Source of the DNA: Sphagnum magellanicum
Taxonomy: Eukaryota > Streptophyta > Sphagnopsida > Sphagnales > Sphagnaceae
Reading direction: 5' to 3'
DNA: 64,000 bases
Assembly: GCA_021904315.1 (NCBI GenBank)
Contig: CM038915.1
Location: 10,912,001-10,976,000 of the forward strand
The notes beneath the pieces are model-generated. The model had not been told where the DNA came from. It was given only the letters and a program-made list of their open reading frames with translations, and did not search any database. The translations under genes and the position numbers were made by a program. This document shows positions 1-64,000 of this stretch, piece by piece. Numbering within the stretch: the first letter of the stretch is position 1; every line of letters starts with the position of its first letter.

Positions 1-344
1 AGGGCTTAAACAAGAAACAACAGCGATTTTCAACATACAAGCTGAACAATAAAAAGCCTTTTACACCATGTAAGCTGACAGAAGGTTGAAAGAGAAAGCT
101 AAAACATCATGAACCGTGGAATGAGGCCAAAACCAAGTGGGAAAAAACCAGAAAAAATCAAGCGATGCTGGTGACAGAACCAAAACACAATGCAAGATGA
201 GAACCCGAGGAATGCCACATTGGAATCACGTGACAAATAAGAAATTGGCAGGAGGACTTTCAGGGAATTGCAAAGCTCCAAACGATTGAAAGGTCAGGGA
301 AAGCAAAATCAGTGATAAGACAGAGAGAGTGAGGAGAATAGAAC
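1..344 (-). other. First intron of the nucleotide-sugar transporter (partial)
   Basis: Sequence downstream of the GT donor at 344-343 on the minus strand. I see no second exon of the transporter in it, so the intron extends past the window edge. The short open frames here have no recognisable family. Confidence 0.6.
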
Positions 345-465
345 CAAAAGAAAATCCGAGGTTGCTGATGAGAGCCTTGTTGCAGATGACAATTGCTACC
401 GATGATATCACTGACAGACACAATGCTCCCACAGTTCCCAGTTGACGACCTGAAGCTTCTGCCAT
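345..465 (-). CDS. Nucleotide-sugar (UDP-xylose-type) transporter, exon 1 only (partial gene)
   Basis: This is the first coding exon of a drug/metabolite-superfamily nucleotide-sugar transporter. Relatives sit in the Golgi or ER membrane and import UDP-sugars for glycan synthesis. The ATG (465-463) opens MAEASGRQLGTVGALCLSV, and the first membrane helix follows with SSVAIVICNKALISNLGF. From memory, the S-x-V-x-IVICNKAL-x-NLGF block closely matches the start of the plant UXT (UDP-xylose transporter) group. The exon ends in phase 1 at 345, with a GT donor at 344-343. The family consensus would continue with an Ala-Thr-Thr-Leu-Thr run encoded by the next exon, and reading through the donor loses all similarity, so the splice is well supported. 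The rest of the gene lies beyond the left edge. A related KT-group transporter with other substrates is possible. Confidence 0.8.
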
Positions 466-505
466 GGCTCCGAGTCTTCTGTGTTCCAAATATCGCACCC
501 TCCTC

Positions 506-507
<2 letters not shown>

Positions 508-537
<30 letters not shown>

Positions 538-538
538 C
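508..538. repeat. (CTT/GAA)10 microsatellite in the transporter 5' leader
   Basis: About ten perfect CTT units on the plus strand, read as GAA on the transcript strand, 43-73 bases upstream of the start codon at 465. Purine-rich GAA tracts are common in plant 5' leaders. Long Glu-rich or Lys-rich open frames across it are artefacts of the repeat. Confidence 0.85.
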
Positions 539-965
539 CTTCTCCTCTGGAAAACAACTGAAGAAAAAGTGGGGCACCGGCACTGTTTCTTGTTGCAATG
601 TTTCCCAGAACTTGATGCACTGCCTGCAGACAATAATCCGAGAACTTGCTGCAAGGCTAGGAATACAAGTGCAGTGTTAAAGGAAAAAAGCAAAACAAAA
701 CAACACAAACGTAGGAAGCAAAGCACTTACAAGAAGAACGCAGGGAAAACAGTTTCCAGTGCAGTGGAGCCTAGTCGGGTCCGACACAGCGGAATTAAAT
801 GGGGAAAAAAACACAGAAGAAAGCTGCAAAGAGACGACTGGAAAGGCTGCAAATAATACTCCTCTCGTCAGTCGCAAAGCATACAACATAAACAATGTCG
901 TAAATGCTTCTTCCCCTGCTCACTTCCAATCAGCGTTTTCCTTGGGCTGGGTTTAATAGTATAGC

Positions 966-982
966 CATATATATATATAATC
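966..982 (-). promoter_or_regulatory. Possible TATA region of the transporter gene
   Basis: An alternating TATATATATATA tract lies about 500 bases upstream of the transporter ATG on the minus strand. It could serve as a TATA box with a long leader holding the GAA tract, but it is also a simple AT microsatellite. Position is the only support. Confidence 0.2.
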
Positions 983-1800
983 ATCATCATCACATATATC
1001 CTATATATTGCTAAAATCATTCTTTTCGATAGCCCAGAATTCGACCAAAATTTAAGAAAATTTGTCACATTTTTATACTTGGTTTTTTTTTTTAATTTTG
1101 TGATTTATAGGGAATTTGTTTCGCCATTTTTTCGAATAAAAAATAACTAGATTAGTCATAATCTAGATGAAGGCAATTCCTAAGTCAGTCGCCACTTTTA
1201 GCAGCACTTTTGTAAAAAATGCTTCAGCTCACTTTGGACAGTCACCATTTAATGTTAGTTAACGCTGGGGATTCTCGCCAGTGGAGCTACTTGAGGAATT
1301 TGAATGAAAAAAGAAAAACCCTAATTTCAGGAGGTAGCCAAAAATATAGAAAGGATATTTTTTAAGAAATTAATTTTATATTTAGCTTGTAGTAGCCACA
1401 ATTGACGAAATCTTGTTGTGGATCATCGCCACTTTGGCTTACGACACAAACTTGACGGAAAAAAACGCGCTGGTTCCGATACAAACGAAAGCGAGAAAAC
1501 ATAAAACTAAAATAATAATGACAATAACGACAACAACAATAAGTTGCAAGGAGACAAAAAAGTGGCAGTGGATCTCAAAGCGCAAGGAAGAAGTAGCAGA
1601 CATGGTACCACGCTCCACGATGGGCAACGTGGGAAGCAGCAGCAATAACAGCAACGAACAGAAATCGCACTGCAAAATCGGCCATCGCCATCATCAAGCG
1701 CAAAACAATTAGGTAGTGCAACTTCTTTGCATTAGGGGGGGCGGGGGGTGTTTTAGGCCCACTGCTTCACCAGAACTTCAATCAACTACAATTCCCAAAT
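983..1800. other. Intergenic, no gene seen
   Basis: AT-rich spacer upstream of the transporter. It holds a short G-run around 1733-1748 and an open frame at 1413-1712 of low complexity (Lys/Thr/Asn-rich) that matches no family I know. Confidence 0.5.
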
Positions 1801-2140
1801 TCTTAGTTTGTTTTTGGCCTTGCCTACCAAGAAGGCAAGGATATTGTGTTTAGATTCATTCTAGAGTATAGCAGCTTACTGGATTTTGGTCCCTAGGTAA
1901 TAATAGGTCTATTTTTATTTGAGGATTTTCTTAAGATGATTATTTTGGCTTGTGTTGAAACTTGAGATTAGTTACAGAGTTATGATATCTTGAAGGGATT
2001 TTGGTTTCTTTTTTTAGAGGATTTTTTTGAAGATTATATTTTCGCATGGTGAAATATTTGAGTTTCCATAATCGTTCTTTTGCCTTAAGATACCTTTTAA
2101 TGTAAATGGCAAGGCCACAGTGTGACACACCGCTTGTTAA
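1801..2140 (+). mobile_element. Dispersed ~300-bp element, copy 1 (MITE-like)
   Basis: This is one of three related copies in the window (others at 42890-43202 plus and 33553-33880 minus). The core is bounded by a perfect 9-base inverted repeat: GGCCTTGCC at 1816-1824 and GGCAAGGCC at 2108-2116. Shared internal blocks include AAGGATATTGTGTTTAGATT, CTAGGTAATA, TGAAACTTGAGATTAG, ATATCTTGAAGG and TTAATGTAAATGGCAAGG. Similarity continues a little past both ends (a TTCTTAGTTTGTTTTT lead and a GTGTGACAC tail). It has no coding capacity. A non-autonomous DNA transposon is the simplest reading, but a fragment of a larger element is not excluded. Confidence 0.7.
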
Positions 2141-2640
2141 TTAGAACTGAACTCTATGTGAATGTTGGGTCAAAAAACAGAGGAAGAATAAAAAGGAAAA
2201 AGAAGAGAAACTCTTAGGTTTAGGGTTTAGGGTTTACAAGAAGTGGACTCTGTTGCCATAGTACCCAGTACCTACCTTTGGCAACTTCGACACTAATTAT
2301 ATTTTTTTGGAAAATTTGAAATTTTCAAAAGAAAAAAAAAACTAAAAAAACTTGTGAAGGAAAGTATTGAATCTTCAAGATTTTTATTTTTTTTGGAAAT
2401 GGATTTTTTTTAATTAATTCATTATTCAACAAACATGTGACAAAATTGCCAAGGTAATATTGCATGTGAATTTAAATCGATAGATGTTGGTTGGGTTGAG
2501 ATGTTTTAGAAGAACCATCAGGTCCAAAATTGACAACTAGTAGATTTTGAATTTAAAATATTTTTAATAACTAAAACTCATTGGTTCCAATGCTAGGTTC
2601 AATTTTTTAAAAACTATAGCTTCTTTGGGTTGACACTTCT
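2141..2640. other. Intergenic with short telomere-like motif
   Basis: AT-rich spacer. At 2215-2236 it contains two and a half copies of the plant telomere word TTTAGGG. No gene seen. Confidence 0.5.
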
Positions 2641-3000
2641 AAGCTTCTATGAGGCTTGCCAATTATGGGTTTAAGGCAAGGTCAATTTTAAATACCTATC
2701 TAGTAGGTACCAACTTACTTACCCACCTAGAAGGTACATACTTACCTACTTTCTAAATATCTATTTCCTATCTACCTACTTATTAGATACTTACTAACTT
2801 ACTATGTATCTTCCTTTTATCTATTTACATTTTTTTAAAGGTATTTATTTCATATTTATTTGTTTTTTTACATATCTACTAGATACTTATCTAATTAGTT
2901 TAAAATATTAATGGGCTGCATTTACCTAGTAGCTAAATAGGTACCTAAAATAATTAATAAGAACCTAGTGTACATATGTAATAGTATGTATTAAGGAGTG
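2640..3000. repeat. Degenerate TACC/TACT low-complexity tract
   Basis: Recurrent TACCTACC, AGGTACC and TACTTACT words without a clean period. Similar tracts occur near 5285-5380, 43620-43735 and 63780-64000, so this is a recurring local sequence type. No coding. Confidence 0.55.
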
Positions 3001-4700
3001 GTTGCAACTAGTGTTCGGTGGGTATCAATTTTTTTTTATATTTGTTCGATTTAATTTTCACAAAGTACCTTACAAAAGGTTCGGATTTTCACTTTTAAAA
3101 TTATTATTATTATTATACATTGAAACAATGTATCAATTTATTTTTTAAAAATTGATTCTCGTAATGTCAATTCTCATAAATTTGGAAACAGTTGATTATC
3201 AGTATGCAAATTTAACAAACTGGTTATTATTATTATTTTCAAATTTTAAAATCATAATCAAAATTACAAAAAAATTGTTGATTTTTCTTAAGAATAAAAA
3301 AATCCATAAGCAATAGAGTTATCCATAAAGTAAGGAAAACGCAATATTAAAAGTTTGATCATACATAGGGTGAGATTAAAAAAACTTGAAAAAAATACAT
3401 TAGCATTTGACAAGCGGGGTGAAACTTATAAAACCATCAATTCTTGTGGCAAATTGAATTTCAACCTATATTTCCTTTATCTTGAGTTCCTTTGTTGTTG
3501 CTTCATATATTTTCATTTTGGGTCTCAAGCTGAACATGGGGTGACATGTTTAGGTTATGATTGAACTGGTCCATTTTTTATCATAAATTAAATAGGGATA
3601 ATATGTAACTTGTGACAAAAAATGGTCTAGTTCAATTGCAAGTTAGATAGGGGTAATTGTCTAATCAAATACTAGTCCATCAATATTTTCCATGTGGCAA
3701 ATGATCTCAATGTGTGTTGATTCAAAGTTATTAAATATTCATTTATTAATTATGGGTAAATAATAACAATATAAATTATTTCAAAAAATTATATTATGAT
3801 AACATCAGCATGTGCATCATGATTGACGTAAATAATGATGTGTTTGAATGGACATGGATGTGACAATTCACCCAAAAATGACACATCACATCATTTTTTA
3901 TAACCTTATTTGCCACATGTCAAATTTGCATTGGTGCATGTTGTAGTTGCATCATGTTGTAAATATAGTCATAGGAACACATCCAAATATGTATATACGA
4001 TTGACATACATGTATTATAAGACAAAACAAATCATTCGTCATTTGCAATTGGTGGCCATTGGCAACTTGTCATTTGCTGCTAAATAGTTTTTAAATTGCA
4101 ACTATCATTTGCAACTAAAAATTAGTAACAAAAACCAATCATGAACGATAGTTTTTTTTGCTAGGGAATTTGATTTTGTTGGCCAAGTATATGATTTGAA
4201 TCCTCAATGTGTACAAACAAGTTTGGGAAACCAAAAGGGGCGGGGGGGGTGAACAAGGGACAATTTTTTTTTAACTACAATGGGTTATGGTGCTATTATT
4301 ATGTACATTAAAAGAAATCTTGAATTATGTAGCAATTCGATTTGCGAAAATTGTAATTAATTGTAATTTACAATTATGTTTTTGCATTTTTACAACTAGT
4401 CACCATCCTTTTCAATTTATTATTATCATTGTGACTATGGTGCAACTAATTGCAATTATTAATATTTTTTGGATTTTTCACCTTAAAAAAGGCCTCTATA
4501 TCAAATTAGTTTCAAAAATAGTTGTAATTTGGTTACCTCTATGTGATGTACCTATACTTTTTTAGGTACATTAAAATGTTTTAGAATATATAATTAGAGT
4601 ATATTTATAGACCACATTGTATTTAGGGCATGTTAAATATATATTTTACATATATTGTGGGTGGGTTAAGTAGACTAAAAAAATTGGCTATAAACTATAT
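3001..4700. other. Intergenic, AT-rich, no gene seen
   Basis: Very AT-rich sequence with TTA/TAA runs. The only structured item is an inverted repeat at 3561-3635, listed separately. The open frames at 3355-3564 and 4287-4565 have no recognisable family and biased composition. Confidence 0.5.
3561..3635. repeat. Imperfect 23-bp inverted repeat (hairpin)
   Basis: The arm TTGAACTGGTCCATTTTTTA at 3561-3580 (continuing TCA) pairs with 3613-3635 with three mismatches over 23 bases, leaving a 29-base loop. It could be a small foldback element remnant. Confidence 0.5.
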
Positions 4701-4930
4701 ATTATATTTTAAATGTATAACAAGTTTTTGTTTCACCAATGTTTAGACAAATTTTAATTTTGCAATATTTTAAATTTACCAAAGTTTAACCAATTTTCAA
4801 CTTTGAAAAGTTTTAGTTAACATTTTGTTTAATCAATGTTTAACCAAGTTTTAATTTGGTCAAAGTTTACCCAAGTTATACCAAAATTTTGGTTTGACCA
4901 ATGTGTAGCCAAATTTTGGCAGCAAGTTAG
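4700..4930. repeat. Degenerate TTTGACCAA/TTTAACCAA tract
   Basis: About ten imperfect repeats of a 20-25 base word of the type GTTTAACCAA-TTTTAATTT. It resembles in style the larger tract at 16290-17640. Confidence 0.5.
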
Positions 4931-5084
4931 GTTAATAGGTAATAGGTTAGGATGGGTATTAGTTGGTAGGTAATACTTAAAGTTAACTAGGTTATATATA
5001 TATATTAGGTAGGTAAGTAAGTTGTATTTTTAAGAGAATCTTATTTTAATTTGGGATTAAAAAGTTTATTGTGCCCATCTATTT

Positions 5085-5212
5085 ATATAGTTTGCAACAT
5101 TAGAATAAAAAATAAAAGATATGGGATAAATTTTTGTAATCACAAATTAATTTGTGACTATAAATTTTATCCCATATTTTTTGTCTTCCATTCCAATCTT
5201 GTAAATTATATA
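5085..5212. repeat. 128-bp loopless palindrome (foldback)
   Basis: The two halves are reverse complements with scattered mismatches, centred between 5148 and 5149 (CACAAATT/AATTTGTG). ATGGGATAAA on the left pairs with TTTATCCCAT on the right. Pairing continues, more degenerately, to the TATATA words near both ends. There is essentially no loop. Candidates are a foldback/MITE remnant or a small-RNA hairpin source. Confidence 0.7.
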
Positions 5213-6820
5213 AAAAGATTCACTTGAAAAATTGAACCAATAAAAATACTTGACCCTAAAGGTTGAACATAAAATTAAATTTAAAATCCACTTACATGCC
5301 TACTTGCTACCTACCGATGTGAATTTAAATTTTTACTTACCTACCTACCCACCTAGCTACATGCCTACCTATTTATAAATGCCAAGTGACATATTTTGAT
5401 TATGCCAAGTGGAATTTTTTTAATTGTTCCAAATGGTAATTATGTGAGTGATCTAGATTTTGGTTGCAAAAATGGGAATTAGTTACAAATTACATACAAA
5501 TGGTCAATGGATGAGATTATATATATTGATCATGATACATCATCCATGTGGAATGTGCTAACATCATGATGAATCATCATTTGCAATTAAACGTTGGATG
5601 TAATTTCATTTATGCAACTAATGAAATTTTAACTTTGGATTGATTATAATTTATTTATAGTTGCAAATTAACACATTAATACTTTGTTTTCATGGTAGAC
5701 AATGCTTTCAATTCAATTGAAAGATGAAAATGTGATATTTGTAGGTGGATGATGGATCTTTACCAATCTTTCTCTCTAATCCTAAAACTCAATCTTCCAA
5801 GGCACCATTTTATTACTTGAGCTCTTAAAAAACAAATTGTCTTCCTATTACAAAATAGAACCTAAAAAGGTCTAGGTCAAATAACAATGTTAGTAACTCT
5901 CATAATCATCAAAGAAACTTGAATGACTTTAAGGACCACATGTACATCATATCTAACATATCATTGTGAAATCAAAGCCCAAGTGAAAAGGAGATATAAT
6001 CAATCAATGGAAAACAAAAATAACCTTCAATAAAACCCTATGAAAGATACCTTAATTATTTACTATAATTGCAAGAATGTTAACTAAGACTACAATTGTT
6101 GTTGTACCTATTACATTAATCCCTTCGTATAGTAGCCATCCTCTACGTATATCTAATGGCAAGCCCCAAAAAAATTTCCAACAACAAACATCATCAACCA
6201 ACAAAAAGGCAAGAAAGTAATACTTTTTGTATGATTTATAAGATACTAGGATTTTGTGTTCATCCTTCACCAAGTTTGTTGTTGTTTTAAATGCAAGTTA
6301 GAGATGATGGAGGTTTTGATGGTCCCACTACAAGGTTTAGAGATAATAAAAAAAACAATAAAATTTGGACACCCGAATGGACAACTAAAAAAACAAAAGT
6401 TCACACACCATATGAAAATAATTGGGGAGGGTAAGGTTGGTGTGCAGTTAGGACCACATTTAATACACAAAATCATGGCTTGCAAAAGTGAAAAAACCAT
6501 TATTTCTTATTAATGAAACAACATGGTTGAAAAAAGAAAAACATGGGTTGGATTTAATTATGGAAATAAAAGAAAAAAATGCATGTGGTTTTATTTTATG
6601 GTGCAAGGTTATCAACATTGGTTTTGTCATGTTTGTTCACACACCAATGTAGCCTTATGTCATGTTGATTAAAGGTCAACCTAGGTCAAAATAATAACTT
6701 TTCATATAAAGTAAAAAAATTACCTCAATGGCAACCAAAAATTACAATCGCAAATTTTTGAAAAATAAAATAAAATAAAAATAAATTATATATATATCCA
6801 ACAACTTGAATTTGGTCCTG
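5213..6820. other. Intergenic, AT-rich, no gene seen
   Basis: Contains another TACC-type tract (5285-5380). Overlapping open frames at 6256-6513 (plus) and 6267-6500 (minus) are unrecognised. I do not call either a gene. Confidence 0.45.
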
Positions 6821-7466
6821 CCATCTCAATGGCCAGGATTTTTGATCAATTGGTTCACATTTTGGTCATAATCCGACGACTTCAAACTAGTCGTTAGTGT
6901 GAAAATATATATTAAAAAAAAAATCTAGAGTGTTAAAAAATGGCCACTTGATTGTGGCCACCATTTCAACAGCCTAAATTTTTTAATTGACTTGTCCACA
7001 CCTTGATCATAATCCCCTAACCTAAATCTAGTCACTAGTGTGGAAAGAAAACCTAAAAAAAATTAACAAAAAATTTGGATTGTCAAGATAATGGCGACAT
7101 GATTTTGGGCGCCATTTCAATGGTTTGGATCTTTTAGTCAACCTATCCACATTTCAATTGCAATCCCATGACCAAAATTTGGTTGCTAGTGTGAAAAAAA
7201 AACTTAAAAAAAAATTGGACCATTAAAATTTTTGAACTAGATTTCAATCACCATTTAAACAACCAAGATCTTTTGGTTTACCTATCCACACCCCAATTGT
7301 AGTTCAATGACCTAAATTTGGTTGTTAGTGTGAAAAAAAACAAAAAAACAATTGAACCGTTAAAAATGGTGATCTAATTTTGGTCACCATTTCAACGGCT
7401 AAGATTTCTCAATCAACTAGTCCACACCCAAATTGAGTCAAACAACCTTAATTTGGTTACTTATGG

Positions 7467-7531
<65 letters not shown>

Positions 7532-7790
7532 TTGGACCGTTAAAATTAGTGACCTGATTTTGGTCACCATCTCAATGACTAGGATTTCTCGATTATCCAG
7601 TCAACACACCAATTGTAATTAGGCAACCAAAATCTGGTCACTTGTGCAAAAAAACATTGAATAAAAATATGGACCATTAAAAAATGGTAACCTAATTTCA
7701 GTCATTATTTCAATGGCTAGGATTTTTAGTCACAATTGATCCACACCTTAGTGGGTGTCTAGCGATTGAAATTTGGTTGCAAAATGATTT
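6821..7790. repeat. Tandem array, ~138-bp unit, 7 copies
   Basis: Unit starts (CCATTTCAA-GGCTAGGATTT) lie near 6821, 6961, 7112, 7251, 7387, 7567 and 7705, giving spacings of 140, 151, 139, 136, 180 and 138. Each unit runs: a 'gctaggatttttagtcaac' block, a 'tccacacc-caattgtaat' block, a 'ttggttgctagtgtg' block, an A-rich tract, then 'ggaccgttaaaa-tggtgacctgattttggtca'. The long spacing is due to a run of 63 As (7467-7529) in unit 5, replacing the 8-10 A tract at the same phase in its neighbours. Copies are clearly diverged, so the array is old, but the poly-A expansion must be recent. Non-coding. Confidence 0.85.
7467..7529. repeat. Poly-A homopolymer, 63 bases
   Basis: An uninterrupted A-run inside unit 5 of the 138-bp array. 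Its exact length depends on sequencing and assembly accuracy. It does not mark a retrotransposon tail, because the flanking repeat unit continues normally on both sides. Confidence 0.9.
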
Positions 7791-8635
7791 ATTGATGAAA
7801 TATGAATTTTTATAAATAATAATTAAATTTTTAGTAAATAGTAAATAAACTTACCTACATAGTAAAAAAAATTGTTATTTTATTTTTACTATGGGAACAT
7901 ATGGTCAACATCAATGTTGACCTGACAAACTGGCATGACAACCAATGCAAAAATGGCATGTCGTGTTGGTTTTAATAACCTTGGGATGGTGTAAGATCCA
8001 AATGGAAAGGCAAATTGGTCACTATTACTCTTCTTTTTCTTTCTATTGTTGTTTGAAAACACCATTGCAAAACCACCACCAACAACAACAACAAAAACTT
8101 GTTAAAATTTCATGAAACTGTTATAATTGTTTCAACTATTATATTCAGGCTAAAATGTCTCCGGAATTATCCAGGGATGACCATATGACCAAAATTGTCC
8201 CTAAAATTGTCCAAGGATAACCATGCAAAAGATTATCCAAAATCTCCTATATATCAACTCCTTAATCTTTCATCATTGAAATTAGAATTATTATTGTTTC
8301 AATTTAAAAGAAAATTAAAATGGTTATGGTTCTAGTTATACACATAAATGAAACTAAGAATCTAGTTATGGTTCAATTTTTAAAAAAAGAAAAATTAGTT
8401 CGAATTTCATTTCAATTTTTAAAATTGGTCTAGTATTGGCATGTTTATAATTAACATGAAGTGGAACATTGTTTTAATCACTGGTTTTAGTCTCTTTTTT
8501 TTTTCAAAAATTTCAATTTTGGTTTCCACACATAAACAAAACCAAGAACTTAGTTTTTGGTCTAGTTTTTTAAAAATGAAAAATGGTTTTGATTCTAGTT
8601 TTAATTTTCAGATTCAATTTTGGTTTGGTTCATCA
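7791..8635. other. Intergenic, no gene seen
   Basis: AT-rich sequence with short CAA/AAC runs near 8070-8095. It ends at the hAT insertion site. Confidence 0.5.
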
Positions 8636-8643
8636 CATATGAT
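8636..8643. repeat. Target-site duplication, left copy
   Basis: CATATGAT, repeated exactly at 11053-11060 on the other side of the hAT element. Eight bases is the standard duplication length for hAT insertions. Confidence 0.9.
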
Positions 8644-8663
8644 CAGGCATGCGTAAAATAGGC
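8644..8663 (+). repeat. hAT terminal inverted repeat, left
   Basis: CAGGCATGCGTAAAATAGGC, paired with 11033-11052. The CA[GA]GCATGC outer part is conserved between the two ends. Confidence 0.85.
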
Positions 8664-8678
8664 GATCAGAGGCCGCGC

Positions 8679-8834
8679 CGCCTAAATTACCTAAATGTCT
8701 GCCTGCCATTGCGCCTAAATTAACTACCTAAATGTTTGCCCGTTGTCGCACTTAAATTAACTACATAAATGTCCGCTCGCCGTCGCACCTAAATTAACTA
8801 CTTGAATATCCACCCGTTGTCACGCTTAAATTGA
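8679..8834. repeat. Subterminal repeats of the hAT element, ~37 bp, about 4.5 copies
   Basis: Units of the type CGCCTAAATTAACTACCTAA followed by ATGTCCGCCCGCCGT start near 8679, 8711, 8748, 8785 and 8822. The right end carries the motif once in inverted form (GCGCCTAAAT near 10995). Such subterminal motifs are the usual binding sites of hAT transposases, so these are plausible transposase binding sites. Confidence 0.75.
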
Positions 8835-8910
8835 CGAGTTGTGTGGTGGTGCAAGAGGGGGCGCGTGTGTGCTTTGGAAAATCGATCTCACATTTGTATC
8901 ATTCTCTGCA

Positions 8911-9217
8911 ATGTCTGGGAAACGTTCGTTGGGGTATGTTAAGGACAATGACGTCCGTTATGGTCTTAAGGTTGCGCATCGTGATCCCAAGTCGTCGAAA
9001 GTGATTGGCCTTCAATGCCGCTTCTGCATTGCATTTGGTCGGGAGGAGAAGGTTGGGTCTAAGCGCAAGGCTGCGACTACTGTTCAAGGATGGAGCCATC
9101 CCTTTCGTTATGATAATATTGAGAACCATCTTTGCAACCAGCATTCTGGTCAATGGCATCTATACCAGGCTCTTGAATCCTCTTCTGAGCGCGCTTCATT
9201 CTTCAATGACGTTCCAA
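8911..9217 (+). pseudogene. hAT transposase, N-terminal part (BED-type zinc finger)
   Basis: The ATG at 8911 opens MSGKRSLGYVKDNDVRYGLK. A zinc-binding pattern follows: C-x2-C in QCRFCIAFGREEK, then NHLCNQH (H-x4-H), the layout of a BED-like DNA-binding finger. Similarity stops at about 9217 (…FFNDVPR). The plus frame beyond this runs through sequence that is really the reversed middle of the gene and stops at 9309. An upstream in-frame extension to 8839 lacks an ATG and was not used. Confidence 0.85.
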
Positions 9218-9716
9218 GAACGACGCAAGAGGTTAGCAATTCGCTGCAGATTGACAGCGCAAACAGCTCGAACAAAGTTGTTGATTTCGTCACGAGAACA
9301 CGCACGTAAACCAGGGTTGCCCAAAACATCATACGTACAGCCGATGAGTTCAGAAGCCATACGAAATGATGTTCCGCAAGACACGTAACGCACAGCCAAG
9401 CGAAACAAAGTGGTTTTTGTCTTGGGAATCGTCACTGAATAAAAATAAATTGTAACATCATCCTCCGATTCAACACGCTTAAACAATGATAATGCTCGCT
9501 CTTTCGCCTTTGCTGCTGCTTGACGATGTCGAAGACGTAAAACATTAATCTCAGCCGCACTACCGAATGCAGGCTCTTCATTTGCGTCATGGTCTGCATC
9601 ACTGTCGTCTTGGTCTTCGGGATTGAACAGCATGTCACCCACAATAGTATCAACAATGTCCTTCTCGATATCATAGACAATTTGTCGTTCAACGCCGAGA
9701 GACGAAGACGCATTTC
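9217..9716 (-). pseudogene. hAT transposase, middle part, inverted in place
   Basis: On the minus strand an open frame runs from about 9716 to 9217. It encodes the acidic linker (VGDMLFNPEDQDDSDADHD) and the block TLFRLAVRYVSCGTSFRMAS…NNFVRAVCAVNLQRIANLLR, which in this family lies between the BED finger and the catalytic core. Read in this orientation it continues the N-terminal part, so about 500 bp has flipped within the gene. The segment expected next, roughly 70-90 residues carrying the first catalytic Asp of the RNase-H fold, is found on neither strand, so the inversion came with a deletion at its right breakpoint. Confidence 0.8.
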
Positions 9717-10922
9717 TTGACGTCTGACGGGGCCCGCAATATGACTGGGCGGGTTGCTGGTGTCGTCACTCGCCTCGATGCCGCAATGCATAGCGATTGT
9801 TCTCTGATTCGGATTTGGTGTGGGGCGCATCAACTAGATCTTGTTATGGAGGACATAATGAATAATGTCATCAAAGAACGATTCTTCTCAGTCATGACTG
9901 GATTTATAACTCATTTAGCACGACAACAGAATCTGATCACGGAAATGCAAACTACGTGCCCTCGCGTCGTCAATCGCTGGCTTTCGACGAAGAAGGTCAT
10001 CAGTTGGTTTAAAATCCATCGGCCACAGTTGCTCGCTCATATCGAGTCAAAGCAGCCAGAATCCGCTCCACCTCGCCTTTGGTGGGTTGCACTTCTTTCT
10101 ATGCATCATTTCACCACTCGAGCAGCTGTCACTTTCTGTTCTATCCAGGGATTAACTACTCTTGTGCTTCAGCAACGAAATGCCCTGGATAACCTCATTG
10201 CATCCTTCATTGATGATGTTGGAGTGACTGGGCCACTCACTGCAGAATTGATTGCAAATATCGACCCATTGCCTCACGTCATTAGTGGTCGTTATGTAGT
10301 TGCTCTGTCCAGTGTTCGAGAATTTCTGGTTGGTCTGGCTTCCTGGGCTGACACCTTACTTAATGAAGCTGATGAAAGCGACCAGACCAACCTTCAGCAT
10401 GACATCGCCCTCGTTTACGTCACCGCCTGCGATCGAATTCATGAAATTTCTGCCTATCGAGATCGAAACAACAATGCAATGGCCGATCCCGGTTCTATTC
10501 CTCCAGTGCTACCACATGAACTCATCAAGCTATCTGCAGCCGACTTCATCCGAAAGATTCGGCAACATGCTTTCCGATTGGATCATTGTTACTCATCAAC
10601 TCAGATCGATCTCATCGCTGATGAGCACAAAGCCCTGATCCATGCTCACAGATGTGAGCCAGTGTTGAAGGACGGCATCGATTCGCTTTCCAACAGTTCA
10701 AGTTTCAAGGATGGTTGGTCTTTACTTGGTGTTCGATTCCCAAATCTGATGGAATATTGTGGTGTCATTACAACGCTTTTTCCTGGAACCAGTACTGTAG
10801 AGTCCGATTTTTCATTCCTACGTTGGGAGAAGGATTTGTTCCGCAAGCGTTTATCGAACTTTGGATTAGAAGGAATCATGCAGGCAAAACAGTTCTTGTT
10901 CATAGAGCAGTTCCAGCATTGA
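9717..10922 (+). pseudogene. hAT transposase, C-terminal part (catalytic core and dimerisation domain)
   Basis: An open frame of about 400 codons. It begins at the TSDGARNMTG motif (the second catalytic Asp region of hAT cores), continues through IWCGAHQLDLVM (the conserved CxxH helix region) and ends with the hAT dimerisation domain (LFPGTSTVESDFSFLRWEKD, then RLSNFGLEGIMQAKQF). There is no internal stop. It has no ATG of its own at the breakpoint, so it is a broken piece of the transposase and not a separate gene. A polyadenylation-type AATAAA lies 27 bases past the stop. Confidence 0.9.
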
Positions 10923-10949
10923 TAAATGCTAACCAATCATTTTATGCTA

Positions 10950-10955
10950 AATAAA
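10950..10955 (+). terminator. Poly(A) signal of the hAT transposase
   Basis: AATAAA within GCTAAATAAAGCC shortly after the transposase stop codon, inside the element. Confidence 0.5.
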
Positions 10956-11032
10956 GCCTTCATTTGGCCCCCACCTAAACTAACCATTCCTGATGCGCCT
11001 AAATCAAGTTAATTTAAGTAATTCAGGCGACT

Positions 11033-11052
11033 GCCTAATATAAGCATGCTTG
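11033..11052 (-). repeat. hAT terminal inverted repeat, right
   Basis: GCCTAATATAAGCATGCTTG on the plus strand, the reverse complement (16/20) of the left terminal repeat. Confidence 0.85.
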
Positions 11053-11060
11053 CATATGAT
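11053..11060. repeat. Target-site duplication, right copy
   Basis: CATATGAT, identical to 8636-8643. Confidence 0.9.
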
Positions 11061-13276
11061 GGTCGTAATCTGCCAAGCTAGGTATTCACCCAACAATGAT
11101 TATAAGCCCCCAAATAAAATCAACTAGAAGTGATTTGAATGGCTCTTAGTGTTATAAAAGATCCAATATCTTTTTGGGCAAAGTTTTGCTTTGTGACAAC
11201 AAAATGTTTTGGATTTTTTTTCAAAATTTCCAAAACTTAATGCAAAATTATTTTTTTGGCCAAACCTTTGGAAACCAAAAAATTAAAATGTTAAAAAAAA
11301 CCTAAAGGCATCCCTCCCCCATGCTTGTCATGTTTATCTCCCAAACATTGACATTTTAAAAATATGGAAATGGATATTGTTGGGCTTGTCACCCATGGAT
11401 GGGGTAGCTAGATAATTGAAATGGATGGGTGAGTTATATATTTAGTAGGTAGCATGATGGAAAATAATGCATAATGTTGATATTATAGTATTGTAAATTT
11501 ATAATAGGGATTTGTATAACATAATTTGGGTTATTAGTGCAAATGTAATATTATACTACGGAATGTGAAGTTTGTGGTCCTTGTTGAATAATCCTTATGT
11601 TGCAATAAGTTATGTTGCAAAGGTAAATGGAAATGTGGGTGCATGCGTGTGTTTTTTTTCCTTTTCAATTTTGTAACGCCGAAGTGGTGATCATTTGTAA
11701 GTATATTTAACTAGATTTGGTAATATCCACAATATGAAAATAAACAATCTTAAACACATTTTTTATATTGTAGGAAATTATGGCGATATTTCGAAAAAAT
11801 TGATGATTTTATTTTTTTTTAAACATGTAATTTGTGACAAAATATTCCTTTTGCCAAAAAAAAATTCTCAAAATGGAAAAAAATCATGACCCAAAAAAAT
11901 CAATGTGGAAATGTCTCTTATTGAAGTTTGATACTAAACAAAGCTTTTGAGTCTTTGAAAAATAAAAAATAAAAATCACAATAAATGTAAACTTTGTTCA
12001 ATATAGCTTATTATTTAACAATTTTTGCTATGTATGCTAAGAAAGATAGTTGACATATTAAAGTTATTTGGAAGTTAGTTCCAATTTCATCACATGTCAT
12101 GAATTTCATGCCTAGTAAGTGCTCACATGTAAAGTAAGACAATCTAAGAGCCAAAACTTGAAACAAAGGGTCAAATTTAAAAAGTTGATGAAGGTATTGA
12201 ACTTTGTGGTTTGGTTTGGGGCATTATTCATAGTGGTTTGGTTTGGTTTGGGGGGAGGTGGGGGTAGAAGTAGACTTCCTTTTTCCATTTTTGAAGGGTT
12301 GGGGAAGCTTGTTGGGCACCCTCAACCCTCCAAAAGCCCAAAAGGATGAGGTCTACCCACAATACAATCCTTCAAAAAAAAACTTGTACCCACCCCCAAC
12401 CTTCCTACCCAAAAAAACAAAAAGGAGAACTTGTGCACACCCCCACCCTTCATGGTGCTCCCCTTAAAAAATAATGACTAAGGGCTAGGATTTGGTGCAA
12501 AAACTAGTTTCATCTTGTATTATTTACACATCCAGGTAATTTTGAATCTCATCCCTTATCTCACCCAAACTAATTGTCTTTGGGCTTAAAGGGACTTTTC
12601 AAGATAACTTTCATTTTACGCAATATTAGGATTCTTTAAAATGTTAAACCTATTTACTTTGTAGATCAATGTGTCAATTCATTTTAAACCATCATTAAAT
12701 TCAAGCATATTTTTTTAATATATTGATTGTAATGAAATGGTGTAATGCATATCATTGCATTTGCATGTAATCTCATATGGGCACGCTCAATTTTTAATGT
12801 TAACAATTGTTGTTCCTTTCATCAATAAAGCTAGGATGATAACTTACAAATTTTGATAACAAAAAATTATTATAATTTAGTAGAATCCACAATAAATCTT
12901 TAACAAACTTTAAGTTGAATGAATTACCAACAACAATACAAACTCATACATGAGTATACAAGGGGCTAAACAAGATGGGAAGGTGGGTAAAACCCAATTT
13001 TGCAACCACAATTCACCTTCTTAAAAATGGATTTTGTAAATTTTTGAAATGCAATTTATGCTTCTTAATGCATCTCCATTGGTTACCCCCACAAACACAC
13101 ATTGCAACATTAATATCTAAAGCCCTTTGTTAGACCACACTGGCATGAAATGTAACATTTGAGCAAAATTGTCACTAATATTTACGTGAAAATTAGCCAT
13201 GTAACCACATGAAGTATAACTATTAGGTTTTTTTTGTGCATTTTGAATCAACTATGACCAAAGCTTATGAAAAAAA
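11061..13276. other. Intergenic, no gene seen
   Basis: AT-rich spacer with G- and C-run patches around 12240-12470. Two overlapping open frames there (12119-12467) are low-complexity Gly/Pro/Lys products of those runs and are not called. Confidence 0.5.
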
Positions 13277-13560
13277 CTTGCAGCCTCTTGTTTTCTTCTT
13301 CTAGCCATCGCTAAATGCCATGAAAGAAAACTTGCAACCTTTTCTTTTCTTCTCTTAACCATCATCTAATCCCACTGGAAAAACTTATAGCTTTTTCTTC
13401 ACTTCTTTTAGCCATCATTGAATCCCAAGAAACAAACTTGCAAATATTTTTCTCTTTGTCTAACCATCATTAAATCCCATAGTAAAAAACACTGGCAACC
13501 ATTTATTCACAAGCACCCTCAAATTCTCTTCATGGCCAAGTCCCATGAAAAGCCATAGGA
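13277..13560. repeat. Tandem array, ~53-bp unit, 5 copies
   Basis: Units of the type CTTGCAACCTTTTCTTTTCT followed by TCTAACCATCATTAAATCCCATGGAAAAA begin near 13277, 13331, 13385, 13437 and 13490. Copies are diverged and the last is the worst. Non-coding. Confidence 0.7.
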
Positions 13561-15300
13561 ACAACTTATGCATTTTCACGAAAAATTTCAAACATCCTAG
13601 ATTTTGTCCATTGCAAAAGTTCACAAAATTCACAAACCATATCAACATTTTGCAAAGAACACACATTTTGTCTATTTATAAAAAATGCCCAAATGCCTTT
13701 CTTGGAGGAAAAAAATACACATAAAAACCTATGATTATTCTAAAATGCTTGGTGTCAAATCTAGTGGAGTTAGCAATGATGTGAAAAGGGTCAATGCCCT
13801 AGTAGAGGGGATTGGCACATTTGTAGAGGGGATCAACACATAGACAAACGTCAATGGAAGGGACAACTTGAGGTCAAATGCAATGTTTCAACTTTGCTAA
13901 TTCTTCTTAGCATTGAAGTTGTAAATATTTGTGCACTTTTACATTTGGCATTTGATAATCACAAATTGTAAAAAATGCCAATGCATTCTGGTACTCGAAA
14001 AATGGATGCATTTTTCAATGTAACAATTGCATGTCAATAATGGCCTTTACTTGTCATCTAATTGCACATTCTTTCATTTTTTTGACCTTTTGATCTTCTT
14101 TTGTTGAACAAATTTGAAGGCAGTTCAAGATTAAAGCCACAATTACGCCTCGATTACTTTTCTTTTAAAAAAAACAAATTTGCTAACACTATCTATATAT
14201 GTTGTAGGCAACAATTTGGGCATAGACATAGACATACTTTTTCAATTTTCTTATCTTGTTTTTGACCACTAAAGTATATCTTTGAAGAGCAACCAACAAT
14301 GAATGAACATAGAGGATGTATTCTCAGGGTGACCTCTCATATGACACCTTAGGAAGTCACTTCCATTTTTATCCAAACATCATGCAAAAATATATTAGCT
14401 CAATTTAGGGTGTTGATTTGCTTGAATGGACCAAAAATATTGTCTAAATGATTTTTTTACCTATTTTGGAATGTAATGAATATCACAAGAACAAATATTT
14501 TCTTTTTTTACTATTTACCTATGCAATTAATGTTCAATTTTACTATAATTTGATCAATTTAAAGTGTATTTTGATCAATGGTAAAATTTTCACTAATTGT
14601 TAGAGATTAATTAATAGTGGTGCAACGTTTAATGTTCACCAACATGGAAATTATAATCTTTTTTTAAAAAATTTAAAAAGTTAATTAAAAGTTTCATTCC
14701 TAACCCACAAAAATGCTCTAATGGTTTTTTCACCTCTTGTCCACTATCAATGTCACTAGGGTAGCTATGCTTATCATTGAACACTTGGTGTCTCAAAGGT
14801 CTGCAAATTTCTAGAGAATGTTCCTTTAAATTTCATGTGCACCCACAAAAAATTGAATCTTTAAAAAAGATGAAAAAATGGGTCAGATGTGACCTTCCAA
14901 AGTAGGGGGGGTCAAATGGTGGAAACAAAAAACCATTATACACTTGGAAGACTATTACCAAACACACATAAAAGTCTTTGAAAGTCGTTCTATTGCCTTT
15001 ATGGTTCAAAGATGATTTGTAGATCAGAAGGTTGCACTCTTATAACACTTTAAATCACTTAAATTGAACAAGAAATGAGAAAGTTATGAGCATTGAAAGT
15101 AAGAGGGGTAGAAGAGAAGAAAAGAAAAGAAAAACACATTCTATAACTTGGAAAAGATTCTTTTTCTTCTTGTTTTTCTATAATTACTCCTTTACCTATG
15201 TTGTTCAAAGACGAATTGGAGAGCTCAACTTGGCACTCCCATAACGTTTTAAATCATTCAAAATGAATAAGAAATGAGGAAGATATTGATAAAATGTTCG
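13561..15300. other. Intergenic, no gene seen
   Basis: AT-rich spacer. Two related stretches of about 180 bases around 14990-15110 and 15170-15290 share 'aaagatgaattg-agatc…cactcttataac-tttaaatca' words, so a short duplication is likely. The open frame at 13460-13666 belongs to the preceding array. Confidence 0.4.
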
Positions 15301-15760
15301 GTCATAGAGCAGACTACCTTACATATGTGAACCTGATGACACATAACAAATAATTTAATTATCAATATGATGCATTTTTCATTCATTGACAATGTATGTA
15401 CATTTCAAATATCAGAACTTATACATTATCAACATCACTACACATGTGTATCCATGCATGTATAACAAGTTATTCTTGTTACCAATACGATAAATTTTGC
15501 ATTCACTAACATATGTATGTGTCCCAAATGTAGTTACTTGTCCACTATCAAGGTCACTACATGTGTGCACCCATTCCCATGTAACAAATAATTCAAAATT
15601 TTGACAAAAGGCCTCATTCCCAAACTACAAAAATGTTTAATGTCTTTCTCCATGTTTTGTTCACTATCAACATCATTACATATGTGTATCCATTCATGCA
15701 CAATAAATTGTTTTTATTACCAATATAACACATTTTGCATCCATTGAAGTGAGGATATTT
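15300..15760. repeat. Tandem array, ~120-bp unit, 3-4 degenerate copies
   Basis: Recurring blocks 'cactatcaacatcactacat', 'tgtgtatccattcatgta', 'taacaaattattcttattacc' and 'aatatgatgcattttgcatcc' lie near 15330, 15427, 15550 and 15660. Confidence 0.6.
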
Positions 15761-16090
15761 TTTGGGGGTTTCATTGTGATGAAACCTTAAATGTCATAAT
15801 TTTAACTTGTGTTGTGACATGAAATTTCTCACCATGACAAGATCTTAAACGTCATAGTTTTAATTTCTGTCACAACACAAGTTTCACACACAATATGGAG
15901 TTTTTACATTTATTGAAGTGAATTAATTTTTTTCGAAGCTTCATTGTGATGAAACTTTAAATGTCATAGTTTTAGCTTGCATCATGATATGAATTTCACA
16001 TGTGACTTGAGATTATTTTCTTTGTTGTGATAAGACCTTAAACATCATAACTTTTGTTTGTGTTGCAACATAAGTTTCACATGTGATGTG
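15740..16090. repeat. Tandem array, ~85-bp unit, 4 degenerate copies
   Basis: Recurring 'tcattgtgatgaaaccttaa', 'atgtcatagttttaacttgt' and 'gttgcaacatgagtttcaca' blocks follow directly on the 120-bp array. Confidence 0.6.
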
Positions 16091-16289
16091 AGATTTTTTA
16101 ATGATTTTTTAATGATTTATCAATATTGATCAACATTTCAATTTGAAATGAGATTAAAAATTGAATATTAAGTTTGGATTTAAAAACCAAGGATGAAAAA
16201 ATACACATATTCATAAAGTTAAAACACAAGTTAGAATCAATACATGGAATGAAAAACATATTTTTCAAACCTGTATTAATATCATCCAT

Positions 16290-17640
16290 AATGTATTAAT
16301 TAATGTTAACCTATGTTTAACTTATATTTGACTTACTATAACATTGGTTAAATTAAAATTAACCTGGGTTTAGTTGAGGTTAATTTAAGTTTGCTTTGGG
16401 TTTAATTGAAGTTAACATAAGTTTACTTAAAATTTAGTTGATATTAATTTTGATTTAATTTTGATTAGCCTAAATTTAACTTTTGGTAGTTTTAATTAGC
16501 CCATGTTTAATCAAAGTTAACTTAACTTTGACTAATTTAAGTTTAACTTTGGTTAGGCTTAATTTAACTAAGTTTATCCAAGGTTTACCCAAGGTTTAAA
16601 TTATGTTTAGCCGAGGTTAAACCTAATTAAACCAATGTTTGGTTTAGGTTTAGCAAAGGTTAGCTTAAGTTTAACCATAGTTAACCTCGATTTAATCTAG
16701 GTTTAACTTTGGTTAAAATAAATTTAATCTATTTTAACCTTGGTTGGCTTACGTTTAACCTATGTTTAACCTTGGTTAGTTTAAGTTTAACCTAAATTTA
16801 ACTTTAATTTAACTTAAGTTAAATTATGTTTAGCTTTGGTTTGGCTAGGTTTAATTTAAGTTTAATTTTAATAAACCTAGATTTAACTTTGGTTAGCCTA
16901 TGTTTAGTTTGGGTTTGATGAGCTTAAGTTTAACTTTCTAGTTAGCTTGGGTTAATTTGAATTTAGTTTAGGTTTAACCAATGTTAATTTTTTTTAGCCT
17001 ACAATAGCCTATGTCAACTTAAGTTAGTTTGAGGTTAACCTTTGTTAGCCCATGATAGCCTAGGTCAATCTAGGTAAGCCTAGATTAATCTAAATCAAAC
17101 TAAATAAACCTTGGTCAATTTAAGTATTTTAGGTTATCCTAAGTTAAGCCTATGTTAACCTATGTGGGTTTAAGTTAACTTAGGTAACCTAAATTTACCT
17201 ATGCCACTTTCTATTACCTTAGCTAGCCTAGTTAACCTATTTATGTTTAAATTAACCTAGGTAGGCCTAAGATACTAGGTCAACTTGTGTCTACCTAAGG
17301 TATGTTAAACTAAACCTAGCTTAATTAAAATACATAGGCTTTTTTATTTCAATTTTATTAAATTCTTGTTTACAATTTTGCGGTGGGTAGTTTTGTTATT
17401 AAAAATAATTATAAAGTGATGGTAAAAACCTTGAACCATCAAAGTGTTGGTGAGGGGTTCAAGTTTTTGCACTTGCAACCTATGCAAATGGGTTAGGTTA
17501 CCTAGGTTCCTTGCCTAAGTAGGCCCACTTGGGTTTGTTTTAACCTAGGCCTTTTAAGTTAGGCTGCTTAAACTAGGTCACCTATGTTAAGTGTCCTAAG
17601 CTATGCATCTTAGGCTAAACTTATTAGCTTGAGCCCCTTA
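16290..17640. repeat. 1.35-kb degenerate tract of GTTTAACC / GGTTAACCTAG words
   Basis: Almost every 10-15 bases carries a variant of AGGTTTAACC, TTGGTTAGCC, AAGTTTAACTT or TAGGTTAACCTA, with no stable period and in both orientations. From about 17150 onward the words shift to TAGGTTACCTAGG and TTAGGCTAAACTTA. It has no open frame of note. It is probably an old, decayed satellite or self-expanding low-complexity tract. Confidence 0.7.
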
Positions 17641-20040
17641 AGCGAAAGCTACATTGGGATTTTTGTGACATTTTCCACTATCCATGTCTTTTATTTTAGG
17701 ACCTTAAGTTTTTCATTTAAAGAATATTAATTTAATTACCTAGTGAAACATCCAAAATGACCAAACATGGTTCCACTAAAAATGTCTTAATCAACTAGTT
17801 TTTTTTCACCAAAACCAATTAGGTCCAAAACTAGTGAAAAATGTCCATTCTCACTACCATCTTATTAAATTTCTATAGTGGAAAAGGACATGATTACTTA
17901 CTGTGTATGTGAAATATTAACAATCACAACAAAACTATGAAAGCAAAATGAAATTTTTATAATCCAAAGTAAGAAAAACATACCAATGAATTATCATGGA
18001 ATTTAATGAAAGAAATATATTTGTGGGAAGGAAATATTATCTAGGTGGTATTGGACATTATGTTTAGAAGTGCAAACTTTAAAGAGTTTTATCCAATTGG
18101 GGTCAACTAATATTATTTAATAAGATGATAATAAAAGTATTTTTTGAATATCTTATTGGCTAAATTACATAGAAAAAAGAACCCTCATGATTTAATGAAT
18201 GTAATGAAATGTTATGTTTTTTTTCCACCTAACAAAATACCTTAGTTTTATATTCATTGAGGGCCACCACCTCTATGTATTTGATTCAATATATATTAAT
18301 TATTTATAGGTTTTTAAATTGGAATTAGGCATATAATAGTTGTACTAATATAATTTATCAATGGTCATTGGGTGACAATTATGATTCTAATAAAATTCAA
18401 CAATTTTTTTGGTATTTCAAAATATTAAAATACTTCTCAAAAATTGATCTGCTCAAGCAAACTAATGCCCTTTGAATTGAAAAATAATAATTTGCAATTT
18501 AAATGTAAATAAGGTGATTATGATTCATTATGAAATTGTATTTGAAATATACCTAGAATAATCTTAAATATACTTATACTATTTCATTATTTCATAACAT
18601 ATTTAAAAATATCCTTTTATTTCAAATATTTCAAAAAAATACAATGAGTGACCTCCTTAGGTCTCCATAACCATCAAACATATTGTTGTAATGTAGAGCC
18701 ACCTGTTTTTAGAAAGCTTGATTTTTTTTACCATTTTCAATAATGGGATCCTAAGAGATGTGAAACATGCTCTTACAAAGTTGGTTTTCCTCCTCTTCAA
18801 AAAAACATTTCCCTTTCACTTTTCCAAAATTTGCATCTTGAATTGCCATGGTGCTGATAGGACAATTGATTTAAATGATAAAGATGGCACATGAGACATT
18901 GATTCTTCTCATGGATGCGATTGTTTATCCATAGTACAAATGTTGAGTCTAACATCATGCACTATGATGCAAGGCTTGATGGGTTTTCTAATTATCGCAT
19001 CAATTGCATTGGGGTAGGTTTTTGGTGAAGCCCATGATTGGGCTTGTCAAAATGCGATTTGTGTACCTTATGTAGGCTGGGTGGAGATGTTCTTACTTGT
19101 TAAAATAAAGTTACATCCTTTATATTGACTTAATGTCATGAAAGAACACAAAAAATCAATTCATCCATTGATGGAGCAAAATTTTCCCAAACCATATTTG
19201 ATGAATCAACACAAAATCACATATTATCTATTATGGGTGCATGACAAAGAGGTGACCATTGATGGGTCAATAGGTTGGTTATTAACACATGTAAAAAAGG
19301 CAAATTGGACATTTAAAGAATTGAGGTCAAACAACCTTAACATGAATACATGAAAATTGACAATCTAAAACTAAACGTGAATTTATCTGTATGATTGCAC
19401 AACAATGTGTTAATACTTAGTCCAAGAATATAAAATCTAAAGGGTTGATATGTGGCTCCTATTATACCTTAAATTGAATATGTCATCATTAATTTAAAAC
19501 CTTGGTTGCATGTGTTCATCATTGATTAACATCGATTACATACTTTGTGTTTCACAAACATCCCCTCCTATAGAGGGGCAACAAATTACCATCCATGTTT
19601 TGAATAATAAACAACTTTTTTCTTATATTATTTTGATCTTTAACCATATTTCTTGATTAAATCTCTACTAACTCATGGGAATTTCTTACATGATGCCATA
19701 CCTCCTTTGGTTCCAAAGTAAACTTCAAATACACCTTTGGGTTACCAACCAAATAATCAAATTCTTTTATCACCATTGTATGGACAAGGCAATGGCCATT
19801 GTATTATGTAATTGACACTTGAGATTGGGAAATGATAGATTTTGGCACATCATTAAGAACTTTTTACACCATTTATTAGACCTCATGATGCTCTATAGGC
19901 AGACACTAAAAAAGATCAACTATTCAAATGATACATTGGGCTTGACAATATTACAAGACAAGTGCCCAATTAAAAAAATATCCCTTAAATTTATTTTTAT
20001 TGAACCCCAATTATCATAAACCCATTATGTATGGTTGTTT
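17641..20040. other. Intergenic, no gene seen
   Basis: AT-rich spacer. The open frames at 19138-19353 and 19819-20019 have no recognisable family. A degraded transposon could be hidden here but I cannot name one. Confidence 0.4.
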
Positions 20041-20044
20041 CTTT

Positions 20045-20340
20045 TTTTTAAAATGAAGCTATGTGGTGCAATGGTTAAAAACCACCTCTTCCAACAAGAG
20101 CTTTCAAGCTCAAAATTTTCTTTCCAAAAATCATTTTTTTCTTGGATGATTTCCCTAGATGAACTTTGTATTGTATGTCCATATGGGGAAATGAAGAAGG
20201 TGGGTTTTGATGATGCTCTCAATGTGCAATTTAGTCCCCTTTTTTGGTCAAATTGCCAAGGGAAAAAAATAAAAATGGGTGGGCCAAGGTTCTTGGGTGA
20301 AAAAATAAATGCATCATTTCTTTCTTTTCATTGTAGTTAA
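20045..20340 (+). mobile_element. Possible tRNA-derived SINE fragment
   Basis: TGGTGCAATGG at 20064-20074 fits a tRNA A-box. It is followed 37 bases after its start by CTTTCAAGCTC (20101-20111), a weak match to a B-box. The spacing suits a RNA polymerase III internal promoter. A SINE head is possible, but the B-box is poor and no second copy was found in this window. Confidence 0.3.
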
Positions 20341-20650
20341 AACTTGAAGGAAGACCATTTGTTGGGGCACATGCAACCATTACCCTTAACAATTATTTGG
20401 CGAACACAAACATTTCCCAATGAGCATTTCAAGGACATATAACCATTTCCCCTTCAGGAGCACAATTTATTTTACCAGGGAACACAAATATCTCCCAAGC
20501 AACACAACCATTTCCATAGGGAGCACAAATAGCTCCCTTGGGGAACACCTAAGGATCACAAGCATTTTCCTAGGGAGCACTTGCATCTCCCTTGGGGACA
20601 CAACCATTTAATTACTTGAAGAGCACATGCATCTCCCCAAGGGTGCACGA
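20340..20650. repeat. Degenerate ~27-bp tandem array
   Basis: About ten imperfect copies of GGGGAACACAACCATTTCCC-type words (variants GGGAGCACAAATAGCTCCC, GGGAGCACTTGCATCTCCC). Several units are themselves small palindromes because GGGAG and CTCCC flank them. Confidence 0.6.
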
Positions 20651-22100
20651 CTTGAGAATGATCATCCTTCTTTCTTGAATGAAAGTCGAACAAAGATGGA
20701 GATGACAAAAGAAAATTTCAACTTTGAACCTCCCCACTTAAAGTGGAAGGGTTGTCACACCAATTTTATATAAACATTAAAGTTCCAATGATCCTTACCA
20801 TACTCATCATAAGTGGGAGATGACAAATTTTTTCAAAGATTAGGTTCTTGTTAGGCGTCATTGATAAACATGCATACTTTTGTGTTGGAAACTTTACTAC
20901 ATTTAGTTGATTGGTATTGTTTAGTGTTTGCTTTCATTATGTGCTTGTGTGTATGCCTTGAAACAAAGGCATCACAAACATGCTGGCCCTGCCAATGGAT
21001 GATATGTTGTACATCTACTTGCTGTGTCCACACTCTGAACACCAAAAAGATCTGTTCCGATCTAAACAGTCTAAACACTTTCACCAAAGAAACCAATTCA
21101 CCTAATGTGAAACCAGTTCTAATAAGGTTAAACTTCCAAAAGTTGAATCCAATGCCATAGTCCCTGTCACTGTGGGGGCAGGGCCCAACAACAAACTTAG
21201 AGTGAAAAGGTGAATTTTTTCCAAAGAAGCAATTTTAGGTTTTCATACACAGAACATGAAACGCATTTTCAAATGGAAGGAAATTTCCCTGCATAATACT
21301 TCAAGTACGTTCTCATGTGAAACATGCTCCTTATTATCTATTGGGAATTAAATTCTTTGAAGAAAGTTAGTATGAAGTTGAAGTCCTTGGAATAATCGAT
21401 CACCGTGTCCTTTGTTTGTGAGATTCATTGCCATGTTCTTTCACTTAAACATGTTCACCCTCCGACCTAGTGTGAAGGCAAATCTAGAGCTCTATTGGAC
21501 TTGTATTACATGCATCGTGCTTGGAAACATTCTAGTTAAGCTGTCAAGATTACTTTGAGTCACAAGCATATCAGTTTTGAAGAGTCTTATGATGTGTCAA
21601 ATTTCCAGGACTCAAGGATGTCATATGGCATTTACTTGACCCCATCACCATATGGCTTCCTGCGTGCATCCTTTGTGCATCATTCTCCTTTGACAATACA
21701 ATCTCCACAAATTAAGGGTTTGGCACCCACTTTTTAGACAATTGATTAATCTACTTTGTCATCCTTTTTGAAATATAATACAAAAAGTTGACCTTAGTGA
21801 ATTATCCTAGTCAATTGCCTACCTTAATAAATGCTTATATTAAAAGTGGACATGAATAACCCAAGTTTCACTCAAGGTGAAATGGCATAAGGGTACGATG
21901 ACTTAATTCATTCATTTTTAGGATCCTATTGTGAGTTGAATTAATAAATTACACTTGGGGTGAAATGACATGTAGATATGAAGAGCTAATTCACTTTTAA
22001 GACCGCGTAATGAATTGGATTAGTGAATTACACCCATGATCTCCTAGTAATGTAAGATTTGATTATCTTGATCATGGAGTAGTAAGCACAGGTGTGTATC
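20651..22100. other. Intergenic, no gene seen
   Basis: A transition from AT-rich spacer to more balanced sequence. Near 21885-22040 two related stretches carry 'aattcattcattt-agga' and 'ttgaattaatgaattacac' words. The open frames at 20851-21160 and 21555-21737 are unrecognised. Confidence 0.4.
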
Positions 22101-23764
22101 TTTCCTTGTGTGTCCATCAGACAAAACTAGACTTGGTATCTCCTCACTAGAAGCATATACTTGAATTCCAGAAGTAAGATCCCGTTCAAATCACAACTTG
22201 GTGTCTTGCAACCTTGTTCTACTACACCTTTGATCTACTAAGCTTATTCCTTCCTGCTGTACTATAGGTTATTGTCAAGGAAATTGTGTGATTCTGGATG
22301 CCCTCTGAATGTCCCATGGGTAAGCATTATCTGTCACAGAGCGCAGTGGAGGGTGCTTCATTCACAGGGAACACCTATTAGTATCTTTCACAACTCTTCA
22401 TTTGTGACCTCACTTTCCTTTCGAGGTTTAACTTTTCATTCCATGTGTTGATTATGTGGGGACCAGAATCCAGATTGTGTTGCCGCAGCCAAATTCAATG
22501 TACATTTGTTTACCTGTTCAGGCGATCACCAGGTTTGCTTAACAAAGAATTCTGTTGGAAGGCTTGCCGCCATGCTCTCCACACTTTTTCCCATCAACAA
22601 ACTGTTTGTAGCTAGCTGCTCCGCTTGACAGTATAGATACACTAAATTGGCCCTGCTCTCTTCTTTGGGTCTCAAGCACTCAACCCAACATTGTTGAAAC
22701 CTAGGGCACTTGAAATACACAGGCATGGTTGTCGCAAACCAGCCTTGAAAACCACCAGCATATCAGCAAAACACATTGGGAAATTGGCACCCAACAAGAA
22801 AAAAAACAATTATCACTACAGGCTCTAATGCTCCTGCTCTGTTATGCAACCCAAAAGAAAACAGAAAGAATATCAACCCTGAGAGGAGGCTGAGTCTACC
22901 AGCAGCCTACATCTGATAATTGGACAACTTACTGTTGCAATCACTGCACACTCTTTCAAGTACCTGGGCATTGTGAATGCCACAAATCGAGGGGACATTG
23001 ATGTTCAGCAAGAGTTACAGTTGCCAGAAAGTCTAGGTCAAGATATCACAAACATGCAAATGGCAACAACATCTAATCCAAAACCCAAACATGCCAACAA
23101 TAAAATCTCTAACAATGAAAATCAGAAAAGCAAAACCAACAAAGCTGCGGGTAATGAGTGTTGATCTTGTGGGCTGCCTTCCACTACCAGAGCCTGCAGG
23201 ACCTGGCTTGCTTGTCACAAGTCACATCTGAGGAAAACAAGGTTTGACATTTATGCACTGGTACAAAGAAATGGAGCAGGCTTCATCATCAAAATGAGTA
23301 GGAGATAGTCCACAGCATGCTTTGCTAGATAAAATGGATTGTAATAGATTACCTAGTCTCTCTCATATTTGTTTTCTAGAAAATAGGCATTCCAAGCTAT
23401 GTAGGATCTGGATCCAGACCCACCACAAGCTTGATACCAAAAGCTCTATCAACGCACAAAGCAACTCAGCAATCCTGTGCAAAAGTGTATGATATGAAAC
23501 AGACCACATCATCTCACACTCTAAGGTGTCAGAAACAGACATTTTCTGCCATTTGCAAAACCAACCAAAAGCCTTTACTCCAAAGAATGTGGTATCAGCA
23601 CAGGGCAATTGCTCTCCCCCACTGCCCATTGAAGTACAACTGGAGCATAAGCAGCATGCCAGAAGCATTTTGATCAATCCCCAACAAGCTGCATCATCCC
23701 CAAAAAGACCCCGAAAAAAAGAAAAAACAACAGCAACTACAGTCTTGCAAACTGTATTGGACAA
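22101..23764. other. 3' flank of the DUF4057 gene
   Basis: Base composition here is less AT-rich than the spacers and similar to the adjacent gene. It may include that gene's 3' untranslated region and a decayed or non-coding transcript. None of the open frames (22526-22726, 22973-23218, 23363-23771) resembles a known family. Confidence 0.4.
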
Positions 23765-24811
23765 TTACTGAAGGGAAATAGTGCTTCCACCACCAGGTGG
23801 CTTCCTTATCCCACCGATGAGATCTCGACCGGCAGGCTTGTCATCAGAGAAGATATCGCTGCCAGATATCTCCTTCAGCTTTGCCTGACTGAGCTGGTGA
23901 TGGAGACTCTTCTCAGATACCATGGCATTCTCTTCACTGAAAATGTCATGTCCAGAAAGCTCCGCCTTCTTCTGGTCATGCAACTTGCGAGCAACTGAAT
24001 CAATTTCGTCTTTTGGACCAAAAGAGATTTGGCAACGACCCCCTGCAGGATTGGAGACTTTGACGGATGTGTGGACATTCCGAGGAGGTGCTTCTTCTGG
24101 TCCCTTCGCTGCCTCTTCCCGCCTCAACTCCAGAGCTCGAGCTGACGGCTTAGGTGATTCTGGAGGCGGGGGACCAAAGATATTGCTGCCAGTTAGCTCC
24201 TTGGCTTTGGCATTTGAGAAAACCCGACGCGCTGTAATGTCATCCGTGGTCTCCACTGTCCCACTCAACTCTTTCTGCTTTGCTACTTCTGGAACTGTAA
24301 CGGCCTTCTTGGGAGATGCACAATTTTCGCCACCAAAAGAAATCTGGCTCACTCCACCAGCTGGCTGGTGGCAACGAACACTAGTTCTGTCCACTGTTGC
24401 TGTAGTACCATTGCCATCAGCATCAGCGCCAGCACCCCCAGGAAAAATACCACTGCCATACATTTCCCTTTTCTTCAAATCGGAACCAGGTCTCCTCTTG
24501 AGCAAGGCTTCAGCTTCTTCAGCTGAGAGGTGTTCACCAAATGTGATGGTGCTGGTTCCTCCTGCAGGCTGGTGCATGCGTATGGTGGGACGACCTACAG
24601 GACTGTCACATGTACTTTGATCAACAACAGCAGACAGAAAGGCATTGCTACTACCACCATTGGTAGCAGTATGACGCACCGGAGGTGGAGGAGATCGAGT
24701 CACGTCAGGTCCTTCTGACCAACTGAAGAGGTCGAATGTTGTCGCTCCTCCTGGTGGCTTTGCTCCTCTCCTGGTTGGAGTCACCCCTGCTGCTGCATTA
24801 TCAATAGACAT
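23765..24811 (-). CDS. DUF4057 family protein (plant, Jupiter/HN1-like motif protein)
   Basis: A 348-residue, intronless reading frame with a clear ATG at 24811 and TAA at 23765. It is mostly disordered and built from two alternating short motifs. A P-[AP]-G-G-x-S-x-I-[ST]-F motif occurs at about residues 19-29, 82-91, 150-159, 255-264 and 339-348. A K-x-[KA]-E-[LI]-[ST]-G-[SH]-[DN]-I-F motif occurs near 114-123, 203-212, 282-291 and 312-321, with a degenerate copy at 178-184. This is the layout of plant DUF4057 proteins. The PPGG…F motif also recalls animal Jupiter/HN1 microtubule-associated proteins, which is my inference. No catalytic domain is visible; names such as 'N-lysine methyltransferase' given to relatives have no basis here. 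Function is unknown. It is flanked by spacer, with no operon-like partner. Confidence 0.9.
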   Translation of the reverse strand: MSIDNAAAGVTPTRRGAKPPGGATTFDLFSWSEGPDVTRSPPPPVRHTATNGGSSNAFLSAVVDQSTCDSPVGRPTIRMHQPAGGTSTITFGEHLSAEEAEALLKRRPGSDLKKREMYGSGIFPGGAGADADGNGTTATVDRTSVRCHQPAGGVSQISFGGENCASPKKAVTVPEVAKQKELSGTVETTDDITARRVFSNAKAKELTGSNIFGPPPPESPKPSARALELRREEAAKGPEEAPPRNVHTSVKVSNPAGGRCQISFGPKDEIDSVARKLHDQKKAELSGHDIFSEENAMVSEKSLHHQLSQAKLKEISGSDIFSDDKPAGRDLIGGIRKPPGGGSTISLQ

Positions 24812-25340
24812 TGACGCCGAGTCTTGGAACCTCCTCTTCCTCCTTTCTTATGTTCACTGATTCTCTCTGTTTGTTTCTCTCTGTGTCTGTCTCTTGCTTT
24901 TTCTTCTTGGAGACACGTTTGTTCGGGCTTCTTCTGAAAGAAGCTAAGAGCTGTGTACCGACCACAGTATTGCCGTTGCTGTTGCTGCTATCGAAGAAAG
25001 CACATCAACGCTGCTCACTGCCTCCTCCTCTTTACCCTAAAGAAAGTGCCTTCCCTTCCCCTTTGGGGTTTCTCTCTAAAGAAAGGCGAGGGGCAAAAAA
25101 AAGATCTGCAGCAGCACAACGTCAGAGCTAAACTAAGAAGAACGGCGTCAAGAAAGTTATTCCTTGGAGCTCACGAAGAAACCCAACTGCGAGCTCCCAA
25201 GGGAAGGACAATGTCAGGAACCGCGTCGCCACGTTCTTGACATGAGAGAGCGCGCGAACGAGAGGGAGAGAGAGCGAACGACAGAGCGAGAGAGAAGGGA
25301 AACACTTGTGCACAGCAGCAGCAGCAGCAGCAGCAAGCCT
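24812..25340 (-). promoter_or_regulatory. 5' leader and promoter region of the DUF4057 gene
   Basis: On the minus strand this region is pyrimidine-rich (CT/TC tracts from 25241-25300) and carries a CTG run (25311-25335). Both are typical of plant core promoters and leaders. No convincing TATA box was found. The open frames on both strands come from these simple tracts. Confidence 0.5.
25311..25335. repeat. (CAG)8 microsatellite
   Basis: Eight near-perfect CAG units on the plus strand (CTG on the gene strand) in the DUF4057 upstream region. Confidence 0.85.
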
Positions 25341-27380
25341 TAGTAACTTACGCCTAAAAAGAGTCACTTGTTGTTGGCAGCAGCTTTGGGAGTCTGGACT
25401 ACAGACACTTGCATTTTTATTTTATTTTTAATTTTTAAAAAATACAATTTGTCCCCAATTTTTTCATTTGGCACAAATGTGAAGGAATTTTGGCTTTTAA
25501 ATAATAAAATAAAATTTAAACACACATTTTATACAATGAAACAAAATGCACAAGTAAGTAATGTGCTACAACCCTCTCTCCCTCCCTGTCTGTCTGTCTG
25601 TCTGTAAATAGCTATTACCATAGTACCTTTGCCATTCTTACAATAACAATTAAATTATTTTCTGTAAATTATGCCAGATTTTTAAAATTTTAGCTGGCCA
25701 CAATAATGCCCCAAATTTTTTGGGGAAATTGAGTTGTTGCTACACCTAGTGTATATATATATATATATAAATTATGATCATTTCAATTATTCCAGATCTA
25801 CATGGCCAGGTCTTTGAAAGTGCTGAAATTTCAGGAAATTCTTATTGTTATTGCTGCAGTGAAAAAAATGAAGGAAAAAATATTTAAAAATATTCAGCAA
25901 GAAGAATGGTAAACATACCTATTACATAATTTAACTTGTTGGTTCACTCAAGATAACTAAGAAAAAATAAAATTCAAACTACCAACTCCAGCAATCCCAT
26001 TGGCATGAAAAGCAAAATTTGAGGTCTACACAAAACCTTATTCCGCTGAACATTGAAAAATTAATGATCCCTTTCTAGCATTTCCATTGGTGCTCTAAAA
26101 TTCTCACAAACTTACTGAACCCTATTACACATTATTTATTTATTTATTTATTTATATTACACAATTTATCTATTACTCATTTAATTCTTTAGTTCATGCA
26201 AGTTAACCAGGAAAACAAATTCATTCAGAACACAAATTCATTGGCCATAACAAACAAAAAATTCTTCACACCTCTACACATAAGCCCTATTGAACACCCT
26301 TTGTATATTATAAGTACACTAGGTAATACCATAACCCAGCAGTTTGTTTGAAAGAACCGTTACAGAACATACCTGCAGGCCGTAAACCACCACCAGTTCT
26401 GTGGGCGATTTTTCGAATTTTTTCAATTTATAGATTTCTTTGAGCTTTTTGTGATTAGAGATCCTATATACATAGGATGGGGTTCTTTGGTTTTTGGGAC
26501 CCACGGTTATGAACCCTAAGAGTTGTCCTGATGGCTCTGGGGGCCTGTTCCTACTGTTTTGTTACTCATAACTGCCCAACACTGGAAAAAACATGTTCTT
26601 CCAATTCTTTTCTGAAATTTTTGTTTAGGGTAGAGAGGCCGGTCACATAACATTTTAAGTGTTAAAAGGACACTTGGCATCACATTTGGAGTCAGTTGGG
26701 TTTAGGGTCTGAAGATGAGTTGTAGGCGTTTAATGGGTGTATTTATTTCCCTTGAAAAGGTTTGATTTGGTCAAGAAACGGTCGAGATATGACCTTCTAA
26801 AGTTGAAGGTGTAATTGAAAAAAAAACATTGTGACCAATCATTCCCTACCTTGATTTGCAAGCAAATTTTCCTCTATCAACAAATACAAAATCCTTACAC
26901 ATGTCCAACATCCATTCTATTAGTACAATATTCATAGACCAATCCCCAAAAGGTGTATTTGAAAAATTTGTTCATTTTCATTCAATGGATGGGATGCAAA
27001 AATGTACATGGGCCTTAAAATCTATAGTAATACAAAACATGGTGCCCACTAAACCCTGAACATGCTACTAGCTTCCTTAAACCCTAAACCTAAAGTTTCC
27101 TCTCTTTCTCATTTCTCTCTTATTGCTTCAATGAGAATTAGTTGTGAAGTTTGGCCTTGTTCTACATTCGTGTTTTTGTAGCTTGTCTTTTTGTAACTTT
27201 ACACTCTACTTCTCGTAACGTTATTGTGGTCAAGCTCCTAGTGTATAGGATAGTAAAAGCCCTTGAGGTATAAGTGGGTTCTATTTTCAAGTTCTTGAAT
27301 TTCTTAAAAAACATTCTAACTTGAATGTTTATTGCTTGTGCAAATTTTGGGTGTTGGTGGTGGACTTTATGATTATGGAA
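25341..27380. other. Intergenic, no gene seen
   Basis: Spacer with an alternating TA run (25751-25769), a TTTA run near 26140-26153, a CTGT run near 25585-25606, and an AAACCCTAAACC word near 27079. No family-level coding signal. Confidence 0.5.
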
Positions 27381-28830
27381 CTCCAAGTGTGTGTAATGTT
27401 TTTTTTTTTGGTTGCATGTTGTGCCCCCCCCTTCCTCTATGTTTCTTGTGTCTAGAATCTAGATCTCCTAAAGCTTTTAGAACTCCAAGTGTGCATAACA
27501 TTTTTTTTCGTCTAATGTGTGTTGCACCTCCCCTCCTTTGTGTTTTTTGTGTCTAAAGCTTAAAACTCCTCGAACTCCAAGTGCATGTAGTGTTTTTTTT
27601 TGTATGTTACGTGTTGTGCCCCCCCTTCCTTTATGTTTCTTGGGTTTAGAATCTAAATCTCCTAGAGTTTTTAAAACTCCAAGTGCATGTAGTGTTTTTT
27701 TTTTGTCTCTTGTGTGTTGCACCCCCCCCCCCCGCCCCCCTTCGCATTGCTCTTTGTTTTTTGTGTGTAGTGTCTAGAGTTCTTAAAGCTCCAAGCACAC
27801 ATAGACTATTTTTTTGTCTCTTATGTGTTGCATGCCCCTCCTCTATGTTTCTTATGTCCATAACTCCTAGAGCTCTAAACGCGTATAACATTTTTTTTGT
27901 TTGTTGCATTTGCACCCTCCCTATCCTTTGTGTTTTTTGTGTCTAGAGCTCCCATAGCTCCAAGCAAATGTAACATTTTCATTTTCTTTTGTTGTGTGTT
28001 GCAGCCCCCCCCCCCCAAGTCCTCTTTGTTTCTTGTGTGTAGAATCCAAAGCTCTAAGAACACATAGCTCCAAGTGCGAGTAGCTCCAACCATGTGTAGT
28101 GGTTTTTTTTTCATCTACTATGTGTTGCACCTATCCCTTCCTCTATGTTTCTTGTGTTTAAAATCTAAAACTCCAAATGTGTATAAATCCAAGCACACAT
28201 GACGATTTTTTTTCATCTATTGCATGTTACACCCCCCCCTCTTCTTTGTTTATTGTGTGTAGAATCCAAGCTCCAAATGTGCATAATGTTTTTTTTTCAT
28301 TTGCTCCATGTTGCACCCCCCTCCTTTGTGTTTTTTATGTGTAGAGTCCAAAGCTCCAAATGCACGTAATGTTTTTTTTATCTATTGCATGGTACACCCC
28401 CCTCCTTTTTATTCCTTGTGTGTACAGTCCAAAGTTTTAAGCATGTGTAATGTTTTTTTTTTTTTTTTTTTTTGGTGGCATGTTGCAGGCCCCCATTTCT
28501 ATGTCTTTTGTATCCAAAGCTCCCAAAACTCCAAGTGCACAAATTGTTTTTTTTTGGTCTTATATTTGTTGCACACCCCCTCCTCTTTGTTTCTTATGTC
28601 CAAAGTCTAAAATTCCAAGTGCACATAATGTTTTTTTTTCACATGTTGTGTGTTGCACCCCCCCCCCCCCCCCCTTTCTTCTCTGTTTATTGTGTTTAAA
28701 ATCTAAAGGTCTTAGAGTTCTAAGAGCTTATCTCATTTTTTTTTCATCTGCTATGTGTTGGAACCCCCCCTCCCCTTGTTTGTTGTGTCCATAGTCCAAA
28801 ACTCCTAGAGCTTTCAAGCATCTGTAATGT
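27380..28830. repeat. Tandem array, ~95-bp unit, 16 copies, with T-runs and C-runs
   Basis: The anchor CTCCAAGTGCATGTAATG recurs near 27384, 27484, 27574, 27680, 27790, 27875, 27958, 28070, 28185, 28270, 28353, 28435, 28530, 28612, 28710 and 28815. After each anchor comes a run of 7-20 T, then 'tttg-tgtgttgca', a C-run (up to about 18 C), 'tcctttgtgtttcttgtgt' and 'ctagagctcc'. Open frames across it give Cys/Pro/Phe-rich peptides on either strand that follow the repeat period and are not proteins. Unit spacing varies from 82 to 115 because homopolymers and small blocks are gained or lost. Confidence 0.85.
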
Positions 28831-29223
28831 TTTCCTTTTCATATTCTATATACAAAGCTCCCACCTAGCTCGACCTGACCCTTCAACTCATTTTCTTTTT
28901 ATTTTGTTAAAAACCTAATCCCCTCGCTCCCCCTTTGAAATTTTTCATGGGTTAAATGGTTGAAATGATTACAAACATGCTACAACATGTCTTCTTGCTT
29001 ACATTTGAGCCTTCATTCAATACTTAGCCTATTTGTGAGCTTCTATCATGTAACCAAGGTTCACACCTTTGTAACTAAGAGGGTGAACTTGAAGTCTAGC
29101 TTGAAAAGTTTGGTGAAACCTATCACTTGCAAATTTAATTGCATTAATTCACCATGTTAAAATGACCTTGCCTCACTGTTGTTTTTCAAAAAAATTATTA
29201 ATGATTATTTCATTTACAATTAT
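28831..29223. other. Intergenic between the 95-bp array and the pogo-like fossil
   Basis: No gene seen. It probably includes the 3' end of the transposon whose coding remnant ends at 29224. Confidence 0.4.
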
Positions 29224-31000
29224 TTAGTTGCCCACTCTCTTAGCTTGTTTTTTTAGCCTTTCTTTTCTTTGAGCTTCTTTTATTATTCTTGATGCCTCCT
29301 TCTCTAATGCTTTTGATTGCAACCTATTCAAGTATTCCTCTAAAGTCATTACATGACTTTGAGAGTAATCAACTAATGATTCTCTCCCTTGTGTCTTTTT
29401 TGTAGGTAGATGAAGTAAAAAGAACAAATTGTCATTTGCTAATCCTTGCTGAATTGTGCTAATGAAGTTGTTACTGCCCACCTCCAATTTTGGTGTAGTT
29501 TCATTTATATTCACAATCACATTAATTGTGTCTATTGTAGTTTCCTAATTCATGGTTGTAGAGTTTGTAGGCAAATTTACATAGAACCTATGATGGATTT
29601 TAAACACACTAACAATTAGGTTATCATGTGCCAAAACAATTGTTGTTGATATGTTGATCAACTTTGTTAAAACAATTTATTCTTCCCATTGGATATTGTT
29701 ATCCTCCTTTTCAAACTTTTTGTTCTCTTCATTGGATGTAAAATCTCCATCTTCCCCTTGTCTATTGTTTGTTGTTGTATTATTAATTGTATACAAATTG
29801 TTAAGGTTTGTTTTTTCATGCATTGTTGTAGGGTTTAGTGGTCAAATCCTTGTTATTCTAACAACCCCTAACAAAATGTTTTTCTTGGTGAGGGACAAGT
29901 CTAGGGCTTTCTCTACCCAACTAGCCAAAGTTATTTTGTCTAGTTTAATATAATTGGCCAATTTACTAGCCATTGCATCATCTCTTTCTTTTCTAAAAGT
30001 TGTTTTAAACGATTTGAAGTAAACAACATCTAAAGGTCGTGGTGCATGGCTAGTATGATTAGGTAAAGTTATCATATTCAACCCAAAAGTTTGTGCATGC
30101 TCAATTGCTTCTAGTGTGACATGGGATCCATGTCCATCTAAGATGAATATATGATTACTTAATTAGTGAAATCCCACCTAGTATTGACCTTTTGAAGAAA
30201 GACAATAATTCCTTGAATAGGAAACCGGTCATCCATGCCTTAGATTACATAGCCATACATTATTTTTGTTTGCACAATTTTGTGTAGTCGTGCCACATCT
30301 TCTTTCCCCTAAATATGTAAAAGCTTAACAAATATATTCCTATAGTGTTGACAACGTAATTGACAATTGACCATTCTTTTGATTTTGGTATGATGTTTTA
30401 AACTTGTTGTGAATTTTGTTTGGCTAGAACTTTAGCAGATAATTACCTACCTACTTGTATTTGTGTTTCGTCTAAATTCCAAATATGATGTGCATCATAG
30501 TTATGTTTGTTGTACAAACTTTGTAAGTTGTAGAAGCTTTCACATGATTGTGAGGTTTGCCCTTGTGTTCTATTAATTTCCAAACTTCAGTTTACTGAAT
30601 GCTAAGTTCTAGGTGTCAATGTTTGAACCAGGATCACTAGGAACTTCCTAGTACTCCACACTTGAATGGTGTAACTTTGGTTTGAATTACTTTTGCAACT
30701 TTCATCTTCAACTATTGCAAGGTAATTAATAACCCCACTTTCTACATAGCTATATGTAAGCTACTACTTCATCTTCATTTTCTATGAATACACTTGTTGG
30801 GCCACATTTCATGGACCTTATCTTGCCATTTAGGTGATATGACAAAAAGTTACAAGTTTATTTGCTTGCTTCAATGATGTTATCCCACTTTCAATTGCAT
30901 CCATAACTTCTTCTAGCACTTTGTTAATCCATTTACCTCTTTTCAATGATTGTGATGCACTTGTTAACTTTGCATTGTTTTTTTCTTATGTTTGGTCCAT
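29224..31000 (-). pseudogene. pogo/Tigger-like (CENP-B, DDE_1) transposase pseudogene
   Basis: Read on the minus strand, the order is that of plant pogo-like transposases. A psq-type helix-turn-helix remnant lies near 30990-30850 (KRGKWINKVLEEVMDAIESG). A CENP-B-type DNA-binding remnant lies near 30790-30560. The DDE nuclease follows: WNLDE with the first Asp (about 30481-30467), then IFRGKKMWHDYTKLC and AWMTGFLFKELLSFFKR (30330-30200), then ILDGHGSHV with the second Asp (about 30148-30119), and LPNHTSHA (30081 on). A Lys/Glu-rich C-terminal tail reaches 29224. Several frameshifts and in-frame stops break it (for example after the CMAM and GGISLIK segments), so it is dead. Nearly the whole protein length is still traceable. 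Terminal repeats were not located. Confidence 0.85.
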
Positions 31001-32686
31001 AAGGAGGAACATTTTTTTTTGTTTTGTGCAAGATGTTGGTTTGAACCATTCTACCTCTTACATGGCATAATCAACATCATTGTGCTTTAGGACCTCCCAA
31101 CCCTACTTTCCAAAAAGTTGGAGGTGTGCACTTTGCCCCCGCAAGAGGTATGAATTTGAACTTCCTGAATTTGTCCCAAGAAGCAAAAAAAGAATGTAAG
31201 TTTCAATGCATATGCCTCTAGTTCTAGTGAAAAGTAATAAGTGCATTTTTTTTTTGGAATGATCCTAATTTAAATTCTAGTTTGTTATCTTTGTGTAAGT
31301 AATGGGTGTGTAGAACAAATTACACTTCCTCTATGCTTGAAGAAACCAGCCTCTCTTGTGATTCATTGCATTATAGTACTTAGGAACTATGGAACTTTGT
31401 ACCCAATGATAATATTGAAACTTTTAAAACTTCTAGTTGTAAAGCTAATATATTATGGATCTTCTTATTTGTACATTTGATTATTGTTCTTATGCATGCT
31501 CTAGTTGTGTATAATTTTTTTATTATTGTAAGGTTAGATTTGTGCTCTGGAAGCTTTTGTGTTTCTTCCTTTATTGTTGTGACCTTTTATATGTGTTATT
31601 GTAACCTACTACCTCAAGATCTAATGTACGATCCTCTACTTTGATGTCTTTTGAATCTTGATTTAACCCATATATTTTGCAAATTTTATGAATGACTTGA
31701 GAGTCACATTACTTGGTAAATTTGACATGTTGAAAGAATGGAAATGACTTGACAAAATATTATTTGTATACATGTTTAGAACCTTGTGAAATAGTTATTG
31801 TTTTGGGAGGAATGCAACCAAGGCAAAATTGGGGGGAATTTGGAAGTGTTACCTCTTTTAATATGTTGATTTCAAGATCTATTAAAACATAATGAGGTTT
31901 TGCATATTTATGGTTAGTTGTGTGACATTGTTTAATGTTCCACATAAACCCCATCAACAAACATTATTTCTAGACCCCAACCTTGGGATTTTATAAAAAC
32001 ATTTTAATTCATCCCCTAAATGAAACAGTTTAAACAACCCATTATATGTTTTTCTTCATTTTACCCTTCACCCTAAGGCCTATCACCAAACTAATTTTTC
32101 CTAGCCCAAATATGGGATTCTGCAAACCAACCCATGGCATCTCTAGACCAAACCTTTTTTTTTTTGGTTGATATTCAACTTTTCATAAATTTCTTGCCAT
32201 TTCACCACCTACCACCAAACCTTTCCACATTCTTAATGGACCAAAAAGTGTGCAAACAAGAGTAATTTCATGCCTATAACCAAACTTTAAAAACACATCA
32301 TAATCATATACACAAAAACTCCTAAACAAAATTACTCATATTAGAACGTTTGGTCATAGGCAAAATCCAAAACACTCATACAATTGTGATTGTTCTATAA
32401 CGAGCAACCTCTAACACTATATGGGTGTTTAGTTATAGGCCTATGTTCAATGATGGGCCTCTTTACCCTAGATGAATTTCACAACACAAAGACACACACC
32501 AAAAAAAATCACTTGTTAGGCAAGGTCCCATTACTAATCATTTTAGTACTTACACAACTATATTTTTAATAATATCGTGTTTTTGCACTTTGAAACGCAC
32601 CAAGGTTGAATTTAACTTGCCATTAATTCAAATGTAAATAGAAATGGGAGAATGGGAATATCATAAGGAAAAATAAATAAATATAA
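31001..32686. other. Intergenic, no gene seen
   Basis: AT-rich spacer just upstream of the pogo-like fossil. It may hold the rest of that element. The open frame at 31760-31960 is unrecognised. Confidence 0.4.
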
Positions 32687-32870
32687 AAAATGTGCATGAC
32701 ATGTTTTGGGGAAGAAAAAAAAATTGTACATTAATGGTTTTTGGGAAGGAAAAAAAATGGACGTTAGAAGTTTGGGGCAAGGAAAAAAATGAAGAGACAT
32801 GACATGACTTGGGGAAGAAGCCCACCCAATTTTTTTTTAAATGCACATGATAGTTTTTGGGGTCTTAATT
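32687..32870. repeat. Degenerate ~40-bp tandem array, 4-5 copies
   Basis: Units of the type GTACATGACATGGTTTGGGG followed by AAGGAAAAAAAATG. Overlapping minus-strand open frames (Phe/Pro/Lys-rich) are its by-products. Confidence 0.6.
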
Positions 32871-33552
32871 TTAGCCACAATGGTTACTTCCGTTTCTGTT
32901 TAAACCCCTTTGAGGTTAATGATTGAGAAAATGGTTGGTTATCAAAAAGGGTCAAATTTAGGTTATTCACAACTCAAATTTAGGTTATTATTTGTAATTC
33001 ACCTGGGCAGTTTGAAATTGGTTAATAACTAGACAAAAATCCTACCCATGTGGTGAAACCCTTTGTACTTTGTGTTGTTTTGATGAAAACCCAAAAATAA
33101 CCCTTTTACCTTTGAGATTTTTTTCTAAACTAATTTTTTATTTTTAAAAATATTTTTTACATTTAAATTGCAATTTTTCATTTGGTCACAAGTCCCCAAT
33201 TTTAACTCCACTTCTATTCCCATTTTAATTTTAATTTGATCAATTCATGCTAGCAATTGTCATAAATGAATGCATGGGGAATGAAGGTTTTTGGTGATGA
33301 ACTTTATTTACAATAACCTACATTGACACTACACTAGATGATTATCAGGTCGAATATTTCAAAACTCATCCTTAAGCACGACCAGTGAATATTATAAAAG
33401 AATCATCATAGAAATTGATAATTGTAAGTATTACTCAAACAATCAAATTGACATAACAAATGGGTCATAAAACTTTTCCAAATCCAGTTATTTATACCCT
33501 ATGTGTAACATAAAAGCTAATTTCACAAAAGCCTTGCTTTGTTAGTTATTTA
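32871..33552. other. Intergenic, no gene seen
   Basis: AT-rich spacer without recognisable features. Confidence 0.45.
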
Positions 33553-33880
33553 AACAAGGGGTGTGCCACACCGTGTCCTTGCCATTTGCATCAAAAAGTA
33601 CCTTAAGGCAAAAGAAAAATTATGGAAACTCAAACATTTCACCATGCAAAAATAACAATCTTCAAAAAATCCTTCAAAAGAAACCAAAATCCTTCAAGAT
33701 ATTATAATTTTATACCTAATCTCAAGTTTAAAACAAGCCGAAATATCATCTTTCAAAAATCCTCATATAAAAATAGACTTATTATTACCTAGGGGCCAAA
33801 ATTCCTTAAACTACTATACTTTATAATGAATCTAAACACAATATCCTTGCCTTAGTAAGTAGAGCCCAAAAGTAAGAATT
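33553..33880 (-). mobile_element. Dispersed ~300-bp element, copy 3 (MITE-like)
   Basis: Reverse-orientation copy of the element at 1801-2140 and 42890-43202. On the minus strand it shows AAGGCAAGGATATTGTGTTT, CCCCTAGGTAATAATA, GAGATTAGG, ATATCTTGAAGGATTTTGGT and TTGCCATTTGCAT-type blocks in the same order. Its terminal GGCC motifs are eroded, so it is the most diverged copy. Confidence 0.7.
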
Positions 33881-35131
33881 GGCCAACATTAGTTTTTGCT
33901 ACATATAAACTTAACCCTTTACATGTGTTCTAATGATCTACCTTTATTTCTCTTTTTGTAGTAACCACCTATTATCCTTCGTACATATAGGACCTATTAT
34001 TTCCAAGATAAGTTACCAATGTGAAACCCCAAATCATCATTTCAATTGGGTTTATTAACGGTTAGGGTGAACCAACACCCGTGGTAATATTTTTACCTTT
34101 TTGAATGAGGCCTTTTTGTGGGCTTATTAAACCTAAAAAATGCTAGATTTCAACTAAAAGACCTTGATTTAGTCTAAGCATGGGATATTTGTAATATTAG
34201 AAATAAAATTTTAATGGGTTTTGGGAACTTTATCATGGTATTGTATCCTAGGAGGGGGTTTGGGACTATGAAGATTAATTTTTGATTAATCCCTTCTAGC
34301 ACATAGGTAGACTATCAAACATACTTTAAAACAACACTTGTAATATTCATCATTCACATGATTTCCAACATGAGACTTTGCACTCTTTTCAAATATCACC
34401 TATGTGCTTAAAATTGGATATTTATTTGAGAACTACACCCCAAGGGAGTTCATCACATGCGCCTAAAAATTATCTTTTATGGGGATCACTCACCAAAAGA
34501 CTATAAAATTTTCACAATGGTATTCACAATCATCTCCACATTTTATTTTTTTCAAGGCTTCCTATTCACATATGATGTTTTTACAAATTTTGATCCAACT
34601 AATAACATGAAATTATTGAATGTAAATTATGAACCAAAAGCTCCAATCTCTACCCCTTATATACTTGAAGGAAAGAAATGGATGAATAGTCAACCACATT
34701 CATTTACATTTATTCCCCATGTATCAAGTCCACATACTTGACCTTCCATTATTACAAATCCAAAATAATTATTTAAGTTATTATAATCAACCCTTATGCC
34801 CCTAATCAAAATATTATCCTTTTAGGGCCCATGAGGTTCATTATTTTATTCCCTATTTTTATCCATATTACTACCCCAACACTTATATTATTATTTGTAA
34901 TTACTAATAGTTATTTTGTTGTTATAGTACCAACACTAGTTCATCATGGTAAAATCCTCAACATTGGTTCCCCATGGTGTTCATATTGTAGATTTTAATG
35001 CAACCTCCCCACTTCTTCTCTTTGTGGCCTATTTTTCAACCTTTGTTTTATGATAACAGGTCCAAACACACCCCCTTATTTGGGCTTGTACCAATGTTTA
35101 TCACATCCAACATAAAATGTTAATGCATTTT
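33881..35131. other. Intergenic, no gene seen
   Basis: AT-rich spacer. A stretch near 33985-34115 is loosely similar to 43725-43860 (shared 'atataggacctatt…gttaccaatgtgaaa…aatcatcatttcaatt' pattern), perhaps remnants of another dispersed repeat. The open frame at 34457-34741 is unrecognised. Confidence 0.4.
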
Positions 35132-36040
35132 TGTTGTGACCCTAACTTTAGGCTTACGATCAAGGCAAGGGCTTGCAAAGGTGCAAGTCGAAAGTGAAGA
35201 CGAAAAGTCACATTTCATATTCACAGGAGTGTAAGAGAGTGTGAGGGAATGAACCCACACACTCCCAACTGGGCTCTCACTTTGGGAATTGAAGTTTCAA
35301 TGGTGTCTCAAATTTTCGGAAAGTGATTTCAAGGGTCAAAACTCACTGGATTAAAAATTTCATTATATCATTGCAAAGCTCTTGATACGTACATGTTTAA
35401 ATGGGTTTGTATGACCAATTTGAGTACTTAAAACACAAGTTATGGCCAAAAGAAGGGTTGGGAGTTAAACCACCAATTTAACTCCTAACCATTAAAAGTC
35501 AGGAATTGCCTTGATTTACTTGCGTGCATGTGATGTGTCACATATCATTGGAAAGCTCTAAACAAGGGCTACAACTTTGCTTTAGACTTCACCTCAATAA
35601 AAGGTCTTCACAAGAAGTTATTGCCCTCCAAAGTGCCAAAAGTATCAATTTCGAGAATTTCGAGACTCCCAACTTGAGACAAAATGACATTTGGATGTAA
35701 GATTCATGGCTAATCATAAATAATATTATAAGGGGGAAGGTGGTGGCTTCCCCCAAGTATGGACCATGGTGAGTATGTGTGCTTGTGGTTCATTTGTGCA
35801 TCAAAAGTGCTCCAACTATGCATTAACCAACTTGTTATTTGGTTTGTGCAGGTTTGTGTGAATAATTGACACACTTGTCACTCATCCTAGTCCCCATTTC
35901 AAAGCTCCAACACGTTATTCTACTTTGGAAGTGCTGCAAGTTAAGGAACGTATCCCCACTCCTTCTTTTGATGTTTTCATCTTCGAATTCGCATTTGAGT
36001 CTTACAAGGAGTTTGGGGTGCATCAATTCCACAACATTGT
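35132..36040 (+). mobile_element. LTR-like repeat, copy 1 (probable solo LTR)
   Basis: Starts TGTTGTGACCCTAACTTTAG and shares a long colinear series of blocks with 47093-47951. These include 'cacaagttatggccaaaagaagg', 'gggagttaaac…tttaactcc', 'ttggaaagctct', 'aaaggtct…gttat', 'aggtggtggcttcc', 'ccaacttgttggttggtttg-gcaggtt' and 'cttgtcactc-tcctagt'. The TGT[CT]G[CT][AG]ACCC start is typical of plant LTRs. No internal retrotransposon genes adjoin it. Its right end is less certain than its left. Confidence 0.65.
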
Positions 36041-37404
36041 CCATAAACATGAAAAACATGAAAAATTGGATAATATAAAGTGAGAGATTTTTTTTAATGT
36101 CATTATTTGAACCAATCATTATGGCTAATCAATTAAAAATAGTTATTATTGTGTTAGGCCTTGTTGAGACTATTGTAGGGTGTGCAAATTTACAAGTTTA
36201 AACTTGTGTTGGCCAATTTTTGATTTTAAAAAAAATTATAAATAAGAAAAAATATAGATTCTTTTGTTAGAGTGGAAGATTGTTCAATTTTTGGTCGAAG
36301 GATTATTTTTGAAAATAAAAACACATTTGGATCCAAGTTAGGGTCCAATTTATTTTTTAGTTATTGGTTTTTGGGTCAATAATTCTAGGTTTTATGAAAC
36401 CTATTAATTATAAATTCAAGGCTAATTATAAGTTTTAGATTTTTTTTAAAAAAAACTATTGAAGTTGCATTTAAATTCCTATTCTTGCTTAAGGAATGTG
36501 GATGGTGGCCATATTGTGAAAGGATGTTATTGGCTCTTGTTTGCCCTTGGGATTTTAGTCTAGTGAAATCCGAATTTTGACATTCAACTCACTGTCCTCA
36601 TTTATTTTAGCTTTGGTGGGTGGTTTGGCTTTAACATCTGTATGGCTAAACCAAGTTTGACCTTATTTAAAAATTATATTGCACCCAAAGTATTTGTGTA
36701 AAGGTAATTTTAATGTTGTTATTGGAGATTCCTTTATAAACTAATGTTTAAACTTAAAACAGAGGACCCTAGAACCAAAAAATCTTGAACATTATTTAAA
36801 CCAAAGTCCTTAATCCCTACCACCTTATGACCCAAACCCTATAAAAACCCTATGACCCAAGGGTTGGGTTCAAGTTGACCAATGCAATTCTTAAACTTGG
36901 ACGCAAACCCAACCAAAAACTCGTTTTCACTTTATTTAAAAGTTGTACTTCATCCAACATATAATTTATATGCATTTTATTGTTGCCATTCAACCTACTT
37001 TAAGGATTCATTTTAAAGGTCCTAAAAGATTAATGAATGTGTGATATTCATTGATTAACATGACTACATCAATAATAATATATTGACATTGATAATTTGT
37101 ATCATTTACAAAGATAACAAATATGAATTTAAAATTTTAAAATAATATTTATAAAATAATTTCTTTGCAAATGAAGTAATTAACTAGATGATATGAATAT
37201 CATAAAATTCGTCTGAACATGCTTGAAGAATTAATCCAATTTTGTTTGACGAGGTTTTTTTAATGTCAAATTTCAAAAATAATTCAAATGCACAAACATT
37301 ATTGATAAATAGCATAATTTCATTGGGCCTTTGTTTCAAGAATTGTTTCAAAATATCAACTACATTAAAAGCATTTTATTGGGCCATTTTGAAACACACA
37401 AATT
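36041..37404. other. Intergenic, no gene seen
   Basis: AT-rich spacer between the LTR-like copy and the hAT-like fossil. No recognisable coding. Confidence 0.45.
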
Positions 37405-39090
37405 CTACCCCCACATGATCATCAATACAAGCATTTTTTTTTCATCAATGAATTTATCCTCAAGTGCAAGCATCTTCCTAATTGTTTCATCAAGGGGTTG
37501 ATAAGGATTATTGAGATCAAACTCCAACTCATAGTTGGCAAATTTTTGAACATCCATGGTGGGAAAAATTCCACTATCTAAAAATAATAAATTAAGAATT
37601 TCCATAAAAATAATAACTTTATCTAGCTCTTTCTTCTACCTCATTGCTTCCTCTTCATTCTAAAAAAGAACAAATAAAATACAAGAATGCTTCCAACAAT
37701 TTTGAATGTCAATGAACTTATTCCAATGTGCCAAGTTTTCTCAAACATGATTGTAGCTCTATAAACATCAATTTCTAAACTTTTGTTGTCCACGAAACAA
37801 TCAATCTAATGTTAGATCAGTCATTTTTTTTATTGTGCTTTGAATGATGCAATGATTCAAACATCCATGCGTTGAAAATGACTTATTATATTTAGAGGCA
37901 AAAATGCAAGTTGTGTAGCTTGTAGTCGTGAACTCACATTAGGCACTTGATGACCAAAAAAATTGACTACCAAAAGTAAATTTTTAATTTTTACACACCA
38001 ATGATCCTCCTAAATCAAGAACAAACTTTTCAAAGACAATTGTGATTATTTTATTAACATACCATAAGATGACAAGGTTTTGTGGGTTGAAAATGTTCCT
38101 ATGATTGAATGCATGAGGCTTCAAGTATTGGTTGACAACCAAAGGAAAAAAACATCATTGTTGCATCAACATTTGCAGTAAATGTCATAATAACATGATT
38201 ACAGTTGTACATAAATTGTAGCAAAGCTTCAATCTTGGACACTAGTAGTAGTTTGGAGAATGTATGAACAATAAGATTAGTTCGGTGGGCAACACAATAC
38301 ACCCTTAGCATGAAGGGGGCATATTTTTCCTTCGATTTTATGATCACATTAATCTTAGCCCCTTGAAAAATTAACATACCATCAACACCAAAGTTGATCA
38401 ATTTGGAAGTTAGATCAATATCAAAAAGGTTTCGATATGATAATAAACTTGCCACAATCACCTTAATTAGGTTCTTTGTAGTAGCACCAAACACCATTTG
38501 TTCCAATGTCAACAAAATAGGTATGCACTCCCAACCTTCAACCACATACATGTGAACATTAATCCACCCCTAGCAATCCACAATAATGACTTCATCAATG
38601 GACACAAAAAAAAACTTTGCTAATTGACCAACTAAACGTGTTTTTGTGAACACAAGCTTTTGCATGCATTTGGCCATTATTTAAACACTTGTGTCACTCT
38701 AGTGATGTCAATGGCTCTTTGAGATCTGTAGAAAATCAAACAATTTCTTCATGCTTTCATAGTTTATAATCGAGCACTCATGTTTCAAGAAATGATAAAT
38801 TGGCACAAACTACATAGATTTGCATTTGCATTCAAAATTTGATTCAACTTGAAGATAATCAAGAACATAATTTTTACCATGTAATGTTGTAAACTAATGT
38901 TTGTTCTTGACACATTGGTTTGTTGAATTAAGAATATACCAACCTTTTGTGACCCTTGGCCTAGTTATAAGAGCCTTTTAACAACATGTTTGTTTTTTAA
39001 GGTTGTCAAACTTGGGGATAAACAATTTTTTACGTTTCTTTACATCAATACACATTTTACATCTAACCATCAACAACTTACCATTCAAAC
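37405..39090 (-). pseudogene. hAT-like (DUF4371-type) transposase pseudogene
   Basis: On the minus strand, from high to low coordinate: a zinc-finger-like remnant with CIDVKKRKKLFIPKFDNL near 39060-39000; then SIDEVIIVDC near 38620-38590; then VYVVEGW…PILLTLEQMVFGAT…NLIKVIVASLLSY…SKLINFGVDG…FQGAKINVI and YAPFMLRVYCVAHRTNLIVH (about 38550-38250), which carries the conserved C-x2-H-x-TNL signature of this transposase group. A much eroded C-terminal part reaches about 37405. Stops and frameshifts are frequent. It is unrelated in sequence to the younger hAT element at 8644-11052. Confidence 0.7.
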
Positions 39091-42000
39091 CAACAATGTT
39101 TTTGCCCAAGTCAATTTGTCAACCCAAATGTTTTGAGAAGTTGATTAAGTTCCCATTCAAGCTTCCTAGGTTACTTGTAAGCACCACAATTTGGGAAAAC
39201 ATAAGCTTCTACCCCAACACCAATAATGTTAAAGGAAAAAGTTACATACATTGATACATCAAGGACTTCAAGGTTTTGTTACAATGCAGCAATTGAACCA
39301 TGCCCGGATGATTGATTAATGGTAAACACATTGACAACATGTTTGAAAAAATGTTGGAATTAAAAATTTGATGGAGGTTTCAAGGGAACCATACTTCAAA
39401 TTGCAAGCACAAAACAAAAGTTCATCAAACTTCAACTTGCACAGAATGTAGGATGCAAGGAAAAACTTACAAATAATTTGTTGTTGATAATTGTTTGCTT
39501 GTAATTTTTCAAGCTTGCAACGTTACACAACAACATTCAATTCACAAGTGACGATAAAATTAATGAGCATGAAAATAATTTAAAACCCAAGTTATATTTG
39601 ATTAGGGTAACTGTCAACATACTTGGGCATGTGTAAATGTCATGAACTTGAACCTTATCACACTAGTGCAAGTTGTAGCAACACAATAGTTCAATTGTTT
39701 TATCATATTTTCACAAAAATGTCTGTTGCATTCTAGAATTTGACAATCGACATCCACAAGCAGTAGTTTGATTTTGTATCCATTTTGAATCATGCAACAA
39801 GGTCTAAGTAGTGAGCACCTTGAAAAAAGCTTTGAGGACAAAATCAAATAGAATCAAAATCCAAATGCTTCAAAACAATACAACTTGGTGTCATTCCAAA
39901 GTCCTAAAAATTTCAAATCAATTTAATAATCATGTTCAACAAACTAAAAAATCATTAAACCTTCAACCTTGCATATAGCATCTGATTACATACAAATTCA
40001 TAATAACAAAAAGGGGTGGTGAAACTTTGAATAAAGCTTTTGCCAAAGGTGGCAAAATGCAATGAAAGACAATAAAAAAAGAAGCTATACATGATCAAAA
40101 CCTAACATCCAAGAGTTCACACAAATTGCAATTGGCAACAACAAATTTAAGTCATCCATTGAAATGTTGGCCCTAAAATCTAAAATGATGTCAATTCTTG
40201 ATGAATTTGGTGAAATTTTTAACCTAAAATTATAACAAGGATGTCAAATGCCAATTTTATGGATTTAAAATATGCAGAATTTCACCATTACAAAAAACTA
40301 TGCGATCATCCATAAGAAGATTAGAAAAAGTGACTATCATCCTTAAGAAGATTTAATCAAATCTAGCTATACATCAAATACTAACTATAAATCTTTAATC
40401 ATCTTTTTGTATTTGTTGTTGCACACTACAAACCAAATTATAGAATCTTGCAATCTTTACTATTTTTTTCTCACTTATGGTAATTTCAAAATTTCAAAAT
40501 CTCACTTATTTATTTATTCATTTTTTGGTGAAAATTTTCCAATGAAAAAAAAACTTTCATTACCATGGTACATGGGCCAATTCGACAATCCATTGTCTAA
40601 TATTAAATTATTTTCAAAAAATCAATTCTAAATTATTTTAATATTCAAAAATAGTAATTAAATAATTTTTGCATATTTCAACAATGATGTAAACCATCCG
40701 TTTTCAATCACTTTTCATCAACATGCATTGGCACCCTTCCTTTCTTGTACATTTTTGACTCTTCAGTCTAGACGAGTTCAAACCCAAGAGCTGAAAAAGC
40801 CAAGGTTTCCATTAATGACCACCCTTTTTTGTCATCGAAACAACACATGGTACTATTATTCAGTTAGAGTTACAAAGTTTTATTAAACTTTTGATGTGTT
40901 TTGCTAAGATTTTTTTAGAACTTTTGACATACTTACTATATATTTATCAAAAAATTCTAAAATTTTGTAAATTATTTGATTAATGTTGAACTGGCCTAAG
41001 TATTACAGTATTACATCCGACTTTATACGACCTAATCCTAGTGGTCGGCCAGGGAATATTATGTTTGGCTTGTGATGGCAAGTCACATGTTGCTGCTAAC
41101 TGGTAAGAGAAAGAATGCACCCAACAAAATCACCTTGAATGTTGTGGAGACTTCTAATAGAAAATTGATCAAACACTCATCAATACTTTGTAGTTAAAAT
41201 CTCTTTATGTGTCCATATATACTAGTGGGACCTTGTGCAATTGGCCCAAATATACAATAAAACTCCTTTAAGGTCACTCATCCCATATTGCTCTAGTCAA
41301 ATTGGGCTTAACTTTTTTTTATAAAAATGACACTTTCCTAAATTTTATTTACTATTTAGAGAGAGAAAGAAAACTTTAGAATCAATATGTTGTGCTCTGG
41401 TAATCCAAAAATTGTGAAACAACAAATGTGCACATTGCCTCATCAAGGGCTTTTTAACACAATAAAAACAAAATTGAGGGCCCATGGTTTCGAAGGGTTA
41501 TAACACAATCACATTCAAACAAACAAACACCTATCTTAATATATTGATTAGCCACAAAGAACTCCAAAGATGGACCACAAAATAATCTTTACACATAATA
41601 TATTTCATGATTTATTTGAAAACATTGATTAATAGCCCACCAAAATTATAAAATTTTGGGTAATGTCACTACTTACAATCCCAAAAGAAATGCAAACTTT
41701 AGTGGTGGGAGGATAACCTGGCCCATGACCACAATCTCCTCCATCACCCAGTGCCCAATGCCCACACACAATTATTAAGTCTAACACATTCCTACAGGCT
41801 ATGTGTACCTTGCTAGTACCCATTTACAGTTGTGTTCATTATTGCACACAGTCCTCTCCACTCTCGTCCCATGTACTATTGATGCAGCCTAGAGGCTAGG
41901 AGTGGAAGATGGTGTGGGGTTCGTAATCCAAGGTTGAATAGAGTTATCCGAAAAGTCACCCTGCCTCACCCTGCCTTTGGGCCTGCTTTCACCCACTATC

Positions 42001-42889
42001 CCCCCTTTCAGGTGGTATCCGCAAAGTAAAGAAATTTTATTAAATCTCAGTATGAAATGCTGAAACTCAGCATCGAATGCACAAGGTTTGAGACTAATTA
42101 TAGTAGTTGTACAGGTAGGAGCAGTGAATTTATATGTAGCAGCGGTGGAGGCGCTCAGAGAAAATGAAAGAGAGGATGAAACTCAATTTGCCACCAAAAT
42201 TGCTGGAAACCAGCAAAACTAGACTGGGTCCCAGTTATTTCGTTTTGTAAAATTTTCATTCCCAGTTGCGTATTTGATGCCCTAATATGCCGAAACTGGC
42301 AGTTCTCGCCCCCTAATCGCGGGACTTTACGGATAACTCTAATAATTACCCTTTTTTCCAACTTTTGATCTTTCCTAATTTGTAAGTTTAAAGATCATGC
42401 ACATGGTCATAATCTTCATCCGGATTGAAAGAAGATATGCAAGAAGCAAAGAGTGTGTAGCCTACCAGATTAAGGTAGGAAGGAATCCACTAGTTGATCT
42501 GTGATGGGTTAGGGCAACCTCATACCGCTTAGAACACTATTCACCGCAAGTATTTTTTTTAAAGGATTTTGTTTGTAACCAAAATGGTGATCATCAATAG
42601 GAAGATGTAAAAAGTGGCAATCATTTATAGATTTACCCAAATCTTACTTGAAAAACCATATGAGAAGTACAATTTTGTAATCATCTTTATATATATTTGG
42701 CTACATGCTGAAAACCAACTCCTCACTTATGGCAATTGAAAGCCTCCAAAATCACTTCCTTTTCAAGTTTTTCTTTTCCCCCTTTTTGGCCAAATTTTGC
42801 CAATATAAAAAAGGCTGCTCACCACTGCAACTTTCAAGAAGCCCTTAAACTCTTGGAACTGCATGTGGACCAGAGCCTACTTTTCCACT
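39091..42889. other. Intergenic, no gene seen
   Basis: AT-rich up to about 41800, then a more balanced patch (41840-42360). The open frames at 39614-39847, 40407-40631, 41629-41823 and 42155-42361 have no recognisable family. Confidence 0.4.
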
Positions 42890-43202
42890 ATTTGGTTTTT
42901 GTTGGCCTTGCCTAGCAAGGCAAGGATATTGTGTTTAGATTCACTATAGAGTATAGTAGCTTAAGGGATTTTAGCCCCTAGGTAATAGGCCTATTTTTAT
43001 ATGAGGAGTTTTGAAAGATGATATTTTGGATTGTGTTGAAACTTGAGATTAGTTCTAGAGTTATAATATCTTGAAGGATTTTGGTTTTGGAGGTGTTTTT
43101 GAAGCTTGTATTTTTGTATGTTAAGAGTTTTCATAATTCTTCTTTTTCATTAAGATACTTTTTAATGTAAATGGCAAGGCCACTGTGTGACACAACCTTG
43201 TT
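42890..43202 (+). mobile_element. Dispersed ~300-bp element, copy 2 (MITE-like)
   Basis: Plus-strand copy of the element at 1801-2140. GGCCTTGCC at 42904-42912 and GGCAAGGCC at 43173-43181 form the same perfect 9-base inverted repeat, and the GTGTGACACA tail follows. This is the copy closest to copy 1. Confidence 0.75.
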
Positions 43203-46200
43203 ATTTGATGGACCTCCAAAGGCAAGGTGGAATGGGCCTCGATTATCAGGACATTACATGTAGAATGGTGTCCTAATTACCATGACCTCCAACCAAATTG
43301 AGGCCCTCCCTTGTACATAAAAACCTCCTAGATTTTTCATAGTGTATTTGGAGGTATGCAAAACCTGCTATGACATTCTGGCAAACAAATGGGCCATAGG
43401 TGCAGGCATTCCATAGACCAAAATGCCCAGTGTGCCAGCTTTTTTTTTCTTGTGATACCTGGTGAGAACAGGGGCCACAGTGAACCAGCGCCCACTAGTG
43501 CACCATGTAGGATGGATGGTAAGTGGTTAAGAAACAGTTTTCTGTTGGGGTTCCAGTTCCCCAGTTAACCATGGTAGTTAAGCTCAGTTGCTTTTTTAAA
43601 CCAAATATTTACTAACAACCTACAAGCAGGTTGTTAGTAAGTAGGTAGGTAGTAAAAACAGCCCTTAACTATGTATAATCCATCTGCTTACCTAGAAATT
43701 ACTTATTTCCTACCTATTTACCTATATATATAGGGCCTATTTTCTTCAAAATTGGTTCCCAAGGTGAAATCAAATATTAACTCAGTTGAGGTTCATTCAC
43801 AACCAAATAATAACGGGCATCCAGTGGATGGTGCACTGGCTCCAAACAGGTTCCCGGATATGGGAACTAAGGCTACCACCCTTGTATGAGTGCCCTCAAA
43901 CCCTATGATCCCAACTCTTTGACTCTATGTTGAGAATGGGGTGTATGGCTCTGGGGTGGGGGCATTCCTAAAATAAGGAGCCTAGGATGAGGTGGGATTG
44001 AATCTTGCCTTGCATTTTGGGAATGTCTCGCAAACCATCGAAAAGCACAATGTAAAGGTTAACATGAACCTAAACATATGTACAAACCTTTCAACAAATT
44101 CTTCTGTTTAGTTGGATAACACATAAGATCTTGTGACGCATTTTAGAAAATGAAATGCTTGCTCTGGCAAGTATTTCAAAAAACGAAAATACCCCATTTA
44201 ATTCTTTTACTCTTTCTTTTTCTGTGATAGATGGTGGATATTCTATAGATACCCAATGGGTATCATGGGACAAAAATCAATGAAAATCTATTGATTTTAC
44301 ATTGTGTTGTGCCCAAGGGCCAAAACATTCTCAAAATAATGGGCCCTTGAGGCTGGATGGGGGCCTATTATTTTGGGAACACCCCAACCCTTGTGTATTG
44401 CCCTACATAACTCATGAGGTGTAGGAGTGGGAGGGATCTTACACTTATCTTTCACTTACACCCACTTAAAGTATAAGTAGGTGTAAGACCCCTCCAATGA
44501 ATACACATAATATTCCTCCTGTTTTCTAAGAGGGATATTCATGGATATAAGTTCAAGTACATTAAGAAATTTCTCCAAGTGTTGTACAAGTTGCCAAAGG
44601 CTTAATGGTCATGGTTTGAAGTCACATAGGTCAAAATTTCTGTGTTCCCATTCCTCTTTTGAAATAGAGCTTCAAGCAACCACTACAAGTATGATGTTAA
44701 TTCCATTTGAGTTTGGAGAGTTAGCTCTCCAAGAGTTACTCAATATTTCAGAGTCTTGATTAGTGTAGGCTGTGCCCTTGGCCCAGGTTTGAACACATTG
44801 AGGGCTCGACAAATTTTCCCTTCCAAACCCCATTTTTTGCAATTTGTTTAAATCTCCAGCAACAACATCCACTCAAAAATCAATATCTTCCACACCTTAG
44901 CTCTGAAAATTGTGAAATAAAATTTATTAAATTTGATTTGCTGAGGGCTTTCCAACAACACCAAGAACACCCCCCAATTCCAATATAGTTTCCAGTTTCG
45001 ATTTTATTTAGTTTTCATTGAGAAAATGATTCCATAATCAGTAGCTTCCACACCATAGCTCCAAAGAGTCTCAAACCAAGTCAGTGCTCCCCTACTCATT
45101 CGAGAGCTTGCTGAAGATACCGAGAGTGCAGCATGACTGGGCATGGTTTGGGAGATCTCAGCTTGACAAAACAAAACAAACAAACTACCTTGCTTGCTTC
45201 ATGTATAGATGTCTAGACTCAGAATTTCTCCTTGATTGACCTAGTAGTCACACAGCTCCAGGGGAAAAACCAAGGGATATTATGATTAACTTAAATCAAG
45301 TCATGTGAGGAAGAGAATTTGGTGAGGCTTCTCAGTGGATAGGTATGAACTGTGAACTCGTTTAGCTTTGAGTGTGCAAACAAAAGCTTATAGCAGGTCA
45401 ACTAGCAGGAGTAAAATGGCCTGTAAAGTGTACTTTGGATGAAGTACAAACATCCAATAGTATGACATTGGGTTTGGCCCTGTAAATTTGCACATGGTAG
45501 AGTAGTCTCCAAAAGGCCTAGTAAAACAAAGACTACTCTTGATTCAATGGCCATAACGAGACTGCGGTGAGGGCATTTAAATAGTCTTTCGCCGATTATT
45601 CTCTAATTTTTCATGTCTTTGGGGTAGGAGGGGGAATAATGAACACTCTATTTTGGATGTGATAAAGATTGGTAGTGGTTCCAACAGGAGGTGTGGTGGA
45701 GCTGCTCTTAGTGTACCACCTGTGAAGAGGGGTGACTTAGACCATCTCCAGCAGTGCTCATTACATGATCCTAAATAGTAAAATTCGATGAAAAAATAAA
45801 ATAAAATGCCGGTTTGGCTTAGTATAATTTCAGAGTTTGAGATGGCTGGTAAAAGGTGCAGTAATATTGGAGAAACGAGTCATAAATATGATCTGACTGG
45901 TGCTCAATGTTTCTGATTGGCCCATATGCTGATTTGTGCAGGTGCTTTGCTATTAATAGTCCCTCATTATTTGCTATCCCTGTTTGAGTTTGATTGCTCT
46001 AGTCTTTACATTTCAGGTGGCCTCTTGAGGCATGTCAAGAGTGCTCACCCTCATGCCAACTTCATCTCCCAAATTAGTCATGTTGCTTTGTTTTTGCAAA
46101 TGTCTTTTTTTTTTTTTTTTTGGTGTGTTCCACCCTAGTTTTACCTCTCTTACTTCTTGGGGTTGGCTTCAGGTTCAATTAAACTTTATTTTGGGGTTGT

Positions 46201-46239
46201 TTGAAGTTCATTTTGTGTGTTTTCAATTGTTTCATAGAA
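43203..46239. other. Intergenic, no gene seen
   Basis: Spacer with a TACC/TAGG-type tract at 43620-43735. Composition is moderately balanced around 44000-46000 but shows no coding family. The open frames at 44541-44759 and 45917-46247 are unrecognised. Confidence 0.4.
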
Positions 46240-49200
46240 TCCTTTAAATCATCCAGGACAAGGTTAAGCAGGCTTTTCATTTATCCCTTGATCAAGTTGT
46301 TCGAGATCCAATGGATGAGTTAACATGTTTCTTTTTTCTCCTATTACCATGTGGTTGTTTGCACATTATATTCAAAGAGATTGTTCAAATCAACAAGAGG
46401 TTTATGTCACTTTAGGAGGTTTATGGTGGGTGATTAGTATTTTCTTCAAAAAGAATCTTTTTGTGCTTCATGTGCTCCCTATTCCCATCGTTCATTGGAC
46501 AATTATTTGATCATTCGTTTTCAACAATGTTTAATTTTGGGTAGAGTTAGAGAGTATAATCATGTTGTTAAAGTTCTTCAACCCATGATGGTAACTATTC
46601 TTTCTAAGGACACCATTGTAACTTTACATCACCTACACCCCCTACCATCAAACCATGTCCTTCCATTTGTTTTTTACTATCAGCTTGAATACACCTTTGT
46701 CTTAGATAGGACGTTGTTTGCACAAGCTTTAGTCATTATTTCCCATTTGTCTTTCGATGGGCTACATGGGATGGTTTATGAGCATCTTTTGGGTTACTTC
46801 ATACCAAAGTCCCATCCTTAGGATTTTCAAAATTATTTTAAATTGTTGTTATTGTTGTTCATGGTGATAATCCTAGTTTACTGGTTCTAATGCTAGGGGT
46901 TAGCATATTGTTGGCAATGGCAAAGGACATTGGAGGTTTTCATTTTATTGCCGTAAGCAAGACATTTTGTCGATTTATTAGTTATTCCATTGTCCTATAG
47001 TTTCAAATGTTATTTTAAGAACACCTATCCCCCCATTAGTTCGAAATTTTGACCCTTGGAGATTGTGAGACCATCCCTTTTAGCATCAAAATTGTCGCAA
47101 CCCTATTTTGAAAGAATGTGAGGATGAAACTCACATTCCCGAAATTGGGACTTGGGAGTCTTTTGGGACTCCCAAAACTTCAGAGTTCGATTGCATGGGT
47201 CAAAACACCTCGCATTGGGGCATTCCTTATATCATTAGAAAATTATCAAAGTGTAGATGTCGGAAATGGGTTTGCATGGGCCATTTGAACATTTACAACA
47301 CACATTATGGCAAAAAGAAGGCCCGGGAGTCAAACTGGCAGTTTAACTCCCGACCACTAAAAGTCGGGAATCAACCTGACCCTGGTGCGTGTAGGTGGAG
47401 TGTGATACACCGTTGGAAAGCTCTCGAGGAGAGCTACAAGTTTGATTTAGACCTCATCCCAATCAAAGGTCTGAGTAAAGAGTTATGACCTTGCAAAGTC
47501 CCGAGAGTTCAAACCGGGAGAGTTTCAAGACTCCTCCTTGGGAGTCCCGAGACAAAAAGCCAGTCAGATGTACGTGTTGTGGAGAGACGCAAATAATACT
47601 ATATGAGAAAAGGTGGTGGCTTCCTTCGAGTCTGGGCCGTGGTGAGTCTTGTGAGTCCAGAGTTGCCCGTGGCTTGTCCTAGCACTAAAAAGTTCCAAAA
47701 AGTGAACTAACCAACTTGTTGGTTGGTTTGATGCAGGTTCGAGTAAGTAACTAAAGCTTGTCACTCTTCCTAGTCTCATCCCGGAGCTTTAGCATGCCCC
47801 TCTACCCCTTCTAGTGCTAAGAGCTGGGAGCATGCTCCGAGTTCTTCACAATTCCGCTGTTTGAGTAACTTAGACCCATCTTGGGTTTAACTAAAGACTT
47901 GAGAGCGCATCAAAAACCTTCTTTGACCTACACCCTAATTAGGGCGTGATGCAAATCAATGTTGAAAATGTTTTTAATAACATTTTTCGAGCTATTATTT
48001 TTTAAGAGCTACAAGATGCTGAAGGACTTTTGGTGAACATTTTCCTTTTTATTAGTTTGTTTTATGGTGTTGATTTTTCTTTACTACTAGCATGGGTAGC
48101 ATGAGGAAAGGGTCACCATTATTGTATCATCTTTCAACATGAGGTAGGATGAACATGGAAAAGGTTTTTTATTTACCTTAGCCCATTATCAAACACTTTT
48201 AGAAACCATTGTGCAAACCCCTAATTATGTCTTTCCATCCTTAGAAGATGATACACACATCATGGGCCCTATGAACGAGATTGTCTCCACTTTGACCACC
48301 TTTTGACCCAGTTAACCCTAGTTGGGCTTAAGGTCAAGGTGTCAAAGTGTAAACTTTGGAATCCATTTCGAATTTTTTTAGGCATTGAGATTCTTCAAGG
48401 TTATTCTTTGGTCATATATGGTTTACACATTTTGGGTGTGTTAATGGGTTTTCAAGTCTTTATTACATTTTTTTGGATAAAGTTTTATTTCAAGGCGTGG
48501 CGCATATCAATGATCTTCTTTTGGAAAACACAAGTTGCATTGGGCATTTTGTCGTCATGTGTCGTTTGTCAACCTTCTTATTTCATTTGGATAATTCTTC
48601 ATTTTTTTTCCTTCTTGTCTTTTTTAACGAGCTTCAACAAAAGCTATTATGCATGTATGTGAAAACATCATGGGTCTAGGGTCTTGGGAGTTTATCCAAG
48701 GCCTTTTAACAAGGTGTTAGGCCCAACTATTGATATCCTTTGGTGGTATAAACCTTTTATCTATGGAAGATTGTGTCCCATTTATTTTTCTAGGTAGTGG
48801 GCCTTTGGTAACTTTGTATTTGTGCTTTAGGTTTCATATTTTCAATAAACTTGTTTTGGAGAAGTACGTTTATTAGATTAAAGGGAACCCACACCTCCTT
48901 TTGTTATTCTTTCATGCAACTAGGGATATCCTTTTGCCTATGGTTAGAGAAATGCACCTTTCTTTTGAAAATTGATAATTATCAACACCTCAAGTCTATA
49001 GGCATCGTTGATGGACATCCATCATGACACATCCTTTAGGTCTATCTTGGAGGATGACTCCATTTCTTCAACATTTAAAACTCACATTTGCAATTGTTCA
49101 AGCAAAGGGGTAGGGCTATGGTTAATTGTTAGGCCATCTATTTGTTTATTTCACATTGCACATTTTACCTTCACCTCTATGTTGCATTTTTGTTTTAGTT

Positions 49201-49900
49201 TGATTCAACCTCTGGCATTTAGTCTTTTCATGTGTGAATGTGAACATGGGTTAGATGCATCTAGCACACATTTAACATGTTATTCGTTTGGAGGTTAACA
49301 TATAGCCACACATGACGTCATTAAAGACATCATGTATGCCCTCGCTCAAGAAAGTGAACACATTATATGGAAAGAACGATGGTATGCCTTTACATTAGAA
49401 GTTTCATTATGAGTCCATTTCTACATGATTCATGAAGACTAAGTTTTTGTTGCCAATGTGGTGGCTATTGATTCGATAGGGGAGACAATGGCTATGAGTG
49501 TCATTAGTTGACCAGCAGGTGCATCTACAAAACTTAGTGCCATTGCTAAATTCGCAATTATAGAAGGCTCCATGATGGGCACCACTTTATTTCAATGGCC
49601 ATGGAGGTGCACGACGTTCTTGAGCGTGATATGGATCATGTCATCAAGGAATGTGTTTGTCTTTTCCATAATAAATAATCAAGAGGTCATTTATTCTTAT
49701 TTTTTTGCATTTAATTTTTCAAGCAACATGTTAATATTACTCTTCAACATGATTTAGCCTTTACTATAAATAAGAAGATTACATTGGTGAGAGATGTTTG
49801 TTCTCGACCTTCTATTACTATTAAATCTCACGATTTGCATATAGATGACATTATAAGGGATGTGGGTGAGATAGCTTCCTACCATGACATGGATTAGCTT
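46240..49900 (+). pseudogene. Reverse-transcriptase pseudogene (LINE-like), split by an LTR-like insertion
   Basis: Conceptual translation across frames gives scattered but ordered RT blocks: VVRDPMDELTCFFLLLP near 46296-46350; LILGRVREYNHVVKVLQ at about 46531-46580; a break by the LTR-like insert (47093-47951); then VFNNIFRAIIF and a SLEDDTHIMGP segment at about 48238-48270, where the DD is the catalytic pair of the RT active site; then LVGLKVKVSKCKLW…GIEILQGYSLV (48310-48420) and LGILSSCVVCQPSYF. More downstream remnants run to about 49900. Frameshifts and stops are numerous. LINE-like is my best reading from the D-D context and the following 'KCKLW' block. The exact clade is not determined. 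Confidence 0.7.
47093..47951 (+). mobile_element. LTR-like repeat, copy 2 (probable solo LTR nested in the RT pseudogene)
   Basis: Begins TGTCGCAACCCTA and ends TAGGGCGTGATG, roughly inverted relative to each other, as LTR ends are. The flanks AAAAT (47088-47092) and CAAAT (47952-47956) may be a degenerate 5-bp target duplication. The RT reading frame is interrupted exactly here (…TIPFSIKI before, VFNNIF after). It shares blocks with 35132-36040 and is somewhat richer in G+C and better preserved. Confidence 0.7.
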
Positions 49901-50739
49901 TCTCCCTTCTTTGGTTCTTGCGGGTGGTGCATATTTTGACCTTTATATGGCCTTCCCTTTTGTCTTCCATGTGATGGTTTTGGCCAGTGATTATTGGATT
50001 TTGTGACCCTGTTTTATTGGTAAAGTTGAATAAAAGTAAATAACCAAACTTGAATGTGAAAAATATTAATGTACGGTCACATACTAAGCACCACTAGAGA
50101 TGCTCTCAGATTTTGGTTTTCACCTCCTAGTGGTTTTATGGAATCAAATGCATTTTTGATGATGTCCCATGTTTTGTTTTTATGCACTCAGATTTGGCCT
50201 ATCTTCATGCTTGATGAATTTCCTCTATATCACAAGAAAACAAAAAGGGGGCTGTGGGTATCACATTAAGAAAATGAAACAACAATGGCACATTGGGCAA
50301 TTTTTTTTCCAATGTAAATTTGACTAAATTTGTTAATTTTCTATTAAATCTTGCCAAATTTTGATACAAATTTTTTGAAAATAAACAAACAAACAACCAA
50401 AGAAATAAATAAATCTAGAAGCTTCATTAATAAGGAAGAAACCATAACCCCAATTCAAAGTAATTAGTTATTTTCAAGTGGAAACTAGAATCTTGCTTTT
50501 TTGGTTTTTCATTTATTTGACTAAAACAAAAGAATTCCAATGAGTTGCACACTAAGCATAGCAATCTTATTGAAATGGTTAATAAAATTAAATAAAATTA
50601 TAAGTGGAGTTCAGGAGCAATAGAAAATTTTAATATTTCAATGTTTTGATATTTTTTTAAAAAAATTGAAAAGATCAGCTATTTTTTGGGGGGCATCCAG
50701 AAGATTCATCCACAAGCCTGAGAGTTTGCACTTTCCTGT
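49901..50739. other. Intergenic, no gene seen
   Basis: AT-rich spacer between the RT fossil and the 54-bp repeat region. Confidence 0.45.
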
Positions 50740-50850
50740 GGTGCCAGTTTTTCATCTATGAGTACATGGATGATAACAGGAGAGGAACGAGCTCGGTTGT
50801 GGTCCTGGTTTTTCGTCTATGAATACATGGAGAGGGCGGAACCAGGGTTG
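50740..50850. repeat. Two isolated units of the 54-bp repeat
   Basis: GTTTTTCATCTATGAGTACA (then TGGATGATAACAGGAGAGG) and GTTTTTCGTCTATGAATACA. These are the same unit as the main array at 51200-51600, separated from it by about 350 bases of other sequence. Confidence 0.75.
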
Positions 50851-51199
50851 GGCGGTTATTTGAAGCAGGAACAGACCCTGGGCGGTTATCAGGGCGATTC
50901 TTAGGATTCACAACCGGGATTCTCACACAATCAAAGACCCAATTTCGGAATATAATCACGGTTCTCAAACAAGTGAAAAACTATCAAATAAGTGACCGTA
51001 AAACTGCCAGTTCTTTACTGGTTCTTTCATGAAAACCTCGGGTTCTTAAGGTTTTAAAAATAACCAGGAGCCGCGGTTCTTTGATTCCCAAAATTTCCAG
51101 AGAACCGAAGCTGACAGTGCTCTAATTCTGAGATATTTACAGGACCGGCGGTTCTTTAAAAATAACCTCAGGGCACTGCTCGGAACTTCCTGGCGATGG
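50851..51199. other. GC-richer spacer between the two 54-bp repeat blocks
   Basis: Contains several GGCGGTTAT and GCGGTTCTT words (near 50846, 50880, 51074, 51147), themselves a loose repeat. No gene. Confidence 0.45.
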
Positions 51200-51600
51200 T
51201 CCTCGTGGATGATAACAGGAGAGTGACAAGCTTGGTGATTTTTCGTCTATGAGTACATGGATGATAACAGGACAGGGACGACAGTTCTGTGGTTTTTCGT
51301 CTGAGTAAATGGATGATAACAGGACAGGGACAACATCTCGATGGTTTTTCGTCTATGAGTACATGGATGATAACAGGAGAGGGGCGAGAGCTTGATGGTT
51401 TTTCGTCTATCGATGACAACATGAGAGGGACGAGCTCGGTGGGTTTTCGTCTATGTGCACATGGATGATAACAGGATAGGGACGAGAGTTCGGCGGTTTT
51501 TCGTCTATGAATACATGGATGATAACAGGAGACGGACTAGAGTTCGGCGGTTTTTCGTCAATGAGTACATGGATGATAACAGGGGAGGGAAGACCTCGGA
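51200..51600. repeat. Tandem array, ~54-bp unit, 8 copies, upstream of the SSUH2-like gene
   Basis: Unit: GTTTTTCGTCTATGAGTACA, then TGGATGATAACAGGAGAGGG, then ACGAGAGTTCGGCG. Copies start near 51200 (partial), 51239, 51294, 51346, 51400 (shortened), 51446, 51498 and 51552. Because the unit is near a multiple of three, long open frames appear on both strands; their peptides simply follow the unit. The array ends about 120 bases before the start codon at 51720, so it lies in the promoter or 5' leader. Confidence 0.85.
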
Positions 51601-51719
51601 GCTTGCTGGCGATGGTGAGAGTGTCTTGCGCAGCAAGGCAAGCTTTTGCCATAGCTCTCCTCAGTGCACACGAACAATCACAGCTTGTTTTGTTTTGCTG
51701 AGCTGCGCGGACGCCGGAA

Positions 51720-54700
51720 ATGGAGAGTGGTGACGACAGGCAGCCGTTGTTATCGGCATCGGCACCTCACTTCACAGCAACGTCTTCCCACTTGTCGGCA
51801 TTCCGACCCCTTCCTGGCGCACGTAAAGCAGCTTTCATTCCTCATTTGGCTTGTCTTGTTTCTCCCTTTCTTTTCTGTCTTTTTCATCGCGTGTCTTGTT
51901 TCTTCTGACAGGATCTGAGAAAATGCATTTCAGTTTTTTTATAAAAATTCTCTCGTTTTTTTCTTTTTCCTGTACCTTGATTACATCTGAGCGTTGGCAT
52001 GCCTGTCCATGCATCTTCTTGGGGTTTGTGCGGCTGTTTTGGTTTTGCACTAGCCGCACTAGTCTGGATTTGAGGTTCTATCTGTCAAGCTCTGAAGACT
52101 TTTCAGTTTTGTGGATCGGCGAAAATTGAGAATAACTGAAAGATTTGAGTAAAGACGTTTTGCTGCTGTGAAATCCATTTCATTGTGGAGATCTCCACAT
52201 GCCTGGTTTCATTGTGACCGAGTCTGGTTTCATAAGTTCTCTTTCATTCAGCTCAAGGTGATCATCGGTCAAGTGTTTTCTTCTTAAGCATGATAGTTGT
52301 AAGCTTTGTGGTTGGGGCTCATAACCATTAGAAAACTGCTTGTGGTTTCAAATCTGGCTTCTCGCCAGAAGAACTTGCCCCTAAGAGTCAAACAGAAACA
52401 TAAATTAATTATCTCCTCTTTGTGAAACTCTAGGGCAACAAGGTTGCTCTTACAACAGGGGATTAAGAAGTATCCACCTTGTTGCAGTAGATTTTCCATG
52501 ATGGAAAGGCACTTGTTAGGTTCCTCAGTAGACAGTGCACCATTCTTCTTCTTCTTCTTCTTCTTCTTCTTGTACAAGGTTGACATCACAGTTGACAACT
52601 TTGTCATGTTTTCTTGAACCTGTGCTTGCTATTTTATTTGGTCCACTTTCTCTCTCCCATGAATGTGCCATCTCTGAAGCAATCTCCTATCTATTTGTCT
52701 CCAAATATTCTTCCATGCTGCATAGCCTGGAACTCCAACAATGAGCAATGATGACTATGATTGTGCCATGTGAGTACATGTTATATTTCTCTATTGAAAC
52801 AGGACTGCTTCATGTTTGCACCTGAATCTATTTTGATATAGTTTTTCAGGCATGATGAAGTTGAAGAATTTGGGTGTGTTTTGTAATGCAGAAGAGGGTG
52901 AGGGTCAATTGAGCGAGTGGGCAGAAGGACAGTATGCAACAGGTTCATCACAAATAAAGGCCAGTGTGCCACCTGTGGAAACTGCATCACTGGCAACAGC
53001 CAATGAGATCCGAGAAGCTGCATCACAAGATCCCTACCCTAAATGGATTTATGGTGCTCTTGTCACCCCTGACCCCCCATTGCAGCAAAATTTTACCCCT
53101 GGCAATGGCAGTATTCATGGGGATTATCAAAGGTCACAAGGGCCACCACCTAGGTGAGGCCAAAACTGTAATCCCTAAGCTCAACAATTAGTTCAGCAAC
53201 CATACTGCCTGTTCAAAATCTTTATCCCACAGAGGAAAATCCTCTGCCAACTTGGTGATAGCTTGTTTACAGAGTGGATAATACTTGGATCATGTTCATG
53301 TGTCTTTCTTGCAATCTGAGGCATGATCTGATGCATGGTTGCAATTAGAAGCTCAGGGCAGCAGTTTTTGGTTGTTGAATTGCAATGTGGGACTGGGAAT
53401 GTGCAGTGTTGAAGGGCTACATGAGGAAGAAATCAGGGAGCTTCTGACGGACTATGTAGACAGGTATGGATGCTGGGGCAGGCGACCTGCCCATAAATGG
53501 TCCATTGAGAAAGTGGAAGACTGTAATGTCTTCATTGGCACCCTAGAGACTTTTATTGAGGAGAGAGAGGTGGTGGAACAGGTCAAGCCTTACACAGGGG
53601 GTCAGGTTGATGACAATACAGGAGCTCGTGCTCCTGGTCCTTGGGAAGTTGACATGCGGAATGAGTTTCCACTACTCTTCATTTCAAGGAAGGAAGCCAT
53701 CCTTAAATTGCCTCACTCGGAATCAGTTGCAAAATGTCCAGGTGCAAACTCTTTTCTAACTCAGAGGAATCAAGATCTGCAAGCTCCATTCCCCTTGCAT
53801 CTCCAACCAAATTCTGATGTCTGAGTGGTACTATCTGCTCAAATTTTCTATGTCTGTGAAGGAGCTGGGTTTCCTAACTGAAAGGCTTCTTGTTGAACTC
53901 TGACACAAATCATCCTACCTGAAACCTTGAGAGATCTACACAAGCTTTGAATCACTGAGAGTCAGAAAGATCTGGAAATATGTTGTGAGAAATGCAACCT
54001 TTCAGACCAAGCCCTGTTTAAGATTTAAAGTGAGTTGATTTGGGCTTAGTTCGAATTTTGTTGGAGAGCATGACATGACAACAAAAAATGTGCACAGATA
54101 CATATGCAGACAAGTATCTGCAATATCGGAGCATCGCTCATCTTGATTTTCTGATCCTGCAGACTTGGTGATATCTCCTTAACTTGATCATAGGAGTGTT
54201 AACACTTGCCCAAAGGCTATTTGCAATTGTGTTATCATGATCTCCTGATGGCTCTGTTGGGTATACTGATGAGTGTTTTCACAGGCTTGACTGTTTTGAT
54301 GAATTTTCCCAAATGCTGAATCCCAAATTTACATGTCCTAGTTGGCTGTGTCCTACCATACTTGGTTGTGCAGATTGCCATGGCCGGAAGGAGGTGGCTT
54401 GTCCATCATGTAACAAGAAGATTGAAGGGGGTACTTACAAATCATTGCAATTCACAGAGTGTCCACGGTGCTATGGCCGGGGCCTCTTAGCACACCAAGA
54501 TGGCTCTGACTCCAAGTCAGTGCATTACTTATAATCTTCACTTTCCAGTTCTCTGATGTTCATTCATATGCATGGCCAAATACATGGGATGTCTTTTTGG
54601 AAGATTTTATCGGCATCTTTGCAGTCTGATTCTGCAGCAGGAGTCTTCATTCTCACAATGTCAATTGGAGCATATAAGGGCATAGCAGTGAAGGGATTTT

Positions 54701-55454
54701 GTATGTGCAGATGCCGTGAATGTGATGGGAAAGGAAGAATCCCCTGCACACAGTGTAATTCACGAGGATTGATCAAGTGCAAAAAATGTGATGGGTCTGG
54801 TGTCTTGCTCAAGGGAAAGCTTCTCACTGTGACATGGTTAGAAACTCTGTTATCTTTCCTGTCTGAAGTGAGAATCCTAGTGGCCTCATATTTCTAACGA
54901 TAGGATTTGTATATGACATTCTTGTTTCATTTCTTTCGCCATTCTGAAAGCATTTACAATCCTTTGTCTTTTATGGAATTCTTGTGTGCTTTGGCTAGGG
55001 TATTTGCCATCACCTTAATAGTCAGGGTCCTGTTTCGCCTTGCTTTCTGTGAGTTCTGATTTATGCTGTATTTGATTGCTGCAGGAGGACATTAGTGAAT
55101 AAGAAGATAAGTGCATCACATAATGCAACCCTCGTGCCAGATGAGGTGTTCCATGAAGCAAAAGGGGTGCAGCTGTATGTCAGTGAGGCATATCAGTGTC
55201 ACCCTGTAAGTTTCCCAAACTCTCAAGGCCTCACAAAGCTGTCATCTGATGTAATCCGTGAGCGAAATCATGTCCCAGCCTCAGCCCGTGTAATCTGTGA
55301 GCGGCATCAGATACACATGATCCCAGTGACCCGTGTAACAGCTGCTGAGGGCAAAAACTCATTCAAGTTCTACATTGTTGGCTTGGAGAAAAGGATATTC
55401 CTAAAAGATTATCCATCTGCTTGCTGTATGGATGGTGTTTGCACTATATTGTAG
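51720..55454 (+). CDS. SSUH2-like protein (DnaJ-type CxxCxGxG zinc-finger), six exons
   Basis: Exons: 51720-51822, 52892-53153, 53407-53741, 54374-54515, 54711-54836 and 55085-55454. All have GT donors and AG acceptors, phases agree, and the total is 1338 nt, or 445 residues. The protein has a polar N-terminus (MESGDDRQPLLS), a conserved helical segment (EEIRELLTDYVDRYGCWG), and then six C-x2-C pairs between about residues 231 and 320 (CPDCHGR, CPSCNK, CPRCYGRG, CRECDGKG, CTQCNSRG, CKKCDGSG), a DnaJ-like cysteine-rich zinc domain. The C-terminal domain has RHQIHMIPVTRV and FYIVGLEKRIFLKDYPSACC. This order matches animal SSUH2 (ssu-2 homologue). There is no J domain. Molecular role in plants is unknown to me; a chaperone-like or protein-binding role is inference. 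Exon 1 and its join are the least certain part. Confidence 0.85.
52543..52571. repeat. (CTT)9 microsatellite in intron 1 of the SSUH2-like gene
   Basis: Nine near-perfect CTT units. The Ser-rich and Lys-rich open frames across it are artefacts. Confidence 0.85.
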
Positions 55455-57980
55455 AGCACTCTACTGTATGTTCAAACTTCCTACTACTTTGAGCTAATTT
55501 CTCCCATTGTGCCAACTATATCTGGTTGTTAATAGTCCTGTATACGGTAAGTGTGCTCTTATTCCTTGGGTTTCTCTTACAGAGACAATCCAATTGTGTA
55601 TTGTTAATGGTTGGATCTGAAAAGGTGGGTATCTCCACATTGTACCCAAGGAATGTTCTGAGTAATGTGAAAGTATGTGATTTGCTGGACTGCAAACTTT
55701 CTGTGAATTGAATACACTGCATATCAAGTAGTTGCCAAAGAGTTTGTAAGAAATCTGTGCTGCCACTTCAGCCTGGTTTTGTGTTTTGTTGGCACTCCTT
55801 TTGTGAAGGCAATCAGAGTACTTATGAAATTTCTTAGTTCTTTCAATGGATTGGAATTCCTATTCTGTCAGCACTGCCTGCCATGAAGAGAGGTTGATGG
55901 TTGTGTCTGGATTTTAGCATAAGTAGTTGTGATCTGATGTGTAATTTGATTTTCAAAATCGATGGACACAACCCTGATGACCTGCTTATGAGGAGTGGAA
56001 GGTATGAGCATCCACCAGAGAGTGACAGTGATCAGTGATCTTTTTGTCTGCTTGGATAACCATTGCTATCAACCAACTGCAGTTAAAATCTGAAGATCCT
56101 TTCCATCCCTGCTCAGAACAAATAACCTATCAGATCATGGATTCTGTTTTCATGGTGTTGATGGATGGGGCCTCACAAAGGGCAATGGATGCAGTGTCCA
56201 TCCCCAAAAAGGACTTTTATGTTAAGTTCCTGATTCAATTGAAGAAAAATGGTCTCACAAGCATGCACTAGAATGGGTTTCAATGCATAGATTGATGGGA
56301 TGAAATTGTTTGATGTTAAGGCTGTGACAAGGACATTGCAAGTTCAAGAGTAGAGATTTGATTTCCAATAGTAAAAAAAACTCACATGCTTTGAACTTTC
56401 CACAGTTTTAAACTATTGGACTAAAGCTCAAATGCTTTGATTTTTCCAAAGCTTCTAAACTTTTGAACTGATTCTGCAACTAGGAAGAGACTGAATTGTG
56501 TTGTGCATGAATCAGAGTCTAAGCATTATAGAACCATGTTACATGATGGTATGATATGATCTTACTTTGGAAAATTGACGTCCATTCAAAGTTCCAAAGA
56601 ACTAACCAAGAATTATGTGAAGACATTTGAGAGATGCTCAAGGTACCTATTTGTAGAACTTCAAAGAGATTGACAATGTAACTTGTCCCAAGTATCTAGA
56701 AGGATGTGCAGAACAGAAATGCTTGCAGATTTGTGAAGGGCATGTCAATTTGCAAATGGTTGTGGAGGTTGAGCTGCATAGACTCATAACCACCTCTTGC
56801 TTCACTGCTGTATGATAATTATTCACTTCTTATAGGCATAACATGCAATTATGATAATTGAGTGCATGTATCGATTCTGCCAAGGCATCTTCAAGAATAA
56901 AAGGATAAAGATTGCAGTCAGCAACAAATAAAGCATATTAGGGTTCATGTTGCAGTTCACAAAAGATTCATGATCTGATCAGTCAGCGGCATTATTGATT
57001 TTCCAATTGCACAATTGCTCCTGTGTTACTAGCTCTATAATAAAATACAACTCAGTGCTCTATTTCACATGTGCAAGGAACAAAACCAAATTACAACCAT
57101 CTTTGACCATGTCCAGAAATGGTAATTTTGTCGATTCCATAAGACCAAATCTAGTTCTTGAGAAAGAAACTTTGACTGCAGAATGAAACCAATCACTGGC
57201 AATGCTAGTTCCAAAATTCTATTGTTGATAATCTCGACCACTCAAGAAAAATTCTTTCACTTTGCAAAATAGATTTTCAAAAAGCCTTTGAATGGGGTTG
57301 AGATGACATTAAATGCACTTACACATAAGAGAGAAAGAACATCTCAGTTGAACAGAAAAGGCAGATATTTCTTACTCTCGGGTAAAATAACCGGCCTTCA
57401 ATATCCAAAGATTTTGGGTCGCACTTTGTAACATTTTGACATTTGCACTGAAGACTAAATGGTCACTTAGCATATTTATTATTGTGGGGGTCCTTATCTC
57501 AAATCTTTGCAGTCCTCATTTATACATCCAGTCTTTATTTATAGAAAAATTTCTATAAAATAAAGAAAGGTCTCCCCTATCTAAGAAAGATGAAAACCCA
57601 TACAAGTATTTGGGCAAAACTTACAAACAATTTCAAATACTGGAAATAGCCTGTTTATCACTGTACAACAGTCACAGATGACACCAAGTTAGAGAGTCAG
57701 ATTCACAAAGATTACAATATAACCGCAATATCTCATGCTTAGATACTGGAAATCTATATTTTCCAAGCACCTGGATTTGAAGCATTAAGTATATCACCAG
57801 CATTTGGCGAATGTGATATGCTTTGGATGCCATCACCTGGAACATAGGTTTCAACCAAAGTACTGATAGCTTTCATAACTGATGCTGTGATGCTAGATAC
57901 AATGCGCTCATGGATCCAGAAAGTAGTCAAAATCCTGTCAAGTTGTTGACCACTATCCACCGAACAAAGAAACAAAAAAC
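55455..57980. other. Intergenic between convergent SSUH2-like and dilysine membrane-protein genes
   Basis: Holds the 3' untranslated regions of both genes, which face each other. Base composition stays moderately balanced to about 57300. The open frame at 56035-56271 is unrecognised. No RNA gene seen. Confidence 0.45.
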
Positions 57981-59128
57981 TCACTCAGCCTTTTTGGCAG
58001 CAGGAGAGGCAGGTGTAGGAAGCGGTTTGGGGTGTTTTTTGTCCTTAGGAGGATGTTCTCTCAAATGCCGATCTCTGTCATGAAAATATTGCTCAAAGGC
58101 CCGTGGCAAAAAAAAGGGAATGAGGAAGCCAAACAGATTGAGAGAATAGTAGATAGCATTCAAGGCTGCCAGTCCTCTCCCAAACCAAATCCACAATTGG
58201 TCCTGCATTTCACATAACCAGAGACAAAAGTGTAACAAATGCAAGATACCTTCAACAACAACAACAACAAAAAACAGAATCTTCAAAGTAGAAAGAAGGA
58301 GTTTTTGGCCAGCACTAATACTACATGGCCATTTTATGACAGTAAGAACTGTGGTATCAAAGAGCAAACAGTCTCACAAAAGAAAACCCTAAAAAAAAGT
58401 TCCCTATCGATAAGCTTGAGATCACAAGCAATCAAGAGATACATGCATTCAAAATCAGAAAGGTGATGTGATGGTTTGAATTTAGAGATTGCCGATGCTT
58501 GTGGAAGTGAGAGAGTATAGTTGGATACCTGGTATGGAATGTCCGGGGACAATTTATTGCTGAAGAAAGTTTCAGCAACCCAGTTGACGAGGGTAAAGAG
58601 ACGCCTCATGTTGTAGAGAATGGGCAGCAATGCTCTGACTGGCAGTGAAAAGATATTCAAGCCTCTGATGATGTTCTCACTCAGTACCTGGAAGGAAAGA
58701 AGAAACAGATGCGGCGTGGCTGCTCTCACTGCTTCTTGGTCGCCTCTCGCAAAACCCCCCAAGACATAAGCCAGAGGTAAAAACAAGCCTATCACAGTCC
58801 CTATTATGACGTAGAATTGGAAAGCCCTATTTCCTTTGAACAATTGGAGAGCATCAGGGTTGCCGTAGTTTGGGAACACGAAGTAGGAGAGAAGGAAGCA
58901 ATAGATTGTGATGAAGATAGGGAAAACCAAGTCTAGAACTGGCACCAATCCACTTGCTGAAAACACCACAATGAAAGCCACCAGCTGAAGCTCTATGACT
59001 CTCAATGAACCCATCACTCCTCCAAGCCCTGCCACATCTCCTGCCCTTTCCTCGAATTTCTTCCCATGTTGTTCAGACTTGTCTAGCTTTAGTACCCTAG
59101 GCCCCGTCGCCAACGTCGCCCCTGACAT
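57981..59128 (-). CDS. Plant multi-pass membrane protein (probably DUF7733 family), two exons, dilysine tail
   Basis: Exon 1 is 59128-58529 (ATG to phase-0 GT donor, 200 codons) and exon 2 is 58202-57981 (AG acceptor to TGA), giving 273 residues. The N-terminus is polar (MSGATLATGPRVLKLDKSE). Hydrophobic segments lie at about 43-85, 102-125, 138-170 and 210-232. A charged tail (YFHDRDRHLREHPPKDKKH) ends in …AKKAE. The last four residues, KKAE, fit the KKXX signal that returns membrane proteins to the ER. From memory this matches a plant-only family labelled DUF7733; no function is established. It is the first of two minus-strand membrane-protein genes here, 1.6 kb from the next, and they are not likely to be co-transcribed. 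Confidence 0.85.
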
Positions 59129-60763
59129 TATTATTATGACACAACCTTGAGCTGTTCGATGGAAATCTCGTTGTGGAAAAAACCTGAAAAAAACAAAACA
59201 AAACAAAACAAAAGAACCCTGGAGATTATCAGGTGAAGATGAAGCAAAAGAGCTACTTCAGAACTGAAGACACGATCAGCAAAAACTCGGACAAGAAAAA
59301 AAATCTTCTGAAGCTCAGATTGCAGAACCCTAAGACAACGAGAATCTCGCAACCGATGGTACCTGGGGAGGAGAGGGTAGTCTACAAACGCACCAAACGA
59401 ACAAGCGAGCAAGCATGGTGAGGCAAGCAATGCAAGAAGCCAAACTGACAGCTGGCAGATGCGCTGGCATCCACGTTGCAGTAGTGCAAGCTGCCTAGCT
59501 CTGGATTCTGCCACGTAACCGAAGTCTTACTGCTAGCATGGCCAAGCTATTGAAAATGATGACTTGCACTTGAATGGTAAGTAAGTTAGGGTTTAGGGTT
59601 TAACCTAACCCTGTTATTTTTTTGTCTTTTTTGTCTCTTCCTTTTTTTCCCCTTTCTGGAAGCCAAGCTTCCATATCCCTTGGCAACCCTACTGTTTTCT
59701 TTTCTCTCAAACTTTTTAAAAGAAGGGAAAAAAAATTACATTTGATTACAATGATGCATGGCTCAACAAGATTTGCAGGATGTCTCTTGACAATGATCAA
59801 GGCTTCAAGAGAACTAGCTTAGAAATGTGTAAAATCCAGTATCATGATTAAAGCATGGAATGAAATATAACTAAGATACACCCTGCATGGCTTGTGACAG
59901 AGAAATAAAATAGTTTACTTCTGTCCTTGCCCACCGGTAATTGATAAACAGAAGTTATAATTCTCAACAAATAGAAATCAACTGATCTTTAACAATGCCC
60001 ACATTAGAAAGTATAAGCAAAAGTTTCATGTTCAATAGGGGAAAGACACATCCCACTTAAACAACCATGCATCTTGTAACACAATATCATTGTTTCCAAG
60101 CGCTTAATCTGAGTAACATTCCAATCTCCAAATTTGGACATTGGAAGAAGGTATTCAGACTCACTCAGCATCATGGGTTTAACTGAATCAAAAGACAATG
60201 AGTCAGTGCTTTTCCGTTCAATTCATATTTCCAGAGGTGACTTGATGTTACTGCTTCCTTTCTGAAGTCAAGCAGTTTCTAACAACAGTGTTTGAAAAAC
60301 AAGTGGTACTACATTGAAGAGTTGAACAGGACATGGTGGTTTGCCCAGAGCTTCCCTTGTGAACCCTGAAACATAGCTTGTTTCTTTAGGTCAACTGGAG
60401 CAGTGTTGCTTACAGCAACTCAATAACAAAAGGGAAACCCTGAAACATAGCTTGTTCCTTGAGGTGCAATCAGAACAGCATTGCTTACAGCAATTCAACA
60501 ACCACAAAGCCAAAAGCTTCTCACTAGCTCCCAAATTTTGGTTGATTGGAGTGCACTGGATTTGGAACCAAGTTGATTGCTATAGGTCATGTACCTGGTG
60601 GTGGAAAAACTCTACAGAAGGTTCCAGGATTGGCCATCTCCTTAGTGAAGCTTCAAAAGGCAACTGCAAGTATATACACTACATCTCCAAAAGGCACACA
60701 AAGGCCCAGCAAGTGAGGCCTCCATATGCAGAACCTCTACAAGTTGCAACACACAGCAGTTTT
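59129..60763 (-). other. Upstream region of the dilysine membrane-protein gene
   Basis: Contains the 5' leader and promoter of the 57981-59128 gene and the 3' flank of the heptahelical gene. At 59586-59610 there is a TTAGGGTTTAGGGTTTAACC word, similar to the telo-box of plant promoters. The open frame at 59134-59514 starts inside the likely leader and matches no family. Confidence 0.45.
60364..60511. repeat. 74-bp tandem duplication
   Basis: CCCTGAAACATAGCTTGTT at 60364 recurs at 60438, and the following GCAGTGTTGCTTACAGCAA-type block also recurs. There are two copies, about 85% alike by eye, in the 3' flank of the heptahelical gene. Confidence 0.75.
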
Positions 60764-62008
60764 CTACAAGAAAGGGATAAATGCTTTTTGTGTATCAGAA
60801 AGTAAAGGCTTTCCTGGAAGTTCAGGGGAATCTGAACTGGGGAAGGCTACCTCATTCTGGTCTGAAAAGCTACCCCTGTGATCCACAGGCATGAAGGGGT
60901 TCACTGCTGTGTCAAACTCAAGATTGCTATTCAAATCAGTTCCATTTATTTGTCCATGCTGCACCAATGCAACCTGGTCATCATCACTGACAAATGCAGG
61001 AAAAGAGATGGACAAAGACCTCCCACCACCAGTAGACTCCATCTCCTGCCCTAAATGATGAGAGCTCACAAAGACACTGCACACAGCCAATGCATCAGCT
61101 ATAGGGCGGATGATGAGAATCCACTCCCCCACTGTGGTGCAGAGCAGCACCATGAGGAAACCCAGGAAGGCCAGTAACTCAAACACCAAGTGTGTTGGTT
61201 TTGAGAGCAAAGTCATGCCAAGAAATAGCACATGCAGTGGCAGAAAAAATAGCAAGGCAGCAAGGAGCCCATAGATGTGACGTCGCAGGTATTGATTGAT
61301 CACAACTCCCACCATCTGCCACCCCAGAAATAGAAAGTATACACTGTAGATCACACCAAATACTGCAAGTACTAGAATGCTTAAGAGAGGGTATTGACAC
61401 ACTGCAACAGTCTGGTTGTCCATCATAACCAAATCAAAAGTCATGGTGAAGTAGTTTGGCAGCCGATGGTTGTAACCCTCCTTCTGTACGCTATAGCCCC
61501 CTTTGAACTCAAAACTAGGGCTAATGACAACAAAGAAAAGTTGCAGGAGGAATACAGGCAAACAGCAGCTGAGAATGATAGCCACCACTTTGCCATTCCA
61601 AGCTTTCCTGGGAGTAAACGGCATCTTGTGAAGGGATCCGTGCACCAAGAAGAGTGCTGTCAGGAAGAAGCAAGGTTCCAGGAAGCCAAGAGAAGAGATT
61701 ATGTAGAGACGGCACATGTTGGCTTGCCACTGGAAGCTGAAGGAATGCATCAGCCAGTGCCTGTGTCGCATCAATGGCAGCCGCAGAAGCTCCCCCATGC
61801 TCCAAAGCATGGCCAGAAAGATGAGGATGACACGGACTATCCATAGCGCATTGAAATGCAGCAGGGTGGTACGAGGACGCTCCTTCTGTATGCGTGCCTG
61901 GAAGTAGAGCACGTAACACACGCACCCTAACCCTAAGGGCACCAGCACGATGACCAGCACTAGTGTGGCTATGCCCAACACATCCACGGCTGAAGCCGTC
62001 AGGGGCAT
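60764..62008 (-). CDS. Plant seven-transmembrane protein, GPCR-like topology, intronless
   Basis: A 414-residue frame. The start is the ATG at 62008 (MPLTASAVDVLG); the frame is open eight codons further but has no ATG before an in-frame stop. Seven hydrophobic segments lie at about residues 8-36, 54-78, 99-123, 139-163, 205-236, 245-269 and 272-308. A short basic loop (QARIQKERPRTTLLHF) lies between the first two, and conserved-looking WSMGELLRLP and LGFLEPCFFLTA blocks follow. The C-terminal tail of about 105 residues is acidic and Ser-rich (SLSISFPAFVSDDD, SDSPELPGKPLL) and probably disordered or phosphorylated. It resembles a plant-only family once listed among candidate GPCRs. Ligand, G-protein coupling and location are unknown. 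Confidence 0.85.
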   Translation of the reverse strand: MPLTASAVDVLGIATLVLVIVLVPLGLGCVCYVLYFQARIQKERPRTTLLHFNALWIVRVILIFLAMLWSMGELLRLPLMRHRHWLMHSFSFQWQANMCRLYIISSLGFLEPCFFLTALFLVHGSLHKMPFTPRKAWNGKVVAIILSCCLPVFLLQLFFVVISPSFEFKGGYSVQKEGYNHRLPNYFTMTFDLVMMDNQTVAVCQYPLLSILVLAVFGVIYSVYFLFLGWQMVGVVINQYLRRHIYGLLAALLFFLPLHVLFLGMTLLSKPTHLVFELLAFLGFLMVLLCTTVGEWILIIRPIADALAVCSVFVSSHHLGQEMESTGGGRSLSISFPAFVSDDDQVALVQHGQINGTDLNSNLEFDTAVNPFMPVDHRGSFSDQNEVAFPSSDSPELPGKPLLSDTQKAFIPFL

Positions 62009-62153
62009 TACCCACCCTCCACTCTTCTCCACATATTAGCGCTACCTTGTCGTATCTGTCTTCTCCTTTTACCTCCTCGTCTCCATGCCACTAACCCTAA
62101 GCATCTGGACAAACGTTTCAATACGGTCCCGTTCGTCCTCGCGCTGCCTCTGG

Positions 62154-62160
62154 TATATAG
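62154..62160 (-). promoter_or_regulatory. Possible TATA box of the heptahelical gene
   Basis: CTATATA read on the minus strand, about 146 bases upstream of the ATG at 62008. Spacing would allow a leader of roughly 110 bases. No other support. Confidence 0.3.
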
Positions 62161-62984
62161 TACCTATCTCTCCGTCAATCTCTTCCTATCTTTGTCACTC
62201 TCTGTTATCTTCTTCTGCAGCGAGAATACATCATCTCACAATACCAACCAATTCCTCAATTGCAAGTTTGCTCCCGTAAGATTTCTATGAAGTGCCGCTG
62301 CCCTCGTTTCACGGCTTCCCGTCTCCCGTAAAAAGCTAACTGTATCATCTTCTTCTACACATACTGAACATACATACATGCAACAACATCATCTTCGGAA
62401 TTTCCCCACCGCCACAAACCTACCTTAACCAAACGGCATTCAAACCCTAAAAACGAAGAATCTGACGAAGCTCGCTTCACTGCCGTTTGTTTGTTTGCGT
62501 GTTCTTTCCCGAGCGCCCGCCCTTCTTGCTCGATCTCCAGTTCCCACCTCCCACAGAAGCTCGAGTCGATCATTTACGAAAACGTTAAAATTCCGACAAC
62601 GATCAGCGCTACAAATTGGGAATGAAGAAACTCTTCTTGAAGAAAGGAAAAAAGAAGGAGGGATTGAGTAAGAGCTCAATCTTGTATAAAGATTTTGGTA
62701 TCAAATTTCGTGAGCGAAAAAGCTATTGTCCGCGAGAGGGGGCCGACTACGGCAACTGCTATCCTGCTTCCTGCGCTTGACTTTCCTTCCGTCTCGCTTT
62801 CTTCGTATGTGGAGCTTTGACGAAGCGAGCGAGCGAGCGAGCGGGCGACGTTAGGTCGCCGGACGGGAAGATCAGGTCGACGGAGATCAGGTCACTTTGT
62901 CCGTTCATTGTGTGCTTATGGGGTTTTGGTGCAACTTTCAATGCATTTGTCCTTTTGAAAAGGGAACAAAATAGCTAAACAGGT
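62161..62984. other. Upstream region of the heptahelical gene
   Basis: Balanced, promoter-like sequence with an AAACCCTAAAA word near 62443 and a (GCGA)4 run near 62825-62843. No convincing gene; the open frames at 62355-62679 and 62759-62941 are unrecognised. Confidence 0.45.
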
Positions 62985-63775
62985 ATGTGTCTTTTGTGTT
63001 TTCTCTCTCTCTTTTGGGTGAAATGAGGACCTCATGAGGGTTAGCTCTAGAGAATTCTATGTACTTGAGACTTACGCATGTAGAGTAAAGCTTCATGAGG
63101 GTTAGCTTATTTGAGAATTATACGTGTAGGGTAAAGCCTCATGAGGGTTAACTCTTGAGAATTCTATGTACTCAAGAATTATGTGTGTAGGGTAAAGCTT
63201 CATGAGGGTTAGCTCTTGAGAATTATATATGTATTCAAGAATTATTTGTGTAGGGTAAAGCCTCATGAGGGTTAGCTCTCAAAAATTCTATGTACTCAAG
63301 AATTATGTGTGTAGTGTAAAGCTTCATGAGGGTTAGCTCTTGAGAATTATATATGTATTCAAGAATTATTTGTGTAGGGTAAAGCCTCATGAGGGTTAGC
63401 TCTTAAGAATTCTATGTACTTGAGAATTATGTGTGTAGGGTAAAGCCCTCGTGAGGGTTAACTCTTGAGAATTCTATGTACTCAAGAAATATGTGTAGGG
63501 TAAAGCGTCATGAGGGTTAGCTCTTGAGAGTTCTATGTACTCAAAAATTATACATGTAGGGTCAAGCCTTATGAAGGGCTGCAGCTCTTGAAAATTCTAT
63601 GTACTTGAGAATTATACCTGTAGGATAAACCCTCATGATGGGTAGCTCTTAAGAATTCTATGTATTGAGAATTATACATGTAAGGCAAAACCTCATGAGG
63701 GGTAGCTCTTGAGAATTTTATGTACTTGAGAATGTAACCTGTAGAGAAAAGCCTCAAAGGTGTAGACCAGCTTGG
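62985..63775. repeat. Tandem array, ~60-bp unit, 13 copies
   Basis: Unit: GGGTAAAGCCTCATGAGGGT, then TAGCTCTTGAGAATTCTATG, then TACTCAAGAATTATGTGTGTA. The CTCATGAGGG anchor recurs near 63031, 63092, 63138, 63199, 63261, 63322, 63385, 63447, 63508, 63568, 63632, 63692 and 63752. Spacing is 60-63 except one 46-base unit with an internal deletion. Copies alternate between 'AATTCTATGTACTC' and 'AATTATATATGTATTC' variants in the middle, which suggests a two-unit higher-order step at least once (63199-63385). Non-coding. Confidence 0.88.
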
Positions 63776-64000
63776 GAGGTTATTGAGTTTTGGCCCCGGT
63801 TATCAGCCCAACTATCAACTTGGTTATCAAGAGCCTACCAATTGGTTCTTTTTTTTAAAATTATCAGTTAAATTGATAACTACATGGTATTGATTTTCTT
63901 AATATCTAGTAATCTACTACTTGGATGGGTAGAATATCATCTAGGTAGGTTATCAACCAGTTATTTGATAACCTACCTTTATGCATAATCAATAATTATT
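63776..64000. repeat. Degenerate GGTTATCA / TAGGTTATC tract
   Basis: Repeated GGTTATCA, GATAACCTACC and TAGGTAGG words up to the window edge, similar in type to the TACC tracts elsewhere. It may continue beyond the window. Confidence 0.5.

Follow-up and report, generated by a model that had tools for sequence, protein, structure and literature searches.

The window, a 64,000-nucleotide stretch of Sphagnum magellanicum contig CM038915.1, contains a transposon in which the middle of the transposase gene is inverted between intact element ends, with sequence missing at both breaks. Very probably, it belongs to a small plant family of hAT-like elements and became defective when break repair within this one copy left an internal inversion with end losses. 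The inversion occurs once among the copies found in the host genome, and 13 close siblings allow the breaks, losses and joints of a hAT-like internal inversion to be read almost to the base.

Structure of the element

The element occupies 8644-11052 (2409 bp) and is flanked on each side by a perfect 8-bp target-site duplication (TSD), CATATGAT. Its TIRs, CAGGCATGC.. and CAAGCATGC.., match at 18/24 positions. We scanned for pairs of ends with perfect 8-bp flanks, taking left ends from 8300-8899 and right ends from 10925-11499, and obtained 39 pairs. The chosen pair has the best TIR of the 39, the runner-up matching at 13/24, and an 8-bp TSD combined with an 18/24 TIR arose in 0/200 first-order Markov copies of the flanks. 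A pattern built from both TIRs matches the window solely at the 8644 and 11052 ends of the element, and inside the element the CCTAAATTAA motif (at most one mismatch) is confined to the neighbourhood of the two ends. These results confirm the proposal of the initial annotation that the ends and target duplication are intact. The features of the element are as follows.

8636-8643, no strand: left target-site duplication CATATGAT (8/8 match to 11053-11060)
8644-8667, plus strand: left TIR (18/24 positions match the right TIR)
8679-8835, plus strand: 5' subterminal repeats with the CCTAAATTAA motif at 37-bp spacing (repeat families D1-D3)
8911-9215, plus strand: front of the transposase gene (shared with 13 close siblings as far as about 9215)
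9216-9710, minus strand: middle of the transposase gene, inverted (open minus frame; opposite strand in 13/13 close siblings)
9711-9715, no strand: filler CATTT, 5 bp, at the right joint (part of 7-11 bp that match forward-strand sequence absent from the left break)
9716-10922, plus strand: back of the transposase gene (SDGARNMTG, CGAHQLDL and a C-terminal dimerisation-like motif by eye)
10950-10955, plus strand: AATAAA polyadenylation-like signal (sequence motif)
10972-11019, no strand: 3' subterminal copies of the CCTAAATTAA motif (motif scan)
11029-11052, minus strand: right TIR (18/24 match to the left TIR)
11053-11060, no strand: right target-site duplication CATATGAT (8/8 match to the left TSD)

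The transposase gene of the window copy thus reads front (plus), middle (minus), back (plus). Its front contains a C..C ... H....H finger that is BED-like by eye, and the front frame continues into the inverted tract as far as a stop at 9307-9309, giving 132 aa. Between front and back, a single minus frame is the only one open throughout. With codon usage trained on the front and back, this frame is the best of the six in the middle; 9/5000 Markov controls for the middle reached its score and 32/5000 had any open frame. As a control of the codon scoring itself, the true frame was picked in 24/24 windows of the back part. Comparison of front, middle and back by blastp (E ≤1) returned self matches only, indicating that the middle duplicates neither of the other two parts. 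The strand order described by the initial annotation is therefore upheld by the open minus frame and by the 13/13 close siblings that carry the middle on the other strand. Its account of an inverted segment at 9217-9716 was right as to the inversion but not as to the limits, which we correct to about 9216-9710, with filler at 9711-9715 and the back part from about 9716.

Assignment to a hAT-like family

hAT elements end in short TIRs that start with CA and are accompanied by subterminal repeats. The window copy has such TIRs and subterminal repeats, as well as the 8-bp TSD of the hAT superfamily. By eye, the back part contains SDGARNMTG, CGAHQLDL and, C-terminally, FPGTSTVESDFSFLRWEKDLFRKRLS, which resemble the DGaxN and CxxH motifs of the hAT RNase H part and the hAT dimerisation motif, respectively. 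The TSD, the two TIRs with their subterminal repeats, the finger and these motifs by eye together point to hAT.

Profile searches gave a different picture. The Pfam hAT and BED models matched none of three parts of the window copy at E ≤1, none of four parts at E ≤10, and neither of two sibling frames (L015 and L020) at E ≤10; the weak matches obtained were to other models and fell below cutoff, for example DUF4218 (E 0.083, 13.2 bits versus a cutoff of 27). A search of PDB sequences with the back part only (E ≤10), meant to include solved hAT transposases such as Hermes, returned 0 matches. Either the family is too divergent for the Pfam models or it is not hAT, and since neither Pfam nor PDB lends support we label it "hAT-like" rather than hAT. 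As the family has no Pfam hAT match, similar elements may stay unlabelled in plant genomes.

Composition, neighbourhood and relatives outside the host

The G+C content of the element is 0.46, and that of its flanks is 0.286 and 0.314. Values of about 0.5 also occur in other 1-kb stretches of the window, one of them over a host gene; the contrast therefore says nothing about origin, and a horizontal origin argued from G+C loses its basis. Protein scans of viral contigs and of genome contigs outside the host found no relative, nor did a tblastn search of plasmids in which the back part was the query. One sequence pattern found nothing among viral contigs and genome contigs, while two others hit six viral loci that are chance matches only (best E 0.26). 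The transposase may have some likeness to oomycete proteins.

Elsewhere in the window, a 156-aa open frame with CVAHRTNL on the minus strand at 38099-38569 looks by eye like another transposase remnant and has no Pfam match (E ≤0.01). Two host genes, both on the minus strand, match DUF4057 (23765-24847, E 1.7e-84) and DUF7733 (58334-59257, E 5.9e-59), which are plant families and mark the host genome as that of a plant.

Sibling copies in the host genome

We searched the host genome (439 Mb in 31 contigs) with 8911-10922 as the query, the numbers of matches being lower bounds. Besides the window copy, there are at least 13 close copies, whose back parts show 89-97% identity, and at least 11 looser places (about 66-80%). 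For comparison we retrieved all 13 close copies and 7 looser ones. Middle and back read from one strand in 13/13 close and 7/7 looser copies, the reverse of the arrangement in the window copy, and we therefore take the sibling order to be the sense order. Siblings without the inversion, with front, middle and back in one sense order in 13/13, thus supply the ancestral arrangement that the initial annotation had hoped to recover from them, and its proviso that the family consensus might encode the middle on the opposite strand does not hold (0/13 close, 0/7 looser).

Among the copies found, the inverted arrangement itself is confined to the window copy. With a 181-base query over the left joint, 26/26 other matches break at the joint and the window copy alone matches across it; the full-length query spans the right joint too, and the window copy is the sole match through. 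An amplified family sharing the inversion, as once envisaged, is contradicted by these matches and by its occurrence in 0/13 close siblings. All parts of the gene lie within intact ends and the siblings are uninverted, which places the rearrangement inside the element, as had been claimed. Its single occurrence agrees with an inversion either before or after insertion at 8644-11052. Queries with the element's ends found at least 20 places for the 5' end (the window copy, the 13 close siblings and 6 weaker places) and at least 18 for the 3' end (the 14 close loci and 4 weaker ones); among the matches listed for these two queries in the host genome there was no additional close copy that could be a short non-autonomous derivative. 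One close sibling, L021, has separately lost about 73 bp within its back part.

TSDs match at 8/8 positions in 11 of the 13 close siblings, at 7/8 in L023 and at 4/8 in L015. The left flank of L015, GGCATGCG, is similar to the end of the element itself and agrees with the right flank at those 4/8 positions only, and the left side of that copy may therefore be rearranged. In the 13 copies whose TSDs match at 7/8 or 8/8 positions (the window copy plus 12 of the siblings L015-L027), the TSD core by eye has pyrimidine-A-T at positions 3-5 in 13/13, followed by a purine in 11/13.

Breakpoints of the inversion

We set the limits of the blocks at the joints by hand from the sibling comparison. In all 13 siblings a spacer of 35-37 bp separates front from middle and one of 212 bp separates middle from back; the window copy has neither. 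Its inverted tract is about 495 bp long (9216-9710); about 36 bp were lost at the left break, and the right break lacks 212 bp. At the left joint, CC (9214-9215) fits both sides in 9/13 siblings, extended to CCA in two of these nine (L021 and L022). At the right joint, the bases 9711-9715 cannot be assigned to the inverted tract or to the back part. Together with its neighbours, this filler matches forward-strand sequence lost at the left break over 7 bp in 3/13 siblings, 8 bp in 7/13, 9 bp in 2/13 and 11 bp in 1/13. Templating of the filler is only suggestive, because the match is short and an 8-mer across the filler also occurred in 65/5000 stretches of 95 bp drawn at random from the 13 close-copy loci, true places included.

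The rearrangement is thus not a segment "flipped in place", as first described, but an inversion with two losses (about 36 bp and 212 bp) and a 5-bp filler. The 212-bp tract encodes LALDSATHQ in L015 and IALDSATHQ in the looser copy L029, with LALN at the corresponding position in L016, L018 and L020. From its position and the usual layout of hAT transposases, we take the LALD/IALD site as the place expected for the first catalytic Asp. The initial annotation was therefore correct that the continuation carrying this residue is absent, but had not recognised a separate 212-bp loss.

Origin of the inversion

Losses at both breaks, 2-3-bp microhomology and an apparently templated filler suggest error-prone end joining or template switching, and the joints are of a repair type rather than of repeat-mediated recombination. 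We propose that the transposase gene of one copy was broken twice, at the boundary of front and middle and just upstream of the second-Asp region, and that repair with end loss would have removed about 36 bp and 212 bp. The piece of about 495 bp would then have been put back in reverse, either through microhomology end joining or through template switching in repair synthesis. The nearest sibling is L017 for the front (3.2%) and the middle (3.4%) and L016 for the back (3.2%). Since each part is thus nearest to one young subgroup, L015-L017, the inverted piece came either from the copy itself or from a very near sibling.

The piece could instead have been copied from a different sibling serving as an ectopic repair template, which we consider improbable. 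That the nearest sibling varies by part would suit such a template, and support for the branches within the young subgroup is low (47 and 69); against this, the middle repeats nothing in front or back (blastp E ≤1), its source also falls in the young subgroup, and an own piece takes fewer steps. There is far less to recommend an assembly artefact, in which the assembler would have put the middle in backwards. A family of 13 close repeats might mislead an assembler, but joints defined at base level, with end losses, microhomology and filler, are unlike a join at a long repeat, and the middle has private substitutions at 6/493 sites relative to the four nearest copies.

A third route starts from the 6-bp inverted repeats CAAGAA and TTCTTG, which lie at 9215-9220 and 9714-9719; recombination between them would flip the tract, and re-inverting it does yield a single frame of 269 codons. 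Such recombination is not expected to lose sequence, whereas sequence was lost at both breaks, and the right TTCTTG is composed of filler plus back part. As the sibling comparison gives losses and filler, we take this route as refuted and leave it next to no probability. Inversion with end losses through break repair within one copy accordingly remains our preferred account.

Age, decay and possible function

The terminal branch of the window copy is the shortest of 14, at 0.0135 substitutions per site, those of the siblings ranging from 0.0215 to 0.0937. Its 667 codons contain 0 stops, whereas the aligned coding parts of every one of the 13 close siblings are interrupted by 2-11 in-frame stops; one frameshifting indel is present in five siblings, two in three and none in five. 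By branch length and absence of stops, the window copy is the youngest-looking of the 14. About 3.9% of single changes create a stop and about 1 stop is expected on its short branch, which makes zero stops unremarkable. Relative to the four nearest siblings, the private changes in its coding parts number 11 nonsynonymous and 6 synonymous, too few to distinguish constraint from none.

A functional copy would have an uninterrupted transposase gene; that of the window copy is broken by the inversion and two losses, and we infer that it would no longer encode a whole transposase. Because its ends are intact, the copy could be movable in trans, perhaps by another copy's enzyme. Among 20 copies (13 close, 7 looser), we found no intact transposase source, the longest ATG-initiated frame being 124-381 aa in the close copies and 142-336 aa in the looser ones.

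It had been suggested that the copy acts as a binding-site decoy or antisense-RNA source for active relatives, and a 132-aa finger-only repressor can be added to these functions (compare maize Mu killer and Drosophila KP). We regard any such functional derivative as very unlikely. In its favour, the frame of the front is open and includes a finger seen by eye, the ends and subterminal repeats are intact, and the 495-bp tract would yield an antisense transcript, for which a hairpin need not form if the proposal for Mu killer in PMC3440606 applies. Against it, the copy occurs once, the lack of any inverted repeat longer than 17 nt in 8500-11200 means that it has no long hairpin, and no intact relative was found that it could regulate, given the stops in 13/13 close copies. 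With no intact source among the 20 copies, a decoy or antisense role has no target here, and that suggestion is unsupported. A putative natural silencer, combining the 132-aa finger-only protein with the 495-bp antisense tract against sibling transcripts whose sources later decayed, is more doubtful still; if true, inversion alone, with nothing duplicated, would have created a silencer resembling the short antisense transcripts that have been proposed for Mu killer. The copy has no evident effect on the host.

Comparison with known systems

The window copy is real, single, recent, defective and ordinary. Defective hAT copies with intact ends that are movable in trans are familiar from the Ac/Ds derivatives, which are mostly deletions; the window copy shares the intact ends and has the inversion as an additional step. 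Inverted repeats beside Ds are described in PMC1978519. We found no hAT-specific precedent for an internal inversion in the literature searched, outside which most subscription papers lie.

The initial annotation called such a copy unusual, but inverted internal regions are already in print for other plant DNA transposons, the PIF/Harbinger-like elements of Medicago truncatula. PMC2213677 ties those inversions to 60-bp tandem repeats and offers abortive gap repair as a general model for internal change. The Medicago elements belong to another superfamily with a 3-bp TSD, and the joints of the window copy are not explained by repeats. Among gap-filled animal DNA transposons, hAT elements are the commonest (208/370), and the microhomology at internal break repair has a median of 2 bp and is ascribed to template switching (PMC8277862). 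Internal break repair with short microhomology would thus be common to these elements and the window copy, but the animal transposons capture foreign sequence, whereas the piece in the window copy is probably its own, reversed. Maize Mu killer likewise is a rearranged transposase gene with a potential antisense transcript; in PMC3440606, its silencing is proposed to proceed via short antisense transcripts unable to form large hairpins. Mu killer silences MuDR and is built as a partial inverted duplication, whereas the window copy carries an inversion without duplication and has no active target among the copies found.
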